A stretch of 64,000 nt of DNA from Gillisia mitskevichiae. Lineage in GTDB: Bacteria; Bacteroidota; Bacteroidia; Flavobacteriales; Flavobacteriaceae. The notes beneath the pieces are model-generated. The model was not told where the DNA came from and ran no database searches. It saw nothing but the letters and a program-made list of their open reading frames with translations. Position numbers and translations under genes: made by a program. The DNA lies in the NCBI RefSeq assembly GCF_003634585.1, contig NZ_RBLG01000002.1:744001-808000 (forward strand), in the 5' to 3' direction. Of the stretch, positions 1 through 64,000 are shown in pieces; position 1 is the first letter of the stretch; every line of letters starts with the position of its first letter.

Positions 1-1
1 T

Positions 2-457
2 CAACCAAGTTGGTATAATTTTGAGTATTGTGTAAAGTTGTGTCAAGAAGATCCACCACCTGTTCAAGTTTGTGAAACAGCATTTATGAAAACTGGCACT
101 ACTCTTATTTCAAAATATAATGAAAAGCCTAGTAATAATAATTGGGGTTGGTATTTAGATTCTAATAATATAGCTGCTGATAAATCTAGTGAAGTCTATG
201 AAATTTGGGCCGCTGCAGGACAAAATCTTACAAGCAAAGGATTACTTGTTGGACACGTAGAAGTATTTAAAACTGGACAATATTCGATTACGATGTTAGA
301 CGGATATACCAATCTAGTTTCGCATGTCTATAGAGCAACTTCACTCCCTTCAAAAAGGCAAGCTCCGGGATTATATAAAGAATCAACAATTTTAACAGGG
401 CAACGATTTTACTTAATTATTCATATGGAAGCATGTTGGTACGTAGCTGGAACTTAA
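2..457 (+). CDS. 3' end of an unrecognised Cys-containing protein
   Basis: The reading frame is open from base 2, so the true start lies left of the window; the TTG at 38 is only an internal codon. About 151 residues are visible. They contain four cysteines, a proline cluster near residue 17 of the visible part, and a stretch rich in aromatic residues and beta-type sequence. The protein ends in a valine-alanine-glycine-threonine tail with no anchor motif. I do not recognise the family. The beta-rich look and the cysteines suggest a surface or extracellular protein, but that is inference. A strong intrinsic terminator follows 40 bases downstream, so this is the last gene of its transcript. Confidence 0.6.
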   Translation, partial: QPSWYNFEYCVKLCQEDPPPVQVCETAFMKTGTTLISKYNEKPSNNNWGWYLDSNNIAADKSSEVYEIWAAAGQNLTSKGLLVGHVEVFKTGQYSITMLDGYTNLVSHVYRATSLPSKRQAPGLYKESTILTGQRFYLIIHMEACWYVAGT

Positions 458-498
458 CTATTCCGCTCACTATAAAAAACCTATTTTAACTTTAAATT

Positions 499-523
499 AA
501 AGGAGATGATTTTTCATCTCCTT
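499..523 (+). terminator. Intrinsic terminator after the partial gene
   Basis: An 11-bp perfect stem (AAAGGAGATGA with TCATCTCCTTT) closes a 3-4 nt T-rich loop and is followed by a T-rich stretch. Confidence 0.8.
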
Positions 524-884
524 TGTTTATTTCCAATATACCCAGCATCATCTTTTAATATCACTCACAACATAATACACCAATATTTTAAAAATAGAAA
601 AAAGAAACCTAATCCGGAATTTTAAAAGATAAAAAGGTTACATATCTCTTCAGAAGGTAATTACTGAAATTAGATAAACTGAATCGAAATTGATTTAAAA
701 TACTTAAATTCTGATTATTAGCATATTAAAAGTTATTTTGTAACTTTAAGTCCCTGTGATTTGCCCAACCAGCATTCGCAAATTCTACTCCACTAGTTTA
801 TTAGATCCTCGATCTAAACGTCTGATTTCAATTTATCCTCCCAACTATATTTTAATCAATTAGTACTAATATTAAATTAAAATT
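524..884. other. AT-rich intergenic region with one weak promoter
   Basis: No ORF of note lies here. The best promoter match on the plus strand is TTAG (718-721), a 19-nt spacer and TAACTTTA (741-748). This is two mismatches from the Bacteroidota consensus and would leave a leader of about 130 nt before the gene at 885. Nothing else was recognised. Confidence 0.35.
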
Positions 885-1802
885 ATGAGAACAAATCTAA
901 ATCTTAAATGGTTTTTGGGCATAATGCTTATTAGCCTAAGTTCAATGGTTCTAGGGCAAGAAAATGTAAAACCAAATTTAGCAGACCAACTTCATAAAGA
1001 ATACAAAGACAAGGGAATTGAACAAAGCCTTAAATCCTATGAAAAGTTAAATACAGATAAATCTTATAATGGTTTTGAGGAACCTTTGAATATTCTGGGA
1101 TATACTTTGATGCTCGAAGACCAAGACTTAGATGCAGCAAAAGTAGTGTTCGAAGCTCAAATTAAGGAATATAGTGATGAAGCTAATCCTTACGATTCTT
1201 ATGCAGACCTGTTATTGGAAATGGGAAATAAGGAAGAAGCTAAAAAAAATCTTCTGAAATCTATCGCTTTAACTGAAAACAGCAAAGAAGATCTTGATGT
1301 AGAAATATTTCGAGCTTCTAAAACGAAGCTTGCAAAAATAGAAAACAAGCATAAAAAGTTTGAATTTATGAAAGGTGATTATAATGTTGCTGTTTCTAAC
1401 TATAATGATGATAAGGTAATTAATGAAAATACTTTTCGCAGTTCTTCCAGCTATGATGAAAGCGGAAATATATTAACTATTAACTACTACAACCTGGGAA
1501 ATAGCCCTGTTGGAAAGAGAATTGTAGTTTATGATGCATTAGAAGACACCTACGATATGGCCTTTATTAATCCAACAGATCCCTTTGGCATCAACATTTC
1601 TCACATGAAGGTAAAAGATCTAGGAAATAACAAGGTAGAACTTATGGAAAGCTTTGTAGACAGAAATGGTAAATCTCATAGTGTTCGTCATGAAGTAATG
1701 AAAAATTCAAATAACTCAATAGAATGGGTGGTTTATCAGCAAGAAGATGGATCTGATAAATGGGAAAAAGCAACTGTTCAAAACTATAATAAATCTGAAT
1801 AA
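885..1802 (+). CDS. Secreted TPR-like protein of unknown function
   Basis: A protein of 305 residues with an N-terminal signal peptide: basic start, hydrophobic core at residues 10-23, and a likely signal peptidase I site after the Gly-Gln near residue 25. Residues 60-140 look like two to three tetratricopeptide-type helical hairpins, including a segment rich in Tyr, Ala, Leu and Glu around residues 105-130. The C-terminal 150 residues are beta-rich and resemble the extracellular domains that follow TPRs in flavobacterial proteins. It is probably periplasmic. It is a single-gene unit with a terminator directly after it. No enzymatic motif is visible, so I assign no function. Confidence 0.8.
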   Translation: MRTNLNLKWFLGIMLISLSSMVLGQENVKPNLADQLHKEYKDKGIEQSLKSYEKLNTDKSYNGFEEPLNILGYTLMLEDQDLDAAKVVFEAQIKEYSDEANPYDSYADLLLEMGNKEEAKKNLLKSIALTENSKEDLDVEIFRASKTKLAKIENKHKKFEFMKGDYNVAVSNYNDDKVINENTFRSSSSYDESGNILTINYYNLGNSPVGKRIVVYDALEDTYDMAFINPTDPFGINISHMKVKDLGNNKVELMESFVDRNGKSHSVRHEVMKNSNNSIEWVVYQQEDGSDKWEKATVQNYNKSE

Positions 1803-1827
1803 TTGAATTCAACGATAAAGTAATAGC

Positions 1828-1851
1828 AAAGGAGGCTCATGGGCCTCCTTT
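1828..1851 (+). terminator. Intrinsic terminator
   Basis: A 9-bp stem AAAGGAGGC/GCCTCCTTT with a short loop, followed by TCTTTTT, lies 25 bases after the stop at 1802. Confidence 0.85.
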
Positions 1852-1890
1852 CTTTTTACCATAAAACCCGATAAAAAACAATTTTGTAAT

Positions 1891-1921
1891 TATGTCAATA
1901 CTTTTGGTAATACTATCTTTG
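1891..1921 (+). promoter_or_regulatory. Promoter of pheT
   Basis: The -7 box TATCTTTG (1914-1921) matches TAnnTTTG exactly. A TATG (1891-1894) sits 19 nt upstream as a one-mismatch -33 element. The predicted start near 1926 leaves a leader of about 16 nt before the ATG at 1942. Confidence 0.6.
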
Positions 1922-1941
1922 CAGCCTGAAAAACCTATTCG

Positions 1942-4368
1942 ATGAAAATTTCATATAACTGGCTTAAGCAATTTATCAAACTCCCTAAAAACCCTGAAGA
2001 AACAGGTTATTTATTAACAGATCTAGGTCTGGAGGTTGAAGGCATCAATAATTTTCAAAGTATTAAAGGGGCTTTGGAAGGTATTGTAACTGGGCATGTT
2101 TTAAGTTGTATTCCACATCCAAATGCAGATAGACTACAACTTTGTAAGATAGATGTTGGAAATGGAGAAGCTTTGCAAATAGTTTGTGGTGCACCTAATA
2201 TTGCAGCAGGACAAAATGTGCCGGTTGCTACTGTTGGCACTACACTTTATGACGACAAAGGAGAGGCTTGGGAGATCAAGAAAGGGAAAATAAGAGGAGA
2301 AGCCAGTCATGGTATGGTTTGTTCAGAAAGTGAATTGGGACTAGGAAGTAGCCATGATGGGATCATGGTTCTAAAAGAAGAGCTTAAACCCGGAATGCGA
2401 GTAGCAGAGATCTTTGAAATTGAAAATGATCAAGTATTTGAAATTGGATTAACACCAAATCGTGCCGATGCAATGAGTCACTGGGGAGTTGCCAGAGATT
2501 TAAAAGCCGGTTACCAACAACAAGACCTAAGTTTAGAACTCATAACACCATCTGTAAGTGGTTTTCACGTAGACAGTAGAAGTTTAAGAATACCCATTCA
2601 TGTAGAAAATTCTAATTTGGCACCACGCTATTGTGGTGTTACCATTTCTGGAATCAAGGTTTCAGATTCTCCACAATGGCTTCAAAATAGATTAAAAGCG
2701 ATCGGGATTAATCCCAAGAATAATATAGTAGATGCAACCAACTATGTGATGCATGAATTAGGGCAACCTTTACATGCATTTGATGCTGAAAAGATCGTTG
2801 GAAATGAGATTCATGTAAAAACTGTAGAAGCTGGAACAAAATTCACCACATTAGATGAAGTAGAAAGAGAACTTCATGCGGAAGACCTAATGATCTGTGA
2901 TATAGAAAAACCTTTATGTATAGCCGGAGTTTTTGGAGGAATTGGCAGCGGAGTTTCAGAAAACACCACCAAATTATTTATAGAAAGTGCCTATTTTAAT
3001 CCTGTAAGCGTTAGGAAAACTGCAAAACGTCACGGGTTAAATACCGATGCATCTTTTAGGTTTGAACGTGGTATAGATCCTAACATCACAGAATACGCTC
3101 TTAAAAGAGTTGCTATTTTAATAAAAGAGGTCGCAGGAGGCGAGATCACTAGCGATATAGATGATCTTTATTTTAAAAAGGTAGAGGATTTTCAGGTATT
3201 CTTAACTTTCGAAAAAGTCAATAAACTAATAGGACAAAACTTAGCTGAAGAAACTATCAAGTCTATTTTAGCTTCATTGGAAATTCGGGTGAATAATGTT
3301 ACCGAAACCGGAATGGGGCTTACTATACCTTCTTATAGAGTAGATGTTCAAAGAGAATCTGATGTGATCGAGGAGATATTAAGAGTTTACGGATACAATA
3401 ATATCGAATCTGGAACTAAGCTTAATGCCTCTATAGCAAATTCAGGAAAATTTGAAGATTATAAGCTTCAAAATCTTATTGCTAATCAGTTGGTAGGACA
3501 AGGTTTCTTTGAGACAATGGCAAATTCTTTAACTACGCCAACATATATTAAATTATCTGAACAGCTACATGAAGAACAAAATGTGGTAATGCTGAATCCT
3601 TTAAGCCAGGATCTTTCTGTAATGAGGCAATCTTTGCTTTTTTCTGGCTTAGAAGCTGTTAGTTACAACATTAATAGAAAGCAGGCAGATCTAAAATTAT
3701 TTGAATTTGGTAAAACCTACCATAATTACGAAAGCGGAAGAATAGAAAATAAACATCTTAGCCTTTTTGTTACTGGTAATAAATTTTCTGAAAGCTGGAA
3801 TACTGCTAATAGTAATGGGAATTTCTTTTACACTAAAGGAAGCATCGAACGTATATTGGAAAGATTAGGTATAAATTCCATTAAAACAGGAGAAGTAAAA
3901 TCTGATGTTTTTTCTGAAGGGATCTCTATAAGTTCTGGAAAAGCAAAATTGGTAGAATTTGGGGTGATCAAGAAATCTATCTTGAAACACTTTGGAATTC
4001 AGCAAGAGGTTTTATTTGCAGATTTCAACTGGGACTTGGTCCAAGAAACCGCCAAAAATCAGAAAACAAAATTTACAGCTATACCAAAATTTCCTGCGGT
4101 TCGTAGAGATTTCGCATTACTAATAGATAATGCTGTTAATTATAAACAAATTGAAGATATAGCAAAGCAAACAGAAAAACGCCTGTTACAATCGGTGAAT
4201 TTGTTTGATGTTTATCAAGGAGACAAATTACCTGAAGGTAAAAAAAGTTATGCCGTAAGCTTTAAGTTTCAAGACGAAAACAATACGCTTACAGATAAAC
4301 AAGTAGATAAGATCATGAATAAATTACAGCACCGCTTTGAGCAAGAACTTCAGGCAGAGTTAAGATAA
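1942..4368 (+). CDS. pheT: Phenylalanine--tRNA ligase beta subunit
   Basis: Beta chain of the alpha2-beta2 cytoplasmic phenylalanyl-tRNA synthetase, which charges tRNA-Phe. At 808 residues it has the normal bacterial length. In order it shows the EMAP-like tRNA-binding domain (about 40-150), the B3/B4 editing domain (about 210-390, with the GIDPN motif after FRFERG), a B5 domain (about 400-475), the catalytic-like core, and a C-terminal anticodon-binding FDX-ACB domain (about 715-808, around FPAVRRDFAL). The gene stands alone: pheS is not in the window, as is usual in Flavobacteriia. A near-consensus promoter lies directly upstream and a strong terminator directly downstream. Confidence 0.98.
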   Translation: MKISYNWLKQFIKLPKNPEETGYLLTDLGLEVEGINNFQSIKGALEGIVTGHVLSCIPHPNADRLQLCKIDVGNGEALQIVCGAPNIAAGQNVPVATVGTTLYDDKGEAWEIKKGKIRGEASHGMVCSESELGLGSSHDGIMVLKEELKPGMRVAEIFEIENDQVFEIGLTPNRADAMSHWGVARDLKAGYQQQDLSLELITPSVSGFHVDSRSLRIPIHVENSNLAPRYCGVTISGIKVSDSPQWLQNRLKAIGINPKNNIVDATNYVMHELGQPLHAFDAEKIVGNEIHVKTVEAGTKFTTLDEVERELHAEDLMICDIEKPLCIAGVFGGIGSGVSENTTKLFIESAYFNPVSVRKTAKRHGLNTDASFRFERGIDPNITEYALKRVAILIKEVAGGEITSDIDDLYFKKVEDFQVFLTFEKVNKLIGQNLAEETIKSILASLEIRVNNVTETGMGLTIPSYRVDVQRESDVIEEILRVYGYNNIESGTKLNASIANSGKFEDYKLQNLIANQLVGQGFFETMANSLTTPTYIKLSEQLHEEQNVVMLNPLSQDLSVMRQSLLFSGLEAVSYNINRKQADLKLFEFGKTYHNYESGRIENKHLSLFVTGNKFSESWNTANSNGNFFYTKGSIERILERLGINSIKTGEVKSDVFSEGISISSGKAKLVEFGVIKKSILKHFGIQQEVLFADFNWDLVQETAKNQKTKFTAIPKFPAVRRDFALLIDNAVNYKQIEDIAKQTEKRLLQSVNLFDVYQGDKLPEGKKSYAVSFKFQDENNTLTDKQVDKIMNKLQHRFEQELQAELR

Positions 4369-4387
4369 ATTCTAAAATCATTATTTT

Positions 4388-4429
4388 TTAAAAAGCGTCT
4401 TTTTCAATATAGAAAAAGACGCTTTTTTT
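4388..4429 (+). terminator. Intrinsic terminator of pheT
   Basis: A long perfect stem (AAAAAAGCGTCTTTTTC with its complement) closes a 6-nt loop and ends in a T run, 20 bases after the pheT stop. Confidence 0.92.
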
Positions 4430-4527
4430 ATGTGTTAAAAATTCAGATCTTAGAAGTATTCAACAAATATTAAAATTTAAATAAGCGTTGATAATTCAGT
4501 ATCAAATAGTTAAATTAGATACAGCTA

Positions 4528-5259
4528 ATGATTAAGAAGATGGAACTACATGGCACTCATATCCCAGATAAAATTCTTGAAAGTAGAAATAAAAGAATAT
4601 CTGAAGATGTTTTAATGAAAGAAGTACAAGAGATCTTCGAGCAAGAAAAGCGTAAAGAGGATCTAATTTTAAAAAACATCAAGAAAGGAATCGATATTGA
4701 ATCTAATTCATTAATAATCGATTTTCTAGAAACTTCAAAAATTTATCATCTCTCAGATATTGAAAAGACCTGTATAGATTACAGGCTGCGATTTTTAAGT
4801 TCTACGTACTATAAAGCGCAACTTCCTTATGAAGCGATCTCTAAAATAAAACACTTAGAAAAATTACATGATACAAAGCTGGAGGGTTTTAAGATCATGG
4901 CTCCAGCAAAGCTTTTTAAATTAGAGAATGCAGACGATCCGTTATTATTTGCTCCAATAGGAAATCAATATTACTATTTAATCCATTCCTGGGGGAAAGA
5001 TCTACATCCTTTTAGAAAAATAATGATGTGGCCTTTTAAGCAATTGGAAAACTTTATACTGCTTTTATTAGTAGTTAGTCTATTTCTTACCGCTCTTGTA
5101 CCCCAAGGAATGTTTAGTCCGAAATATACGACTATGGAATTCTTGATGATCTTTATATTTATGTTTAAATGGATTGCCGGAATGGCCTTATTCTATGGTA
5201 TTAAAAAAGGCAAGAATTTTAGTGAGGCCATTTGGAGCAGTAAATTTTATAATGCTTGA
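4528..5259 (+). CDS. Conserved-type membrane protein, two C-terminal helices
   Basis: A protein of 243 residues. Residues 1-165 are soluble, charged and mostly helical, rich in Lys and Glu. Two hydrophobic helices follow, at about 170-190 and 203-226, ending in a short basic tail. The topology suggests a cytoplasmic N-terminal domain tethered to the inner membrane. I do not recognise the family and see no catalytic motif. The start at 4528 is supported by a weak promoter ending at 4518 (GTTG, 20-nt spacer, TAAATTAG); a second Met four codons in (4540) is an alternative. It precedes two small genes in the same direction. Confidence 0.75.
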   Translation: MIKKMELHGTHIPDKILESRNKRISEDVLMKEVQEIFEQEKRKEDLILKNIKKGIDIESNSLIIDFLETSKIYHLSDIEKTCIDYRLRFLSSTYYKAQLPYEAISKIKHLEKLHDTKLEGFKIMAPAKLFKLENADDPLLFAPIGNQYYYLIHSWGKDLHPFRKIMMWPFKQLENFILLLLVVSLFLTALVPQGMFSPKYTTMEFLMIFIFMFKWIAGMALFYGIKKGKNFSEAIWSSKFYNA

Positions 5260-5331
5260 TACATAAAAAGGTTCAAATTTGAAATTATTAAAATTTCTAT
5301 AGCTAACTTAGTTTTTCTAAATATTACAACA

Positions 5332-5580
5332 ATGAGTGAAGATCAAGGTTATGAACATGTTTATACTGGACCCGAAACCAACGTCCAATATTTACAGGAA
5401 ATCTTTAATGAAAAAGGTTTATCCAATATGGTGAAAAATGATTTCGACTCTGGCTTAAGAGCTGGATTCGGCGGAGGTTTACCGGGTCAGGTTCAATTAT
5501 TTGTGATCGGTTCACATTTAAAAGAAGCCCTAGAGATTGCGAAGTCCACATTCCCAAAAGATTTTAAAGATGGAGAATAG
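5332..5580 (+). CDS. DUF2007-type putative signal-transducing protein
   Basis: An 82-residue cytoplasmic protein. The order is beta-strand, then helix, then a Gly-rich turn (around GFGGGLPG), then a strand and a helix with alanines. This fits the DUF2007 small ferredoxin-like domain, often labelled putative signal-transducing protein. Its biochemical role is unknown. The final 11 bases overlap the start of the next gene, so the two are translationally coupled. Confidence 0.75.
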   Translation: MSEDQGYEHVYTGPETNVQYLQEIFNEKGLSNMVKNDFDSGLRAGFGGGLPGQVQLFVIGSHLKEALEIAKSTFPKDFKDGE

Positions 5581-5767
5581 TGTCCCCCAAAAAAGAAATA
5601 TCTGGCACCTAGTATTAGGAATTCTATTTTTTATTTATGGATGTTACAAATTATATTCAAACACCACTACTACTGAAGATGAAACCACTTTTGGTTATGT
5701 GATAGCAATAGGCTTTATAGCTTTTGGGATTTACGATCTCTATAAATATTACAAAGGCATGAAATAA
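5570..5767 (+). CDS. Small two-helix membrane protein
   Basis: A protein of 65 residues starting at the ATG at 5570, inside the end of the upstream DUF2007 gene (11-base overlap, different frame). Two hydrophobic helices (about residues 10-26 and 40-54) are joined by a Thr-rich, acidic loop, and the tail is basic with several tyrosines. A longer frame starting at 5537 is possible, but the 11 added residues are unlike a membrane protein N terminus. Function unknown. The coupling suggests it works with, or anchors, the DUF2007 protein (inference). Confidence 0.65.
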   Translation: MENSVPQKRNIWHLVLGILFFIYGCYKLYSNTTTTEDETTFGYVIAIGFIAFGIYDLYKYYKGMK

Positions 5768-5804
5768 AAAAAGCCCAAAAAACTAAGTTTTTTGGGCTTT
5801 TTTA
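5767..5804. terminator. Bidirectional intrinsic terminator
   Basis: A 17-bp perfect stem (AAAAAAGCCCAAAAAAC with its complement) closes a 3-nt loop. A/T runs on both sides let it serve the small membrane gene on the plus strand and the ABC-F gene on the minus strand. Confidence 0.9.
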
Positions 5805-5822
5805 TAATTTTATAATCTATAA

Positions 5823-7457
<1,635 letters not shown>

Positions 7458-7484
7458 CTAGTGTTTTCTTCCTGTAAATTTTTG

Positions 7485-7515
7485 CAAAAATAACCATTAT
7501 TGTCCACGTGATAAA
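7485..7515 (-). promoter_or_regulatory. Promoter of the ABC-F gene
   Basis: On the minus strand, TTTA (7515-7512), an exact 19-nt spacer and TATTTTTG (7492-7485) match the Bacteroidota consensus with one mismatch in -33. The predicted leader is about 26 nt. Confidence 0.6.
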
Positions 7516-7577
7516 ACATTAACGTTTTAATTAATCCTTTTAACGAGGGCTTAACATGAAGCTGATTTTTCAAAATA

Positions 7578-7585
7578 TATATTTG
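7578..7585 (+). promoter_or_regulatory. Possible -7 box of the TlpA-like lipoprotein gene
   Basis: TATATTTG fits TAnnTTTG exactly, but the matching -33 position (CATG, 7555-7558) is poor. The predicted leader is about 47 nt. Confidence 0.35.
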
Positions 7586-7636
7586 TTGCAATACGTACAT
7601 TATTTAGATGACTAGAACAAGCAAGAATTACCCCAA

Positions 7637-9058
7637 ATGAAATTAAAATTAACTTTATTACTAATTGCTACCCTATTTTTAATCTCTTGCGGCAAAGAAA
7701 ATAAAACCTCTAACGACGTTTTTATTAAAGGACAAATAGCAAATCCAAGCAGTAAGTATGTTGTTATTTCTAAGAATAGTATAAATATTGATACTTTACT
7801 TTTGGATAGTAATAATAGATTTGAAGGTTCCCTTAAGAATATAGAAGCTGGCTTATATGTTTTTAGACACCCTCCCGAAAATCAGATAATTTATTTGGAA
7901 CCTGGGGATAGTACTTTAGTTTGGCTTAACACTCTTGAGTTTGATGAGTCTTTAAACTTCAGCGGAAAAGGTTCAGAAAAAAGCAACTTCCTTACAGAAC
8001 TTTATTTATTGAATCAGCAAGACAACGATCTTATTTTATCTTATTACAAATCTGATCCATCTGAATTCGCTAAAAAAACAGATTCTATTCGAGACAATAG
8101 AAAACAAAAACTAATTGCTCTAGAAGAAAAAAAGGAAATTTCTCAAGATTTTTATAAAATCGCAAACTCTATTATTAACTATGAATATTATGATCTTAGA
8201 GAACGTTACGCGTTTTTAATAAGAAAGTATAATCAAAGTTTAGTAAATAAGATCCCTTCCAATTTTCATGACTATAGAAAAGATGTTTCCTTTAATAATA
8301 CTATTCTTGAAGATTCTTATGTGTATTTAAATTTTATTGATGATTTTTTGAAAACAAAATCTTTAGAAAATTGCGCTAAGAACAAAACCAGCAATAAGGA
8401 TTGTACAAATTTAAATAGTTTCGAAAATATAAGAGCTCGTATAGTCTTATTAGATTCCATAATTCAGAATAAGAATATAAAAAATACATTTTTAGGCAGA
8501 TTAGCCTCACAAGGGATCATTTATTCTCAAAAAGAAGAAAATGTAGATCAGATCTTGGATTTATTAAAAAAAATGAATTATTCTGGCAATATGCAGCAAG
8601 GAATAGCCCAAATGGCTAAGATCCAGTCAGATTTCCTTCCCGGGCACACACTTGGCGAAAGAATTTATATAAATACAAAGAAAGATTCTGTTAAGCTTAA
8701 AAACTTCTCAAGCAAGCCAATGATCTCTTATAGATGGATGAGCTCTTCCCCTTCACATTATAAGTGGCAACAAGAAATTATTAAAAATTTACAATTTAAA
8801 TATCCAGAAGTAGCATTTATAGGGCTTAATCTGGATATGGGAGATTCAGATAAATGGTTGGAAGTTATTAAAAACAATTCTTTAGACCCTAAATTGCAGT
8901 TTCAAGCTACCAAAATTCGGGTTGATGAAGATCTACTTAAAAATTATTTGAACAAACTCATCTTTATGGATTCTAAGGGAAATATTATGAGAGGAGATCT
9001 TCAAATAAATACTCCAGATCTAGAAAATAAGATCTTGGAATTTATTAGCCAACGTTAA
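7637..9058 (+). CDS. TlpA/thioredoxin-like lipoprotein lacking the CxxC motif
   Basis: A 473-residue lipoprotein with a lipobox ending at Cys18 (LISC). Residues 25-110 form a beta-rich N-terminal domain like the DUF4369 or carbohydrate-like domains that precede thioredoxin folds in Bacteroidota. A long helical middle region follows (110-330). The C-terminal part (about 340-473) has the thioredoxin order: a strand, the position of WCxxC occupied here by a Met-Ser-Ser-Ser-Pro-Ser stretch, then AFIGLNLD, a cis-Pro-like region and a final helix. With no redox cysteines it cannot be a disulfide oxidoreductase of the usual kind. It may be a binding or scaffold variant (inference). Likely outer-membrane or periplasm attached. 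Confidence 0.75.
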   Translation: MKLKLTLLLIATLFLISCGKENKTSNDVFIKGQIANPSSKYVVISKNSINIDTLLLDSNNRFEGSLKNIEAGLYVFRHPPENQIIYLEPGDSTLVWLNTLEFDESLNFSGKGSEKSNFLTELYLLNQQDNDLILSYYKSDPSEFAKKTDSIRDNRKQKLIALEEKKEISQDFYKIANSIINYEYYDLRERYAFLIRKYNQSLVNKIPSNFHDYRKDVSFNNTILEDSYVYLNFIDDFLKTKSLENCAKNKTSNKDCTNLNSFENIRARIVLLDSIIQNKNIKNTFLGRLASQGIIYSQKEENVDQILDLLKKMNYSGNMQQGIAQMAKIQSDFLPGHTLGERIYINTKKDSVKLKNFSSKPMISYRWMSSSPSHYKWQQEIIKNLQFKYPEVAFIGLNLDMGDSDKWLEVIKNNSLDPKLQFQATKIRVDEDLLKNYLNKLIFMDSKGNIMRGDLQINTPDLENKILEFISQR

Positions 9059-9085
9059 TAATTTTCTGAGAAAAAAGAAATAAAA

Positions 9086-9117
9086 AAAAGCCTGATCATT
9101 AACTTGATCAGGCTTTT
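9086..9117. terminator. Bidirectional intrinsic terminator
   Basis: A 13-bp stem AAAAGCCTGATCA/TGATCAGGCTTTT with a 6-nt loop lies between two convergent genes. Confidence 0.9.
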
Positions 9118-9140
9118 GTAATATTATGATATGCTTAAAA

Positions 9141-9794
9141 TTAATTTCCTTTATTATAATCTTCAAGGAATTTAGCTAAGCCAATATCTGTAAGTGGGTG
9201 CTTTAAAAGCCCTTCAATAGAAGACAATGGCCCCGTCATAACATCTGCACCAAGTTTGGCGCAATCAATAACATGCATAGTATGTCTAACAGAAGCTGCC
9301 AAAATTTGAGTCTCAAATTCGTAGTTGTCATAGATCAATCTTATTTCAGAAATAAGATTTAAACCATCTGTAGAAATATCATCTAATCTTCCAATAAAAG
9401 GAGATACATAAGTTGCTCCTGCCTTTGCAGCTAATAAAGCTTGCCCTGCAGAAAATACCAAGGTGCAATTTGTTTTAATCCCTTTATCGCTAAAATATTT
9501 TATAGCTTTAATTCCATCTTTTATCATAGGAACTTTAACAATGATCTGCTCATGCAGTTCTGCCAACTCTTCACCTTCTCTTATAATTCCTTCATAATCT
9601 GTAGAAATAACTTCTGCACTTACATCACCATCTACAATATCACATATCTTTCTATAGTGCTTAAAAATATTATCCTTCCCAGTAATCCCTTCTTTAGCCA
9701 TAAGAGACGGATTTGTAGTTACTCCATCTAAAACCCCTAGATCTTGAGCTTCTCTTATTTGATCAAGGTTTGCAGTATCAATAAAAAATTTCAT
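9141..9794 (-). CDS. tal: Transaldolase (TalC-type)
   Basis: A 217-residue cytoplasmic enzyme of the small decameric transaldolase / fructose-6-phosphate aldolase family, linking the pentose phosphate pathway to glycolysis. The Schiff-base lysine is Lys87 in VKVPM. Subtype-deciding residues point to true transaldolase rather than fructose-6-phosphate aldolase: Glu61 (SAEV) where FSA has Gln, and Phe133 (SPFIGR) where FSA has Tyr. TTNPS (about 26-30) and the FSAGQA motif are intact. It is a monocistronic minus-strand gene. A perfect -7 box (TAATTTTG on the minus strand, 9845-9838) would give a leader of about 40 nt. The terminator is shared with the convergent lipoprotein gene. Confidence 0.93.
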
Positions 9795-9842
9795 AGTGTT
9801 GTGTTTATATAAGTTTAATTCTAGTTTTTTAGCAATGCAAAA

Positions 9843-10661
9843 TTACAATTTATAATGCTTTAGCAAGATCTTCTCGTATAATTTGTCTGGAAGAATCCGT
9901 TTTAAAGCAATGGAGAATTTTTGTAATGGTTCTCCAACTTTATAATGCCCTCTAGGCTTAGGTGTATTAATAATTTTGTAGATCATTTTAGCCATAAGCT
10001 GTGGATCTTTACCTTCATCTACATGCTTATTCATTATATCAAGCGTATTCTGATAGGCTTTTTTGTAAGGTGAAGTTTCTAGTACTGGAGCATGATATCT
10101 ACCAGCAGCAATATTGGTTGCAAAATCGCCGGGAGCCACATTGGTCATTTGAATATTAAAACCCTTTAGCTCCATTCTAAAAGCTTCTGTAGTTAATTCT
10201 AAGGCTCCTTTAGTAGCAGAATAAATTCCGCGATAAGGCAATCCCATATACCCAGCAATAGAGGTAATATTTATAACAAGACCTCCTCCCTGCCCTCGCA
10301 TATGTGGCAATACGGCTTTAGTAACATTCAGCGGACCAAAATAATTGGTGTCAAATGCCTTTTTGATCTCTTCTTGAGGAGTTTCTTCAATAGGACCAGT
10401 GATCCCGATCCCTGCATTATTAATTAGAACATCAATTTTTCCTTCTTTAGCGATCAATTGAGAAATTGCCGAAATGATCGTTTCATTCTTAGTAACATCT
10501 AATGCTATAAGAGGAAAAGAGGATGAATTATTTGGATTTGGATTTCTACTTGTTCCGTAGACCTTAAATTTTTTGGACATCAAGAATTCTCCTATGGATT
10601 TTCCAATTCCGGAAGAGCCTCCTGTAATAAGAACAACGTGTGGGGAAGTATCTGTTTTCAT
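9843..10661 (-). CDS. Short-chain dehydrogenase/reductase
   Basis: A classical SDR of about 272 residues. The Rossmann P-site TGGSSGIG lies near residues 13-20, NNAG near 85, the catalytic Ser in NITSIAG, and YSATK carries the catalytic Tyr and Lys. The substrate is unknown; the C-terminal extension fits the family of membrane-lipid or steroid-like reductases, but this is not decisive. I use the Met at 10661: a longer frame to 10724 would run into the SRP RNA transcript and adds a hydrophobic stretch unlike an SDR N terminus. It lies directly downstream of the SRP RNA on the same strand and may be co-transcribed with it. Confidence 0.88.
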   Translation of the reverse strand: MKTDTSPHVVLITGGSSGIGKSIGEFLMSKKFKVYGTSRNPNPNNSSSFPLIALDVTKNETIISAISQLIAKEGKIDVLINNAGIGITGPIEETPQEEIKKAFDTNYFGPLNVTKAVLPHMRGQGGGLVINITSIAGYMGLPYRGIYSATKGALELTTEAFRMELKGFNIQMTNVAPGDFATNIAAGRYHAPVLETSPYKKAYQNTLDIMNKHVDEGKDPQLMAKMIYKIINTPKPRGHYKVGEPLQKFSIALKRILPDKLYEKILLKHYKL

Positions 10662-10705
10662 GATCACAAAGATGCGATAAAATTTAAATATCAGATACAA
10701 AAAAT

Positions 10706-10799
10706 GGCAAGCGACCCACATCACACCGCTACGACCACTTACCCTTGCTGCGTTCCCGCCCTGGGGGATTCAGCAGGAGCTGGTTGTGTGGGACTTGCC
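10706..10799 (-). ncRNA. ffs: Signal recognition particle RNA, small bacterial type
   Basis: A minus-strand RNA of about 94 nt. The 5' end (GGCAAGTCCCACACAAC) pairs with the 3' end (TGTGGGTCGCTTGCC) to form the long SRP hairpin. The apical domain carries the conserved Ffh-binding internal loops (CCAGGGCGGGAACGCAGCAA, equivalent to domain IV of 4.5S RNA). It scaffolds Ffh for co-translational membrane targeting. A near-consensus promoter ends 5 bases before its 5' end. A 68-codon plus-strand frame across it (10638-10844) is not a gene. Confidence 0.95.
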
Positions 10800-10803
10800 G
10801 CTG

Positions 10804-10834
10804 CAAATATACAATGTTTACTACATTTTGCAAG
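10804..10834 (-). promoter_or_regulatory. Promoter of the SRP RNA
   Basis: CTTG (10834-10831), an exact 19-nt spacer and TATATTTG (10811-10804), 5 nt before the first base of the RNA stem. This serves as an internal reference for promoter geometry in this genome. Confidence 0.75.
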
Positions 10835-10887
10835 GATTTTTTAAATTGAATTAATTAATTTAGCCCAAAGCAAACACCATTTTTTTC

Positions 10888-11943
10888 ATGAAGAAAGCTA
10901 AGCTCCTGTTACTGTTTATTTTAAATGTTTTATTTATTTCCTGCGGAAGTAATTCTGATAAAAATAAAAGTGAATTTTCTCTCAGTTTTGTGAGTTCTAA
11001 AGCCGAATTTCAATTAGGTGAGACCATAAAAGTGGTTGTTCAGAATCCAAAAAACAAGAAAATAGATTCTACTTCCTTTTATTTTGAAACCGAATTGCTG
11101 GGTACTGCTACTTCTACTCCTGAATTAGAAATTCCTTTAAATTTCGAAAAATTAGGAAATCAAAAGATCAATGCTATTGTTTTTTCCGAAGGTACTGCTG
11201 ATAGTCTTCAAATAGCTATTAAGATATTTAATAATAAAGCACCAGAAATTTACACTTATAATGTTATAAACACCTATCCACACGATATCGAAGCTTATAC
11301 TCAAGGCTTAGAATTCTTTAAAGACACATTATATGAAAGCACTGGACAGTATGGGACTTCTTCATTAAGAAAAACGAATTTTGAAACTGGAGAAGTTTTA
11401 AAGAAAATAGAATTGTCCGATCAATATTTTGGTGAAGGCCTATCAATTTTAAATGGAAATATTTACCAACTTACCTGGAAAGAAGGGGAAGGTTTTATTT
11501 ACAATCTTAAAGATCTTAAAAAGACAGGATCATTTAACTTTAATAATAGTAAAGAAGGCTGGGGCTTGTGTAATGATGGAAAGAAATTCTACAAGAGCGA
11601 TGGTACCGAAAAAATCTGGATCTTGAATTCAGAAACTTTAGCTGAAGAAAACTTTATACAACCCACCACAAATAAATCTATCTCTACTCAATTAAATGAA
11701 TTGGAATGGGTAGAAGGGAAAATTTACGCGAACACCTATCAAAAAGATGGAGTTGCTATTATCAATCCGAAGAATGGAGCTATAGAAGGAATTATTAATT
11801 TTAAAGGCTTGCGAGATAAAGTTAAGCAACATCCACAACTTGATGTTCTAAATGGGATCGCATATAATCCTAATACTAAGAAATTATATGTGACTGGGAA
11901 GAACTGGAATAAATTATTTGAAGTTGAAATAGTTAAAAAATGA
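10888..11943 (+). CDS. Glutaminyl-peptide cyclotransferase-like lipoprotein
   Basis: A 351-residue lipoprotein with a lipobox ending at Cys19 (FISC). Residues 30-115 form an N-terminal beta-sandwich-like extension. From about 120 the sequence fits the plant/bacterial-type glutamine cyclotransferase five-bladed beta-propeller: YPHD, then TQGLEF, an ESTGQYG segment, GEGLS, a repeated LTWKEG pattern, GWGL and NELEWVEG. This enzyme class cyclises N-terminal Gln to pyroglutamate in exported proteins. Anchoring at the cell envelope fits that role. Its stop overlaps the next start by 4 bases (ATGA), so the two genes form an operon. Confidence 0.88.
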   Translation: MKKAKLLLLFILNVLFISCGSNSDKNKSEFSLSFVSSKAEFQLGETIKVVVQNPKNKKIDSTSFYFETELLGTATSTPELEIPLNFEKLGNQKINAIVFSEGTADSLQIAIKIFNNKAPEIYTYNVINTYPHDIEAYTQGLEFFKDTLYESTGQYGTSSLRKTNFETGEVLKKIELSDQYFGEGLSILNGNIYQLTWKEGEGFIYNLKDLKKTGSFNFNNSKEGWGLCNDGKKFYKSDGTEKIWILNSETLAEENFIQPTTNKSISTQLNELEWVEGKIYANTYQKDGVAIINPKNGAIEGIINFKGLRDKVKQHPQLDVLNGIAYNPNTKKLYVTGKNWNKLFEVEIVKK

Positions 11944-12344
11944 GTGGTACTCCAGAAATCTTCGAAAAAACTATTAAAGTAAAAGCTTCAGATCTAGATG
12001 AACTAAAGCATGTGAATAATGTGCAATACGTACAATGGATTCAAGACATTGCAAAAGAGCATTGGGAAAAACGTGCTTCCGAAGAAACATTAAATACCTG
12101 TTTCTGGGTTGTTATTCGGCATGAGATAGATTACAAACAACAAGCCTTCTTAGATGAAGAACTTCTAATTCAAACTTTTGTAGGAGAACATACACATGTT
12201 ACCTCGCAAAGATTAGTGAATATAGTAAACAAGAAAACAAAAAAGCTACTTGTAAAAGCCAAGTCTACTTGGTGTTTGATGGATTATAAAACCAAAAAAC
12301 CCGTAAAGATCTCTGAAGAGATGGTACGGGTTTTTTATAGTTAA
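11940..12344 (+). CDS. Acyl-CoA thioesterase, 4HBT hotdog fold
   Basis: A 134-residue hotdog-fold protein of the 4-hydroxybenzoyl-CoA thioesterase family. The N-terminal block (DLDELKHVNNVQYVQWI) places the catalytic Asp/Glu-Asn positions characteristic of the YbgC-like branch, followed by the long hotdog helix. It probably hydrolyses short acyl-CoA thioesters in the cytoplasm; the substrate cannot be read from sequence. Translation is coupled to the cyclotransferase gene by a 4-base overlap. Its last 17 codons also form a strong intrinsic terminator hairpin. Confidence 0.85.
   Translation: MSGTPEIFEKTIKVKASDLDELKHVNNVQYVQWIQDIAKEHWEKRASEETLNTCFWVVIRHEIDYKQQAFLDEELLIQTFVGEHTHVTSQRLVNIVNKKTKKLLVKAKSTWCLMDYKTKKPVKISEEMVRVFYS
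12294..12336 (+). terminator. Intrinsic terminator embedded in the thioesterase coding end
   Basis: An outer 12-bp perfect stem AAAAAACCCGTA (12294-12305) with TACGGGTTTTTT (12325-12336) encloses a second 6-bp hairpin ATCTCT/AGAGAT (12309-12322). The stop codon is at 12342-12344, so the whole structure is translated sequence. Confidence 0.75.
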
Positions 12345-12395
12345 ATAATCTAGATTCTTATAATTATCGGGATCGGAATGTGATAATAAGTATTA

Positions 12396-13682
12396 TTATA
12401 AAGTTTTAGCAACTTTGTTTACTGCTGCAATAGTTTTATCTAAATCTTCGTAAGACAAGGCTTCGGTTATAAACCAGGTTTCAAAAGCACTTGGTGCAAT
12501 ATAGATCCCCTCAGCCAACAAACCGTGGAAAAATTCTTTAAAAATATGATTGTTCGCATTAGCTGCAGAGGAAAAATCTGTTACAGGATTTTCTGAAAAA
12601 TGAATTGAGATCATCGATCCTAATCTATTTATTGTATGAGGAACGTTGTTTGCTTTTAATGCGCTATCTATCCCTTCATGTAAATAAGCTGTTTTCTCGT
12701 CTATACTTTTAAAGATCTCTCTCTTGCTATCAAGTTCTTCCAACATTGCTAGACCAGCAGCCATAGCTAATGGATTCCCACTTAATGTCCCAGCTTGATA
12801 AACCGGTCCTATTGGTGCTAAATGATCCATTATCTCTGCCCTAGCTGCAAAAGCTCCTACTGGCAATCCACCTCCAATAACTTTACCAAAGGTCACTATG
12901 TCTGCGCGGACATCCAGTCTTTCTTGAACTCCTCCTGGAGCCAATCTAAACCCAGTCATTACCTCATCAAAAACTAATAAGATATCATTCTCGTCACACA
13001 GCCTACGTAATCCTTCTAAAAATCCATCTCTTGGAGGAATACAACCCATATTACCGGCTACAGGCTCTAAAATTATACAAGCAATTTCACCAGGATTCAA
13101 TTCTACAAGATTTCTAACATCATCTAGATCATTAAACGCTGCAAGCAAAGTGTCTTTTGCTGTACCAGCAGTTACTCCCGGACTATTAGGAGTGCCAAAT
13201 GTTACCGCTCCACTTCCCGCTTGAATTAAAAATGAATCGCTATGACCATGATAACAACCAGCAAATTTTATTATTTTTTCCTTACCTGTAAATCCGCGGG
13301 CTAATCTCACTGCACTCATACAAGCTTCAGTCCCTGAATTTACAAATCTAATCTTGTCTATATTAGGAACCATCTTTACTGCTAATTCGGCAATCTTGGT
13401 TTCAATTTCTGTAGGAGTTCCAAAAGATGTTCCTTTTCTCGCTTTTTCAATAACTGCATCTACCACAGGTTTAAAAGCATGTCCAAGGATCATTGGACCC
13501 CAAGAATTAATATAATCTATATACTTGTTCCCATCTTCATCGTATAAATAAGCACCTTCTGCTTTTTCAATAAAAATAGGAGTTCCTCCAACTGCATTAA
13601 AGGCTCTTACGGGAGAATTCACTCCTCCAGGTATTACTTTTTGTGCAGCTTCAAATAATGCACTACTTCTTTTATAATTCAT
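12396..13682 (-). CDS. hemL: Glutamate-1-semialdehyde 2,1-aminomutase
   Basis: A 428-residue PLP enzyme converting glutamate-1-semialdehyde to 5-aminolevulinate in C5-pathway heme synthesis. The PLP lysine is Lys267 in TFGKVIGGG. Other family marks are the N-terminal [23 protein letters not shown] and the [11 protein letters not shown] block with the PLP-ring Asp. Length is standard. It is the last of three same-strand genes; only 9 bases separate it from the upstream glucosaminidase, suggesting co-transcription although the functions are unrelated. Confidence 0.98.
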
Positions 13683-13691
13683 AATTAAGTA

Positions 13692-14516
13692 TCAATTAGC
13701 TGTAGAATCTACAATAAGTTCCTGCCCAATAGCAATATTTGTATTAGGAAGGTTATTAATCTTTTGTAATGTTTCTACACTAGTATTATTTCGTTTTGCA
13801 ATAGAATATAAGGTATCTCCTTTTTGCACTATATAATTATTAGATCCATTAGATCTAACTGCCACTTCTCTTCTCTCCCTTCTAAATGTTTTACCTAAAA
13901 CTTCACTATCGAATCTATCAAGCTCGTAGCGTTCTATAATATCGATAAGCTTTCTAGGGTATAATCTATCTGTAGCATAGCCCGCAGCCCGAAGACCTTT
14001 TGCCCAAGATTCATAATCGTCTATATCTAAATCGAAAAGATCTGCATATCGCCTTCTTTGGCTAAGAAATAAAGAATGATCCCGATATGAGTATTTTGGA
14101 TCGTTATATTTCCTGAAACACTCCTGAGATCTGTCGTCATCATGATACACTTTATCCCCTTCCCAATCGTGACATTTTATACCAAAATGGTTATTAGCTT
14201 TTCTGGTTAGTTCTCCTCTTCCTGCTCCAGATTCTAAAATTCCTTGTGCCAGCGTTATACTTGCAGGGATTTTATAAAGTCTCATTTCCTCTTGTGCTAT
14301 TTCATGAAAATTAGCCACATATTCTTCTACCACATTTGCATAAGAACCTTTGGGTGCACTTACTGCTCTGGTAGAATTCTGACCGACTTTTTTTGAAGTT
14401 ATTTCCCTTTTCTCCTCATTTTTTTGAGATACTACTTTCTTCTTACTTCCACAAGAAGCTAAAAAAAGTAAAAGAGAAAATCCTAAAAGGAGTTTATGAA
14501 GTTTTATTTTATACAT
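13692..14516 (-). CDS. Glucosaminidase lipoprotein with C-terminal LysM
   Basis: A 274-residue peptidoglycan hydrolase. The lipobox ends at Cys22 (LASC), followed by a Lys/Ser-rich linker. A GH73-type mannosyl-glycoprotein endo-beta-N-acetylglucosaminidase domain occupies about residues 65-215: ITLAQGILESGAG holds the catalytic Glu, followed by NNHFGIKC and a conserved region with YSYRDHS. One LysM domain binding peptidoglycan ends the protein (about 228-271, YIVQKGDTLYSIAKR). It probably acts in septum or wall remodelling from the outer membrane. The first 8 bases overlap the upstream PLP gene. Confidence 0.92.
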   Translation of the reverse strand: MYKIKLHKLLLGFSLLLFLASCGSKKKVVSQKNEEKREITSKKVGQNSTRAVSAPKGSYANVVEEYVANFHEIAQEEMRLYKIPASITLAQGILESGAGRGELTRKANNHFGIKCHDWEGDKVYHDDDRSQECFRKYNDPKYSYRDHSLFLSQRRRYADLFDLDIDDYESWAKGLRAAGYATDRLYPRKLIDIIERYELDRFDSEVLGKTFRRERREVAVRSNGSNNYIVQKGDTLYSIAKRNNTSVETLQKINNLPNTNIAIGQELIVDSTAN

Positions 14517-15447
14517 CTATGAGAGGTAGATTTTTTTTAGTCAATAATTCATTCATTCCTGCGATACCTTGAAGACCGCCAGTATGAATGGCTAAAATAC
14601 GAGAATTTTGAGGGAATTTAGAATTTTCTATCATATCAATAATTCCAAAAAGCATCTTTCCTGTATAAACGGGATCAAGTGCAATCTTGTATTTTTGATT
14701 GAACTGATTAATGAAATGAACCAGTTCAGGATTTACTTTTGCATAACCTCCAAAATGATAGTCTGTTATTAAACTCCAATTTTTTCGAGAAGTATTTTTT
14801 TTTATCTCAGAAGAGAGCCAATCTCCTTTAAGTGCTGGAAAACCTAATATTTGTTGGTTGTCATTAGAAGCATTTATAATCCCCGAGATTGTGCCACCTG
14901 TGCCAACAGAACAACAGATATAATCGAACTGGGTATCCTCTTCTTTTAAAATTTCTTCACAACCTTTAATCGCCCATGGGTTTGTACCTCCTTCAGGAAT
15001 TAGATAAAAAGCTCCAAATTCAGTATCCAAATTCTTTAAAAAAACCGCCTCTTCTTTTAATTTATAAAGATCTCTGGAGATAAAATGTAGCTGCATACCA
15101 TGAGCTGCTGCATATTTTAAAGTTTTATTGGTAGAATAAGTTTTTTCTAAATCTTCCCCCAGCTCTTCGCCTCTTATAACACCAATAGTTTTTAAACCAT
15201 ACTTCCCACCTGCAGCGGCTGTTGCAGCAATATGATTGGAGTAAGCCCCGCCAAATGTCAAAAGTGTTGTTGAGTTTCTTTTTAGCGCTTCAGAGATATT
15301 ATATTTTAGTTTTCTGAATTTATTTCCTGAGACAAAAGGGTCAATCAAATCTTCCCTTTTTATATGTAAAGAAATATTGGAAGACTTAAAATGAACAACC
15401 ATCTGATTGGTTGAAGAAGTAAAATTAAAATCGGCTTCCTGCATCAT
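14509..15447 (-). CDS. PLP-dependent 1-aminocyclopropane-1-carboxylate deaminase / D-cysteine desulfhydrase family
   Basis: A protein of about 312 residues with a fold type II (tryptophan synthase beta-like) PLP fold. The PLP lysine lies in a SGNKFRKLKYN block near the N terminus, GGAYSNHIAATAAAGG supplies the phosphate-binding Asn region, and a Gly-rich GTGGTISG loop binds PLP phosphate. The family covers ACC deaminases and D-cysteine desulfhydrases; from sequence alone the second activity is more common in non-plant-associated bacteria. I use the Met at 15447; the frame also offers a start at 15471. It overlaps the glucosaminidase gene by 8 bases. Confidence 0.85.
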   Translation of the reverse strand: MMQEADFNFTSSTNQMVVHFKSSNISLHIKREDLIDPFVSGNKFRKLKYNISEALKRNSTTLLTFGGAYSNHIAATAAAGGKYGLKTIGVIRGEELGEDLEKTYSTNKTLKYAAAHGMQLHFISRDLYKLKEEAVFLKNLDTEFGAFYLIPEGGTNPWAIKGCEEILKEEDTQFDYICCSVGTGGTISGIINASNDNQQILGFPALKGDWLSSEIKKNTSRKNWSLITDYHFGGYAKVNPELVHFINQFNQKYKIALDPVYTGKMLFGIIDMIENSKFPQNSRILAIHTGGLQGIAGMNELLTKKNLPLIDV

Positions 15448-15559
15448 ATTGCAAAGATTCAAAAAATGCATTCAGAAATTATAAAAAATGAGCTTCAATT
15501 TTTGAAGAGATCAAAGATATTTTGAATGTACCTAAAGTATAATTATTTGATAAAGGAGA

Positions 15560-15650
15560 TCATTCTGAACTTGTTTCAGAATCTCATAACACTTCTAGCA
15601 AATCAATAGATTGAAACCTTGAAATATATTCAGGGGTGACTAGACAGCTA
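15560..15650. repeat. Candidate REP-like intergenic palindromic element
   Basis: An 8-bp perfect palindrome ATTCTGAA/TTCAGAAT (15562-15569 and 15575-15582) with loop CTTGT begins a block that ends in a TTCAGGGGTGAC-type segment. It resembles the short non-coding palindromes scattered between genes in flavobacterial genomes. Repetition elsewhere cannot be tested here. Confidence 0.35.
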
Positions 15651-15673
15651 TTATTACAAAAAATTGAAAATGC

Positions 15674-16000
15674 CTATAAGTATTTTAGGAAGCTCCAAAA
15701 ACTTCTGCCTTTTATATAACTAAGGTTGAATTCATTAGTATAAGCCTCCCTTTCAAAAGATATATTTCGATAGGCTAAAAATTTATTTTTATACTGAAAA
15801 AATCTGATGCCAAATTCTACCATGTACCATACATAGAAAAATACGATAAGCATTTCTGCCTGCTGTTTTAAATGGACCTTTTCATGATTAAGTAAAACAG
15901 GATCATTTTTAAAACTTTTATTTTTCAAAATAACAAATGGCCAAAGGCTAATGCCTTTAAAACCTTTAGCTAAAAGAAATTTGTTTACCAGAACAATCAT
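15674..16000 (-). CDS. Minimal HExxH membrane protein, M56-like
   Basis: A 108-residue protein. Residues 36-50 contain HEKVH (His39, Glu40, His43), the zinc-binding HExxH of gluzincin metallopeptidases. A hydrophobic helix (about 51-66) follows, then FEREAY with Glu83/Glu85 at a position suited to the third zinc ligand. This order resembles the peptidase core of BlaR1/MecR1 (M56) reduced to about 100 residues. No sensor domain and no neighbouring BlaI repressor are present. It is divergent from the DUF5522 gene, whose -33 element overlaps this start codon. Peptidase activity is inferred, not shown. Confidence 0.7.
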   Translation of the reverse strand: MIVLVNKFLLAKGFKGISLWPFVILKNKSFKNDPVLLNHEKVHLKQQAEMLIVFFYVWYMVEFGIRFFQYKNKFLAYRNISFEREAYTNEFNLSYIKGRSFWSFLKYL

Positions 16001-16028
16001 TGGCGAAAGTTAAGAATTTGTATTTTTG
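16000..16028 (+). promoter_or_regulatory. Promoter of the DUF5522 gene
   Basis: TTG (16000-16002), an 18-nt spacer and TATTTTTG (16021-16028). With the SRP RNA spacing, transcription would start at 16033, the A of the ATG. Confidence 0.55.
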
Positions 16029-16032
16029 TGTA

Positions 16033-16200
16033 ATGAATAATTTTTCAAAAAAGATCCCTTTAGAAGAAGGTGATTTCTATATAACACCAGAAGGCTACAG
16101 GTGTTTTACAGAGCAATACCATTTAAAAAGAGGATATTGCTGTGAGAGTGGTTGTAGGCATTGCCCGTATGGTTATAGCAAAAAGACAAATTCTATATAA
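16033..16200 (+). CDS. DUF5522 small cysteine-rich protein
   Basis: A 55-residue protein starting at the ATG at 16033. It carries a YITPEGYRCFTEQYHLKRGY block followed by CCESGCRHCPYGY, whose cysteine/histidine spacing suggests metal binding. It fits the DUF5522 family, short proteins of unknown function common in Bacteroidota. A frame starting at 16000 would add 11 residues, but those would span the -7 promoter box, so the downstream Met is preferred. The message may be leaderless. Confidence 0.8.
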   Translation: MNNFSKKIPLEEGDFYITPEGYRCFTEQYHLKRGYCCESGCRHCPYGYSKKTNSI

Positions 16201-16260
16201 CTTCAAAGTGTTTTCATCAATTAAAGTCATCATAAACTATCAATCTAAAATATCGCATAC

Positions 16261-18300
16261 ATGAATTTTAAAGATCTTATCCTTCAGGGAATCCCTTCAA
16301 ATTTACCAGTTAAAAGAGATTATGATCCATCTGTTAATCATGCACCTAGAAGAAAAGAGATTTTAAATGCGGAGGAAAAAATCCTAGCGCTAAGAAATGC
16401 TTTAAGATATTTTGAACCAAAACATCATCCTACCTTAATAAAAGAATTTAAAGAGGAACTTGAAATATACGGTAGGATCTATATGTATAGATTTAAACCG
16501 ACTTACGATATTTATGCAAGACCGGTAGAGGAATATCCAGGGCCTTGTTTACAAGCCAGAGCTATTATGTTGATGATCCAAAATAATCTTGATCCAAAAG
16601 TTGCTCAACATCCTGAAGAGTTGATAACCTATGGCGGAAATGGTGCCGTATTCCAGAACTGGGCGCAGTATTTATTAGTCATGAAATACCTGGCGCAAAT
16701 GGAGGATGATCAAACTTTGGTTATTTATTCCGGGCATCCTATGGGACTATTCCCATCCAACAAGAATGCTCCACGTGTGGTGGTTACTAATGGAATGATG
16801 ACCCCTAATTACTCTCAACCAGATCACTGGGAGAAATTTAATGCACTGGGAGTAACCCAATATGGCCAAATGACCGCAGGAAGCTATATGTATATTGGGC
16901 CTCAAGGCATTGTTCATGGAACTACGATCACCGTTTTAAATGCAGGAAGGAAAATAGCAAAGAACAAGGAAGATCTAGCAGGTAAACTTTTTATCACTTC
17001 TGGCTTAGGAGGAATGAGTGGCGCACAGCCAAAAGCTGGAAATATCGCTGGCTGCATCACTGTTTGTGCTGAAATAAACCCGAAAGCGGTAACTACTCGT
17101 CATTCTCAAGGATGGGTAGATGAAGTTTGTACAGACCTAAACGAATTAACCAAAAGAGTAAGTCTTGCCAAGAAAAACAAAGAAGTTGTTTCCATCGCCT
17201 ATCAAGGGAACATCGTAGATGTGTGGGAGCATTTTGAAAAAGAAAATTTGTTTGTAGATCTTGGTAGTGATCAAACCTCATTACATAATCCCTGGGCTGG
17301 AGGTTATTATCCGGTTGGTATGAGTCTGGAAGAATCAAATAATATGATGGCCAATGATCCTGAAAAATTTAAAATCAAAGTTCAGGAAAGTTTGTGCCGA
17401 CAGACCACGGCAATAAATAAGCATACCCAGAAAGGAACTTATTTCTTTGATTATGGAAATGCCTTCCTATTAGAGGCATCCCGGGCAGGTGCTAATATTT
17501 ATAAGAATGAAGATGGAGCGTTTGTAGATTCTACTGCTTTTAAAGCCTCAGATCTGGAAAGTGCAGCTTTTGCCTATCCTTCTTATGTGCAAGACATTAT
17601 GGGACCAATGTGTTTTGATTATGGATTTGGACCATTTAGATGGGTTTGCGCCTCTGGCTTACAGGAAGATCTAGACAAAACAGATGAAATTGCCACAGGA
17701 GTATTAGAAAAATTAAAACAGGAAGCTCCAGAAGAGATCCAATCACAATTATCTGATAATATAAAATGGATCAAGAATGCAAAATCTAATAATTTGGTCG
17801 TTGGTTCTAAAGCCAGAATTCTTTACGCCGATGCTATTGGAAGAACAGAAATTGCGCAAGCCTTTAATAATGCTATTGCAGAAAATAAAATAGGTACTGT
17901 AATTTTAGGACGAGATCATCACGATGTTTCAGGAACCGACTCCCCTTTTAGAGAAACCTCTAATATTTATGATGGCTCCAGATTCACGGCAGATATGGCA
18001 ATCCAAAATGTAATAGGAGATAGCTTTAGAGGAGCTACTTGGGTAAGTATTCATAATGGTGGTGGCGTTGGTTGGGGAGAAGTTATCAATGGGGGATTCG
18101 GTATGGTTCTTGATGGTACTAAGAAAGCGGAAAACCGCTTAAAATCTATGCTCTTTTGGGATGTTAATAATGGGTTAGCAAGACGTTCTTGGGCACGAAA
18201 TAAAGAGGCGATTTTCTCAATAAAACGTGCAATGGTCCAAGAACCTAAACTTAAGATCACCATCCCAAACCTTGTAGATGACGCGTTGTTTTCAAAATAA
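16261..18300 (+). CDS. hutU: Urocanate hydratase (long Bacteroidota form)
   Basis: A 679-residue NAD-dependent lyase converting urocanate to imidazolonepropionate, the second step of histidine degradation. It contains the NAD-binding and active-site segments TYGGNGAVFQNWAQ (about 122-135), YSGHPMGLFPS, SGLGGMSGAQPKA (about 245-257) and the C-terminal VSIHNGGGVGWGE block. It is about 120 residues longer than the Pseudomonas-type enzyme, as in other Bacteroidota. Other hut genes (hutH, hutI, hutG) are absent from the window. The DUF4136 lipoprotein follows after 28 bases. Confidence 0.97.
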   Translation: MNFKDLILQGIPSNLPVKRDYDPSVNHAPRRKEILNAEEKILALRNALRYFEPKHHPTLIKEFKEELEIYGRIYMYRFKPTYDIYARPVEEYPGPCLQARAIMLMIQNNLDPKVAQHPEELITYGGNGAVFQNWAQYLLVMKYLAQMEDDQTLVIYSGHPMGLFPSNKNAPRVVVTNGMMTPNYSQPDHWEKFNALGVTQYGQMTAGSYMYIGPQGIVHGTTITVLNAGRKIAKNKEDLAGKLFITSGLGGMSGAQPKAGNIAGCITVCAEINPKAVTTRHSQGWVDEVCTDLNELTKRVSLAKKNKEVVSIAYQGNIVDVWEHFEKENLFVDLGSDQTSLHNPWAGGYYPVGMSLEESNNMMANDPEKFKIKVQESLCRQTTAINKHTQKGTYFFDYGNAFLLEASRAGANIYKNEDGAFVDSTAFKASDLESAAFAYPSYVQDIMGPMCFDYGFGPFRWVCASGLQEDLDKTDEIATGVLEKLKQEAPEEIQSQLSDNIKWIKNAKSNNLVVGSKARILYADAIGRTEIAQAFNNAIAENKIGTVILGRDHHDVSGTDSPFRETSNIYDGSRFTADMAIQNVIGDSFRGATWVSIHNGGGVGWGEVINGGFGMVLDGTKKAENRLKSMLFWDVNNGLARRSWARNKEAIFSIKRAMVQEPKLKITIPNLVDDALFSK

Positions 18301-18328
18301 AGACCACAAACCATTTAAAACTTGATTT

Positions 18329-18871
18329 ATGAAATTATTTAAAATTACAGCCGTGCTATTATTTTTAGCTGTTGGCATTACTTCATGCAGCACAGTTAAA
18401 GTAGCATCAGATTACGATCAGAAAGTAGATTTTAGCCAGTACAAAAGTTTCGCTTTTTTTAAACCCGGGATAGACAAAGCTGATATCTCAGATTTAGATA
18501 AAAAAAGGATCTTACGAGCAATAGAAGAAGAAATGACAGCTAAGGGCTTTACAAAATCTGAAGAACCAGATCTATTGGTTAGTATTTTTACTAAAACTAA
18601 AGAGAATATCAATATCTATCAAAATAATAGATATGGATATGGTTATGGTTGGGGATGGAACCCTTGGTATTGGGGAGCAGGACAAAATACTGTTAACACT
18701 ACCAGCGAAGGAACACTATATATAGATCTAATAGATTCTAATGGTAAGGAATTAGTTTGGCAAGGAATGGGTACCGCCGCACTTGCTAAAGAAGTAAATA
18801 AAAAACAAGAACGTATTAGTGAGATCGTAGAGAAAATATTTGAAAAATATCCTCCAGGTCAAACAAAATAA
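18329..18871 (+). CDS. DUF4136 lipoprotein
   Basis: A 180-residue lipoprotein, lipobox ending at Cys20 (ITSC). The DUF4136 fold spans residues 22-175: SDYDQKVDFSQYKSFAF at the start, alternating helices and strands, an aromatic/Gly insertion (YGYGYGWGWNPWYWG, about 98-112), and the VWQGMGTA signature near residue 150. Members are outer-membrane-associated proteins of unknown function. It follows hutU closely and ends at a strong terminator, so hutU and this gene are probably co-transcribed. Confidence 0.88.
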   Translation: MKLFKITAVLLFLAVGITSCSTVKVASDYDQKVDFSQYKSFAFFKPGIDKADISDLDKKRILRAIEEEMTAKGFTKSEEPDLLVSIFTKTKENINIYQNNRYGYGYGWGWNPWYWGAGQNTVNTTSEGTLYIDLIDSNGKELVWQGMGTAALAKEVNKKQERISEIVEKIFEKYPPGQTK

Positions 18872-18878
18872 AATAACT

Positions 18879-18901
18879 AAAGCCTCCAAATTGGAGGCTT
18901 T
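18879..18901 (+). terminator. Intrinsic terminator
   Basis: A 9-11-bp stem AAAGCCTCC/GGAGGCTTT with a 5-nt loop, followed by a T run. Confidence 0.9.
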
Positions 18902-18916
18902 TTTTTGCTTTCAATT

Positions 18917-18946
18917 ATTGAGAAATAAGCAAACTCTGTATATTTG
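18917..18946 (+). promoter_or_regulatory. Promoter of the aromatic amino acid hydroxylase
   Basis: ATTG (18917-18920), an 18-nt spacer and an exact TATATTTG (18939-18946). The predicted leader is about 43 nt. Confidence 0.55.
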
Positions 18947-18993
18947 GTTTCGTATTTTGTATCTTTATAAGCACATTTAATGAGTTACCCACT

Positions 18994-20757
18994 ATGTCAG
19001 AAAAAATTGAATCTAATGAGATTTTAGATAGGCTTCCTGCGCATCTAAAGCAATTTATTAAACCACAGGATTATAGCGAATATAGCGCTATAAATCAAGC
19101 GGTTTGGAGATATGTAATGCGTAAGAATGTAGAATATTTAAGTAAGGTAGCACATAAATCATATTTAGAAGGTTTAAAGCAAACTGGTATTTCCATAGAT
19201 CATATTCCTAACATGTACGGAATGAATAGGATTCTACAAGAAATAGGTTGGGCAGCAGTTGCGGTAGATGGATTTATCCCGCCAGCAGCATTTATGGAGT
19301 TTCAAGCCTATAATGTATTGGTAATCGCTAGTGATATTAGACAAATAGATCATATAGAATATACCCCCGCACCAGATATTATACACGAAGGAGCAGGACA
19401 CGCTCCAATTATAGCTAATCCAGAGTACGCAGAATATTTACGCCGATTTGGTGAGATAGGTTGTAAAGCGATCTCTAATGCCCAAGATTATGAGATGTAT
19501 GAAGCGATTAGACATCTATCTATCATTAAAGAAGCGGAAGATACTCCAGAAAATGAAATTAAAGCTGCAGAAGATAAAGTAGAATATTTACAGAATAATA
19601 TGGGAGAGCCAAGTGAAATGGCTCAAATTCGAAATCTTCACTGGTGGACAGTAGAATACGGACTTATAGGTACTGTAGAGGAACCTAAAATCTACGGGGC
19701 AGGATTACTCTCTTCTATAGGTGAAAGCGCTTGGTGCATGACAGATAAAGTTAAGAAAAAACCATATTCTATTGAAGCTGCCAAACAAGAGTTTGATATT
19801 ACAAAACCACAGCCGCAATTATATGTAACACCAGATTTTGCTCACCTAAGTAGTGTGTTAGAAGAATTCGCAAATTCTATGGCATTAAGACGTGGAGGCT
19901 TAGAAGGTATAAACAAATTAATTAATTCTAAAATCTTAGGAACTATAGAATTAAGTACTGGTTTACAAATTTCAGGAGATTTCACTAAAGTAATAGAAGC
20001 AGACAATAAACCTGTATATTTTCAAACAACAGGTAAAACAGCATTATCTTATAGAGGGAAAGAACTCGTAGGTCACGGGGTACTTCATCATCCTGAAGGA
20101 TTTGGATCCCCGATCGGGCAACTAACCGGAATAAATCTCGCGATAGAAGATATGAGTCCTCGCGATCTGAAAGCCTACGATATTTATGAAGAAAAGAAAA
20201 TCTCTTTTGAATTTGAAGGAAATATTAATGTAAGAGGAACCATTGTAACTGGAACCAGAAATCTACAAGGGAAAATAATTCTTATTAGACTTAAAGATTG
20301 TACCGTGACGCATGCTGAAGAAATCTTGTTTAAGCCAGAATGGGGACATTATGATATGGCTATAGGGAAAACTGTGATCTCGGCATTTGCAGGACCCGCA
20401 GATCCTTTATCTTTTGACTTAATAACCCACAAACCTTCAAGCACCACAATTAAAAGTAAAAAGAATCAAGAGAAATTAGAACTGGAATCTCTGTATGAAG
20501 CAGTAAGAAATAGCAGAGAAGGTAATGATACTAAATATTCACTTCAGGCGGCTTTTGATCTGGTTCAAAAACACCATCCTAATGATTGGCTTCTATCAAT
20601 CGAGATTTATGAATTGATATTTAATAAAGATTTGAGATTGGCTAAGGAGGTCAAAAAACATCTTGATCATTTAAAGATAGACAGGCCAGATGTGGCTCAT
20701 CTAATAGATGGAGGCTTAGATTTAATCGAAAATAATTTAGTCTTAGGTCAAGCTTAA
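18994..20757 (+). CDS. Aromatic amino acid hydroxylase (phenylalanine 4-hydroxylase-like), long form
   Basis: A 587-residue non-heme-iron, pterin-dependent hydroxylase. The iron triad is visible: His131 and His136 in HEGAGH and Glu221 in WWTVEYGL. The catalytic domain fills about residues 30-330, with a charged helical insertion at about 170-200. Bacterial phenylalanine hydroxylases are usually near 260-300 residues. Here about 250 extra C-terminal residues follow, with a beta-rich part (about 330-480) and a helical tail (about 500-587). The substrate (Phe, Tyr or Trp) cannot be assigned confidently. Monocistronic with its own promoter. Confidence 0.88.
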   Translation: MSEKIESNEILDRLPAHLKQFIKPQDYSEYSAINQAVWRYVMRKNVEYLSKVAHKSYLEGLKQTGISIDHIPNMYGMNRILQEIGWAAVAVDGFIPPAAFMEFQAYNVLVIASDIRQIDHIEYTPAPDIIHEGAGHAPIIANPEYAEYLRRFGEIGCKAISNAQDYEMYEAIRHLSIIKEAEDTPENEIKAAEDKVEYLQNNMGEPSEMAQIRNLHWWTVEYGLIGTVEEPKIYGAGLLSSIGESAWCMTDKVKKKPYSIEAAKQEFDITKPQPQLYVTPDFAHLSSVLEEFANSMALRRGGLEGINKLINSKILGTIELSTGLQISGDFTKVIEADNKPVYFQTTGKTALSYRGKELVGHGVLHHPEGFGSPIGQLTGINLAIEDMSPRDLKAYDIYEEKKISFEFEGNINVRGTIVTGTRNLQGKIILIRLKDCTVTHAEEILFKPEWGHYDMAIGKTVISAFAGPADPLSFDLITHKPSSTTIKSKKNQEKLELESLYEAVRNSREGNDTKYSLQAAFDLVQKHHPNDWLLSIEIYELIFNKDLRLAKEVKKHLDHLKIDRPDVAHLIDGGLDLIENNLVLGQA

Positions 20758-20766
20758 AAATATTCT

Positions 20767-20814
20767 TATAAAAATCCCTTAATCTACTTTAATTGATTCT
20801 AAGTGATTTTTATA
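20767..20814. terminator. Possible bidirectional terminator between convergent genes
   Basis: A 10-bp inverted repeat TATAAAAATC/GATTTTTATA separated by 28 nt. It overlaps the stop of the minus-strand DUF4230 gene. Confidence 0.4.
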
Positions 20815-21430
20815 GTTTCAAAGATTCCATCGCATCGGAACTTTCAATTTCGTTTCCATTATATTCCAATTTCCACCCCATTGTATTGGTAAGTATATAT
20901 ATTTTTTGAAGCTCGCTTATCAATCTATTTTCAGCATTGGACTTTAGAGTAGACTTTTCTATTTTCGTCCTTAAAGACTTCTCTATTCTCTTCTTAATAT
21001 TGTTATAATCCTCTGCTTCAAACTGATTTAGATAATCCTGAGTTACATCGTAATATTGAATATTGGGATTAATAGAGATCTCTTCCTCTGGTATAAAAGT
21101 GATGGTCACTGTTTTGGTATCAGGATCAATTTCAGTTTTAAGCTTACTTAGATCATAAGCAACACTCACATCAGCATTTACAATGATCAATGCCTTTTTT
21201 CTAGCAGAAAGAACATCTAAATAAAACTTTTTAGAATCTTTGTAAGAAAATACTTGAGCAAAATTCCCCTCCGTAACAACCAATTTACCAACATTCTTGA
21301 TCTGTTTCTCAATTAAACTTGTACTTTCAATTAGCTGGTCTCTATCCTTCTGCTTATCGTCGAAATATTGATAAGCAATAAAGCCAATGATAACCAAAAC
21401 AACTAAAAGTAAAACCTTTCTCATGTCCAA
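20810..21430 (-). CDS. DUF4230 membrane-anchored protein
   Basis: A 206-residue protein with an N-terminal signal anchor (about residues 4-21) and a periplasmic domain that fits DUF4230: LVVTEGNFAQVFSYKDSK near residue 50, IIVNADVSVAYDLSKL near 82, then ITFIPEEEISINPN near 110, and a C-terminal amphipathic helical region. Function unknown. A minus-strand hairpin plus T run (21529-21495) sits 65 bases upstream of the start, so it is insulated from the gene further upstream. Confidence 0.85.
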   Translation of the reverse strand: MDMRKVLLLVVLVIIGFIAYQYFDDKQKDRDQLIESTSLIEKQIKNVGKLVVTEGNFAQVFSYKDSKKFYLDVLSARKKALIIVNADVSVAYDLSKLKTEIDPDTKTVTITFIPEEEISINPNIQYYDVTQDYLNQFEAEDYNNIKKRIEKSLRTKIEKSTLKSNAENRLISELQKIYILTNTMGWKLEYNGNEIESSDAMESLKL

Positions 21431-21811
21431 AACTTTGACGCAAGATACAAATATGTTTAGATGCTAATTGAAATAAAAGGAGCCGAAAAGACATAAAAAA
21501 ACTAATGGACGGCCCCACCCGTCCATTAGCTGATAATTCTAAAATCTACCCCAACAAATTTTAGAAACTTAGTTTAAAAATCATATCAAAAGACACAAAG
21601 TGAAGTTTAATATTGGTTTTAAAACTTAATTAAAAGTACACAAAAAAATTAATATTTTAATAAATTAACATAAAATTTTCTTGTTAAAATTTTATGAATC
21701 AAGGTTTTACGTTTTAACTTATCATCAAGTTATTAACAATTAGATATGGAATTAAAAAAAAATAAGCCAACGAAAATTCAGTAACTAAGAATTAAATCAT
21801 AAAGAAGTATT
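21431..21811. other. AT-rich intergenic region between DUF4230 and GSCFA genes
   Basis: It contains a minus-strand double hairpin (21566-21495, listed separately) and otherwise very AT-rich sequence. No ORF of note is seen on either strand. Confidence 0.5.
21495..21566 (-). ncRNA. Candidate small RNA or long 3' UTR ending in an intrinsic terminator
   Basis: On the minus strand a 9-bp hairpin (TTCTAAAAT/ATTTTAGAA, 21566-21537, 12-nt loop) precedes an 11-bp hairpin (CTAATGGACGG/CCGTCCATTAG, 21529-21502, loop GTGGGG) with a seven-T run (21501-21495). Both loops contain GGGG. The terminator lies 283 nt after the GSCFA stop, far for a simple gene terminator. This fits either an independent small RNA or a long 3' UTR. 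Confidence 0.4.
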
Positions 21812-22774
21812 TTAAAATCTAAACGTTGGGATTTTATTTTTAAGACTGAGGATCTTTTTATCCAGATCTTCTAAAAATAATTGATGCTTTTCTGAATTTT
21901 TATTGAATGCTTTATGAGCCAAACCTTTATGAATTATTTCAATAGATTTAAATAATTCCAAGGCCATTTTATCCATCCAAACTTCAGTAAAATGGGCCCA
22001 TATATGGTCAATAGCAAGAGAACTAGGATGTAGCATATCATCGGCATAAAATCTATAATCTCTTAATTCATCCAACATGATTTCATATGCAGGAAAATAA
22101 AAACAACCACTTGAATTCTTATGTTTTTGAGCCGCTAAAAATTGATGAATACTTGTAATTAAATGAGCTTTGCTCTGTTGATTCTCAACGAATCCATCCT
22201 TAAGATGTCGAACAGGAGAGACGGTAAAGATTATTTGTATGTCAGGATTTATTGTTAATAAACATTGCAAAGTACTGTTAATAACATCCTTAATTTCTTT
22301 AACATTTAGAATCTCTTTATTAAAGTTTTTCTGACTTAATTTGTGACAGTTGGCTACAGAATGACCCGATTTTAGTTCTTTATAATGCCAAGAAGTTCCA
22401 AAAGTAAATACGATATGAGTAGCAGTTTCTAAAAATACGCGAGTATGTTGTAAGGTTCCATTTAAGTTGAATAATAACTCCTCCTTGTTTGAAGCATTCA
22501 TACAAGAATGCGCATCAAAACAATGCCATTGCTCATTATGAAAAAAAATGTCCTTTTCTTCATAAACATAAGCCTCTGCTACTTTTTTAATAAAATTACC
22601 GATCGCTTCTGGGTGATAAAAAATTCCAAGTGGGTTTCTAAGATTTTGAAATTGATAGTAATCCAACTTCTCCCCTATATTTTCTACAAAACAAGAACCT
22701 AATAATAAGATCTTAGAAGTATGATCTATTTTAGGTTCTTGTTGTGTTATGGGTACAGACGTCCTGAATTTCAT
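21812..22774 (-). CDS. GSCFA domain protein
   Basis: A 320-residue cytoplasmic protein. The family-naming block GSCFVENIGEKL lies at about residues 26-37, with a second block NPLGIFYHP near residue 46. Later come TFGTSWHY and a C-terminal DDMLHPS region, equivalent to the catalytic Asp/His block of SGNH-type hydrolases. The family is probably hydrolytic, but its substrate is unknown. It follows alaS by 40 bases on the same strand, an arrangement compatible with an operon. Confidence 0.9.
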   Translation of the reverse strand: MKFRTSVPITQQEPKIDHTSKILLLGSCFVENIGEKLDYYQFQNLRNPLGIFYHPEAIGNFIKKVAEAYVYEEKDIFFHNEQWHCFDAHSCMNASNKEELLFNLNGTLQHTRVFLETATHIVFTFGTSWHYKELKSGHSVANCHKLSQKNFNKEILNVKEIKDVINSTLQCLLTINPDIQIIFTVSPVRHLKDGFVENQQSKAHLITSIHQFLAAQKHKNSSGCFYFPAYEIMLDELRDYRFYADDMLHPSSLAIDHIWAHFTEVWMDKMALELFKSIEIIHKGLAHKAFNKNSEKHQLFLEDLDKKILSLKNKIPTFRF

Positions 22775-22814
22775 TTTTCTTGTATCTCTGTTCCTATATA
22801 GTAAAGGCTGTTTA

Positions 22815-25430
22815 TTATTCTAAAAAGCTCTTAGCTTTATTTAAAGCCTCAGCAATTCCTTGTGGATTTTTTCCTCCTGCAGTTGCAAAGAAGGCTTGGC
22901 CACCACCTCCACCTTGGATATATTTCCCTAATTCTCTTACTACTTTTCCAGCGTCTAAATCATTTTGTTTTACCAATTCCTTCGAGATATAGCAAGACAG
23001 CAAAGCCTTACCATCATTTTCTGCTGCCAATAATAAAAATAGGTTATCATTATTTTCACCTAGCTGGAAAGCAAGGTCTTTTATTCCACCAGCATCTAGA
23101 GCTACTTTTTTAGCTAAAAAGGATATCCCATTTATTTCTGTTAATTCTTTCTGTAATTCCCCTTTAAGATCTTTTGCTTTTTCTCTTAATAAAGCATCCA
23201 ATTGCTTCTTCAAATTCACATTCTCTTCCTGAATATTCTGAATTGCTTTTAATGGATTTTTAGTATTCTTAAGCTCCGCTGCTATATCATTTAAAATAGC
23301 AGTTTGCTCTGCGAAAAATGATTTCACAGCATCTCCGGTAATCGCCTCAATTCTTCTAATCCCGGCTGCAACAGCCCCTTCAGAAGTGATCTTGAAATAC
23401 CAGATATCTGCAGTATTATTAACGTGAGTACCACCACAAAGTTCCATAGAACTTCCAAATTTTATGGCTCTCACAGAATCCCCATATTTTTCTCCAAACA
23501 GGGCTATTGCTCCTTGATCTATAGCTTCATTATAAGTTAGATCACGTTGCTCATTCAATTTAATTTGCTCATGAATTCTTGCATTCACAAAGTTCTCTAC
23601 CTTACTTAACTCGTCTGATGAAAGTTTGCTGAAATGAGAAAAATCAAACCTTAAATGACCCTCATTCACCATAGAACCTTTCTGCTCTACATGAGTACCA
23701 AGCACGTGTCTTAAAGCTTGATGAAGTAAATGGGTAGCAGTATGATTAGCTTCAGTTCTTCTTCTTTTAGTAACATCTACCTTAGCGGTTAAAGAACCAT
23801 CTAGATCTTTAGGTAAGGTTTTGGTGAAATGTATAATTAAGTTATTCTCTTTTTTAGTATCAACAACCTCGATCTGTTCGTTATCCTGACTTACAAGAAA
23901 TCCTTTATCCCCTACTTGCCCTCCTCCTTCCGGATAGAACGGAGTTTTATTTAAGACTATTTGATATAACTGGCCATCTTTCTTACTATCAACTTTTCTA
24001 AATCTAGTGATCTCTACAGATGATTCTACCACATCGTAGCCTACAAATGGAATAGCATCTTCCTTTCCGCGAACTGTCCAATCTCCAGCAACAACAACAG
24101 AAGCAGCTCTAGATCTATCTTTTTGCTGTTTTAATTCAGCATTAAATTCATTTTCATCTAGATCATATCCACGTTCTCTTAATATAAGTGCAGTAAGATC
24201 TATTGGAAAACCAAACGTATCAAAAAGTTCGAATGCTTTTTTTCCTGAAACTACTTTCCCTTCAGTCTCATCGATAATCTTTTCAAGCAAAACAAGACCT
24301 TGGTCCAAGGTTCTCAAAAAAGACTGTTCCTCTTCTCTAATTACATTTTCAATTAAAGATTTCTGAGATCTAAGCTCTGGAAATGATTCCCCCATTTGAT
24401 CGCTTAAAGTAGCTACCAATTTATAGATAAAAGGCTCTTTAGTATCTAAGAAAGTAAATCCATATCTAATCGCTCTTCTTAAAATACGTCTTATTACGTA
24501 ACCAGCTCCGGTATTACTTGGCAATTGTCCATCTGCAATAGAAAATGCAACTGCGCGAACATGATCTGCAATTACTCTAATGGCAATATCAGTTTTTTCT
24601 GAATTCCCATAATGAGATTCGGTTACTTTTTCTATAGTTGCTATTAAAGGAGTAAAAACATCTGTATCGTAATTAGATTTTTTATCCTGAAGCACCATAC
24701 ACAAACGTTCGAAACCCATTCCTGTATCTACATGTTGTGCTGGTAATTTCTCTAAAGATCCATCTGCTTTACGGTTAAATTCCATAAATACAAGATTCCA
24801 TATTTCCACCACCTGAGGGTGATCTGCATTTACAAGATCTCTTCCTGGAACGGCTGCTTTCTCTTCTTCGCTTCTTAGATCAACGTGAATTTCAGAACAT
24901 GGTCCGCAAGGGCCTTGATCTCCCATTTCCCAGAAATTATCTTTTTTATTTCCGTAAATAATTCTCTCTTCAGGGACAATCTCTTTCCAAAGATCATAAG
25001 CTTCTTGATCTAATCCCAGGTTATCATTATCTGAAGATCCTTCAAAAACCGAAACATACAATAGATCTTTTTTAACTTTAAAAACTTCTGTTAAAAGCTC
25101 CCAAGCCCAATGTATAGCTTCAGTCTTAAAATAATCTCCAAAGCTCCAATTCCCTAACATCTCGAACATTGTATGATGGTAAGTATCCATCCCAACTTCT
25201 TCCAAATCATTATGTTTCCCACTAACGCGAAGACATTTTTGAGTATCTGTAACTCTATTATATTTTGGCACGGTATTTCCTAGAAAATATTCCTTAAATT
25301 GGTTCATTCCTGCGTTGGTAAACATCAAGGTTGGATCGTCCTTAATGACCATTGGAGCAGAAGCTACAATTTCATGGGATTTAGATTGAAAAAATTCGAG
25401 GTATTTAGAACGTATCTCTTGAGATTTCAT
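22815..25430 (-). CDS. alaS: Alanine--tRNA ligase
   Basis: An 871-residue class II synthetase. In order: an N-terminal catalytic core (1-about 450, with the [11 protein letters not shown] motif-1 region and [13 protein letters not shown]), the editing domain (about 550-750) with zinc-binding HTATH and CGGTH, and the C-terminal oligomerisation/C-Ala domain ending in a Gly-rich [14 protein letters not shown] block. All catalytic and editing motifs appear intact. A minus-strand promoter at 25539-25569 overlaps the start of the divergent M23 gene and predicts a leader of about 105 nt. Confidence 0.98.
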
Positions 25431-25459
25431 ATGCTGAAAAAAGTCAAATAATTAATTAA

Positions 25460-25490
25460 TTGGAGGGTGAGCAAACAATTTTTATATTTG
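25460..25490 (+). promoter_or_regulatory. Promoter of the M23-MerR-LemA-TPM operon
   Basis: TTG (25460-25462), a 20-nt spacer and an exact TATATTTG (25483-25490). It lies inside the predicted leader of the divergent alaS transcript. Confidence 0.5.
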
Positions 25491-25509
25491 TTCGTTACTC
25501 ATTACCCAC

Positions 25510-25529
25510 TGCATGATTTTTGCATGATT
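25510..25529. repeat. Direct repeat TGCATGATT, period 11, between divergent promoters
   Basis: Two exact copies (25510-25518 and 25521-25529) spaced one helical turn apart, inside the region predicted to be transcribed from both strands. They may be an operator for alaS and/or the M23 operon (inference). Confidence 0.35.
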
Positions 25530-25538
25530 ATGTATTCG

Positions 25539-25569
25539 CAAAAATAGCATAATTTTAATATATGTCGAA
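25539..25569 (-). promoter_or_regulatory. Promoter of alaS
   Basis: TTCG (25569-25566), an exact 19-nt spacer and TATTTTTG (25546-25539) on the minus strand; the -33 lies inside the first codons of the M23 gene. Confidence 0.55.
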
Positions 25570-26539
25570 GGTTAAATATTATTACGATAGTGACACACTT
25601 TCATATAAAAAAATAGAACATAAAAGTGGAAGGAAATTCGGTATTGCCCTTATAGGCGTTGCCGGTGCTTTTCTTGCTGGTTTTATTTTATTAGTGATCT
25701 ATATTAACATTCCTCAAATTGAGACTCCCAAGGAAATGGCTCTGAAACGAGAGTTGCAAAATATGCAATTACAATACAATATTGTTAACAAGAAGATGGA
25801 TCAAATAGAAAATGTCTTGGCCAATGTTGAAGATAGGGATAATAATATTTATAGATTGTATTTTGAATCTAATCCTATTCCAGAGGAACAACGCAAAGCT
25901 GGATTTGGAGGGATCAATCGTTATAAAAATTTAGAAGGATACGAAAACTCTAAATTGATCACAGAAACCAACCGTAGAATGGATATTCTTTCCAAACAAA
26001 TTGTGGTACAATCTAAATCTTTAGATGAAATTGCAGTACTTGCTGAGGAAAAAGAAAAATTACTTGCTGCCATTCCAGCTATACAACCTGTGAAAAATGA
26101 AAATCTAAAGCGAATTGCTTCTGGTTATGGATGGAGAAGTGATCCCTTTACTAAGGTGAAAAAATTTCATTACGGTATGGACTTTAGCGCGCCAAGAGGC
26201 ACGCCTGTTTACGCAACAGGAGATGGACGAGTAGAGCGAGCAGATAATAGATCTACCGGTTATGGAAACCATATAAGAATAGATCACGGATATGGCTACA
26301 CTAGTCTTTATGGACATTTATTTAAATATAATGTGCGTCAGGGTCAAAAGGTGAAACGTGGTGATGTCATAGGATTTGTAGGAAGCACAGGACGTTCCGA
26401 AGCTCCACATTTACACTATGAGATCTTTATGAATGAAGATCGTATAAATCCTATTAACTTTTACTACGGAAATCTTTCTCCTGAAGAATTCGATCAGGTA
26501 CTTATTAAAGCGCAACAAGAAAATCAATCTCTGGATTAA
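25562..26539 (+). CDS. M23 family metallopeptidase
   Basis: A 325-residue inner-membrane-anchored LytM-type protein. A signal anchor at about residues 26-48 is followed by a coiled-coil region (about 57-180). The M23 domain is at about 185-300: HYGMD with zinc ligands His203 and Asp207, PRGTPVYATGDGRV, and HLHYE with His283 and His285. All zinc and catalytic positions are present, so it should be an active peptidoglycan endopeptidase acting in cell-wall growth or division. It is the first gene of a five-gene run, and its stop shares one base with the MerR start. Confidence 0.93.
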   Translation: MSKVKYYYDSDTLSYKKIEHKSGRKFGIALIGVAGAFLAGFILLVIYINIPQIETPKEMALKRELQNMQLQYNIVNKKMDQIENVLANVEDRDNNIYRLYFESNPIPEEQRKAGFGGINRYKNLEGYENSKLITETNRRMDILSKQIVVQSKSLDEIAVLAEEKEKLLAAIPAIQPVKNENLKRIASGYGWRSDPFTKVKKFHYGMDFSAPRGTPVYATGDGRVERADNRSTGYGNHIRIDHGYGYTSLYGHLFKYNVRQGQKVKRGDVIGFVGSTGRSEAPHLHYEIFMNEDRINPINFYYGNLSPEEFDQVLIKAQQENQSLD

Positions 26540-26868
26540 TGCATATAGACTTACCGGAAAAAAGATATTATGCTATTGGCGAAGTTGCTGAAGCTTTTGG
26601 AGTTAATACCTCGCTTATTAGATTTTGGGAAAAAGAGTTCGATGCTCTAAAACCAAAAAAAAATGCGAAGGGAAATAGATTATTCACCCCGCAGGATATC
26701 AAAAATCTTGAACTTATTTATCATCTTGTAAAAGAACGTGGTTTTACATTAGAAGGAGCAAAAATCCATTTAAAGGAAGAAAAGAAGAAAACTCTTAGTA
26801 ACTTTGAAATTATAAGAAAACTACAGATCATAAAATCTGAATTAACAAAAATCAAAAACCAACTTTAA
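26539..26868 (+). CDS. MerR-family transcriptional regulator
   Basis: A 109-residue protein. The N-terminal winged helix (YYAIGEVAEAFGVNTSLIRFWEK) and the wing with KGNRLFTPQDIKNLE are standard MerR. The C-terminal part is only a short helix rich in Lys, with no effector-binding domain, so this is a minimal MerR of the type often found beside M23 peptidases in Bacteroidota. The start overlaps the M23 stop by one base. It probably binds DNA as a dimer; the target is unknown but may include its own operon. Confidence 0.9.
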   Translation: MHIDLPEKRYYAIGEVAEAFGVNTSLIRFWEKEFDALKPKKNAKGNRLFTPQDIKNLELIYHLVKERGFTLEGAKIHLKEEKKKTLSNFEIIRKLQIIKSELTKIKNQL

Positions 26869-26869
26869 C

Positions 26870-27469
26870 ATGAAAAAATGGCTTATCCCGACAATTGCAA
26901 TTATTGTCTTAGGTATTATAATTTACAGTACAACTGTAGGATTTAACAACACAGCAATTGTAAAGCAGGAAGATGCTAGAGAATCTTGGTCCAATGTAGA
27001 AAGTTCGTATCAACGAAGAAATGACCTTATTGGAAATTTAGTTAAAACCGTACAAGGCGCAGCAGATTTTGAAAGAGGAACACTTACAGATGTTATTGAG
27101 GCAAGATCCAAAGCTACAGGAGTAACTATAGATCCAACTAACATCACTCCAGAGCAAATGGCTCAATTCCAACAAGCACAAAGCGGAGTTTCTTCAGCTT
27201 TATCAAGACTTTTAGTAACAGTAGAACGTTACCCAGAGCTTAAAGCCAATCAGAACTTCCTTCAGTTACAATCGCAATTGGAAGGAACAGAGAATAGAAT
27301 TAATGTTGCCAGAGATCGCTACAACGCTTCTGTTACTGAATTCAATAAGTATATTAGACAATTCCCAAATAGTGTTTTTGCAGGTTGGTTTGGTTTTGAC
27401 CAGATGGTGAGATATGAAGCCGATGCAGGTTCAGAAGATGCTCCAGATGTAGATTTCGACTTTAAATAG
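26870..27469 (+). CDS. LemA family protein
   Basis: A 199-residue membrane-anchored protein. A signal anchor (about residues 4-21) is followed by the all-helical LemA domain (about 35-190), with the conserved WSNVESSYQRRNDLIGNLV near residue 40 and ENRINVARDRYNASVTEFN near residue 140. Members are periplasm-facing and often sit beside TPM-domain proteins, as here. Precise function unknown. It starts one base after the MerR stop. Confidence 0.93.
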   Translation: MKKWLIPTIAIIVLGIIIYSTTVGFNNTAIVKQEDARESWSNVESSYQRRNDLIGNLVKTVQGAADFERGTLTDVIEARSKATGVTIDPTNITPEQMAQFQQAQSGVSSALSRLLVTVERYPELKANQNFLQLQSQLEGTENRINVARDRYNASVTEFNKYIRQFPNSVFAGWFGFDQMVRYEADAGSEDAPDVDFDFK

Positions 27470-27478
27470 AATTTTAAG

Positions 27479-27919
27479 ATGAGCAAAGTAGAAGAATTTT
27501 TGACCAAGCAAGAAGAAGAGGAAATTGTAGAGGCGATACGAAAGGCAGAAAAAGCTACTTCCGGAGAGATCCGTGTACATATAGAAAAAACCCATGGAGC
27601 TGCAGATATATTTGAACGCTCCATGGAAGTTTTTCATCTTCTAAAAATGGATAATACCAAAGAGGAGAATGGAGTCCTTATTTATGTAGCTGTTGAAGAT
27701 CGCGATTTCGTGATCTATGGCGATAGCGGCATTAATAAAGTTGTTCCAACAGATTTTTGGGAAAGTACTAAAGACGCGATTGTAGCTCAATTTAAATCTG
27801 GTAATTTCAAACAAGGACTAATTGACGGGATCTTAAAGGCCGGAAAAGAATTACAAACACATTTTCCTTGGAGCGAGAATAATATTAATGAACTTCCCAA
27901 TACAATATCTAAAGGATAA
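27479..27919 (+). CDS. TPM domain protein without signal peptide
   Basis: A 146-residue protein made of a single TPM (YgcG/TLP18.3/Psb32) domain: a helix with SGEIRVHIEK, a NGVLIYVA strand, then DRDFVIYGDSGINKVVP. It has no signal peptide or membrane segment, unlike the next TPM gene. TPM domains are linked to photosystem or envelope maintenance in other groups; the molecular role here is unknown. It lies 9 bases after LemA and directly before a second TPM gene. Confidence 0.88.
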   Translation: MSKVEEFLTKQEEEEIVEAIRKAEKATSGEIRVHIEKTHGAADIFERSMEVFHLLKMDNTKEENGVLIYVAVEDRDFVIYGDSGINKVVPTDFWESTKDAIVAQFKSGNFKQGLIDGILKAGKELQTHFPWSENNINELPNTISKG

Positions 27920-28729
27920 ATGCTGAATTCTAAATTTTCATTTCTTATAACTCTTTTATTTTTACTGTCATTTTCAGTTGATGCTGTCGCTCAATTGGAT
28001 GTTCCTCCAAAACCTAAAAAAGAGACCAGTGTTTACGACTCTGCAGACATGTTATCTCCTTCTGAAGAACAAATGTTGGAGCAGAAACTAATTAGTTATG
28101 CAGATACCACTTCAACTCAAATTGTTATTGCCACTATAGAATCCTTAAATGGAGAATATATTGGCTTATATGCTCCAAAATGGGCACAAGAATGGGGAAT
28201 TGGACAAGCAAAAGAGGATAATGGATTATTGATATTGCTCTCTAAAGTAGATCGGAAAATCTGGATCACCACTGGTTATGGTTTGGAAGAATATTTAACC
28301 GATTTCACCACAAAAGATATAATAGAAAATATCATTTTACCTGAGTTTAAAAATGGTTCTTTTTATGGAGGATTAGACCAAGGAACTACGGCTATATTTC
28401 AAGTTTTAGATGGTAGTTTTGAAGGTTCTCCAGTACGAACTAATAAATCCACGGGGATACCGATCAATTTTATCATAATGGGGATCTTCTTCATTATTTT
28501 CCTTATTTCCTTAGCTAAAAAGAATAGAAATAATAAAGGTGGACCAGGAAGCAAAAGCGGAATGGGAAGCACTTTATTAGATGCTATTATCTTAAGCAGT
28601 CTTGGAAGAGGTGGTTTTGGTGGTGGTGGTGGTAGTTCTGGTGGCGGAAGCTTTGGCGGTGGAGGCGGCTTTGGTGGAGGCTTCGGCGGTGGCGGCTTTG
28701 GTGGTGGTGGTGCCGGTGGAAGCTGGTAA
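27920..28729 (+). CDS. TPM domain membrane protein with Gly-rich tail
   Basis: A 269-residue protein: signal peptide (about 1-25), TPM domain (about 35-170, around SVYDSADMLSPSEEQ and ENGLL-type DNGLLILLSKVDRKIWITTGYG), a transmembrane helix (about 186-202), a short basic segment, then a tail of about 50 residues that is almost only Gly, Phe and Ser. This layout matches the YgcG-type TPM family. It begins immediately after the stop of the soluble TPM gene and ends the operon. Confidence 0.92.
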   Translation: MLNSKFSFLITLLFLLSFSVDAVAQLDVPPKPKKETSVYDSADMLSPSEEQMLEQKLISYADTTSTQIVIATIESLNGEYIGLYAPKWAQEWGIGQAKEDNGLLILLSKVDRKIWITTGYGLEEYLTDFTTKDIIENIILPEFKNGSFYGGLDQGTTAIFQVLDGSFEGSPVRTNKSTGIPINFIIMGIFFIIFLISLAKKNRNNKGGPGSKSGMGSTLLDAIILSSLGRGGFGGGGGSSGGGSFGGGGGFGGGFGGGGFGGGGAGGSW

Positions 28730-28733
28730 TCAC

Positions 28734-28803
28734 AGTTAGCAGTTAGCAGTTAGCATTTAGCATTTAGCATTTAGCATTTAGCATTTAGCATTTAGCATTT
28801 AGC
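28734..28803. repeat. Tandem heptamer array, 10 units
   Basis: Three AGTTAGC units (28734-28754) followed by seven ATTTAGC units (28755-28803), with no other interruption. It starts 5 bases after the TPM stop. A purely head-to-tail array with no unique spacers, so not CRISPR. Confidence 0.95.
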
Positions 28804-28854
28804 AAAAATAAAAACCATCCTAATATAAAGAAAAGATCACAAAATTATAAATAC

Positions 28855-28892
28855 AAAAAATCCCAAAAGAATAAATTCTCTTGGGATTTTTT
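28855..28892. terminator. Bidirectional intrinsic terminator
   Basis: A 12-bp outer stem AAAAAATCCCAA/TTGGGATTTTTT with a partly paired inner region lies between the TPM operon and the convergent der gene. Confidence 0.9.
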
Positions 28893-28913
28893 GTTAATGA
28901 TTGTTTTAGAAAA

Positions 28914-30221
28914 TTATTTCTTTCTAAAATATACAGATACTGGTACACCTTTAAAGTCGTACTCTTCTCTTAATTTATTTTCTAAATAACGCTTGTATGG
29001 TTCTCTCACATATTGTGGCAGGTTACAGAAAAATGCAAACTGAGGCTGTGGAGTTGGTAATTGCATACAGAACTTGATCTTCACATATTTTCCTTTCCAT
29101 GCCGGTGGAGGATAGCTTTCTATAATTGGCAACATGCGCTCATTAAGCTCGCTAGTTTTAATTTTCTTACTTCTGTTTTTAAATACCTCAACAGCAGTTT
29201 CTATAGCTTTAAAGATCCTTTGCTTGGTTAAAACCGATATAAAAACAATTGGCACATCTGTAAAAGGCTCCATTTCGCTTCTAATTTTGCGCTCGTAATC
29301 CTTCATGGTGTTGGTTTCTTTATCTTCAACCAAATCCCATTTATTAACCAAGATCACAATCCCTTTTCTGTTACGTTGTGCAAGCCAAAAAATATTTTGT
29401 ACTTGACCATCAAAACCTCTGGTTGCATCTAAAACAATAAGACACACATCACAGTTCTCTATAGCTCTAACAGATCTCATTACAGAATAAAATTCTAGAT
29501 CTTCTTTTACTTTAGATTTTCTTCTAATTCCGGCAGTATCTACCAAATTAAATTCGAAGCCGTATCTATTATATTTTGTATCTATAGAATCTCTCGTAGT
29601 TCCAGCAACATCTGTAACTATATATCTTTCCTCCCCGATCAATGCATTTATAAAAGAAGATTTACCTGCATTTGGTCTTCCAACCACAGCAAAACGTGGC
29701 AATTCAGATTCTTCCTCAGCTTCCACTTCTGGCAATACCTCGATTAAAGCATCTAATAATTCTCCTGTACCACTTCCACTTGTACTAGCTATTGGATAGA
29801 ATTCTCCTAATCCTAAATTGTAAAATTCAACAGCATTTTCCAGCCTTTTAGAATTGTCTACTTTATTTACAGCTAATAAAACTGGCTTATCTTGTCTTCT
29901 CAACAAATTAGCAACATCCTCATCCATCCCAGTGATTCCAGACTCTACATCTACCATAAAAATGATAGCATCTGCTTCTTCTATAGCAAGTATTACCTGC
30001 TTATCGATCTCAGATTCAAAAACATCATCACTACCTTTAACGTATCCACCGGTATCAATAAGTGAAAATACTTGACCATTCCAGTCGGATTTTCCATAAT
30101 GACGGTCTCGGGTTACCCCACTTACCGAATCTACAATAGCCTCACGGCGTTGAATTAATCGGTTAAAAAAAGTGGATTTACCTACGTTTGGTCTTCCCAC
30201 AATGGCTACTATATTGCCCAT
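28914..30221 (-). CDS. der: Ribosome biogenesis GTPase Der (EngA)
   Basis: A 435-residue tandem-GTPase required for 50S subunit assembly. Both G domains are complete: G1 GRPNVGKS (about 8-15) with NKVD, and GRPNAGKS (about 180-187) with NKWD; a C-terminal KH-like domain fills about 350-435 around [14 protein letters not shown]. The full motif set means both sites should bind GTP. A perfect -7 box (TAATTTTG, 30255-30248 on the minus strand) lies just upstream. The gene downstream of its promoter is monocistronic and ends at a shared terminator. Confidence 0.98.
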
Positions 30222-30376
30222 ATCGACTTTAATCTTTAATTAGGCTGCAAAATTAGGGCTTTTTAGTTGAATAATAAGGTAGAAAATAGGCTTCTGTTTA
30301 AGAAAGCAAAAAAGCATTTTAAACTGCTATTTTAAATTAAAAATATATGGATGAAATCGAATTAATTTTCACTGAT

Positions 30377-30958
30377 TCAATCGTTTAAAGAATCTAAAAA
30401 ATTCACAAGTAATTCTTTTCCTTCTTCCCATGTTTCGAATTCTTCAGCTTGGCAAATATGTTGCTTTTTCCCGATATTAATTAATGGAATCCCTAATTGA
30501 TCTGCCCATTTTTCAGCCACATTTAGCTCACACCATTCATCATTTTCACTGGACACCATAAGACCGGGAATGGATAATTTAATTTTTGGCATAGGAACAA
30601 ATCCTGTACACTCTTTTGGGAAATCTTCACGTTCTATATCTGGAAGAGCTACCATAAAAGCAGCTTTAACTCCATTTAATTTACTTAGATTATCTGCGTG
30701 AATTATGCTACCGCAACCAAGACTATGGGAAATTAAAACAATAGGTTTCTCGCTATATTTCTTTATATAAGATTCCAAATTTTTAACCCAAGCATCTCTA
30801 TCTGGAGCTTCCCAATCTTTCTGAAGAACTCTTTTAATTTCAGGAAACAGCTCTTCCCAGTGAGTATGCCAATGGTTTTCTCCAGAATCCCCTATTCCTG
30901 GAACATGGAGGAACTGGTATTTTTCACTATAAAACCTTAAAGCATTATCTAACCTCAT
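30377..30958 (-). CDS. RBBP9/YdeN-type serine hydrolase
   Basis: A 193-residue alpha/beta hydrolase. The nucleophile elbow is SHSLG near residue 79, with the GIGDSGENHWHTHWE region near residue 20 typical of the RBBP9/YdeN family and a C-terminal His in KKQHICQAEEF. The catalytic triad therefore seems complete. Substrate unknown. It follows the serine-biosynthesis fusion gene by 31 bases on the same strand and may be co-transcribed with it. Confidence 0.87.
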   Translation of the reverse strand: MRLDNALRFYSEKYQFLHVPGIGDSGENHWHTHWEELFPEIKRVLQKDWEAPDRDAWVKNLESYIKKYSEKPIVLISHSLGCGSIIHADNLSKLNGVKAAFMVALPDIEREDFPKECTGFVPMPKIKLSIPGLMVSSENDEWCELNVAEKWADQLGIPLINIGKKQHICQAEEFETWEEGKELLVNFLDSLND

Positions 30959-30989
30959 TCAGAAAATGTTGGAATTAATTTTAGAATTA

Positions 30990-32882
30990 TTAATAAAGCA
31001 CTCTAAATTTAATAGTGTGTTCTATCTTCTTCAATTCTTTAACCACTTCGGTATTATATGCCTTATCTATATCTGTAATGACATATCCAATGGTCTCATT
31101 GGTTTTAAGATATTGTCCAACAATATTAATATCATGAGCTGCAAGTATCTTATTGATCTTGGCGATGATCCCTGGTCTATTTAAATGAATATGGATTAAT
31201 CTGTGAGCATTCTCTAAAATAGGTAATTGCAGATTTGGGAAGTTTACAGAGTTTGTAGTTCCCCCTGTATTTATATAGTCTATTATTTTTCCTGGAACGA
31301 AATTCCCGATATTCACTTGTGCTTCTTCTGTACTTCCTCCAATATGCGGAGTTAAGATCACATTCGGTAAATTTCTTAAAGGTGACTGGAAAGTGTCATT
31401 ATTAGTTTTTGGCTCTTCTGGAAATACATCTATTCCTGCACCTCTTACTTTTCCAGATTCTATATTTTGCTGAAGAGCTTCGATCTCTACCACATGACCT
31501 CTACTTAAATTAAGAAAGATCACTCCCTTTTTCATCTGCTTAAATTGCTTTTCAGAAATTAGATCCTTATTCTCTTTTCTTCCATCTACATGTAGACTTA
31601 CAATATCAGAATTCTTCAACAATTCCTCTAAACTATTACATTTTGTTGCATTTCCTAAAGCTAATTTTTCAACCAGATCGTAATAATAAACATCAAAACC
31701 AATTGCTTCAGCAAGAATAGAAAGTTGAGAGCCAATATTTCCATAACCCACGATCCCAAGTTTCTTTCCTCGAATTTCAAAACTATTACTTGCAGATTTA
31801 TCCCAGTTACCATCATGCATTTTAGATATTTTGTCTGGAAGATTTCGCATTAATAGAATAATTTCTCCTATTGCCAATTCTACTACAGATCTTGTATTGC
31901 TATAAGGTGCATTAAATACGGCTACGCCCTTTTTAAGACATTCCTCAAGGTCTATTTGATTGGTTCCAATACAAAAAGCTCCAACTGCGATCAATCTATT
32001 CGCATTGTCTAACACTTTCTTAGTAAGCTGAGTTTTAGAACGAATTCCTAAAACCGAAACATCCTTTATCTTTTCAGATAATTCCTCTTCATCCATCGCG
32101 CCGGTATAAATGGAAACATTATAACCTTCGTTCTTTAGCATTTTGAGAGCATCTGGATGAATATTCTCTAAAAGCATCACTTTAATTCTGTTCTTCGGAT
32201 AAGAAATTGCTTTATTCATTTTATGCATATATAAGAATTCATCCAAGCTAGGTGTAATATGATCTGCTTTTTGTAAAACGCTATCTCGTTCTACATTTTC
32301 TGTAAAGGCATAGAATTTATTTGCTAGACCTGCTGCTTTAATTTCATAATCTGTATAGCCATCGCCAATTACATACACATCTCCTTGAAGATCCATAGAT
32401 TTTAGCTGCTCAACCTTGCCATTATTAGAAGAAAGCACATTATCCTTATTAAAACTTATAATGTTATCTGCTTCATCAAAAACAAAATCGTTTGCAAAAA
32501 CGTGATCTGCTTTAAGCCCTAATTCCTGAACTATGGGGATTATAAATTCTTTGAAACCATTAGAAATAATATAAATATCTTCCTTATTTTCTATAAAAAA
32601 AGCTTCATTCCTTACAAAAGAAGTTGAAATTCTGGTTTTTAAAGTATCAATTAATGGCTGCAGATGTTCTTTTTTAGCATTTAATAATTTTAAACGCTGA
32701 ACCAAAGATTCTCTAAAAGACAATCCTCCTTCCATGCCGCGATCTGTAAGTGATTTTAATTCTTCTAGCTTTTCTGATTTATTTTTATCTCCATTTAAAG
32801 AGATCTCCCCTAAAATATCCAAAGCCTCCACTTGCGTGAACGTACTATCAAAATCTATTACATAATTTCTTTTATTCTCCAT
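30990..32882 (-). CDS. serA: Fused phosphoserine phosphatase-like HAD and D-3-phosphoglycerate dehydrogenase
   Basis: A 630-residue fusion. Residues 1-215 are a SerB-like HAD phosphatase: motif I DFDST (Asp10, Asp12), motif II SNG (Ser107), Lys156 and motif IV GDGYTD (Asp174, Asp178). Residues about 232-630 are NAD-dependent phosphoglycerate dehydrogenase: GYGNIG (379-384), Arg461 in LSRG, an acidic DVFPEEP block (485-491), His513 in TPHIGGS, and a C-terminal ACT domain (about 563-630), probably serine-sensing. The protein thus carries both the first and the last enzyme of the phosphorylated serine pathway; SerC is not here. All catalytic residues I can identify are present. Confidence 0.93.
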   Translation of the reverse strand: MENKRNYVIDFDSTFTQVEALDILGEISLNGDKNKSEKLEELKSLTDRGMEGGLSFRESLVQRLKLLNAKKEHLQPLIDTLKTRISTSFVRNEAFFIENKEDIYIISNGFKEFIIPIVQELGLKADHVFANDFVFDEADNIISFNKDNVLSSNNGKVEQLKSMDLQGDVYVIGDGYTDYEIKAAGLANKFYAFTENVERDSVLQKADHITPSLDEFLYMHKMNKAISYPKNRIKVMLLENIHPDALKMLKNEGYNVSIYTGAMDEEELSEKIKDVSVLGIRSKTQLTKKVLDNANRLIAVGAFCIGTNQIDLEECLKKGVAVFNAPYSNTRSVVELAIGEIILLMRNLPDKISKMHDGNWDKSASNSFEIRGKKLGIVGYGNIGSQLSILAEAIGFDVYYYDLVEKLALGNATKCNSLEELLKNSDIVSLHVDGRKENKDLISEKQFKQMKKGVIFLNLSRGHVVEIEALQQNIESGKVRGAGIDVFPEEPKTNNDTFQSPLRNLPNVILTPHIGGSTEEAQVNIGNFVPGKIIDYINTGGTTNSVNFPNLQLPILENAHRLIHIHLNRPGIIAKINKILAAHDINIVGQYLKTNETIGYVITDIDKAYNTEVVKELKKIEHTIKFRVLY

Positions 32883-33349
32883 AAACCGCGATTTCTAAAA
32901 TTTATTTTAGCCAGCATAAAACTACAGTTTTTCAAGGTAAAATATAGAATGTAACTATAAAAAGTATGTTGTAAAATCCCTAAAAAATCTCTTGAGATGA
33001 GACTTTATGAATCCAATAAATTAAGGGCATTTTCTTTCCGAATTTAATATTTAAGTTGAATAAAAATTAGATTTTAGCAACAGCACTCCTAATCACTTTA
33101 TAAGTTTAAAAGTCTTTATAGTCGAAGATTTAGATTTTTTTTGAAATAATGATAGTTAAATTTCCATTATAGAATCCTTTCAAAAACCTTAAGTCAAAAA
33201 TTCTTCTTAATTTTAGTAAACTAATTTTCTTAGTAAAATACTACCCTAAATAATCAAATTGAAATTTGACTAGCTCTTTTATGTAAGCTAAACATATTAT
33301 CATTTTCAATTTTACCTATTATTCATAATTAACCAAAAATCTACAGATT
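32883..33349. other. Intergenic region upstream of SusC with candidate operators
   Basis: No gene is seen. It holds a direct repeat TTAGTAAA (33213-33220 and 33230-33237, 17 nt start to start), a palindrome TCAAATTGAAATTTGA (33254-33269) whose right arm contains a -33-like TTTG, and no good -7 box. These may be binding sites for the LytTR regulator encoded downstream or for another regulator (inference). Confidence 0.4.
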
Positions 33350-36300
33350 ATGAGAAAGATTATTACTAGACTAATTATTTTATTTTGTTCTTACTTCTCG
33401 TTTGGTCAGACCATAACAGGAAAAGTAACCGATATTAATGGCACTTTACTTCCTGGAGTTTCCATTCTAGTTGTTGAAACAAACAAGGGTACCACTACAA
33501 ATTTTAATGGAGAGTATTCTATTACGGCACAAGAGGGTAATACCCTAAAATTCACGTTTATTGGAATGCGTACTCAAAATGTAACCGTTACCAATGATGC
33601 CACTTTGGATATTGTATTAATAGATGATATTGAGCAATTAAATGAAGCGGTGGTAACTGCATTTGGTATTAAAAAAGAAAAGCGCTCTGTTGGATATGCA
33701 GTCCAAGAAATAGGCAACGAAGAATTAAATAGAAATAACAATACAGATGTTCTAGGTGGACTCCAAGGAAAAGTAGCCGGTGTAAATATAAATGCCAGTA
33801 GTGGTGCTGCTGGCGCGGGATCTAGTATTGTAATTAGAGGAATTACCTCTCTTAATCCAAATGCCAATAACCAGCCACTATTTGTTGTAGATGGAATTCC
33901 TATTAGTAATGAGGCTCCTACGGGTAGTCTTTTGCCAAGCACAGGTTCCAATTCCCCTTCCAGTTCAGAGCAGTTTTCCTTTACAAATAGGGGCGCAGAT
34001 ATAAATCCAAATGATATTGAGAGCGTTTCTATTCTTAAGGGACCTGCTGCGACCGCTTTATATGGTTTAAGAGCTGCCAATGGCGTCGTTCTTATAACTA
34101 CTAAAAAAGGAAAAAGTGGAGAAACAAAATATAATTTTAAAACTTCTCTTGGATTTAATGAAGTAAGTGTAGTTCCTGAAATACAAAAGAAATGGAGAGA
34201 AGGAATAAGCGGTGGGATCGTTTCTACACCTAATGACAATGCTCCAGATGGATATGATTATGAAGATGGTCGTACTTTCGGATTTTGGACTTTAGGTCCT
34301 GAATATGCTGAAGGAGAACCTATTTATGATAATTTCCGCGATTTTTTTAGAACCGGTCTTACTTTTAATAATTCCTTTAGCGCAAGCGGTGGTGGCGAAA
34401 GTTATACCTATTTTGGATCTATCTCTAGACTTGATGATAAAGGAATTGTTCCTAATACAGATTTTGATAGAACTTCATTAAAACTTTCAGGGTCTATAAA
34501 TGTGACCAATAAATTTACGATAGAACCTTCTATATCTTATATTAAATCTGAAGGTAGATTACCTAATGGTGGTGATAAATCTATTATGAGCTCCTTATCT
34601 TATTGGACTCCTACTTTTGATGTGAATGATTATTTGCTGCCTAATGGGAACGAAAAAAATTACACCGCCGGAGTTGCAGATAATCCAAGATATTTTGCAG
34701 AAGTAAGTTATTTAGATAGCCAAGTAAACCGAATATTGGCAAATACCCAATTTAAATATGAATTTACAGACTGGGCAAGTGTTCAGTACCAAATAGGTAT
34801 AGATAATTACCATGATAGCAGACGTAGATTCGTTCCGCCAGATATAGATCCGGGTTCTGCAACCCAAGGATTTATTGTAAAAGAAGGCCTAAATTATAAT
34901 GAATGGACCTCCAATTTATTTGTAACGCTTTCTCATGAATTCAATGAGGACTTTTCTGGAAGCTTACTGGTAGGTAATCAAATTTCGGATATTGAAACCC
35001 GAAGACTTACTAATCGTGCAGAAGGTTTAAGCCCAGAAAATTTAGGCTCTTTTGATCAAGCTACAAACTTTTTTATCGATGAAGGCGGAACGGAAAGAAA
35101 GATAGTTGGTTTATTTGGAGATCTTAGATTAGACTATAAAAACACCTTGTATTTAAATATTACAGGAAGAAATGATTGGTCTTCTACCCTACCAAAGCAA
35201 AATCGAAGTTTCTTCTATCCTTCATTTAATCTTAGTTATGTACTATCACAAACTCTTAGAGACGCGGAAAGCTTGCCAAATTTTATGACCTATGCAAAGC
35301 TTAGAGCATCTTATGCTGAAGTAGGAAAAGATGCACCTGCTTTTGTAGGTATTTATTACGATAATCCTACTAATTTCCCATTTGGCACCGTAGACGGATT
35401 TTCCCGAGATAGTCAGGGAGCATCTAATAAATTAAAACCCGAAAGAACATCAGCCCTAGAGTTTGGAGCTGAATTCAAGTTTTTTGAAAGCAGATTAGGA
35501 TTCGATCTTACTTACTATATTCAAAAAAGTAAAGATCAAATATTACCCGTGCCGGTTGCACAGAGTTCCGGATTTGACACCTTTGTTCTAAATGCTGGTG
35601 AAATAGAAAATAAGGGTTTTGAAGCATTAGTGAATATAGTTCCTATAAAAACAGACAATTTTAATTGGGACATCACCTTGAACTTTTCCACAGTAGATGC
35701 AGAAGTTCTTTCGTTACCAGAAGGTATAGACGAAATAATTTTTGCTGACAGTGGTTTTCCGGGGATAGTGTCTAGACTAGAAGTAGGTGGCGCTCCAGGA
35801 GACCTTTTTGGATATATATGGGAACGAGATGCTAATGGAAACCGGATAATTCAAGAAGATGGCTTTCCTCGCGTCCTTGCTAATAGTCCTTCAGATAGGG
35901 TAAAAGTGGGAAATGCACTTCCAGACTGGATTGGAAGCATTGGAAGCTCAATTAAATATAAAGGATTAGCCTTATCATTCTTATTAGAAAGAAAAGAAGG
36001 AGGAGATCTATATGATTCTGGTCAACGTAATGGTATAAGAAATGGAAATTTAAAGATCACTGAATTTAGAGATCAAGAAGTTATTTTAGAGGGAGTTTTA
36101 GAAGATGGGTCTCCAAATAATATTCCAGTGGTAATCACAGAAGATTATTACCGAAGTTCTGCTATCTACAATAGAGCTTCAGAAATTTTAGTTCAGGATG
36201 CATCCTGGTGGAGGTTAAGAAATGTGACCTTGTCTTACGATCTCTCCAAAAAAATATTAGATCGCAGTTTCATAAACAGAGCCACCCTTAGCTTTACAGG

Positions 36301-36445
36301 AACAAATTTATGGATAGATACCCCATTTAGGGGCTATGATCCAGAGGGAAGTCAATTTAGTGCTGGCACAAATGCCTACGGATTCACCGGGTTAAATATT
36401 CCAAACACACGCAATTATTTATTTGGTATTAATTTAAATTTTTAG
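33350..36445 (+). CDS. SusC/RagA family TonB-linked outer-membrane transporter
   Basis: A 1031-residue outer-membrane protein. A signal peptide (about 1-19, ending FGQ) is followed by a carboxypeptidase-like regulatory domain (about 20-97: TGKVTDINGTLLPGVSI, then FNGEYSI), a plug domain (about 105-230, with the RGITSLNPN and GPAATALYGLRAANGVVLIT blocks) and the barrel to the end. It imports a ligand using TonB energy together with its SusD partner. No carbohydrate-active enzyme is next to it, so this is not a classical polysaccharide locus; a peptide or small-ligand role is as likely. SusD starts 4 bases after the stop. Confidence 0.97.
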   Translation: MRKIITRLIILFCSYFSFGQTITGKVTDINGTLLPGVSILVVETNKGTTTNFNGEYSITAQEGNTLKFTFIGMRTQNVTVTNDATLDIVLIDDIEQLNEAVVTAFGIKKEKRSVGYAVQEIGNEELNRNNNTDVLGGLQGKVAGVNINASSGAAGAGSSIVIRGITSLNPNANNQPLFVVDGIPISNEAPTGSLLPSTGSNSPSSSEQFSFTNRGADINPNDIESVSILKGPAATALYGLRAANGVVLITTKKGKSGETKYNFKTSLGFNEVSVVPEIQKKWREGISGGIVSTPNDNAPDGYDYEDGRTFGFWTLGPEYAEGEPIYDNFRDFFRTGLTFNNSFSASGGGESYTYFGSISRLDDKGIVPNTDFDRTSLKLSGSINVTNKFTIEPSISYIKSEGRLPNGGDKSIMSSLSYWTPTFDVNDYLLPNGNEKNYTAGVADNPRYFAEVSYLDSQVNRILANTQFKYEFTDWASVQYQIGIDNYHDSRRRFVPPDIDPGSATQGFIVKEGLNYNEWTSNLFVTLSHEFNEDFSGSLLVGNQISDIETRRLTNRAEGLSPENLGSFDQATNFFIDEGGTERKIVGLFGDLRLDYKNTLYLNITGRNDWSSTLPKQNRSFFYPSFNLSYVLSQTLRDAESLPNFMTYAKLRASYAEVGKDAPAFVGIYYDNPTNFPFGTVDGFSRDSQGASNKLKPERTSALEFGAEFKFFESRLGFDLTYYIQKSKDQILPVPVAQSSGFDTFVLNAGEIENKGFEALVNIVPIKTDNFNWDITLNFSTVDAEVLSLPEGIDEIIFADSGFPGIVSRLEVGGAPGDLFGYIWERDANGNRIIQEDGFPRVLANSPSDRVKVGNALPDWIGSIGSSIKYKGLALSFLLERKEGGDLYDSGQRNGIRNGNLKITEFRDQEVILEGVLEDGSPNNIPVVITEDYYRSSAIYNRASEILVQDASWWRLRNVTLSYDLSKKILDRSFINRATLSFTGTNLWIDTPFRGYDPEGSQFSAGTNAYGFTGLNIPNTRNYLFGINLNF

Positions 36446-36448
36446 AAA

Positions 36449-37951
36449 ATGAAAACTATAAAACATATCATATTCCTTCTATTTATTAGTATCACCTTAA
36501 ATGCTTGTGACGATTATCTAGGGGATAATCTAGATCCCAACAAAGAATTGTTGGAAAATTTAGAACCAAAAGATTTATTAGCAACCTCTATTGTAAACAC
36601 TTCTAATGCATATTATAATACTTCTTTAGGAATAAGTCAATATTCACAACAAATTGCATCTTATTTTCAGCCAAGTGCTGACACTCAAGAAGAAACACAG
36701 TTAACAGCGGCATGGAATTTAATTTATTTACAAGCTTTACCAGACCTAAATGATATTATTAGTTTGGCAAATAATGATTCTAATAGTGCCTATGTAGGTA
36801 TCGCAAAAGTTTTACAGGCTACAAATCTTGGACTTGCAACAGATCAATGGGGAGATGTCCCGGCATCTCAAGCAACTATGGGCGAAGAAGATTTCACTCC
36901 ATCCTTTGATACTCAGGAATCTGTTTACAACCAAATAAATACTCTTTTAGATGAATCGATCGCGATTTTTGATGCTGCAAGCGCTTCTTCTGTAGGAGAA
37001 GAAGACCTCATCTATAATGGTGATCTTTCTAAATGGAAAAAGGCTGCCTATTTTTTAAAAGCCAGATATGCAATTCACTTAACAGAAGTAGATCAAGCTA
37101 ATGCAATTAGTCAAGCCCTTGCTAATGCAGCAAATTCATTTACGAGCAATGCAGACGATTTTCAATTAACTTATAATACCAGGAATTTTAACCCTTGGTA
37201 TGCAGGAGTAGTTTTACCAAATAATACTGGGAATTTTTCTGTACTACTTTCAGATCAAACGGTGAGTTTAATGGACGGTACTGCCATTCCTTTCTCGTCT
37301 ATAGACAGAGACCCAAGATTGCCAATTATTACTACAATTGGTGAGAATGACACTGAATATAGAGGTGCTTTAAATGGCACAGGAGGTGTTCATGAGTTTG
37401 GAGCTACAGAAGAGGATGATAATATTAGTGCTACTACAGATTTTGGGGCAGACAATTTTTATTCTTCTCAAATCGCTCCAATAATTATGGGTAGCTATGC
37501 TGAATTAAAATTTATAGAAGCTGAGGCCTTATTTCTTCAAAATGGAGGTACTGCTACTTCAGTAGGTAGTTCTACTGAAGCCTACGCTGCATATTTGGAG
37601 GGAATACAAGCTAATATGGATAAACTTGGAGTTTCAGGAACAGAAAGTGCTGCATATTTAGCAGATGCCTCTGTAGCAGTAGGAGCAGATAATCTTACAC
37701 TAGCTTTAATAATGAGAGAAAAATATATTGCTACTTTTCTTAATCCAGAATCTTTTGTTGATCTAAGAAGATATGATTTTAGCCCGGAGGTTTTCATTGG
37801 TTTGGAGTTGCCTTATAACCATAATGAAGTACTTAATGGAGAATGGGTACGAAGAGCACAATATCCATCTTCTGAACAAACCAGAAATGGAGAAGAAGTT
37901 GGAAAAGTTTTAAAACCAATAAATGTTGGAGTTTGGTGGGATAGAGATTAA
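36449..37951 (+). CDS. SusD/RagB family lipoprotein
   Basis: A 500-residue surface lipoprotein with a lipobox ending at Cys20 (LNAC) followed by Asp-Asp, an export signal typical of Bacteroidota surface lipoproteins. The sequence is helical with TPR-like repeats and fits the SusD_2 branch: an N-terminal DDYLGDNLDPN block, an AVAKVLQATNLG-like helix near residue 115 and QWGDVPAS near 130. It caps the SusC barrel and delivers ligand. The ligand is unknown. The operon ends at a strong terminator 22 bases on. Confidence 0.95.
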   Translation: MKTIKHIIFLLFISITLNACDDYLGDNLDPNKELLENLEPKDLLATSIVNTSNAYYNTSLGISQYSQQIASYFQPSADTQEETQLTAAWNLIYLQALPDLNDIISLANNDSNSAYVGIAKVLQATNLGLATDQWGDVPASQATMGEEDFTPSFDTQESVYNQINTLLDESIAIFDAASASSVGEEDLIYNGDLSKWKKAAYFLKARYAIHLTEVDQANAISQALANAANSFTSNADDFQLTYNTRNFNPWYAGVVLPNNTGNFSVLLSDQTVSLMDGTAIPFSSIDRDPRLPIITTIGENDTEYRGALNGTGGVHEFGATEEDDNISATTDFGADNFYSSQIAPIIMGSYAELKFIEAEALFLQNGGTATSVGSSTEAYAAYLEGIQANMDKLGVSGTESAAYLADASVAVGADNLTLALIMREKYIATFLNPESFVDLRRYDFSPEVFIGLELPYNHNEVLNGEWVRRAQYPSSEQTRNGEEVGKVLKPINVGVWWDRD

Positions 37952-37973
37952 TCTCTTTTAATTCTTGAATCAA

Positions 37974-38013
37974 AAATTCCCTGCATGATCGTTAAATATC
38001 ATGCAGGGAATTT
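37974..38013 (+). terminator. Intrinsic terminator of the SusCD operon
   Basis: A 16-bp stem (AAATTCCCTGCATGAT with its complement) closes an 8-nt loop and is followed by TATTTTG. Confidence 0.92.
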
Positions 38014-38231
38014 ATTTTGAAATTTTTTTCGAAAACATCAATTTTAGAATTGTTGCTTCTAATAAGTATAATAGTCTCAATCCTTAAATATATGTGAGCA
38101 CCCAATATAAATATTCTAAGTATCTTCTTGCTGCATTGAAACTCCTAAATGCTGATGTGAAGCAACATCGCGATTATTAATTAAATCTAATAATTGATTA
38201 AATTGCATAAGGATGTTAATTCTGCAATAAT

Positions 38232-38996
38232 ATGAAAGCACTTATAGTAGATGATGAAACATTAGCCAGAAAACGAGTTTTAAACCTTCTTACCACTGTA
38301 GATAAAATTACAGTTGTAGAAGAGTGTTCTAATGGAAAAACTGCGATACAGAGGATCAATGAGCTTAAACCAGATCTTGTTTTTCTGGATATAAATATGA
38401 AAGACATGAATGGTTTTGAAGTTTTACAAAAGGTAACTATCACCCCTAAACCAATAGTTGTTTTCGTAACAGCATATGATCATTATGCATTAAAAGCATT
38501 CGATTTTGAAGCTTTTGATTTTCTGCTAAAACCATATCGTGATGAGCGATTTTATAAGACTATAGATAAATTGCTTAATCTAACTCAACCAGAGATCGAT
38601 CTCAGTTTCGAAAAGAAGATGAAAGAGTTTTTTAAATTGACTGAAGAAAAAAAAGAGGCTAAAGAGGCAGCTAGCAGATTACCTGTAAAACAAGGGCATC
38701 GCACTATTTTATTAGATCCTTTAAAAATAAAATACATCTGTGCTTCAGGATATTATGCAGAGATCTATACTGAAGAGAATAAATATGTATTAAGAGAATC
38801 TTTAAAAAAATTGATCAAATTACTAAATCAGAAAATATTTTTCAGAATACATAGATCTGCTATCGTAAATATCAATTATATCCAGGAAATAGTTCATTCA
38901 GATTATTCTGAAATGGATGTGAGAATGAAGGATAATAAATTAATACGCGTAAGTAAGTCTAATAAAAAGGAATTTTTACTTCAATTAGGAATATAA
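38232..38996 (+). CDS. LytTR-family response regulator
   Basis: A 254-residue response regulator. The receiver domain (about 1-120) has acidic pocket Asp7/Asp8, phosphoacceptor Asp53 (FLDINM), a conserved Thr in FVTAYD near residue 82 and Lys in LLKPY near residue 102. A linker (about 130-150) leads to the LytTR DNA-binding domain (about 155-254), including FFRIHRSAIVNINYI. It probably activates or represses targets through direct-repeat sites. Translation of the kinase gene begins one base after its stop. Proximity to SusCD suggests local control (inference). Confidence 0.95.
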   Translation: MKALIVDDETLARKRVLNLLTTVDKITVVEECSNGKTAIQRINELKPDLVFLDINMKDMNGFEVLQKVTITPKPIVVFVTAYDHYALKAFDFEAFDFLLKPYRDERFYKTIDKLLNLTQPEIDLSFEKKMKEFFKLTEEKKEAKEAASRLPVKQGHRTILLDPLKIKYICASGYYAEIYTEENKYVLRESLKKLIKLLNQKIFFRIHRSAIVNINYIQEIVHSDYSEMDVRMKDNKLIRVSKSNKKEFLLQLGI

Positions 38997-38997
38997 C

Positions 38998-40107
38998 ATG
39001 AACTTAATTCACCTTAAGAAAAAGTATATAGATGGCAGATTAATTTTATTACTAGCTGCCTTCTACACCCTTTTTTATCTTGTTTTTATCTCCAAAACCT
39101 TATACATGCGTGCATATGTATATGAAGAGGTTAAATATAGTATGTGGGAAATTATCGTGCATGGTTACTTGGTAGATTGGGTAATAGTAATTGCATTTAT
39201 GTCTTTAATTGCTATAAGCACTAAAAGATTGATCGTTAAAAAAGTACCTTGGAAAAACATCTTTTTGCTGCATTTATTGCTTTCCATATTTATAGGCGTT
39301 ATAATAAGATTAGTAGTTATCTTTTATAGTGTTATAATGGGAGAACTACGTTTAAGGGATCTAAATTGGAGAGATAATCTCACTAGTTTTATGCATGTTG
39401 TAGACCTTAATTTTCTTATATATTTTGCAATGATCTTAATTATATATGTTTATTACTATATAGATCAGATTAGAGAGGTAGAGGAAAAAAGAGGTTTGTT
39501 GGAAGCACAATTATTAAATACCAGAATGAAAATGCTTACTTCACAATTACAGCCACATTTCCTTTTCAATACTTTAAATAGCATTTCCAGTTTAGTAGAA
39601 ATAGATGCAAAACTTGCAAAAGACACTATTGCAGACTTAAGTGACTTTCTAAGAGAAATATTATATAATAGCGATGCAAAGTTTATCCCGTTATATAAAG
39701 AACTTACCGTACTCGAGTATTTTTTAAACATAGTGAATGTTCGGTTTTCAGATCATTTAACAATAGAGAAGGATATAGATCCAGACTTGCTAAATATTAA
39801 TATTCCCGCCATGATCATTCAACCAATTGTGGAAAATTCTATAAAACATGGCTATTCTTACGATCATACAGACCTTGCTATAAAGATCTCTATAGTTAAG
39901 AAAAATGGACATGTTTTACTGAAAGTAGAAAACAATGGGAAACTTATTACCCAAGATACTACCGTATTGATAGATAGCGGGGTTGGCTTATCTAATCTTA
40001 AAGAACGACTTTATAATTTATATGGAGATTCTCATAGTTTTATTATGCGAAATAAAATAGATGGCTCAGGTGTAGAGACTCTTATAGAATTACCCATTAA
40101 AGTTTAA
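38998..40107 (+). CDS. LytS-type sensor histidine kinase
   Basis: A 369-residue membrane kinase. Four hydrophobic helices lie at about 14-32, 58-74, 88-120 and 137-154, followed by a coiled coil and the His_kinase domain with phosphoacceptor His187 in PHFLFNTLNS. The HATPase_c domain follows (about 265-367), with an N box in IVENSIKHGY and a G1-like SGVGLSNLKERL. No extracellular sensor domain larger than a short loop is visible, so sensing is probably in the membrane. It pairs with the LytTR regulator directly upstream. Confidence 0.95.
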   Translation: MNLIHLKKKYIDGRLILLLAAFYTLFYLVFISKTLYMRAYVYEEVKYSMWEIIVHGYLVDWVIVIAFMSLIAISTKRLIVKKVPWKNIFLLHLLLSIFIGVIIRLVVIFYSVIMGELRLRDLNWRDNLTSFMHVVDLNFLIYFAMILIIYVYYYIDQIREVEEKRGLLEAQLLNTRMKMLTSQLQPHFLFNTLNSISSLVEIDAKLAKDTIADLSDFLREILYNSDAKFIPLYKELTVLEYFLNIVNVRFSDHLTIEKDIDPDLLNINIPAMIIQPIVENSIKHGYSYDHTDLAIKISIVKKNGHVLLKVENNGKLITQDTTVLIDSGVGLSNLKERLYNLYGDSHSFIMRNKIDGSGVETLIELPIKV

Positions 40108-40396
40108 AGGCATCTTTTATAGTATATAAATTCTTATACAGATTCTATCTTCTGCATTTTATTCCTAATTAGATTTTATTACTTTACAAATAGGCTTCTT
40201 CATTTAATCTTAAAACCTGTAATTAATATATCCTTCCAAGATATAGCCCTAAAATATTTCTGAATTTTATATTACAACTAATAAAATTTTAAAATTATCG
40301 ATTCTTATATCTAGGACTTAATAATACAAAAGTTTAAAGCATAATTTATGAAACTTAATCATAATTAAAGTGTATAACTATATCTAATAACACCTT
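40108..40396. other. AT-rich intergenic region after the kinase gene
   Basis: No ORF and no clear terminator for the plus-strand kinase gene were found. Sequence is very AT-rich until the triplet repeat begins. Confidence 0.4.
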
Positions 40397-40477
40397 GAAG
40401 AAGAAGAAGAAGAAGAAGAAGAAGAAGAAGAAGATGAAGAAGATGAAGATGATTATGAAGATGATGATGATGATGAT
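40397..40477. repeat. GAA/GAT trinucleotide tract
   Basis: Twelve uninterrupted GAA triplets (40397-40432), then a mix of GAA, GAT and one TAT, ending in six GAT triplets (40460-40477). In the plus-strand triplet frame it would encode only Glu, Asp and one Tyr, but a stop codon (40388-40390) precedes it and no start codon lies between. Strand composition is almost pure purine plus T. Confidence 0.9.
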
Positions 40478-40524
40478 GGTGAAAACAAATGGAATTTGAT
40501 ATTAATTATAATTAAGGCAATAAA

Positions 40525-40562
40525 AAAACCGAAAAACGTGCAAGATGCTGTTTCTCGGTTTT
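40525..40562 (-). terminator. Intrinsic terminator of the minus-strand secreted-protein gene
   Basis: On the minus strand, AAAACCGAGAAAC pairs with GTTTTTCGGTTTT (one mismatch) and runs into TTTATT, 38 bases beyond the stop at 40600. Confidence 0.75.
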
Positions 40563-40599
40563 CTGGCTAATAGTAGGGCATTCTTTTTTTTTTATGAAC

Positions 40600-41154
40600 T
40601 TAATTGCTTGCAACTTTAGAAGCTCCAATAGTTCTAGGGTCAATTTTTATATTCTGTTTTTTGTTTCCATTTGCAATCTTAATTTTATAAACTTCTCTAT
40701 CTATTCTTTCCCCATTTCCACTAGCCATATATTTATTTTGTACCATCGTCCATCCAGTATGACTAGTATATAGTGCTCTTCTTACTTTAAGAGGTAGTAC
40801 AATATCTTTAAAACGTTGATTTGTTTTTAGGATATTTCCTTCATTGTCGTAGCTTGCTTCTAGAACACCTTTACTGCTTTTAAAAGTTACTAAAAATTCA
40901 TCATATTTATCGTTATCTATGGAAGTAATAAAAGAGTTGATATCAAAATTTTCTTTCATGAACCCTATAGGATTTTTGACGAATTCTCCAGCGAAATCTT
41001 CTTTTACCACGAAGGTATAATTATCTAGATTAGATGAAATTTTAACTGCTGTAGGGGCAAAATTCACTTTTGCTTCCTCAAGTTCTGTGATCTGTTGAGC
41101 TTGGCTTGTGCTTATCCAGCCAACTAGTAATAATAATACGATTAGAGTTTTCAT
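40600..41154 (-). CDS. Secreted protein of unknown function
   Basis: A protein of about 184 residues with a clear signal peptide from the Met at 41154 (hydrophobic core residues 3-15, Ala-Gln-type cleavage site near residue 20). A frame starting at 41196 would place 14 polar residues before the signal peptide and is less likely. The mature part is a mixed alpha/beta domain with a KEDFAGEFVKNPIGFM segment near residue 50, and a basic C terminus rich in Lys and Asn. I do not recognise the family. It is a stand-alone gene. Confidence 0.7.
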   Translation of the reverse strand: MKTLIVLLLLVGWISTSQAQQITELEEAKVNFAPTAVKISSNLDNYTFVVKEDFAGEFVKNPIGFMKENFDINSFITSIDNDKYDEFLVTFKSSKGVLEASYDNEGNILKTNQRFKDIVLPLKVRRALYTSHTGWTMVQNKYMASGNGERIDREVYKIKIANGNKKQNIKIDPRTIGASKVASN

Positions 41155-41650
41155 GTGATAAATATTTAAAGGATTAATATGTTTCTCATTATTCAATTCT
41201 AATACAGTTCGCGAATCCTGTAATAAATAGATTTATAAAATTTTACATACCTGAAATTACTACCTAAATCCCCTCAATTATATAAAATGATGCAATTCAC
41301 TCACTTATAGTAATCAAACTCACTTTATTTGCAATAAGCTGGTTAATAGCATTTTACAAGATCTTTATTTGCCGTTAACCCTCCTATTAAATATCCTACT
41401 TCATATTTGGATATATCCACATCAGAACAATTCGAAAATTTTTAAAAACTGACATATATCATTGGAATACAGACCTTAGAAAGATATTTTTATTATTGCC
41501 GATTATTTTGTTGCTACTTGTTATTAGCATTAATAACAGAAATTTTTTCTTACAAAAACAGGATAATAGTACAATACACCCTATATGAATTTTTAATTTT
41601 TTTTTGACTACTTAATTTGTCGATAGAATATTGATTTATATAAGACTCCT
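41155..41650. other. Intergenic region upstream of the GH130-GT4 pair
   Basis: About 500 bases between two divergently oriented genes. It is AT-rich with long T runs near 41597-41606. I found no ORF, no convincing promoter and no repeat. Confidence 0.4.
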
Positions 41651-42697
41651 ATGTACGATTTTGTAAAGAAACATGGTGTTATCCTTGAAAAAACAGATAA
41701 TAGCTTTGAAAACGAAGGTGTATTTAACCCTGCAGCAATAAGGGAAGGAAATAATGTTCATTTGTTTTATCGGGCAGTGCGCACAGGGAATTTTTCCACA
41801 ATAGGCTACTGTAAACTAGATGGCCCTTTAAAAGTTGTAGAAAGGAGTGACATACCAATATTATCCCCAGAAAATAGTCAGGAATTTCAAGGTTTAGAAG
41901 ATCCAAGAATCACAAAAATCGATGATACTTATTATTTAACATATGCTATATATGACGGTATAAATGTATTTGGAGCGTATGCAATTTCAAAAGACCTTAT
42001 AACATTTGAACGCAAAGGTATTATCACCCCAAAATTCAATTTTGACGAATATGCCAAACTAATTCGGCAAAATATCAATAAGATCTCCGATAAACACTTA
42101 TTGTTCTATGAGTTATTTGAAAGTCATCATTTGTCTAATGTAATGAAAGCTGATGTTTTTGTATGGGACAAGAATATTGTTTTCTTTCCAAGAAAAATAA
42201 ACGGAAAATATGCTTTTTTACATCGACTTTTTCCAACAATACAAATCGTTTTCTTTAAAAAACAGCAAGATCTAAATCGGGATTTTTGGATAGATTACAT
42301 CACTCATCTTTCCGATCATATTGTATTAAGAGCTTCTTACCAGCATGAAAGAAGCCATATAGGAGCTGGCTGCCCTCCAATAGAAACTAAGGATGGATGG
42401 TTATTGATTTATCATGCAGCGGAAATTACTGCAAATGGAAGAATTTATAATGCAGCAGCAGCACTTTTAGATCTAGAAGACCCAAGAAAAGTAATTGCGC
42501 AACTAAAAAAACCACTTATATGCCCTACTGAGGAATGGGAAAAGAAAGGCGTGGTAAATAATGTTGTTTTCCCAACAGGATCAGCCCTTTTTGATGATGA
42601 ATTATACATTTATTATGGCGCTGCCGATTCTAGAATTGCGGTTGCGTCTATGAATATAAATACCCTTTTAACCGAATTAAAATTATCAGGATTATGA
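41651..42697 (+). CDS. GH130-family glycoside phosphorylase/hydrolase
   Basis: A 348-residue five-bladed beta-propeller enzyme of family GH130, most of whose members phosphorolyse beta-mannosides (some hydrolyse them). Motifs seen are NPAAI (about 26-30), the conserved GLEDPRI block (Gly81-Ile87, with the Asp84-Arg86 core) and HIGAGCPPIETKDGWLLIYH (about 236-255). There is no signal peptide, so it acts in the cytoplasm, which favours phosphorolysis over external hydrolysis. Its stop overlaps the glycosyltransferase start by 4 bases, suggesting tightly coupled synthesis of the two proteins. The substrate cannot be read from sequence. Confidence 0.88.
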   Translation: MYDFVKKHGVILEKTDNSFENEGVFNPAAIREGNNVHLFYRAVRTGNFSTIGYCKLDGPLKVVERSDIPILSPENSQEFQGLEDPRITKIDDTYYLTYAIYDGINVFGAYAISKDLITFERKGIITPKFNFDEYAKLIRQNINKISDKHLLFYELFESHHLSNVMKADVFVWDKNIVFFPRKINGKYAFLHRLFPTIQIVFFKKQQDLNRDFWIDYITHLSDHIVLRASYQHERSHIGAGCPPIETKDGWLLIYHAAEITANGRIYNAAAALLDLEDPRKVIAQLKKPLICPTEEWEKKGVVNNVVFPTGSALFDDELYIYYGAADSRIAVASMNINTLLTELKLSGL

Positions 42698-44982
42698 AAA
42701 GATTCAAAAAAAAGCCTGCAATTCTATTAATGTCCAGTTTTCCTCCTACAGAATGCGGTATCGCTACTTTCTCAACAGACCTTTTATATTACACGTCTTG
42801 CCAATTTAGTAATACTTTCAATTTTATAAAGTGTGATTTATCCAATCAATGTGATAAATTAAATCTCACAGAATATTGCTTAAACCCCAAAATTAAAGAA
42901 AATTATAGTGCTACTGCATCCCTAATAAATGAAAACAAAAACATTCAACTCATTCATATCCAACATGAATTTGGACTCTTTGGAGGTACCTATGGAAACT
43001 ATTTAATTTATTTTTTAGAAGAGATAAAAGCTCCTGTATTAATTACATTTCATACCGTACTTCCAGATCCAAATCCAGAACTAAAAACCATAGTTCTAAA
43101 ACTTGCTTCGAAATGTAGATACATAACTGTTATGACAAACAAATCTGCTAATATTTTAATTGAAGATTACAAGATCGACGCTAAAAAAATTCAAATTATT
43201 CCTCATGGAACCCATTCTATTAATTGGATAGAAAACTTAGAGATCAAGAAAAAGTATGGCCTTGAAAATCGAAATATTCTTTCAACATTTGGTCTATTAG
43301 GACCCGGTAAAAATATAGAAACTGCACTAAAAGCTTTGCCAAAAGTCATCGAAGCATACCCAAATACTTTGTATCTAATTATTGGAAAAACACATCCAAA
43401 CAATATTATTAATGAAATAGATGAGTACAGGATTCTGCTACAAGACTTAACAAATGAGTTGAATATAAATGACCATGTACTTTTCCTCGATCACTTTATA
43501 GAACTTCCAGAATTATTAGAAATACTTCAAGGCACAGATATTTATTTATTTACGTCTAAAGATCCTAATCAGGCAGTAAGTGGGACCTTTTCTTATGCAA
43601 TGGGTTGTGGTTGCCCAATAATTGGTACTTCTATACCTCATACCAGAGAAGTATTAACATCCGATATTGGCAAAATTATAGAAATAGGTAATTCTTCGAA
43701 GTTATCAGAAGCTGTTTTAGAAATCTTAGGCGATCCACAGATGAAATTCAATATGAGTCTTAATGCTTATAAAGCCAGCCGTGCCAGCAATTGGGAGAAT
43801 ATTGCAATATCTCAAGCCGAAGTTTATAGGGAACTTATACAGCCTGCAAAGAACCTTAGCTATAATATGCCCAAGTTAAATCTTGACCATTTAAAGCGAA
43901 TGACTACTGAAACAGGAATTATACAGTTTTCAAAAATTAGCCAACCAGATATTAATTCCGGTTATACATTAGATGATAACGCACGAGCTTTAATTGTAAT
44001 GTGTAAACATTATCAATTATATGGTTACAAAGAAGATCTGAAATACATAGATCGCTATTTAAATTTTATAGAAAAATGTCAGACTAATGATGGCACTTTT
44101 ATAAATTATTTAGACCATAACCAAAACGTTCATATTAAGAATGATTATGTAAATCTGGAAGATTCCAATTCGAGAGCTGTTTGGGCATTAGGTACTGTGA
44201 TATCACTTAAGGAGATACTACCAGAAGACAACTTTTTAACTGCCAGTATAATTCTTGAAAAATCTATGCATTGGATTCCAGGCATCCTGTCTCCTAGAAG
44301 TATTGCCTTTATTATAAAAGGACTGTATCTGTGTAAAGGACCTATTCCAGATTATACTCGAAGAGCATTGATTACCAATTTATCAAAGAAATTAGTGTCT
44401 AGATACGACCTTAATAAGGAAAAAGATTGGGAGTGGTTCGAGGAATACTTGACTTACGCGAATAGTGTGTTACCAGAAGCCATGCTATATGCCTATTTAG
44501 TGACCGAAGACAGTATCTACAAAAATATAGCTCTGGATTCTTTTAATTTTCTATTGAACAAGTTATTTATTAATAATCAATTTAGGCCAATTTCTAATAA
44601 TGGATGGTACCATAAAAATGAAGCGACCAAAATATTTGGAGAACAGCCTATAGATGTAGGTTACACCATTGAAGCATTAGAAAATTTTTATTACACTTTT
44701 AGATCTCCTCGTTATCTTAAATTAATGCACCAAACCTTTAGTTGGTTCTTGGGAAACAACCATTTAAAACAATTAATTTACAATCCATTAACAGGAGGTT
44801 GTCATGATGGTTTGGAAAAAACAAATGTGAATTTAAATCAGGGTGCAGAATCTACAATATGTTTTCTTATGGCAAGGTTATCTATGGAACGGGTAGTAAA
44901 TTTAAAGTTTGAAAGTCAGGACGTTTATTCTACAAGATCGCGGATACTTAAAAATCGTCATATTAAACATCGGGAATTGTAA
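42694..44982 (+). CDS. GT4-like glycosyltransferase with C-terminal alpha/alpha domain
   Basis: A 762-residue cytoplasmic protein. Residues 1-about 375 form a GT-B glycosyltransferase of the GT4 type: SSFPPTECGIATF at the start, HIQHEFGLFGG, HTVLPDPNPEL, PHGTHS, GLLGPGKN and a late Gly-rich block. The usual EX7E pair is absent; the site reads NQAVSGTFSYAMGCG (about 293-307), a known variant type (N-Q-x-x-S-G-T-x-x-Y-A). Residues about 390-762 are all-helical with repeated aromatic and Asn-Asp motifs, resembling an alpha/alpha toroid of glycosidase-like fold. Overlap with GH130 suggests a shared pathway. Confidence 0.85.
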   Translation: MKRFKKKPAILLMSSFPPTECGIATFSTDLLYYTSCQFSNTFNFIKCDLSNQCDKLNLTEYCLNPKIKENYSATASLINENKNIQLIHIQHEFGLFGGTYGNYLIYFLEEIKAPVLITFHTVLPDPNPELKTIVLKLASKCRYITVMTNKSANILIEDYKIDAKKIQIIPHGTHSINWIENLEIKKKYGLENRNILSTFGLLGPGKNIETALKALPKVIEAYPNTLYLIIGKTHPNNIINEIDEYRILLQDLTNELNINDHVLFLDHFIELPELLEILQGTDIYLFTSKDPNQAVSGTFSYAMGCGCPIIGTSIPHTREVLTSDIGKIIEIGNSSKLSEAVLEILGDPQMKFNMSLNAYKASRASNWENIAISQAEVYRELIQPAKNLSYNMPKLNLDHLKRMTTETGIIQFSKISQPDINSGYTLDDNARALIVMCKHYQLYGYKEDLKYIDRYLNFIEKCQTNDGTFINYLDHNQNVHIKNDYVNLEDSNSRAVWALGTVISLKEILPEDNFLTASIILEKSMHWIPGILSPRSIAFIIKGLYLCKGPIPDYTRRALITNLSKKLVSRYDLNKEKDWEWFEEYLTYANSVLPEAMLYAYLVTEDSIYKNIALDSFNFLLNKLFINNQFRPISNNGWYHKNEATKIFGEQPIDVGYTIEALENFYYTFRSPRYLKLMHQTFSWFLGNNHLKQLIYNPLTGGCHDGLEKTNVNLNQGAESTICFLMARLSMERVVNLKFESQDVYSTRSRILKNRHIKHREL

Positions 44983-45119
44983 TCCGATGAAAACCAAAGT
45001 AAATCAAGATTCAATTCTTTTAAAAAAGTTTCTTATCTAGAGTTGTACCACTCTAGCAGATATTGTATTTTCAAAATTCGAAAATGATGCACATTCTGCA
45101 TTATAAAACATATTTCTGA

Positions 45120-46346
45120 ATGAAAATACTTCATACTGCCGACTGGCATATTGGTAAAAAACTGCATAAACATGATCTATACCCAGACTTCGATCTATTT
45201 ATAAATTGGTTGTGTGCCTGCATTCAAGAAAATGGAATAGAATTACTGCTGATATCGGGAGATGTTTTTGATCTTGCCAATCCCTCTTCTGAAGCCAGAA
45301 AGCAATATTATAAAGCCTTATTAAAACTGCGGAATCTAGATTGTAAGATCATTTTAACCGGTGGAAACCATGACTCTCCTGCTATGCTAGATGCTCCGGG
45401 AGAGATTCTTAGGGAATTAGAAATGCATGTAGTTGGTAGTTTAAGGGAGAATATTGAAGAATGCATCATTCCGGTTAAAGGAAAATCGGGAGAAATAGAG
45501 ATCGTAGTTGCAGCACTCCCCTATCTTCGGGATGCAGACCTGCGCTCTGCTGCCGATGGCAATACATATGAAGACAGATTGGAAGCGATTAGAATGGGAA
45601 TACAAAACACATTTTTAAGCGCTGCAGAAGTTTGTAAAACACAATTTCCAAACATTCCTGCTTTGGCCATGGGACATTTATATGCAGCAGGAGTAGAAAC
45701 CTCAGATAGTGAGCGCGATATACAGATAGGCAATCAAGCTGCTTTTCAAGCCTCCCAATTTGGAGATTTTTTTAACTATATCGCCTTAGGGCATATTCAT
45801 AAACCTCAAAAAGTTAACGGACTGGTTCCAACTTATTATAGCGGCTCCCCTATTCCACTTTCTTTTAGTGAACGGAAAGATGAAAAAAGAGTATTAATTT
45901 TAGATACAGAAAAATCTTATCTCCCGGAAAGTCTTCCCATTCCTATTTTTAGAAAACTATTGAAGTTAACTGGAAACCTCACTGAACTTCAAACTAAACT
46001 CTCTAATTTAATTAATAATTCTATCCTGAATAATTTGATAGAATTAGAAATGGTAGAAGAGCAATACGATGCAACAAAATTATATGAGCTGGATAAAATG
46101 ATCCAAAATTTTAATTCTCCCGGATTTGAAATTGTAAAAAGCAGGGTGAATTTTAAAAACAAATTATCTGGTGCCAGCGAACTATATGCAGGTGCACCTC
46201 AATTAGAAGACTTAAAACCCAGAGAAGTGTTTTTAGAATTATTAGGGAATCATGAATATGAAAAAGATATAAGCCAAGAGATTTTAGGCGCTTTCGATGA
46301 ATTGTTGGAAGAATTACAGCAACAAGAAATTCCAAACGAACTCTAA
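45120..46346 (+). CDS. sbcD: Exonuclease subunit SbcD
   Basis: A 408-residue Mre11-type nuclease. The calcineurin-like phosphoesterase motifs are complete: DWHIGK (Asp8, His10), GDVFD, GGNHDSP (Asn-His), a MGHLYAAG block and ALGHIHKPQ. With SbcC it removes hairpins and protein-blocked DNA ends. A 7-bp inverted repeat CTAGAGT/ACTCTAG (45037-45056) lies 64 bases upstream of the start; it has no T run, so it is more like an operator than a terminator. The sbcC gene starts 4 bases after the stop. Confidence 0.97.
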   Translation: MKILHTADWHIGKKLHKHDLYPDFDLFINWLCACIQENGIELLLISGDVFDLANPSSEARKQYYKALLKLRNLDCKIILTGGNHDSPAMLDAPGEILRELEMHVVGSLRENIEECIIPVKGKSGEIEIVVAALPYLRDADLRSAADGNTYEDRLEAIRMGIQNTFLSAAEVCKTQFPNIPALAMGHLYAAGVETSDSERDIQIGNQAAFQASQFGDFFNYIALGHIHKPQKVNGLVPTYYSGSPIPLSFSERKDEKRVLILDTEKSYLPESLPIPIFRKLLKLTGNLTELQTKLSNLINNSILNNLIELEMVEEQYDATKLYELDKMIQNFNSPGFEIVKSRVNFKNKLSGASELYAGAPQLEDLKPREVFLELLGNHEYEKDISQEILGAFDELLEELQQQEIPNEL

Positions 46347-46349
46347 GCC

Positions 46350-49300
46350 ATGAAGATCTTAAAAATAGAATTTCAGAATATAAATTCACTTCGTGGGGAA
46401 CATCAAATAGATTTTACCAATTCTCCTTTTACAGAAAGTTCGCTTTTTGCAATTACAGGACCTACCGGTAGTGGGAAATCTACTTTATTAGATGTCATTT
46501 CTTTGGCGCTTTTCAATCAGGTTCCAAGATTAGGAAAGATCTCAAGATCTGAGATCTTGAATAAAGGGGCAATTCTTACTCGTAATCAGAAAGAAGCATA
46601 TGCGCGAGTTACCTATCAATGTAAATATGGAATTTTCAGCTCTCAATGGAGTATTTCTACCAATAGAAATGAAAAATTACGGGAATATGAAATGCAAATT
46701 TCTTCTGTGGAAGATGGGGCTATTTTAGATCTTAAAAAATCTGATGTTCCGGGTAGAAATGAAGAACTTATTGGGCTTAATTACAATCAGTTTATAAAAT
46801 CTGTAGTTTTGGCTCAGGGAGATTTCGCACAATTTCTTAGAGCCAAAAAAGATGAACGCGGGGAATTATTAGAAAAAATAACTGGAACCGGGATCTACAG
46901 AAAACTAGGAGTAAAAGCTTTCGAAAAATTTAAAGCCAGTAATTCGGACATAAAAGAACATCTTTTCAACATTAAAAGAATTGAAGAGGAATTATTAAGT
47001 CCAGAAGTTCAAGCTTCTTATAAAAACAAATTTCAGGAGAAAACCAGTTCTTGTGAACCTTTGATCAAGGAAGTTAAACTTAAAGAAGAACAACTAAAAC
47101 TTAAAAAAGAGGTTCTTTTACAAGTTTCAGAAGTAGAGAAAACCAAACTTAAGCTAGATCAAGCTTCAGGAAAATTAAAATCTTTCGATACTAGTAAAGG
47201 TCTCCAACTATCTCAGCATGAAAAACTAATTTCTGTTTCAGAAGAGCTAAGAAATTGGAAAACATGGTCTACTGAAATCACTTCTTTAGATAAAGAACGG
47301 AAATCGCTTCAGCAAAAGAAAACAAAGAACACAGAGGATCTTTCAATTCAGCTAAGCAACATACAGAAATTCACTAAAAAACCACTTACAACTATTGAAG
47401 TTGCAACGGGTTTAGAACAATTTAGTAATCAAGTAAGTGCGCTCCTTGAGGAAAAGAATAACAAAGGGGTGGCTTGGAAAAATTTGCAACAACTTCTTCG
47501 CGTTGAGTTAAAAGATGTGGATTTAAATATTACCGATTCTCCTGATGATGATCTTGAAATACTTGAGAGATTAAAACAAATTTCTACACAGCACATTGAC
47601 GATCTTAAATTTAAACTGAAAGATTTTCAACTTTTGGATCTAACAAAGGAAAGAAATCTGCTTAGAAAGGATCTGGAAAAAACCCGTGAGGCTAAAAATT
47701 TCAAACTAGAGCTACAGCAAATCCTTAATTCTCATGCTGAAAAATTAAAAGAAAAGGCACTACTACTTCCTGTCACAAAGGAATTACCTAATAAAATTGC
47801 CATTTTAAATACTCGATCTCTGGATGAGTCTAAAAATCTTCAAATTTTAGAATTACAAAAAGAGAATTTGTTGATGCGCGCTAAACTTGAAGATTTCAGG
47901 AATAAACTGATTGACCAGGAACCTTGTCCACTTTGCGGATCATTACATCATCCGTACGCAGAGCATCTACCAAAGAAGGATGATCAACTTCAGCAACAAA
48001 TTGATTCTACGAAAATCAGTTTAACAGCTTTAACAAAGGAGATAGCTTCTTTAAATTCCGAGTTAAAGCTTTCTTCAACTAGATTAACCAACTTAGACGT
48101 TGAAATTAAAGGCTTGGAAGAAAATATAAAGTCGAAAAAATCGATTTTCAACACCACTTTTGAAAACTATGAGATTGAGGAGAAAGTAGATTGGGATAAG
48201 AAGATCTTTAATTTGGAAGATCAACTTAACAATTTGGAAGCCTATGAAAAACAAGTCTTATATTTTCAAGCGATCGAGAGAGGTATTCCAATCCTTAAGG
48301 AAATGCAACAGATCTTGAAGGATGGCAGTAAATTAAAACAGGAGTTAAGTAAACTTTATTCCGGTACAAATATTCATACAGATTGTAGAGATTTAGAGAA
48401 TAAATGGAACTTACTAAACCAACAAAAGGAACATCTAAATGAGAGTTACAAGCTAACTGAAACTAAAATAAATGAGTTCAGAAATAAGGTTTTAGCTTTA
48501 GAACCTGGACTTTTAAAGGAGTTAAGAGGGAAAGGTTTTACTACTATTCCTGAAGCAATTTCAGCTTTATTAAGTGATAGCCTATTTAACGAACTAAGGT
48601 TAGAAAGGGATTCTTTGCGCACAGAAATAGCATCGGCGACTACCACCTTAAAAGTGATCGCTGCTCAATTAGAAATATTGCGATCTAAAGACGTAGAAGA
48701 GAATTCTGAACAACTGGAAGAAAAGCTTAGCGCCAAGCAGCAGCATCTTAAAACACTACAAGATGAGTGTAAGGAATTGGAGCGTATTTTAAAAAATCAT
48801 GAAGATTCACTTTCAAAAATGAAAGCTATTCAGCTTGAAATAGCCGAAAAAGAGAAACAGACCAAGCGATGGACCTTGCTAAATGAATTAATAGGTGATG
48901 CTACCGGTAAGAAGTTCAATGATTTCGCCCAAGACCTTACTTTATCTCAGTTGCTACATTTAGCAAACATTAGATTGAAAGATCTTAGTGATAGATATCT
49001 TATAGACAAGCCTGCCGCAGATGAGGATGATGGTTTGGTGGCTATAGATAAACATATGGGTGGGCAACGTCGCTCTGTAAAAACCCTGTCTGGAGGGGAA
49101 ACTTTTATTTTAAGCCTATCTCTGGCATTAGCACTGAGTGATTTGGCTTCAAAAAATGTGGAGATAAACAGCCTTTTTATAGATGAAGGTTTTGGAACAT
49201 TGGATCCGGAAACTTTGGATCAGACTTTAGATACTTTGGAAAGATTACAGGCAGAATCTTCTAAAACCATAGGTATAATAAGCCATGTAGATTCTTTAAA

Positions 49301-49373
49301 AGAGCGAATAGGAACTCAGATAAAACTCACCAGAAACGGACAAGGATATAGTAGTTTGGAAGTTGTTGGATAA
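46350..49373 (+). CDS. sbcC: Exonuclease subunit SbcC
   Basis: A 1007-residue Rad50-type SMC-like ATPase. Walker A GPTGSGKST lies at about residues 38-46, two long coiled coils flank a zinc hook (CPLCGS, about 528-533), and the C-terminal signature (LSGGETFILSL) and Walker B (FIDEGFGTLD) are intact. It tethers DNA ends and drives the SbcD nuclease. Start spacing to sbcD (3 intervening bases) shows an operon. The heptamer array follows the stop after 7 bases. Confidence 0.97.
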   Translation: MKILKIEFQNINSLRGEHQIDFTNSPFTESSLFAITGPTGSGKSTLLDVISLALFNQVPRLGKISRSEILNKGAILTRNQKEAYARVTYQCKYGIFSSQWSISTNRNEKLREYEMQISSVEDGAILDLKKSDVPGRNEELIGLNYNQFIKSVVLAQGDFAQFLRAKKDERGELLEKITGTGIYRKLGVKAFEKFKASNSDIKEHLFNIKRIEEELLSPEVQASYKNKFQEKTSSCEPLIKEVKLKEEQLKLKKEVLLQVSEVEKTKLKLDQASGKLKSFDTSKGLQLSQHEKLISVSEELRNWKTWSTEITSLDKERKSLQQKKTKNTEDLSIQLSNIQKFTKKPLTTIEVATGLEQFSNQVSALLEEKNNKGVAWKNLQQLLRVELKDVDLNITDSPDDDLEILERLKQISTQHIDDLKFKLKDFQLLDLTKERNLLRKDLEKTREAKNFKLELQQILNSHAEKLKEKALLLPVTKELPNKIAILNTRSLDESKNLQILELQKENLLMRAKLEDFRNKLIDQEPCPLCGSLHHPYAEHLPKKDDQLQQQIDSTKISLTALTKEIASLNSELKLSSTRLTNLDVEIKGLEENIKSKKSIFNTTFENYEIEEKVDWDKKIFNLEDQLNNLEAYEKQVLYFQAIERGIPILKEMQQILKDGSKLKQELSKLYSGTNIHTDCRDLENKWNLLNQQKEHLNESYKLTETKINEFRNKVLALEPGLLKELRGKGFTTIPEAISALLSDSLFNELRLERDSLRTEIASATTTLKVIAAQLEILRSKDVEENSEQLEEKLSAKQQHLKTLQDECKELERILKNHEDSLSKMKAIQLEIAEKEKQTKRWTLLNELIGDATGKKFNDFAQDLTLSQLLHLANIRLKDLSDRYLIDKPAADEDDGLVAIDKHMGGQRRSVKTLSGGETFILSLSLALALSDLASKNVEINSLFIDEGFGTLDPETLDQTLDTLERLQAESSKTIGIISHVDSLKERIGTQIKLTRNGQGYSSLEVVG

Positions 49374-49380
49374 ATTTTCA

Positions 49381-49415
49381 GGTTTCGGGTTTCGGGTTTC
49401 AGGTTTCAGGTTTAG
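49381..49415. repeat. Tandem heptamer array GGTTTCR, 5 units
   Basis: GGTTTCG twice, GGTTTCA twice, then GGTTTAG, starting 8 bases after the sbcC stop. The 7-base head-to-tail design resembles the array at 28734-28803 but the unit differs. Confidence 0.9.
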
Positions 49416-49465
49416 AAAACAAAAAAAGTTATAGGTATCTTTATCCTTTTCAATTTATATTTCAA

Positions 49466-49621
49466 ATGGCCAAAAAAGGAGCTCAGAAGAATACTCAAAA
49501 TAAAGCAAAACACACTAAGCTTTTAAATAGGAAGAAAAACAAACTTCGCAAAGAAAAAGTGGCGCATAAAGAACGTTTAAAAGCTATCGTGAATAAAGCA
49601 AAGGAGCAGCAAAATCAATAA
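49466..49621 (+). CDS. Small basic protein, 51 residues
   Basis: A frame of 51 codons plus stop from the ATG at 49466 (MAKKGAQKNTQNKAKHTKLL at the start). About one third of the residues are Lys or Arg, with many Gln and Asn and few hydrophobics; it is probably a helical nucleic-acid- or ribosome-binding protein (inference from charge). Codon use fits neighbouring genes and the frame has no rare features. Too short for automatic size cut-offs, but its even codon pattern and stand-alone position support a real gene. No family assigned. Confidence 0.6.
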   Translation: MAKKGAQKNTQNKAKHTKLLNRKKNKLRKEKVAHKERLKAIVNKAKEQQNQ

Positions 49622-49649
49622 TTATTGGTAATTGATCATTGTTAACTGT

Positions 49650-50471
49650 TTACTGGCTTTCTATGAAATCTATAATTTCATCATATCTATTGTTCCAAGG
49701 CCAGATAAACTGAGTCATCATAGGAATATGTTTCTTATTTAAAAAAATGGGAGCTAGATTTGGCTGAAATGGTTTTAGAGCTTTCAAGAATCGTTTATTT
49801 GCAATGCTAATCGAGGGATAGGTTTTCTCTCCAACATACATCATAATCTTTGGAGTAGATTCTGAAACATAAAAAATAGGAGAAGCAATTTTCCAAGTTT
49901 CCTCGTCATTGGTCCAAGTAGTATTATAGTTATCTGTTTTAGTGGGTGGATATTGCTGTAAGTAATGATGCATATCTAGTCCGGCAGCATCATTTAAAAT
50001 AATTCCTGAAATGGAATCCGGATCTATACCAAATTGAGAATCCATAGTTGCTAAAGCTACAAGATGTCCACCGGCAGAATGCCCTGTTAAAAATAATCGT
50101 TTTGGATCTCCCTTGTATTTTGAAATGTTTTGTTGGGTCCATTTTATTGCTTCTGCAATTTCGGTGGTCATCATTTTATAATCGGCTGCAGGACTTAAAG
50201 TGTATCCTACCACTACAGTAGTTATGCCCTTTTTAGCGAAATTATTTCCATAAAAATTATATAATTCTTTTTTACCACTATTCCAATTTCCCCCATGTAC
50301 GAATAGCAAAACTGGCGTGTTTTGATACTTAGCTTTCTTCGGACTAAAGACATTTAAGCTGGGTTGGCTCTCTAATTTTATAAGATCTTTTGGTAGGTAA
50401 TTGATATCTGCTGTCTTTCTAACCCCACAAGAAGTTATAAAAAGACATATTAAAATTCCGAGAATTCTCAT
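49650..50471 (-). CDS. Esterase-like alpha/beta hydrolase lipoprotein
   Basis: A 273-residue lipoprotein, lipobox ending at Cys15 (ITSC). The fold is of the HSL/BD-FAE esterase type: oxyanion-hole HGGNW near residue 60 and nucleophile elbow GHSAGGH near residue 131. An Asp and a His candidate for the triad lie in the last 80 residues. It probably hydrolyses an ester at the cell envelope; substrate unknown. Monocistronic, divergent from the nitroreductase gene. Confidence 0.87.
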   Translation of the reverse strand: MRILGILICLFITSCGVRKTADINYLPKDLIKLESQPSLNVFSPKKAKYQNTPVLLFVHGGNWNSGKKELYNFYGNNFAKKGITTVVVGYTLSPAADYKMMTTEIAEAIKWTQQNISKYKGDPKRLFLTGHSAGGHLVALATMDSQFGIDPDSISGIILNDAAGLDMHHYLQQYPPTKTDNYNTTWTNDEETWKIASPIFYVSESTPKIMMYVGEKTYPSISIANKRFLKALKPFQPNLAPIFLNKKHIPMMTQFIWPWNNRYDEIIDFIESQ

Positions 50472-50558
50472 TTGTTATTTTTTTGCTGAAGATAATAGAA
50501 TACCATCAAGAAATTCATATTCCATATCAACTAAGAGTAGTTCCACTAATTTTTACTC

Positions 50559-50566
50559 TAATTTTG
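50559..50566 (+). promoter_or_regulatory. Possible -7 box of the nitroreductase gene
   Basis: TAATTTTG fits TAnnTTTG exactly, 28 bases before the ATG; no good -33 match was found. Confidence 0.35.
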
Positions 50567-50594
50567 CAATAATTTCAAATTAAATAAACACCCT

Positions 50595-51149
50595 ATGCAA
50601 TTAAAGGACATCATAAGTTCCCGGCGTTCTGTAATGCCCGTACAATATAATCAGAATCCTGTTTCAAAAGAAACAATCATGCAGCTCTTAGAAGCGGCAA
50701 ACTTTGCTCCCACTCATAAAAAAACTGAGCCATGGAGATTTAAAGTTCTACAAGGTCAATCTCAGGCAGATCTAGGTATGTTTTTAGCTGAAAAATTTAA
50801 GCAGACCGCAACGGTCTTTTCTGAGTTCAAGTATAATAAACTTCAGGAAAACCCTAAGAAAGCAGGAGCTATTATTGCAATTTGCATGCAACGTGACCCG
50901 AAGGAACGAATTCCAGAATGGGAAGAGATCGCAGCCGTAGCTATGGCAGTTCAAAATATGTGGCTCACTGCAACTAATTTAGGACTTGGAGGCTACTGGA
51001 GTTCTCCTGCTTTAATTAGCCATATGCATGAATTTCTTGAATTAAACAGTGACGAAAAATGCTTGGGATTCTTTTATCTAGGATATTATGATCTCCCATC
51101 ACCAGAAAGAATCCCTGGAGATCTTCAAGAGAAAGTTACCTGGCTTTAA
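50595..51149 (+). CDS. Nitroreductase family protein
   Basis: A 184-residue FMN-dependent oxidoreductase of the nitroreductase superfamily (YdjA-like size). The N-terminal SSRRSVMPVQY supplies FMN phosphate ligands, then ANFAPTHKKTEPWRF, and the C-terminal GLGGYWSSPALI block completes the FMN site. It probably reduces nitro compounds or quinones with NAD(P)H; the physiological substrate is unknown. Its own promoter is suggested by a -7 box at 50559-50566. Confidence 0.92.
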   Translation: MQLKDIISSRRSVMPVQYNQNPVSKETIMQLLEAANFAPTHKKTEPWRFKVLQGQSQADLGMFLAEKFKQTATVFSEFKYNKLQENPKKAGAIIAICMQRDPKERIPEWEEIAAVAMAVQNMWLTATNLGLGGYWSSPALISHMHEFLELNSDEKCLGFFYLGYYDLPSPERIPGDLQEKVTWL

Positions 51150-51282
51150 TTTAAAATCCAGTCCACCGGATTTCTTTGAGATCAAGATCTAAGCTTTGTT
51201 TGTATAGCTTCAGGGATTTTAGCTTTTATTTTAAAAATCAGTACAACAACCAATTCTAAAGTTATCAGTAGCATTATAACAA

Positions 51283-52419
51283 ATGATTAATAAACTTTTT
51301 AAATTAATATACATGATAATAGGCATCCTGGTATCTATAATTGGGATGATCGTTTTAATTGCGATCATTTTTATAAAAACCTCTCCAGAATTTGGTTCAA
51401 AAAGTAATGGTGAGAGATTGACTAAAATTCAGGCTTCAGAGAACTACAGAGATGGCAAATTTCAGAATTTAACTGCAACCGATGTTTCCGGAGATATAAA
51501 CTATACTAAAACCTTAAGCGAATTTTTCACAAAAGGCGATAAAGTACCAGACTGGTCTATTCCGATAAATAAAATTTCTTCAGAAACAATCGCAAACACT
51601 GCAGATTCTACAACAAAGATCACTTGGTTTGGACATTCTGCTTTGCTTTTAGAAATGGATGGCAAGAAGATCTTTCTGGACCCTATGCTTGGCAATGTCC
51701 CTGCACCTCATCCCCTATTAGGAAGTAAACGTTTTAATGATACGCTTCCTTTAGCCATAGAAAATATCCCGGATCTGGATGCTGTAATTATTTCACATGA
51801 TCATTATGACCATCTGGATTATGGGTCTATTAAAAAATTGAAAGATCGGGTTGCACATTTCTACGTCCCTTTAGGTGTTGGCGCTCACTTAATTTCCTGG
51901 GGAGTTCAAGAAAATAAGATCACTGAAATGGATTGGTGGGAAAGTATTTCCTTTAGCGGAATCCAACTAACCGCTACCCCTTCGAGACATTTTTCCGGGC
52001 GTGGAATTACCGATAGATTTAGCACACAATGGAGTTCTTGGGTGATTAAAGGACAAAAAGATAATATCTATTTCAGTGGAGATTCCGGTTATGAATCTCA
52101 TTTCAAGGAAATAGGAGATAAATTTGGCCCTTTTGATCTTGCGATCATGGAATGTGGGCAATACGATGCGCAATGGCCGCTAATCCATATGATGCCTGAG
52201 GAAACTGTACAAGCTACTCTAGATGTAAAAGCTGAGATACTATTGCCTATACATTGGGGTGCTTTTAAATTGGGTTTGCATAGTTGGACAGATCCAATAG
52301 AGAGAATCACTGCAGAAGCATCCTCGAAAAATGTAAATATCGCTACCCCAATAATTGGAGAGGCGGTTACTGTTGGGAAACCAATTCCAACTTCCAAATG
52401 GTGGAAGTCTAACAACTAG
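51283..52419 (+). CDS. Metallo-beta-lactamase-fold hydrolase, NAPE-PLD/UlaG-like
   Basis: A 378-residue MBL-fold protein with an N-terminal membrane anchor (about residues 7-31). The metal motif SHDHYDHLDY sits near residue 170, followed by SRHFSGRG, GDSGYESH and a late HWGAF, the arrangement of the L-ascorbate-6-P lactonase/NAPE-PLD branch. The anchored, outward-facing position suggests action on membrane phospholipid-like or periplasmic esters (inference). Monocistronic. Confidence 0.9.
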   Translation: MINKLFKLIYMIIGILVSIIGMIVLIAIIFIKTSPEFGSKSNGERLTKIQASENYRDGKFQNLTATDVSGDINYTKTLSEFFTKGDKVPDWSIPINKISSETIANTADSTTKITWFGHSALLLEMDGKKIFLDPMLGNVPAPHPLLGSKRFNDTLPLAIENIPDLDAVIISHDHYDHLDYGSIKKLKDRVAHFYVPLGVGAHLISWGVQENKITEMDWWESISFSGIQLTATPSRHFSGRGITDRFSTQWSSWVIKGQKDNIYFSGDSGYESHFKEIGDKFGPFDLAIMECGQYDAQWPLIHMMPEETVQATLDVKAEILLPIHWGAFKLGLHSWTDPIERITAEASSKNVNIATPIIGEAVTVGKPIPTSKWWKSNN

Positions 52420-52479
52420 TTAAGGAAAGCTAAGGTTTATTTTAATGGCCTTATTTTTATGCATATCAATATTCTATAA

Positions 52480-52869
52480 ATGAAGAAAGACATCACAAAT
52501 AAAGACGACGTTTTTGTATTGGTATCTCTCTTTTACGAGAAGGTTAAAAAGGATAAAGAAATTGGTCACTTTTTTCATAACAGCATTAAAGACTGGGATT
52601 CTCATATAGAGAAGATCACCAATTTCTGGGAAAGTGGATTGTTCTTTGTTTCTACCTATTCTGGCAACCCTCCTAAAGCGCATATTAAAGTGGATGAGGA
52701 AAATAATAATGAGATAGATGAGAAGAGTTTCGGGGTTTGGCTGAATCTTTGGTTTCAAACCATCAATGAAAATTTTGAAGGAGAAATAGCAGAAAGAGCA
52801 AAACACAATGCCCGAAAAATGGCCACACACCTACATCTTAAAATTTTTGCTGCACGACAAAACTCATAA
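52480..52869 (+). CDS. Group III truncated hemoglobin
   Basis: A 129-residue 2-on-2 globin. It fits the group III pattern: His42 in SHIEKITNFW at the E7 position and proximal-type His68 in PKAHIKV, followed by WLNLWFQT and a C-terminal helix. Such globins bind O2 or NO and are linked to nitrosative stress or low oxygen. Its neighbourhood with cytochrome bd genes 2 kb away fits that theme, but co-regulation is not shown. Confidence 0.9.
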   Translation: MKKDITNKDDVFVLVSLFYEKVKKDKEIGHFFHNSIKDWDSHIEKITNFWESGLFFVSTYSGNPPKAHIKVDEENNNEIDEKSFGVWLNLWFQTINENFEGEIAERAKHNARKMATHLHLKIFAARQNS

Positions 52870-52959
52870 GTTTTATGTTGTTTTATTTTAAGAATTACAA
52901 ATAAAATAAACAAACCATTGCCTTATTTAGAATTTTAGAATTGAAAATCATTCTGATTT

Positions 52960-54357
52960 CTAAGCAAACACTTCATTTTCAAAATAAATAACATTCTTTT
53001 CTCCATGCTTCCGCAAATAGCTATTCAATATTTTATGGGTATGAAAAGTGGATTCCTGAAGTTTTAGAAAAGGTTCGTAATCTTCGATTGAAGTTATTTG
53101 ATCTTCAGAATTTAAATACCCATAGCCTTGATATCTCCCTTCTTTAATCAGAATAAAAGCCTCTTCTTCAAAATGCCTTCCTTTTTCCTTGATCACAAAC
53201 GATGGCTTCTCTTCGCCTAAACTGTTAATAGCCTCTGTCACTTTTAAATTATAGTCTGAAACCAATTCAGTGCCATCGCACACACCTTCACAGTTCTTCA
53301 GCTTATAATGTGAGCATTTTTCTGTACTACTTTGTAAGGTGCAATATCTTGGGCACAACTTAAAAGTTTCACATAATAACTCCAACTTCTCTGTAGCTAA
53401 AGCCCGATTATAAAAAGTACCAACAGAATCCTGAATTCTTTTTGTCTTGCCAATTCCAAGTTGAATTATTCCTCGTTGATTTATATAACTAATAATTTGA
53501 TAGGTGATTCCCGGTCGCTTCTGCGCACTATTAAATTTTGGATAATGTTTTCTAATATACTCCGCTTCCAGCAGCAAAGCCATTAATTCATTCCCTGTAG
53601 CCTCATGAGTAACATGATAAGTTTCTTGCCCTAATTGATATTCTTTAGACATCTTATCGTAAAAATGAGATATCACACGTTTCTTGATGTTTATAGCTTT
53701 GCCGGCATAAATCACCTTATGCTGTTTATCCTTAAATAAATAGATGCCAGGTTCCTCTGGTAACTCATGAATCTCTTCGGCAGAAAGATGCGGTGGCAAG
53801 GTGGCTTGTTTAGAATGTGCATGTAAAAAAGAATTAAAAATCAGTCCCTCAGGATCTAAAGTTAATAGCCGTTGAAATAAGATCACCGTAGCATCTGTAT
53901 CTCCTTCTGCCCTATGCCTATTTGTTAGTGGAATATTTATAGAATCGCACAATCTTCCTAAGCTATAAGATAATAATCCCGGAATCAGTTTTCTGGAGAG
54001 GCGCACAGTACACAACTTCTTCCTGTTAAACTCGAAACCAAGTTCCTTGAATTCATTGCGGACTAGATTATAATCGAAATTTACATTATGAGCTACAAAA
54101 ATAGCATCACGCATAAAATCGTCGATCTCTTTAGCTACTTCATGAAACTTCGGAGCATTCTCCACCATATCATTATCGATTCCCGTAAGTGCAGTTATCT
54201 GTGCCGGAATGTACTTTTCAGGATTAATAAGTGTAGTATATTTATCTAGAATTTCTCCGTTTTTAAGTAGCACAATGCAAACTTCGGTAAGCCTATTTCC
54301 TTTTATCCCACCACCAGTGGTTTCCACATCTATAACTGCAAATAATCTATCTTTCAT
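52960..54357 (-). CDS. DnaQ-like exonuclease fused to GIY-YIG nuclease
   Basis: A 465-residue protein. Residues 1-about 165 are a DEDDh 3'-5' exonuclease (DVETTG at 10-15, HNVNFDYNL, and HRAEGDTDAT). Residues about 195-285 form a UvrC/Cho-type GIY-YIG endonuclease (PGIYLFKDKQHKVIYAGKA). The C-terminal 180 residues hold a Cys-rich segment (CPRYC, CSHYK, CEGVC) that may bind metal. It is probably a DNA repair or processing nuclease. The promoter region carries two adjacent palindromes, suggesting strong transcriptional control. Confidence 0.9.
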   Translation of the reverse strand: MKDRLFAVIDVETTGGGIKGNRLTEVCIVLLKNGEILDKYTTLINPEKYIPAQITALTGIDNDMVENAPKFHEVAKEIDDFMRDAIFVAHNVNFDYNLVRNEFKELGFEFNRKKLCTVRLSRKLIPGLLSYSLGRLCDSINIPLTNRHRAEGDTDATVILFQRLLTLDPEGLIFNSFLHAHSKQATLPPHLSAEEIHELPEEPGIYLFKDKQHKVIYAGKAINIKKRVISHFYDKMSKEYQLGQETYHVTHEATGNELMALLLEAEYIRKHYPKFNSAQKRPGITYQIISYINQRGIIQLGIGKTKRIQDSVGTFYNRALATEKLELLCETFKLCPRYCTLQSSTEKCSHYKLKNCEGVCDGTELVSDYNLKVTEAINSLGEEKPSFVIKEKGRHFEEEAFILIKEGRYQGYGYLNSEDQITSIEDYEPFLKLQESTFHTHKILNSYLRKHGEKNVIYFENEVFA

Positions 54358-54737
54358 TTCATGACTTCTGAAGCTATAAAAGTAAGCATAATTTCTAACA
54401 TATAGGAATTTTTCCTAAATATAGGATTTAATCCAAATATAAAAGCTCTTTTAGGATTCAGCTTTTTGGGCTAATTCAATGATTAAAAGTTAATAAGATT
54501 ATTTTTTACTTCAATCACCTTACTACATTCATACATACCTCCTTTGTTAAATGATTAGGTTGTAAATAATGCAAAACATATTCCACAGTTTATTGCTTAA
54601 TAACACATTGCGTTAAAACATTGACAGTTTTGCAATTATATAAACTAGGAAATAGTAATTTTTTAGAAAGACTTAAATTTGGAAAGCTATTGGAATGAAA
54701 ATTCTAAAAATTGCAACAAGAATAAAATGAAAAGCTC
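54358..54737. other. Regulatory intergenic region upstream of the DnaQ/GIY-YIG gene
   Basis: It contains tandem palindromes and a -7 box (listed separately) near its left end. I saw no ORF, no cydX-like small gene after cydB, and no clear intrinsic terminator for cydAB. Confidence 0.4.
54400..54441 (-). promoter_or_regulatory. Promoter with tandem palindromic operators for the DnaQ/GIY-YIG gene
   Basis: A minus-strand -7 box TATATTTG (54441-54434) is exact. Two palindromes lie beside it: GGATTTAATCC (54424-54434), centred at the predicted start site, and AGGAATTTTTCCT (54404-54416), 19 bp away centre to centre. They sit in a repeated 18-19-bp frame beginning ATATAGGA. The layout is typical of a repressor operator overlapping a promoter (inference). 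No good -33 was found. Confidence 0.5.
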
Positions 54738-55754
54738 TTACTCTAAGATCTTGATCATATTAAAGGATTTAAAAAGGTGAAAAAGGCCTGGCAGAATAAT
54801 AGCTCCACCAATTATTAGAGAAATACCTAAAACAGAGATCACCTCATCTGTAGCTGTAGTTTCTAAAAGACTTATTTCTGAAGTTGTCGTGATTATTAAG
54901 TTAGGAAAATGAGCAATTATTGCAGCAATAAGAACCAAAACGACTTGTATTCCCGCAAAGGTTCTACTAGCAATTTGAAATTCTTTTTTGATGCTATACA
55001 ACAGTGGAAATATTAGCACCGCAGAGAGAGCTACTAATCCCAGTGAATAAGAATTTTGCATGAAATTAGTAATAAAATACACCTCCTGTACAAATCCAAA
55101 ACTAAGTACTAAAAAGCCCGATATAACAACTACCAGCGTAGCTATTTTAGCCTTTTTAAGGTAAATATTGGGAGTATTCTCATCTACTTCTCCTATTAAT
55201 AAAATGGTAGCTAGAAATGCACAAAGTGCAGCAAAAAACAATCCCACCAAAACAGAAAAACCATTTAACCAGGGTTGAATAAATAGACTGTAGAATGTGA
55301 AATTTGTATAATCTTCGGTTATCACAATTTGACCAGAAACCATTGCGCCGAATGTCATTCCCAGAAATATTGGGGTAATTAAACTAGAAATTCTAAACAT
55401 CCAATCATATAAAATTTGAGATTGATCTTGGTAGGCATCATAATGCCTAAAAACAAATGCCACGCCTCTTAGAGTGATGCCCAAAAGTATTAAGGTGAGA
55501 GGAATATGTAGGTAAACAACCAGTACATTATAGAAGTTAGGAAAACCAACCCAAAGAATTACGATCATGAGAATGATCCAAATATGGTTTGCTTCCCAAA
55601 CAGGTCCCATTACACGGTAGACCGTTTTTTTAGTTAAATGCCTATTTTTTTGGGATGAAAAAAGTTCTACTATTCCTGCACCAAAATCGGCTCCCGCTAA
55701 AATAACATATAACAGAAGAGAGAACATCAGAAAAAACAAAACTACATATAACAT
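54738..55754 (-). CDS. cydB: Cytochrome bd ubiquinol oxidase subunit II
   Basis: A 338-residue polytopic membrane protein with about eight to nine hydrophobic helices. The N terminus (LYVVLFFLMFSLLLYVILAGADFGAGIVEL) contains the GADFGAG block typical of CydB. It is the second subunit of the bd-type quinol oxidase, which reduces O2 to water with high affinity. It starts 7 bases after the cydA stop on the same strand. No small CydX-type gene follows. Confidence 0.95.
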   Translation of the reverse strand: MLYVVLFFLMFSLLLYVILAGADFGAGIVELFSSQKNRHLTKKTVYRVMGPVWEANHIWIILMIVILWVGFPNFYNVLVVYLHIPLTLILLGITLRGVAFVFRHYDAYQDQSQILYDWMFRISSLITPIFLGMTFGAMVSGQIVITEDYTNFTFYSLFIQPWLNGFSVLVGLFFAALCAFLATILLIGEVDENTPNIYLKKAKIATLVVVISGFLVLSFGFVQEVYFITNFMQNSYSLGLVALSAVLIFPLLYSIKKEFQIASRTFAGIQVVLVLIAAIIAHFPNLIITTTSEISLLETTATDEVISVLGISLIIGGAIILPGLFHLFKSFNMIKILE

Positions 55755-55761
55755 CCTATAC

Positions 55762-57060
55762 TTATTTAGAGTTATTTAAAGACTTTATTTGTCTAGACAT
55801 CAACCAAGTTACTGCAATTGTTAACAGCGCATATACAGCCATGTACATATAAAAACTATAGATCATTCCAGGCATTGGCGTAACAGCATCCTCTGTTTTC
55901 ATAATGTTATGGATAATCCATGGTTGTCTACCCGTTTCTGTAACTATCCAACCAGCTTCAAGAGCGATAAAGCCTAGTGGAGCAAGTACAGTAAATAGAA
56001 GCCAATACTTTTTATTATTCCACCATTTTTTCTTTTTCAGACTAACAAAGAAGAGTATTCCACATAGTAAAAGCAATGTCCCAATTCCAACCATCGTTTG
56101 AAATGCATAATGCACTATTGGCACTTTCGGAATTTCATCTTGGGGAAAATCATTTAGTCCTTTCACTTCAGCATTAAAATCTCCAAAAGCCAAAAAAGAT
56201 AAAGCTTTAGGGATCTCTAACTTATAAGATACTTCCTTTTTCTCGGCATCTACAATTCCGCCAATATATAAAGGGGCACCTTTTTGAGTTTCGTAATGAG
56301 CTTCCATTGCGGCTAGTTTGGCTGGCTGTCTTTGTGCAATGTCCTTAGCAGAAAGATCACCACTAAATGGCTGTAAAATGGCAGCAATTGCACCAAAAGT
56401 TATGGCTATTTTAAATGCTTTTTTATGCAGCTCTACTTGTCTATTCTTATATACTTGATAAGCATGAATTCCAGCTACAGCAAAACCTGTGGCAGTAAAA
56501 GCCGCTAAGGTCATGTGCAAGGCCTGAGTGAACCATGCAGGATTAAATAAAGCTTGAACCGGATCTATATTTAAAAATTCACCATTTATGTAATCAAACC
56601 CAGAAGGAGCATTCATCCATGCGTTTGCTGAAACTACAAGAATACCCGAGGCAACTCCGGATACTCCAACAATTATCCCTGTGATCCAATGAAACTTTTC
56701 AGGGATCTTATCCCAACCATATAGATAAAAACCTAAGGCGATGGCTTCTACAAAAAAAGCAACACCTTCCAGTGAGAATGGCATTCCTATAATGGGGCCG
56801 GCATGTTTCATGAATTCTGGCCATAACAATCCCAATTCAAAGGATAAAGCAGTTCCAGAAACCGCGCCAGTTACAAAGAAAATAGCAACGCCTTTTTGCC
56901 AGGATTTGGTCAGTTTTAAATAAATTGGATTTCTAGTATTCAGCCACTTTTTGTGAGCTACGACCATAAAAAATGGCATTACCATCCCAATACATGCAAA
57001 AACAATATGAAAAATGAGCGTAAATGCCATTTGTAATCTTGCTGCATCTAGATTATCCAT
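55762..57060 (-). CDS. cydA: Cytochrome bd ubiquinol oxidase subunit I
   Basis: A 432-residue polytopic subunit carrying the hemes. The family motif GRQPW is present in the quinol-side region (TETGRQPWII, about 366-375), and the N-terminal LQMAFTLIFHIVFACIG block has the axial His of heme b595 type. At 432 residues it is shorter than the E. coli subunit, consistent with a short Q loop. A minus-strand -7 box TATCTTTG (57091-57084) lies just upstream, with no clear -33. Confidence 0.96.
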   Translation of the reverse strand: MDNLDAARLQMAFTLIFHIVFACIGMVMPFFMVVAHKKWLNTRNPIYLKLTKSWQKGVAIFFVTGAVSGTALSFELGLLWPEFMKHAGPIIGMPFSLEGVAFFVEAIALGFYLYGWDKIPEKFHWITGIIVGVSGVASGILVVSANAWMNAPSGFDYINGEFLNIDPVQALFNPAWFTQALHMTLAAFTATGFAVAGIHAYQVYKNRQVELHKKAFKIAITFGAIAAILQPFSGDLSAKDIAQRQPAKLAAMEAHYETQKGAPLYIGGIVDAEKKEVSYKLEIPKALSFLAFGDFNAEVKGLNDFPQDEIPKVPIVHYAFQTMVGIGTLLLLCGILFFVSLKKKKWWNNKKYWLLFTVLAPLGFIALEAGWIVTETGRQPWIIHNIMKTEDAVTPMPGMIYSFYMYMAVYALLTIAVTWLMSRQIKSLNNSK

Positions 57061-57364
57061 AATTTGGGTTTTAAAATAGATAACAAAGATAGTTTATGGA
57101 ATTTAGGCACTAGGTAACTTTCATTACAAAAGATCAAATAATTTCGGGAAGAATAGAATGATTTTACTAAATAGATCTTTGCTCATTAAAATTGATTCAA
57201 GAGAATTTTATTTCCCGAACTATCCAGCCGAAATTCAGGTAAAGATACCTAGAACTATTTTTTTGAAGTTCTATGAATAGGTAAAAATTAAAAATACCGC
57301 AAACCACATACTATTAAGTGGTTTGCGGTATTAAAAAACATACTTGCTTTAAAATCTTAGAAGA
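57061..57364. other. Intergenic region between DUF4494 and cydA
   Basis: It holds a minus-strand DUF4494 terminator (57293-57332), a possible imperfect hairpin with arms TACCTAGAACT and AGTTCT...AGGTA (57246-57283), and the cydA -7 box (57084-57091). No FNR-type site was seen. Confidence 0.4.
57293..57332 (-). terminator. Intrinsic terminator of the DUF4494 gene
   Basis: A 15-bp stem (AATACCGCAAACCAC with its complement) with a 10-nt loop lies 33 bases after the DUF4494 stop on the minus strand. Confidence 0.85.
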
Positions 57365-57886
57365 TTACACAAGCTCTGTTTCTTCTTTTATTTCTTCTTC
57401 CTGAGTACTTTCAGAAGTTGCTATTTTATTGAATTCTTCCAACTTTTCTTCTTCTCCAGAGAAGTATGGAAAAACATCTAAAATTGGAGATTCTGTAATT
57501 GCGGGAATAGAATATTCTCCCATGGTATTATCCATAGCCTGAGTAGTATTCTCGAAAGCTTCTTTTACATCGTTCGCCTGTACCAACATATACACATTGG
57601 TTTTTTTCTCTTTCCCACTATTTTCATCTAAGGCTATTAAAGAAACTTTAGATTTAAACCATCTATCGGAGTTTTCAAAAGGATGAACCTCAGATAAATT
57701 AGCTACTTTGATGTTTGTAATTAGAAACTCTTCACTAGTATAAGCAGTCATCTCTTCGTTTATTCTAGCTTCTGCTTCTGTAAACGAAATTGCATCTAAT
57801 AAATACGTTTCTGTAGTTAATTTTTGTTCTCCACTATCATGTGTTTTTCTGTATTTTACTTTACACTCATACCAAGTTGCGCTCAT
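57365..57886 (-). CDS. DUF4494 domain protein
   Basis: A 173-residue cytoplasmic protein that fits DUF4494: TWYECKVKYRKT at the start, YLLDAISFTEAEARI near residue 30, and a WFKSKVSLIALDENSGKEKK block near residue 77. Beyond about residue 145 the tail is acidic (many Glu). The family is common in Bacteroidota and of unknown function. A minus-strand -7 box TATATTTG (57913-57906) is exact and lies about 20 bases upstream. Confidence 0.9.
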   Translation of the reverse strand: MSATWYECKVKYRKTHDSGEQKLTTETYLLDAISFTEAEARINEEMTAYTSEEFLITNIKVANLSEVHPFENSDRWFKSKVSLIALDENSGKEKKTNVYMLVQANDVKEAFENTTQAMDNTMGEYSIPAITESPILDVFPYFSGEEEKLEEFNKIATSESTQEEEIKEETELV

Positions 57887-58021
57887 ATCTTTATTTTTTG
57901 GATGCCAAATATAAATTTTAAAATAAGCTTAGACGATAATCTTAGTAATAGATATTCACAATCTTTTTTTCGTTGATTTTATTAAAAGTTTAAACTTCAG
58001 AGTGGTTGAAAAAAATATTTT

Positions 58022-58052
58022 TTTGGCAGACCAAGCCGCTAGCTTATCTTTA
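58022..58052 (+). promoter_or_regulatory. Promoter of the M16 peptidase gene
   Basis: TTTG (58022-58025), an exact 19-nt spacer and TATCTTTA (58045-58052, one mismatch). Predicted start near 58057 gives a leader of about 135 nt. Confidence 0.6.
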
Positions 58053-58065
58053 AAAAGACACTTGT

Positions 58066-58141
58066 AAAATTGCATATTCCTAAGAATAGGAATGTAATAA
58101 AATCAATTTCCTTTCATCTTCTGATGATTATATGCAATTTT
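58066..58141 (+). promoter_or_regulatory. Candidate structured 5' leader element of the M16 gene
   Basis: A 12-bp perfect stem AAAATTGCATAT (58066-58077) with ATATGCAATTTT (58130-58141) encloses 52 nt. A competing 7-bp hairpin ATTCCTA/TAGGAAT (58076-58082 with 58087-58093) overlaps the first stem by two bases. This could be a cis-regulatory RNA; it is not a known riboswitch class that I recognise. Confidence 0.35.
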
Positions 58142-58193
58142 CTAAAAATCAATTCTTTATATTTAGCTACGTAAATTCAAAAAAAATATCAAT

Positions 58194-61082
58194 ATGACAA
58201 ATTCAAAGTTAAAGCTAATGGCTTTTATGCTTTCTTTTAGCGTCGCTACATTTGTTTCCAGCGACCAGGCTTTCGGACAACAGAAAGCCAACTCAGGTGC
58301 CGATCTATCTATAGAATACGAGAAGTATGAGCTAGATAATGGTCTTAATATTGTACTGCATCAGGACAAATCAGATCCCATCGTTTCTGTAGCTATACAA
58401 TATGGTGTTGGGTCTAACCGTGAGAAGAAGGGACGCACGGGTTTCGCACACCTTTTTGAGCATATGCTTTTCCAAGAATCTGAAAATGTTGCGCAGGATC
58501 AATTTTTCAAAAAGATACAGGATGCCGGTGGTACTTTAAATGGTGGAACCTGGCAAGACGGAACTGTTTATTATGAAGTAGTACCAAAGAATGCACTAGA
58601 AATGGTAATGTGGCTGGAATCCGATAGAATGGGTTACCTCATTAATACAGTTACTGAAGCTGCTTTTGCAAACCAACAGGAAGTTGTGCAAAATGAAAAA
58701 CGCCAACGGGTAGACAATAATCCTTACGGACACACTGGATGGGTGATCGATAAAAATTTATATCCAGATGGGCATCCTTATAGCTGGCAAGTAATTGGGG
58801 AACTTGAAGATCTTCAGAATGCTACGGTTGCTGATGTAAAAGAATTTTACGATAAATTTTACGGACCTAATAATGCGACTTTAGTTATTGCTGGAGATTT
58901 TGAAAAATCGGAAGCTAAAAAACTAGTAGAAAAATATTTCGGAGAGATCAATAAAAGGCAAGAAGTAGCGCCTTTAGAAATTCAAACGGTTAGCCTTTCT
59001 AAAACCAAGCGACTTTACCATGAAGATAATTTTGCTAAAGCGCCACAATTGAACATGGTTTGGCCGGTAGCAGAGCAATACAGCAAAGATGCCTATGCAC
59101 TGGATTTCCTTGGAGAAATATTATCCGACGGAAAAAAAGCGCCTTTATATAAGGTTCTAGTTGAACAAAAAGAGCTTGCCTCTCAACCAAGAGCTTATAA
59201 CAATCCTAGTCAAATTGCAGGAAAATTCCAGATCTCGGTGACCGCAAATGCAGATGTAGATCTAGATAATGTAGAAGCAGGAATAAAAGAAGCTTTCGCT
59301 TTATTCGAAAAAGAAGGCGTAACAGATAGAGATATTGAGAGAATTAAAGCAGGCCAAGAAACCGACTTCTATAATGGAATAAGCAGTGTTCTTGGTAAAT
59401 CTTTTCAATTAGCACAATACGATGTTTTTACTGGAAATCCTGGTTATATAGAAAAGGACATTCAAAACATTCGTGCAGTGACCAAAGAAGATGTAATGCG
59501 TGTTTACAATACTTATATCAAGAATAAACCATTCATTCTTACAAGTTTTGTTCCTAAAGGACAACTAGATCTTATTGCTGAAAATTCTGAAAAAGCCGAA
59601 GTGGTAGAAGAGGAAATTACAGAGAATGTGAAAACAGAAGTTGCTGAAGCGACTCAGGAAATACAAAAAACAGCTTCAAAATTCGATCGTTCCGTTCAGC
59701 CAAAAATGGGTGATACTCCTAAATTAAATATTCCTACTTCTTGGAAAGAGAAACTTGGTAACCAACTAGAGGTTTACGGATTGGAACAAAAAGAATTGCC
59801 TTTGGTGAATTTCAGTATTGTAATAGAAGGAGGACATTTATTAGACGATCTAAGTAAGAATGGAGTTGCAAATTTAATGTCAGATATCTTGATGGAAGGT
59901 ACTGCCAATAAGACTCCTGCAGAACTGGAAGAAGAAATAGACATGCTTGGTGCTAACATATATATGTATACCGGGAACGAATCTATCGTACTTCGTGGGA
60001 ATACCTTAAAACGTAACTTCGATAAAACTATGGCCTTAGTGGAAGAAATTTTACTTCAGCCAAGATGGGATGAAAAGGAATTTGCTCGCATAAAAACAAG
60101 TACTATTAATGGAATTAAAAGAAATGAAGCGAATCCTAATGTAATAGCAAATCAAGTTTATAACAAAGTATTGTATGGTGAAGATCATCCTTTTGCATAT
60201 CCAACATCAGGAACAGTAGAATCTGTAGAGTCTATAAAAATCCAAGATCTAAAAGATTATTATAACAACTATTTTTCACCTTCGGTAAGCCGTATGCACA
60301 TTGTTGGTGATGTTTCTAAAGCAGAGGCATTAAAAGCTGCAAATGGTTTAGCAGAAAAATGGGAGGCAAAAGAAGTGACAATTCCCGAATTTAGTGTGAG
60401 TAACAATCGCGACAAGGCATCTTTATATTTTGTAGATGTGCCTAATGCCAAGCAATCTGTGATTAACATTGGATATATCGCTTTACCAAGAACCAGTGAA
60501 GATTTTTTCCCTGTTGATGTAATGAATTACAAACTTGGAGGATCTTTCTCCGGAAATGTGAATCTTATATTACGAGAGGAAAAAGGATATACTTATGGAG
60601 CACGTTCAGGTTTTAGCGGATCTAAAATTCCAGGAACCTTTACAGCATCTTCTAGTGTTCGTACAAATACCACAGGAGAATCTGTTGGAATTTTCAAGGA
60701 CGAAATAGCTAAATATAAAGAGGGAATTTCTCCTGAAGATCTGGAATTTACAAAGAATGCATTAATTAAATCTAATGCGCTTCGTTTTGAAACTCAAGGC
60801 TCATTACTTGGAATGCTTCAGGAAATGAGTGCTTACGATCTTGATCCTAAATATATCGAGAAAGAAGAGAAGATCATTGGTGCCATGACTCTTGAACAAC
60901 ACAAGAAGCTAGCCCAAAAATATTTGGATGAGTCTAAAATGGCATATCTGGTTGTAGGTGATGCTGCAACGCAGTTGGACCAGTTTAGAGATATGGGATT
61001 TGATGAAGTTAAAGTGTTGGATAAGCAAGGAAATGAAGTAACACTTCCTATTAATTTAGAAACTGAAGAAGTTAAAGATTAA
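58194..61082 (+). CDS. M16 family zinc metallopeptidase (pitrilysin-like, two-lobed)
   Basis: A 962-residue protein with a signal peptide (about 1-28). The first M16 lobe (about 40-490) has the inverted zinc motif HLFEH (His86, Glu89, His90) and the downstream Glu in a NEKRQRVDN block. An acidic linker (about 470-500, many Glu) leads to the second lobe (about 510-950), which lacks HxxEH and is the usual inactive partner. It probably degrades peptides in the periplasm or at the surface. Its promoter and an unusual structured leader lie upstream, and a strong terminator follows the stop after 21 bases. Confidence 0.95.
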   Translation: MTNSKLKLMAFMLSFSVATFVSSDQAFGQQKANSGADLSIEYEKYELDNGLNIVLHQDKSDPIVSVAIQYGVGSNREKKGRTGFAHLFEHMLFQESENVAQDQFFKKIQDAGGTLNGGTWQDGTVYYEVVPKNALEMVMWLESDRMGYLINTVTEAAFANQQEVVQNEKRQRVDNNPYGHTGWVIDKNLYPDGHPYSWQVIGELEDLQNATVADVKEFYDKFYGPNNATLVIAGDFEKSEAKKLVEKYFGEINKRQEVAPLEIQTVSLSKTKRLYHEDNFAKAPQLNMVWPVAEQYSKDAYALDFLGEILSDGKKAPLYKVLVEQKELASQPRAYNNPSQIAGKFQISVTANADVDLDNVEAGIKEAFALFEKEGVTDRDIERIKAGQETDFYNGISSVLGKSFQLAQYDVFTGNPGYIEKDIQNIRAVTKEDVMRVYNTYIKNKPFILTSFVPKGQLDLIAENSEKAEVVEEEITENVKTEVAEATQEIQKTASKFDRSVQPKMGDTPKLNIPTSWKEKLGNQLEVYGLEQKELPLVNFSIVIEGGHLLDDLSKNGVANLMSDILMEGTANKTPAELEEEIDMLGANIYMYTGNESIVLRGNTLKRNFDKTMALVEEILLQPRWDEKEFARIKTSTINGIKRNEANPNVIANQVYNKVLYGEDHPFAYPTSGTVESVESIKIQDLKDYYNNYFSPSVSRMHIVGDVSKAEALKAANGLAEKWEAKEVTIPEFSVSNNRDKASLYFVDVPNAKQSVINIGYIALPRTSEDFFPVDVMNYKLGGSFSGNVNLILREEKGYTYGARSGFSGSKIPGTFTASSSVRTNTTGESVGIFKDEIAKYKEGISPEDLEFTKNALIKSNALRFETQGSLLGMLQEMSAYDLDPKYIEKEEKIIGAMTLEQHKKLAQKYLDESKMAYLVVGDAATQLDQFRDMGFDEVKVLDKQGNEVTLPINLETEEVKD

Positions 61083-61103
61083 TGTAAGAATCATATGAAG
61101 CTT

Positions 61104-61128
61104 GAAACCCACCAAAATGGTGGGTTTC
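61104..61128 (+). terminator. Intrinsic terminator of the M16 gene
   Basis: An 11-bp stem GAAACCCACCA/TGGTGGGTTTC with a 3-nt loop, 21 bases after the M16 stop. Confidence 0.9.
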
Positions 61129-61194
61129 TTTGTTTATAGTTTTTAACAAAAAAAATATACTGGATTCTGATACTTATTTACTAAAATCAGTTGT

Positions 61195-61223
61195 TTATTG
61201 ACAATTGTTGATAATTATCCACA
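61195..61223. promoter_or_regulatory. Cluster of DnaA-box-like sequences
   Basis: TTATTGACA (61195-61203, one mismatch to TTATNCACA), then TGTTGATAA (61206-61214) abutting a perfect TTATCCACA (61215-61223). The last two are back-to-back inverted. It may be a DnaA-responsive site or part of an origin (inference); the flanking AT-rich sequence is compatible with unwinding. Confidence 0.4.
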
Positions 61224-61425
61224 TAATAACAATAAATATCACAATTTCTTTAAAGAAATAAGCTAAGTTTGAGATAGAAAATTCTTGGCACCCTACCCTT
61301 TTGAATTCAACTCAATACTTACGTAATTAATATTTTTTATCCTGACCTAATTTGGGGTTAACCCATTTTAAAGCGATGATATAACTAGTTAGCTGTAATA
61401 CCAAACCAAATCCAAAATCTAAAGA

Positions 61426-63357
61426 ATGTACCTGTCATATATTAAAGTAGAAAATTACAAAGGAATTGAAACTATAGAAACTGAATTTGACTCTAATATC
61501 AATATAATCATTGGAGAAAATGGAAGTTGTAAATCTGCCATAATTGATGCTATTAGGTTACTTTATAACGTTGGCGAACCAATAAGAGAAATTTCGGTTT
61601 CATCCGATGATTTTCACCAAAAAAGAGTAGAAATTGCCGATAAAATTAATATCGAAAAAGCTACACTTATCACAATTACATATATTTTTAAAGGCCTTAC
61701 TACAGCTCAAAAAGGTGCTTTTTATGAATATATGGTAATTAACCCAATAGATAAGGAGGAAGATTATGCTAAAATAACAATCAGTTATGAAGAAAAAGAT
61801 GGAAAATATCCTCAATTCTCATATAATACAGGGGATATTGACGGTCAAAAAGCTGACTACAAAACGTTTGAGTTATTTCAACATTATTATCTAGGAGCAT
61901 TAAGAGATAGTACTCGTAATTTATTGAGTACTCGCAGTAATGTGTTAGGAAGGGTGATTAAAAGATTTGTAAATAGAAATGAAACAGAATCTGAAATTGA
62001 ACAGATAATGAAAGACGCAAATTCTCAGTTACTTGGCAGAGAAGAAGTCCTTAACACTAGGGATGGAGTAAATCAAAATTTAGAGGGTATTTTTAAAAAA
62101 TTTCTGGATAATAAAATTGGTCTTAGAATAGAAGATTCAAGAACAGAATATATTGTCAACGCAATTAAACCATTTTTACCTCATAACAGAGAAAGTTTAA
62201 ATGAGGAAGGATTTCATTTGTGGCAAAATAGCTTAGGTTTAAATAATCTCATTTACATAGCAATTGTATTGGGAGACGTGAAACAACAAATTGAAGATAA
62301 CGAAATTCCACATTATGCACTTCTAATTGAAGAACCAGAAGCTCATTTACATCCACAGCTCCAATTAAGTTTATACAACTTTCTGACTAGTGCTAATGCC
62401 TCAGATAATAGTCAATTATTCATAACTACTCACTCTCCTACTCTAACATCTAAAGTGCCTTTGAAAAATCTAATCCTATTAGATAATAAAAAAGCTCACA
62501 AACTTGAACATCAATTTCAAAATAGAATGCCTGAAAATATAATTCAAGATACTACTAAGAACGCTACTTTAAAAGAAATCGATTTTCAATTAAGTCAAAA
62601 AAAACTTGAGCGATATATTGATGTAACAAAATCTCAACTTTTTTATGCCAAATCGGTTTTGTTCGTGGAAGGAATCTCCGAAGAACTCCTTCTTTCTTCA
62701 TTTACAAGATTAGATGATTATCAACTCGAAGATTATAGAGTGGAAATAGTAAACGTTAGAGGAACATCCTTTTATCCTTTCCTATATCTATTCAACAATA
62801 GGGATGAAAATAAAAGGATAAACAAACCGATTACAGTAATTACGGATGATGACCGTTATACATCTTCTAAAAATTCAAAGTATAGTTTTAATAAATTATT
62901 AGAAACAAATTATTCTGTACTTACAGAATTAGATGATAAAATACAAAATGGCACTCAAGTAACTAGAATCGCAAATCTAAATTCTGTTGCTAATAATGCT
63001 GATAACATAAAAATATCACATTCCTTTAAAACACTAGAGTATGAATTATCTATTCATAACATTAAGGAGAATCGAACAGAACTATTTGATAATTTCCTTT
63101 TTGATTATATCAATCAAAATTCCCCAGATAAAATTGTTAAAATCATTGAATACACTCGAACATTCGAAAATGATATTATGTCAGAGGTTGAAAAGCGAAA
63201 AGTAGGTATTTTATTATGGAAAGCTTTACCATCTAAAGCAGACCTCGCACAAGATTTTTCAATACATATTCTTGAAAATTTAGAAAGTGCCAAAGATTCT
63301 TTCGTAATTCCTCCATATATTCAAGACGGACTAACTCATTTAAGGCAAGGAATATGA
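61426..63357 (+). CDS. gajA: OLD-family ATPase/TOPRIM endonuclease, GajA-like
   Basis: A 643-residue protein of the class 2 OLD type. An ABC-like ATPase domain is split around its N and middle part: Walker A GENGSCKS (30-37) with an unusual Cys35, and Walker B plus D-loop LLIEEPEAHLHPQ (about 298-310), then THSP (H-loop). A C-terminal TOPRIM nuclease carries VLFVEG (about 411-416, with the catalytic Glu) and TDDD (about 470). It directly precedes, with 4-base overlap, a UvrD-like helicase gene, the hallmark pair of Gabija anti-phage defence. Activity is inferred from the pair, not shown. Confidence 0.8.
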   Translation: MYLSYIKVENYKGIETIETEFDSNINIIIGENGSCKSAIIDAIRLLYNVGEPIREISVSSDDFHQKRVEIADKINIEKATLITITYIFKGLTTAQKGAFYEYMVINPIDKEEDYAKITISYEEKDGKYPQFSYNTGDIDGQKADYKTFELFQHYYLGALRDSTRNLLSTRSNVLGRVIKRFVNRNETESEIEQIMKDANSQLLGREEVLNTRDGVNQNLEGIFKKFLDNKIGLRIEDSRTEYIVNAIKPFLPHNRESLNEEGFHLWQNSLGLNNLIYIAIVLGDVKQQIEDNEIPHYALLIEEPEAHLHPQLQLSLYNFLTSANASDNSQLFITTHSPTLTSKVPLKNLILLDNKKAHKLEHQFQNRMPENIIQDTTKNATLKEIDFQLSQKKLERYIDVTKSQLFYAKSVLFVEGISEELLLSSFTRLDDYQLEDYRVEIVNVRGTSFYPFLYLFNNRDENKRINKPITVITDDDRYTSSKNSKYSFNKLLETNYSVLTELDDKIQNGTQVTRIANLNSVANNADNIKISHSFKTLEYELSIHNIKENRTELFDNFLFDYINQNSPDKIVKIIEYTRTFENDIMSEVEKRKVGILLWKALPSKADLAQDFSIHILENLESAKDSFVIPPYIQDGLTHLRQGI

Positions 63358-64000
63358 TTTTTGAATTAAATGATGAAAGGAGTGCATATCTTCAAGCAAG
63401 AGGTAAAATCATATTAAATGCCTGTCCTGGAAGCGGTAAAACAACTACAATAGCTCAAAAAATTATAGAGTTAGAGCAATCAAAAGAAATTGGTTCCTAT
63501 TCGGGTATTGCTTGTCTTTCATTTACTAACTCTGCAAAAGATGAAATAAACGAATCTTATTCTAAACTAAGTGGAAAAATTTTAAGGTTTCCTAATCACG
63601 TTTCTACTATAGATAGTTTTATAAATAAATTTATAACACTCCCTTTTTACAATATCTTAAATCGAGATTTCAATAGACCTAAAATTCTTGACCACACTAA
63701 TATTCTTGATGAGATGTGGAAAACAGAATATATTGGAAAGGATGGTAAATTAAAAGAAGGATTGATACCACCTTTAAACTTTGCTAAATACAAAGCAAAA
63801 AATAACAGAAGTATATACCACCTATATCCTCCAAGCGAAATTAGAATTGAACCTGATGGTAGTTATTCAATTAATGGAAATCAGCCATCACAAGACAAAG
63901 TTGAAAAAGAAAAGTTTATAAATTATTGTAAATTAATTAAGAATAAACAGTTTACCAAAGGTTTAATATCAACAGGTGATTCAGCCTATATTGCTCTTCA
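63354..64000 (+). CDS. gajB: UvrD-like helicase, GajB-like, truncated by window edge
   Basis: The first 215 codons are visible and stay open to the right edge. Helicase superfamily 1 marks seen are motif I ACPGSGKT (Ala23-Thr30), motif Ia-like SFTNSAKDEI and a VSTIDSFINKF motif Ic-type block. The start codon overlaps the upstream stop (ATGA), so the two are co-translated. In Gabija systems GajB is thought to sense nucleotide or DNA ends and activate GajA. The remainder, and any flanking defence genes, lie outside the window. Confidence 0.78.
   Translation, partial: MIFELNDERSAYLQARGKIILNACPGSGKTTTIAQKIIELEQSKEIGSYSGIACLSFTNSAKDEINESYSKLSGKILRFPNHVSTIDSFINKFITLPFYNILNRDFNRPKILDHTNILDEMWKTEYIGKDGKLKEGLIPPLNFAKYKAKNNRSIYHLYPPSEIRIEPDGSYSINGNQPSQDKVEKEKFINYCKLIKNKQFTKGLISTGDSAYIAL

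Follow-up and report, generated by a model that had tools for sequence, protein, structure and literature searches.

Probable integron cassette origin of a Gabija gene pair in Gillisia mitskevichiae

The window analysed here is a 64,000-nucleotide stretch of the Gillisia mitskevichiae genome (G000:C2:744001-808000, G000 being this host genome). At its right edge lie two genes that a reading of the sequence alone had assigned to the Gabija/class 2 OLD systems, and the question raised by this locus is whether the assignment holds and by what route the pair came to this place. The first gene, gajA (61426..63357, + strand; ORF list, PADLOC and Pfam), codes for an OLD-family ABC ATPase/TOPRIM nuclease of 643 aa. 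The second, gajB (63354..64000 in the window, + strand), codes for a UvrD-like SF1 helicase and overlaps the first by 4 bases, just as had been described from the sequence. The part of gajB inside the window comprises the first 215 codons and is open at the right edge; in the host genome the gene is completed by a stop at L003:9184, which corresponds to window-equivalent 65183, and the full-length protein has 609 aa. GajA matched the PADLOC GajA profile PDLC00083 with 938.7 bits (3.8e-283) over residues 1-641 of 643, and GajB matched PDLC00138 with 344.7 bits (2.6e-103) over residues 1-587 of 609. The Pfam domains AAA_15 (1.8e-29) and OLD-like_TOPRIM (2.1e-12) were found in GajA, both above cut-off, and UvrD-helicase (3.2e-33) and UvrD_C (1.8e-10) in GajB. 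The helicase is not a housekeeping UvrD or PcrA, as its scores of 74.9 bits for pcrA and 69 bits for uvrD are far under the NCBIfam cut-offs of 911.2 and 1144.45. The top PDB sequence match of GajB by E-value was the GajB chain 8jqb_E (9.5e-13), with PcrA a close second (1.2e-12). Among the PDB profile matches of GajA, the GajA chain 8sm3 was present (1.1e-31), and class 1 OLD 6p74 (2.4e-38) led the GajA chains. The order gajA-then-gajB was observed in 12 of 12 loci re-examined, the pair being split in G011, and dN/dS was 0.078-0.090 in four comparisons. Profile scores that span nearly the full length, together with gene order and conservation of the catalytic residues, make the pair, at the sequence level, genuine Gabija/class 2 OLD, as had been claimed; taken alone it is an ordinary Gabija system. 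Its anti-phage activity is expected from family membership.

With respect to the motifs, the earlier claim stood in part. The TOPRIM acidic residues E415, D474 and D476 (62668..62853, + strand) are invariant across 21 aligned sequences, and their columns match those of 8sm3. By counting along the alignment they were equated with E379, D432 and D434 of Bacillus cereus GajA, whose catalytic roles were taken from excerpts of PMC10781630. The Walker A motif claimed from the sequence is not canonical. It reads GENGSCKS (61513..61536, + strand, alignment A1), so that Cys35 replaces the P-loop glycine preceding the lysine and Lys36 is retained. In the alignment of 21 GajA sequences, from which ten weaker GajA ORFs were left out, this position is C, N or S in 8 of 8 close-clade proteins versus G in 13 of 13 more distant ones. 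Such a clean split would fit a degenerate or ATPase-free branch without ATP-dependent function, unlike B. cereus GajA. We regard that explanation as unlikely, in view of the invariance of the Walker A lysine, E302/E303, H336 and the TOPRIM residues, the dN/dS of 0.08, and the K35A variant of B. cereus GajA, in which cleavage and ATP inhibition were unaltered, the enzyme hydrolysing no ATP (PMC8136825, in the portion consulted). In excerpts of the Gabija literature searched, one paper terms the GajA ATP site highly conserved, and a canonical Walker A as a condition of Gabija membership was not found. AlphaFold2, run on the window GajA and L063-L065 (4 sequences), gave a mean pLDDT of 32 and no usable model.

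A probable route of the pair can be read from its flanks. The homology shared with the Flavobacterium degerlachei and Paludibacter cassettes begins at position 61388; in each of the three, this boundary lies 38 nt upstream of the start codon of gajA. Inside this boundary 30 of 38 nt are identical, and outside it at best 15 of 40 over 13 shifts. The cassette 5' boundary (61388..61402, + strand) reads GTTAGCTGTAATACC and has the recombination core G|TT. Directly after gajB lies the R'' box GGTACTACAGCTAAC (window-equivalent 65184-65198, + strand). The start complements its own R'' in 14 of 15 bases with a GTT/AAC core, and 0 of 40 shuffles were as good. The sequence GTTAGCTGTARTACC occurs exactly at just two places in 3.59 Mb, which are both ends of gajAB, inverted. 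These 15-nt ends were spotted by eye; a repeat search with a minimum of 16 nt misses such a length. Ahead of the AAC on the 3' side, 21 of 43 ungapped positions agree between the host and F. degerlachei. The R'' is followed by an attC remnant that extends to window-equivalent 65275 (L003:9276), as indicated by attC model R2 and flank identity. The R2 match (L003:9193-9325, 53.3 bits, E 3.7e-10) was the sole one in the window, L003 and L004. The 3' flank also recurs, with 78-95% identity, at 118 places of the array contigs described below, and 112 of these matches end exactly at L003:9276. A complete attC (R'', L'', L', R') is absent from the host copy, which is truncated at this point and lacks L' and R'.

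Model R2 found no attC in the sequence left of the cassette, L003:9277-9565 had no match among the loci fetched, and a simple arm-score attC scan of the host locus gave nothing above shuffles. The sequence that separates the M16 module from the cassette (61150..61387, no strand assigned) was unmatched in the other loci fetched except for the host's own copy. Expression may come from a neighbouring promoter. A TTGACA-18-CATAAT site, promoter-like by consensus match only, lies at 61198-61227; L003:4950-9700 holds 33 such sites, 25.0 being expected.

The remnant is of the type present in large numbers in the same genome. Seven contigs (C6-C12), over which the array is broken, together carry 121 or more attC sites of full length, and 0 of 126 attC matches opposed the orientation of their own contig. 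The 111 measured cassettes had a median length of 839 bp and a maximum of 2,866 bp, which the gajAB unit would exceed. In 91 of 111 cassettes the start is complementary to the cassette's own R'' at no fewer than 12 of 14 positions; mismatched pairs reach this level in 78 of 12,210 cases (0 of 5000 permutations). Most cassettes contain one ORF, the longest ORF is in the sense orientation in 91 of 102, and toxin-like and unknown genes are carried. In the hairpin arms, measured for 118 of the 121 sites, 15 of 16 positions are paired, with G-T allowed, in 86-117 of the 118. The arms have one mismatched position and one unpaired (extrahelical) base, and their pairs change on both sides (GC/TA, GC/CG). 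Two host attC sites folded alone gave z values of -1.09 and -0.89 against shuffles, neither significant. The integron consensus boxes are RYYYAAC for R'' and GTTRRRY for R'; the host sites fit them in 6 and 5 of 111 cases, respectively, and the constant part is AAC/GTT only. Eleven attC sites were seen in G805.

In F. degerlachei, gajAB is a 3,924-bp cassette with a complete attC inside an array of 14 measured attC sites. The start/end complementarity of this array over 13 intervals was reached in 0 of 20,000 permutations, and its attC sites fold better than shuffles in 4 of 4 cases (z -3.8 to -4.2). A tyrosine recombinase linked to IS91 within this array was considered as the integrase and dropped, its gene overlapping the IS91 transposase gene. 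Model R1, built from the F. degerlachei attC, gave 0 matches on the host genome at E<=0.01 and a best E of 0.49 at the gajAB locus with filters off. The reading that the host has no attC was rejected, as host attC sites are present and differ in sequence from those of F. degerlachei. Model R2 gave 2 weak matches on 17 loci of other genomes. The near-failure of each model on the attC of the other indicates that the two attC families hardly cross-detect.

We conclude, with a probability of about 0.88, that an integron gene cassette with a complete Gabija system spans the region from 61388 to window-equivalent 65275. Homologous recombination or a transposon could also have brought gajAB here, the matching ends being repeat leftovers or transposon inverted repeats unrelated to integrons. 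The host cassette lies outside the attC array, its attC is incomplete, and the locus is a rearranged junction at which the M16 gene is present too. Four of eight clade members (Kordia, G011, G539 and G167) have no such cassette ends, nor have four distant gajAB loci. In two more clade members the ends do not pass at the GTT core: those of Paludibacter fail the complementarity test (12 of 15 bases, 12 of 40 shuffles as good), an attC following its gajB (E 7.2e-19), and those of Paenibacillus are complementary in 13 of 15 bases with 0 of 40 shuffles as good, but away from the core. We consider this origin improbable, since host attC sequence makes up the 3' flank, attC sites within an array enclose the F. 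degerlachei copy, and no transposase-like ORF was seen beside gajAB in the host genome when the ORF list was judged by eye.

The locus had also been regarded as acquired, and its distribution supports this at the level of sequence comparison. Within the genus, 2 of 16 genomes, the host and G011 (65% identity, different place), carry this GajA with a strong score; matches at E<=0.001 occur in 13 of 16, all weak apart from these two. In the family draw, 3 of 397 genomes have GajA at E<=1e-40. The closest copies found are, by record name, those of F. degerlachei (87%), Paludibacter sp. (86%) and an uncultured Kordia (83%). Among phage sequences, 2 fragments matched at 29-31%, and an IMG/VR scan found no relative. 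Of plasmid records, 52 matched, the best being Paenibacillus (50.6%), with the other 39 of 40 listed at <=31%. In the congeners G003 and G007 the homolog of the window gene 57365-57886 adjoins hemN, and in the host genome the M16 peptidase gene (58194..61082, + strand, conserved in the genus) and gajAB lie between them. GC content (29.7 for gajA and 28.2 for gajB; 1.9-kb windows average 33.8, with an sd of 2.2 and a minimum of 28.3) was dropped as transfer evidence, being suggestive only. Relatives of both OLD proteins and UvrD helicases take part in DNA repair. A repair or housekeeping role instead of defence, to which the archaeal OLD class acting in the cell cycle (PMC12796447, in excerpt) and the leading match to class 1 OLD would point, is highly improbable given the patchy presence, the close copies in other genera and the packaging as a cassette.

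GajA and GajB would form the known GajA-GajB complex, which would cut or block invading DNA once phage infection lifts a brake. For this release, depletion of nucleotides and DNA ends without RecBCD are proposed in the published excerpts consulted. Probably the cassette existed earlier as a circle, closed at attC, which an integron recombinase would then have inserted at a G|TT site. We infer a direction for these moves, and that the recombinase of the host itself made the capture. The cassette now lies between the M16 peptidase gene and hemN, and because of this position outside the array and the loss of the attC 3' half, it is probably fixed.

A tyrosine recombinase of 381 aa is encoded at the 5' end of an array contig (G000:C7:4368-5513), with the first cassette directly past its stop, and a tyrosine recombinase likewise adjoins an array in G003 and G007. 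The host recombinase scored 201 bits against TIGR02249, under the cut-off of 265, and no match above this cut-off was found anywhere in the host genome. For NF040815 (recomb_XerA_Arch, cut-off 220 bits), whose name 'site-specific tyrosine recombinase/integron integrase' takes in Xer types too, it is barely over at 220.5, and the F. degerlachei array recombinase is under at 193.4. The additional domain is thought necessary for integron integrases; it is missing here, 24 residues standing where IntI4 has 67. We lean towards the view that Bacteroidota have an integron class with an Xer/XerA-like tyrosine recombinase without this domain, arrays of >100 cassettes, and a full-size Gabija as one cassette. 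If so, searches that require IntI would label such platforms CALINs or overlook them, and a route that moves Gabija and other defence genes between Bacteroidota families would have been unrecognised. The action of such a recombinase on folded single-stranded attC becomes directly testable. In the excerpts consulted, Bacteroidota are counted among the phyla with integrons (PMC8618304, PMC9668308), and one complete integron of Bacteroidetes, that of Salinibacter ruber, is named in the IntegronFinder 2.0 survey (PMC9024848). With its 121 or more attC sites and a recombinase that lacks the IntI domain, the host genome suggests that part of this gap may stem from the rule used for detection and not from biology. 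What seems new here is the mode of Gabija travel, as a single large integron cassette. Few phage defences are as common as Gabija; its movement as a unit is seldom visible, and here both the unit and its ends are readable.

Compared with Gabija of B. cereus VD045 and class 2 OLD systems, the host pair has the same two-gene order, and the ABC ATPase and TOPRIM nuclease, UvrD-like helicase, E/DxD residues and helicase motifs of VD045 are all alike. Gabija acts as a 4:4 GajA:GajB complex. The host proteins are longer than the solved GajA (578 aa) and GajB (499 aa) chains, and, unlike B. cereus Gabija, the host clade has Cys, Asn or Ser for the P-loop glycine and the host system seems to be packaged in an integron cassette. 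In integrons, both sedentary and mobile, anti-phage genes are known to occur as attC cassettes (Darracq 2025, Kieffer 2025 and Getz 2025, via the review PMC12409362); in the sections consulted, defence systems there are described as streamlined in size and larger systems, of >2 genes, as absent. The host gajAB shares this packaging and differs as a full-size two-gene system of ~3.9 kb in Bacteroidota, to which the integron 'defence library' idea (Vibrio, mobile integrons) would extend. The host array resembles a Vibrio-type sedentary chromosomal integron, or superintegron, in its row of many similar attC sites and its mostly one-ORF cassettes with sense ORFs and toxin-like and unknown genes, and differs from it in its deviating R''/R' boxes and a recombinase that lacks the IntI-specific insert and scores under the TIGR02249 cut-off.

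The sequence-only reading had described two reading frames overlapping by 4 bases, and ORF reading of the window bore this out. The gajA gene occupies window positions 61426-63357 (643 aa). The gajB gene starts at 63354 and is complete beyond the right window edge; it encodes 609 aa and stops at L003:9184 (L003 is the host locus across that edge; window position = L003 + 55999). It is followed by hemN (L003:9646) and further genes of the host genome (G000), a 3.59-Mb draft in 18 contigs in which the window corresponds to C2:744001-808000. By eye, no third defence-like ORF was seen beside the pair. The proposed Gabija identity was upheld by profile search: PADLOC PDLC00083 (GajA) gave 938.7 bits over residues 1-641 and PDLC00138 (GajB) 344.7 bits over residues 1-587, and the Pfam domains of both proteins agree with this assignment. 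A housekeeping UvrD/PcrA helicase, named earlier as the alternative for GajB, is not what was found, as the pcrA model scored 74.9 against a cut-off of 911.2. Among solved structures, a GajB chain ranked first for GajB on sequence alone, narrowly ahead of PcrA. The protein shows CPGSGKTT, DEAQD, and later SF1-like motifs. The window also encodes a member of the SusC/RagA family (675.7 bits against a cut-off of 368.25), which is typical of Bacteroidota and suggests that the host belongs to that phylum.

A single-sequence search with GajA against solved chains matched OLD TOPRIM and class 1 OLD proteins, and GajA chains were absent. With a profile of 21 sequences, class 1 OLD 6p74 was the top match (2.4e-38), and GajA chains came next (8sm3, 1.1e-31). 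Counted by hand on the profile alignment, E415, D474, and D476 of the window GajA align with E379, D432, and D434, and H336 with H320; the roles of these residues are described in the accessible text of PMC10781630 and PMC8136825. Compared with F. degerlachei and Kordia, dN/dS was 0.078-0.090 for both genes, and both are therefore under constraint. In itself, gajAB is a plain Gabija. The gajB of a Paludibacter MAG (L063:4084) ends about 17 codons short of its relatives, and the missing residues are readable downstream. The gajB of the congener G011 is broken up into two frames that overlap (L057:11986-12546 and 12510-13769), by a frameshift or an assembly error; a few kb away lie ORFs that by eye resemble a type I restriction locus.

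At the Walker A motif of GajA (window 61513-61536), the usual Gly is replaced by Cys. The position preceding the Walker A lysine is C in five, N in two, and S in one of the eight closest GajA (52-100% identity); it is G in all 13 of the more distant GajA in the alignment, from which ten weaker GajA ORFs were left out. The motif of B. cereus GajA is GMNDIGK. A GajA with a variant P-loop need not be dead, since according to the accessible text of PMC8136825 the K35A substitution in the B. cereus enzyme left cleavage and ATP inhibition unchanged, and ATP hydrolysis was not detected.

The homolog of window gene 57365-57886 directly adjoins hemN in the congeners G003 and G007; in the host, an M16 peptidase gene and gajAB intervene. 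M16, gajA, and gajB were absent from all 12 congener hemN loci within flanks of up to 1.5 kb. The hemN neighbours differ again in the compared genomes G013, G005, and G009. Together with its own flanking sequence (window 58099 to about 61149), the M16 gene is similar to congener loci at other places. The stretch from 61150 to window-equivalent 65565, in which gajA and gajB are the sole long ORFs, is without counterpart in the compared loci except for gajAB and its attC remnant. A second synteny difference was noted nearby, where two cydAB-like genes (by eye; window 54738-57060) lie between genes that are adjacent in G003 (L055).

The integron array of F. degerlachei showed, by sequence comparison, what the ends of the host gajAB would mean. 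In that genome, four attC-like elements of 124-131 nt lie around and beyond gajAB. All four fold well (z -3.8 to -4.2), and 10 of 27 consensus pairs are altered on both sides. A covariance model built from them (R1) found 26 attC in the genome, 14 of them on contig C26 and on one strand throughout. Including the attC, the gajAB cassette is 3,924 bp long. In a test of 13 intervals, cassette starts pair with their own R'' arm better than with shuffled partners (0/20,000); eight intervals score 10-14 of 15 and five just 3-7 of 15, two of these five holding a group II intron or an IS91 element. Two insertions lie in this attC array, one on each side of gajAB: a group II intron with its reverse transcriptase (L065:2995-4311) and an IS91 transposase overlapped by a tyrosine recombinase gene (L065:9250-11183). 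Genes for a type II restriction enzyme and a cytosine methyltransferase lie in one cassette interval (L151:4579-6647, minus strand). The Paludibacter MAG also has an attC after gajB (E 7.2e-19).

In the host, G/TTAGCTGTAATACC begins 38 nt before the gajA start, and GGTACTACAGCTAAC, directly 3' of gajB, is the inverted complement of that end (14/15; 0/40 shuffles as good). The exact end pattern occurs at two places in the genome, the gajAB ends; with up to two mismatches, there are 15 places genome-wide against nine for the reversed control. The F. degerlachei and Paludibacter copies begin at the same base as that of the host (30/38 identical each), and upstream of it the three sequences are unrelated. 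On the 3' side, ungapped matches are 21/43 with F. degerlachei and 19/43 with Paludibacter, an indel being present.

At E<=0.01, the R1 model had no match in the host genome. The best host TIGR02249 match pointed to contig C7, where a tyrosine recombinase gene is followed by a cassette beginning GTTGTGCACAATAC and then by 133-nt repeats, which are spaced about 0.8 kb apart on C7, C8, C9, C10, C11, C12, and C6. With a model for the host sites (R2), at least 121 full-length attC were counted among 126 matches, none opposed to the orientation of its own contig. The set, lying on C6-C12 and headed on C7 by the recombinase, is superintegron-like. The 111 measured cassettes have a median of 839 bp and a maximum of 2,866 bp; the first cassette (108-aa ORF), which lacks a preceding attC, is not in the count. 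At least 12 of 14 positions of the cassette start are complementary to its own R'' in 91/111, against 78/12,210 mismatched pairs. The arms of 118 sites share one unpaired base, with changes on both sides present. Two attC taken alone both folded no better than shuffles, and the textbook R'' and R' boxes of attC were matched in only 6 and 5 of the 111 cassettes. With R2, no attC was found on C13-C18, on C6 past 60 kb, or at the contig ends searched, which were the far end of C7 and either end of C1-C5; inside C1-C5, the search covered the window, L003, and the fetched locus L004.

The repeat of this array also stands 3' of gajB (86% over 80-81 nt), as the sole R2 match in the window, L003, and L004 (53.3 bits, E 3.7e-10). 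Across the array contigs, 118 places resemble this remnant with 78-95% identity; in 112 of these alignments the similarity breaks off exactly at L003:9276, and the gajAB attC is therefore truncated there.

Cargo was scanned as 91 proteins of at least 100 aa, the longest ORF per cassette, out of 101 listed. Among the best 25 of 111 PADLOC families were AbiU-like, N-terminal SAVED/HNH-type, and PD-Lambda-2_B matches, and among the best 25 of 51 Pfam families at least four ParE toxins and at least one PemK. A C9 cassette (L205:7487-9022) encodes another protein of the OLD family (PADLOC Old, 5.8e-43).

GajA matched in 13 of 16 genomes of the genus at E<=0.001, strongly in two only, the host and G011 (65%). 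Counting the host, it was found in 3/397 genomes of the family at E<=1e-40 and, with the PADLOC model, in 23/395 of the phylum at E<=1e-30. A genome_contigs search gave three close loci (87, 86, and 83% identity), and the closest copies come from entries labelled Flavobacterium, Kordia, and Paludibacter. GajA from Flavobacterium and Paludibacter, which belong to different orders, resembles the window GajA more than that of the congener does, which indicates horizontal transfer. Together with the insertion between genes adjacent in G003 and G007, this supports the earlier view of an acquired locus.

The recombinase of the array (G000:C7:4368-5513, minus strand) is a 381-aa Xer-like protein without the IntI insert. 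Orthologs of 381 aa occur in G003 and G007 after the same upstream gene (731 aa), with four and three attC repeats downstream, respectively, and in F. degerlachei a 584-aa homolog stands ahead of the array. Of 10 R1-positive genomes, five (G786, G805, G004, G788, and G811) carry such a homolog no more than 5 kb from an attC of the same contig, the attC in the last three being a single weak match (E 1e-4 to 8e-4); as tyrosine recombinases are common, some of these co-locations may be due to chance. G045 has a recombinase fragment only, and the remaining four have no same-contig homolog; in G028, the two matches each lie at the start of a different contig. At G805:C1:908000-927999 (L179; other family, same order), 11 R1 attC lie on one strand, with a 379-aa homolog about 2 kb upstream. 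Homologs at E<=1e-25 were present in 14 of 15 genomes, including Kordia, which has no R1 match.

Integrons of Vibrio and mobile integrons have been established as defence libraries since 2025, and their defence systems are reported as streamlined, according to the accessible text of PMC12409362. In the accessible literature on integrons with Gabija, anti-phage cassettes, and chromosomal integrons in phage defense, the primary 2025 papers lying outside this scope, we found Gabija nowhere described as an integron cassette. The interest of the locus lies in how gajAB is packaged, how large the host array is, and a recombinase that lacks the IntI domain. This recombinase scored 201 bits with the integron-integrase model (cut-off 265) and 220.5 bits with NF040815 (cut-off 220), named 'site-specific tyrosine recombinase/integron integrase'. 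In the region of the IntI4 insert, it has 24 residues against 67 in IntI4, and the F. degerlachei homolog 28 against 70; through this region, the host recombinase aligns with Xer-type chains. The additional domain serves to define IntI in the accessible text of PMC2426708, PMC9668308, and PMC9024848.
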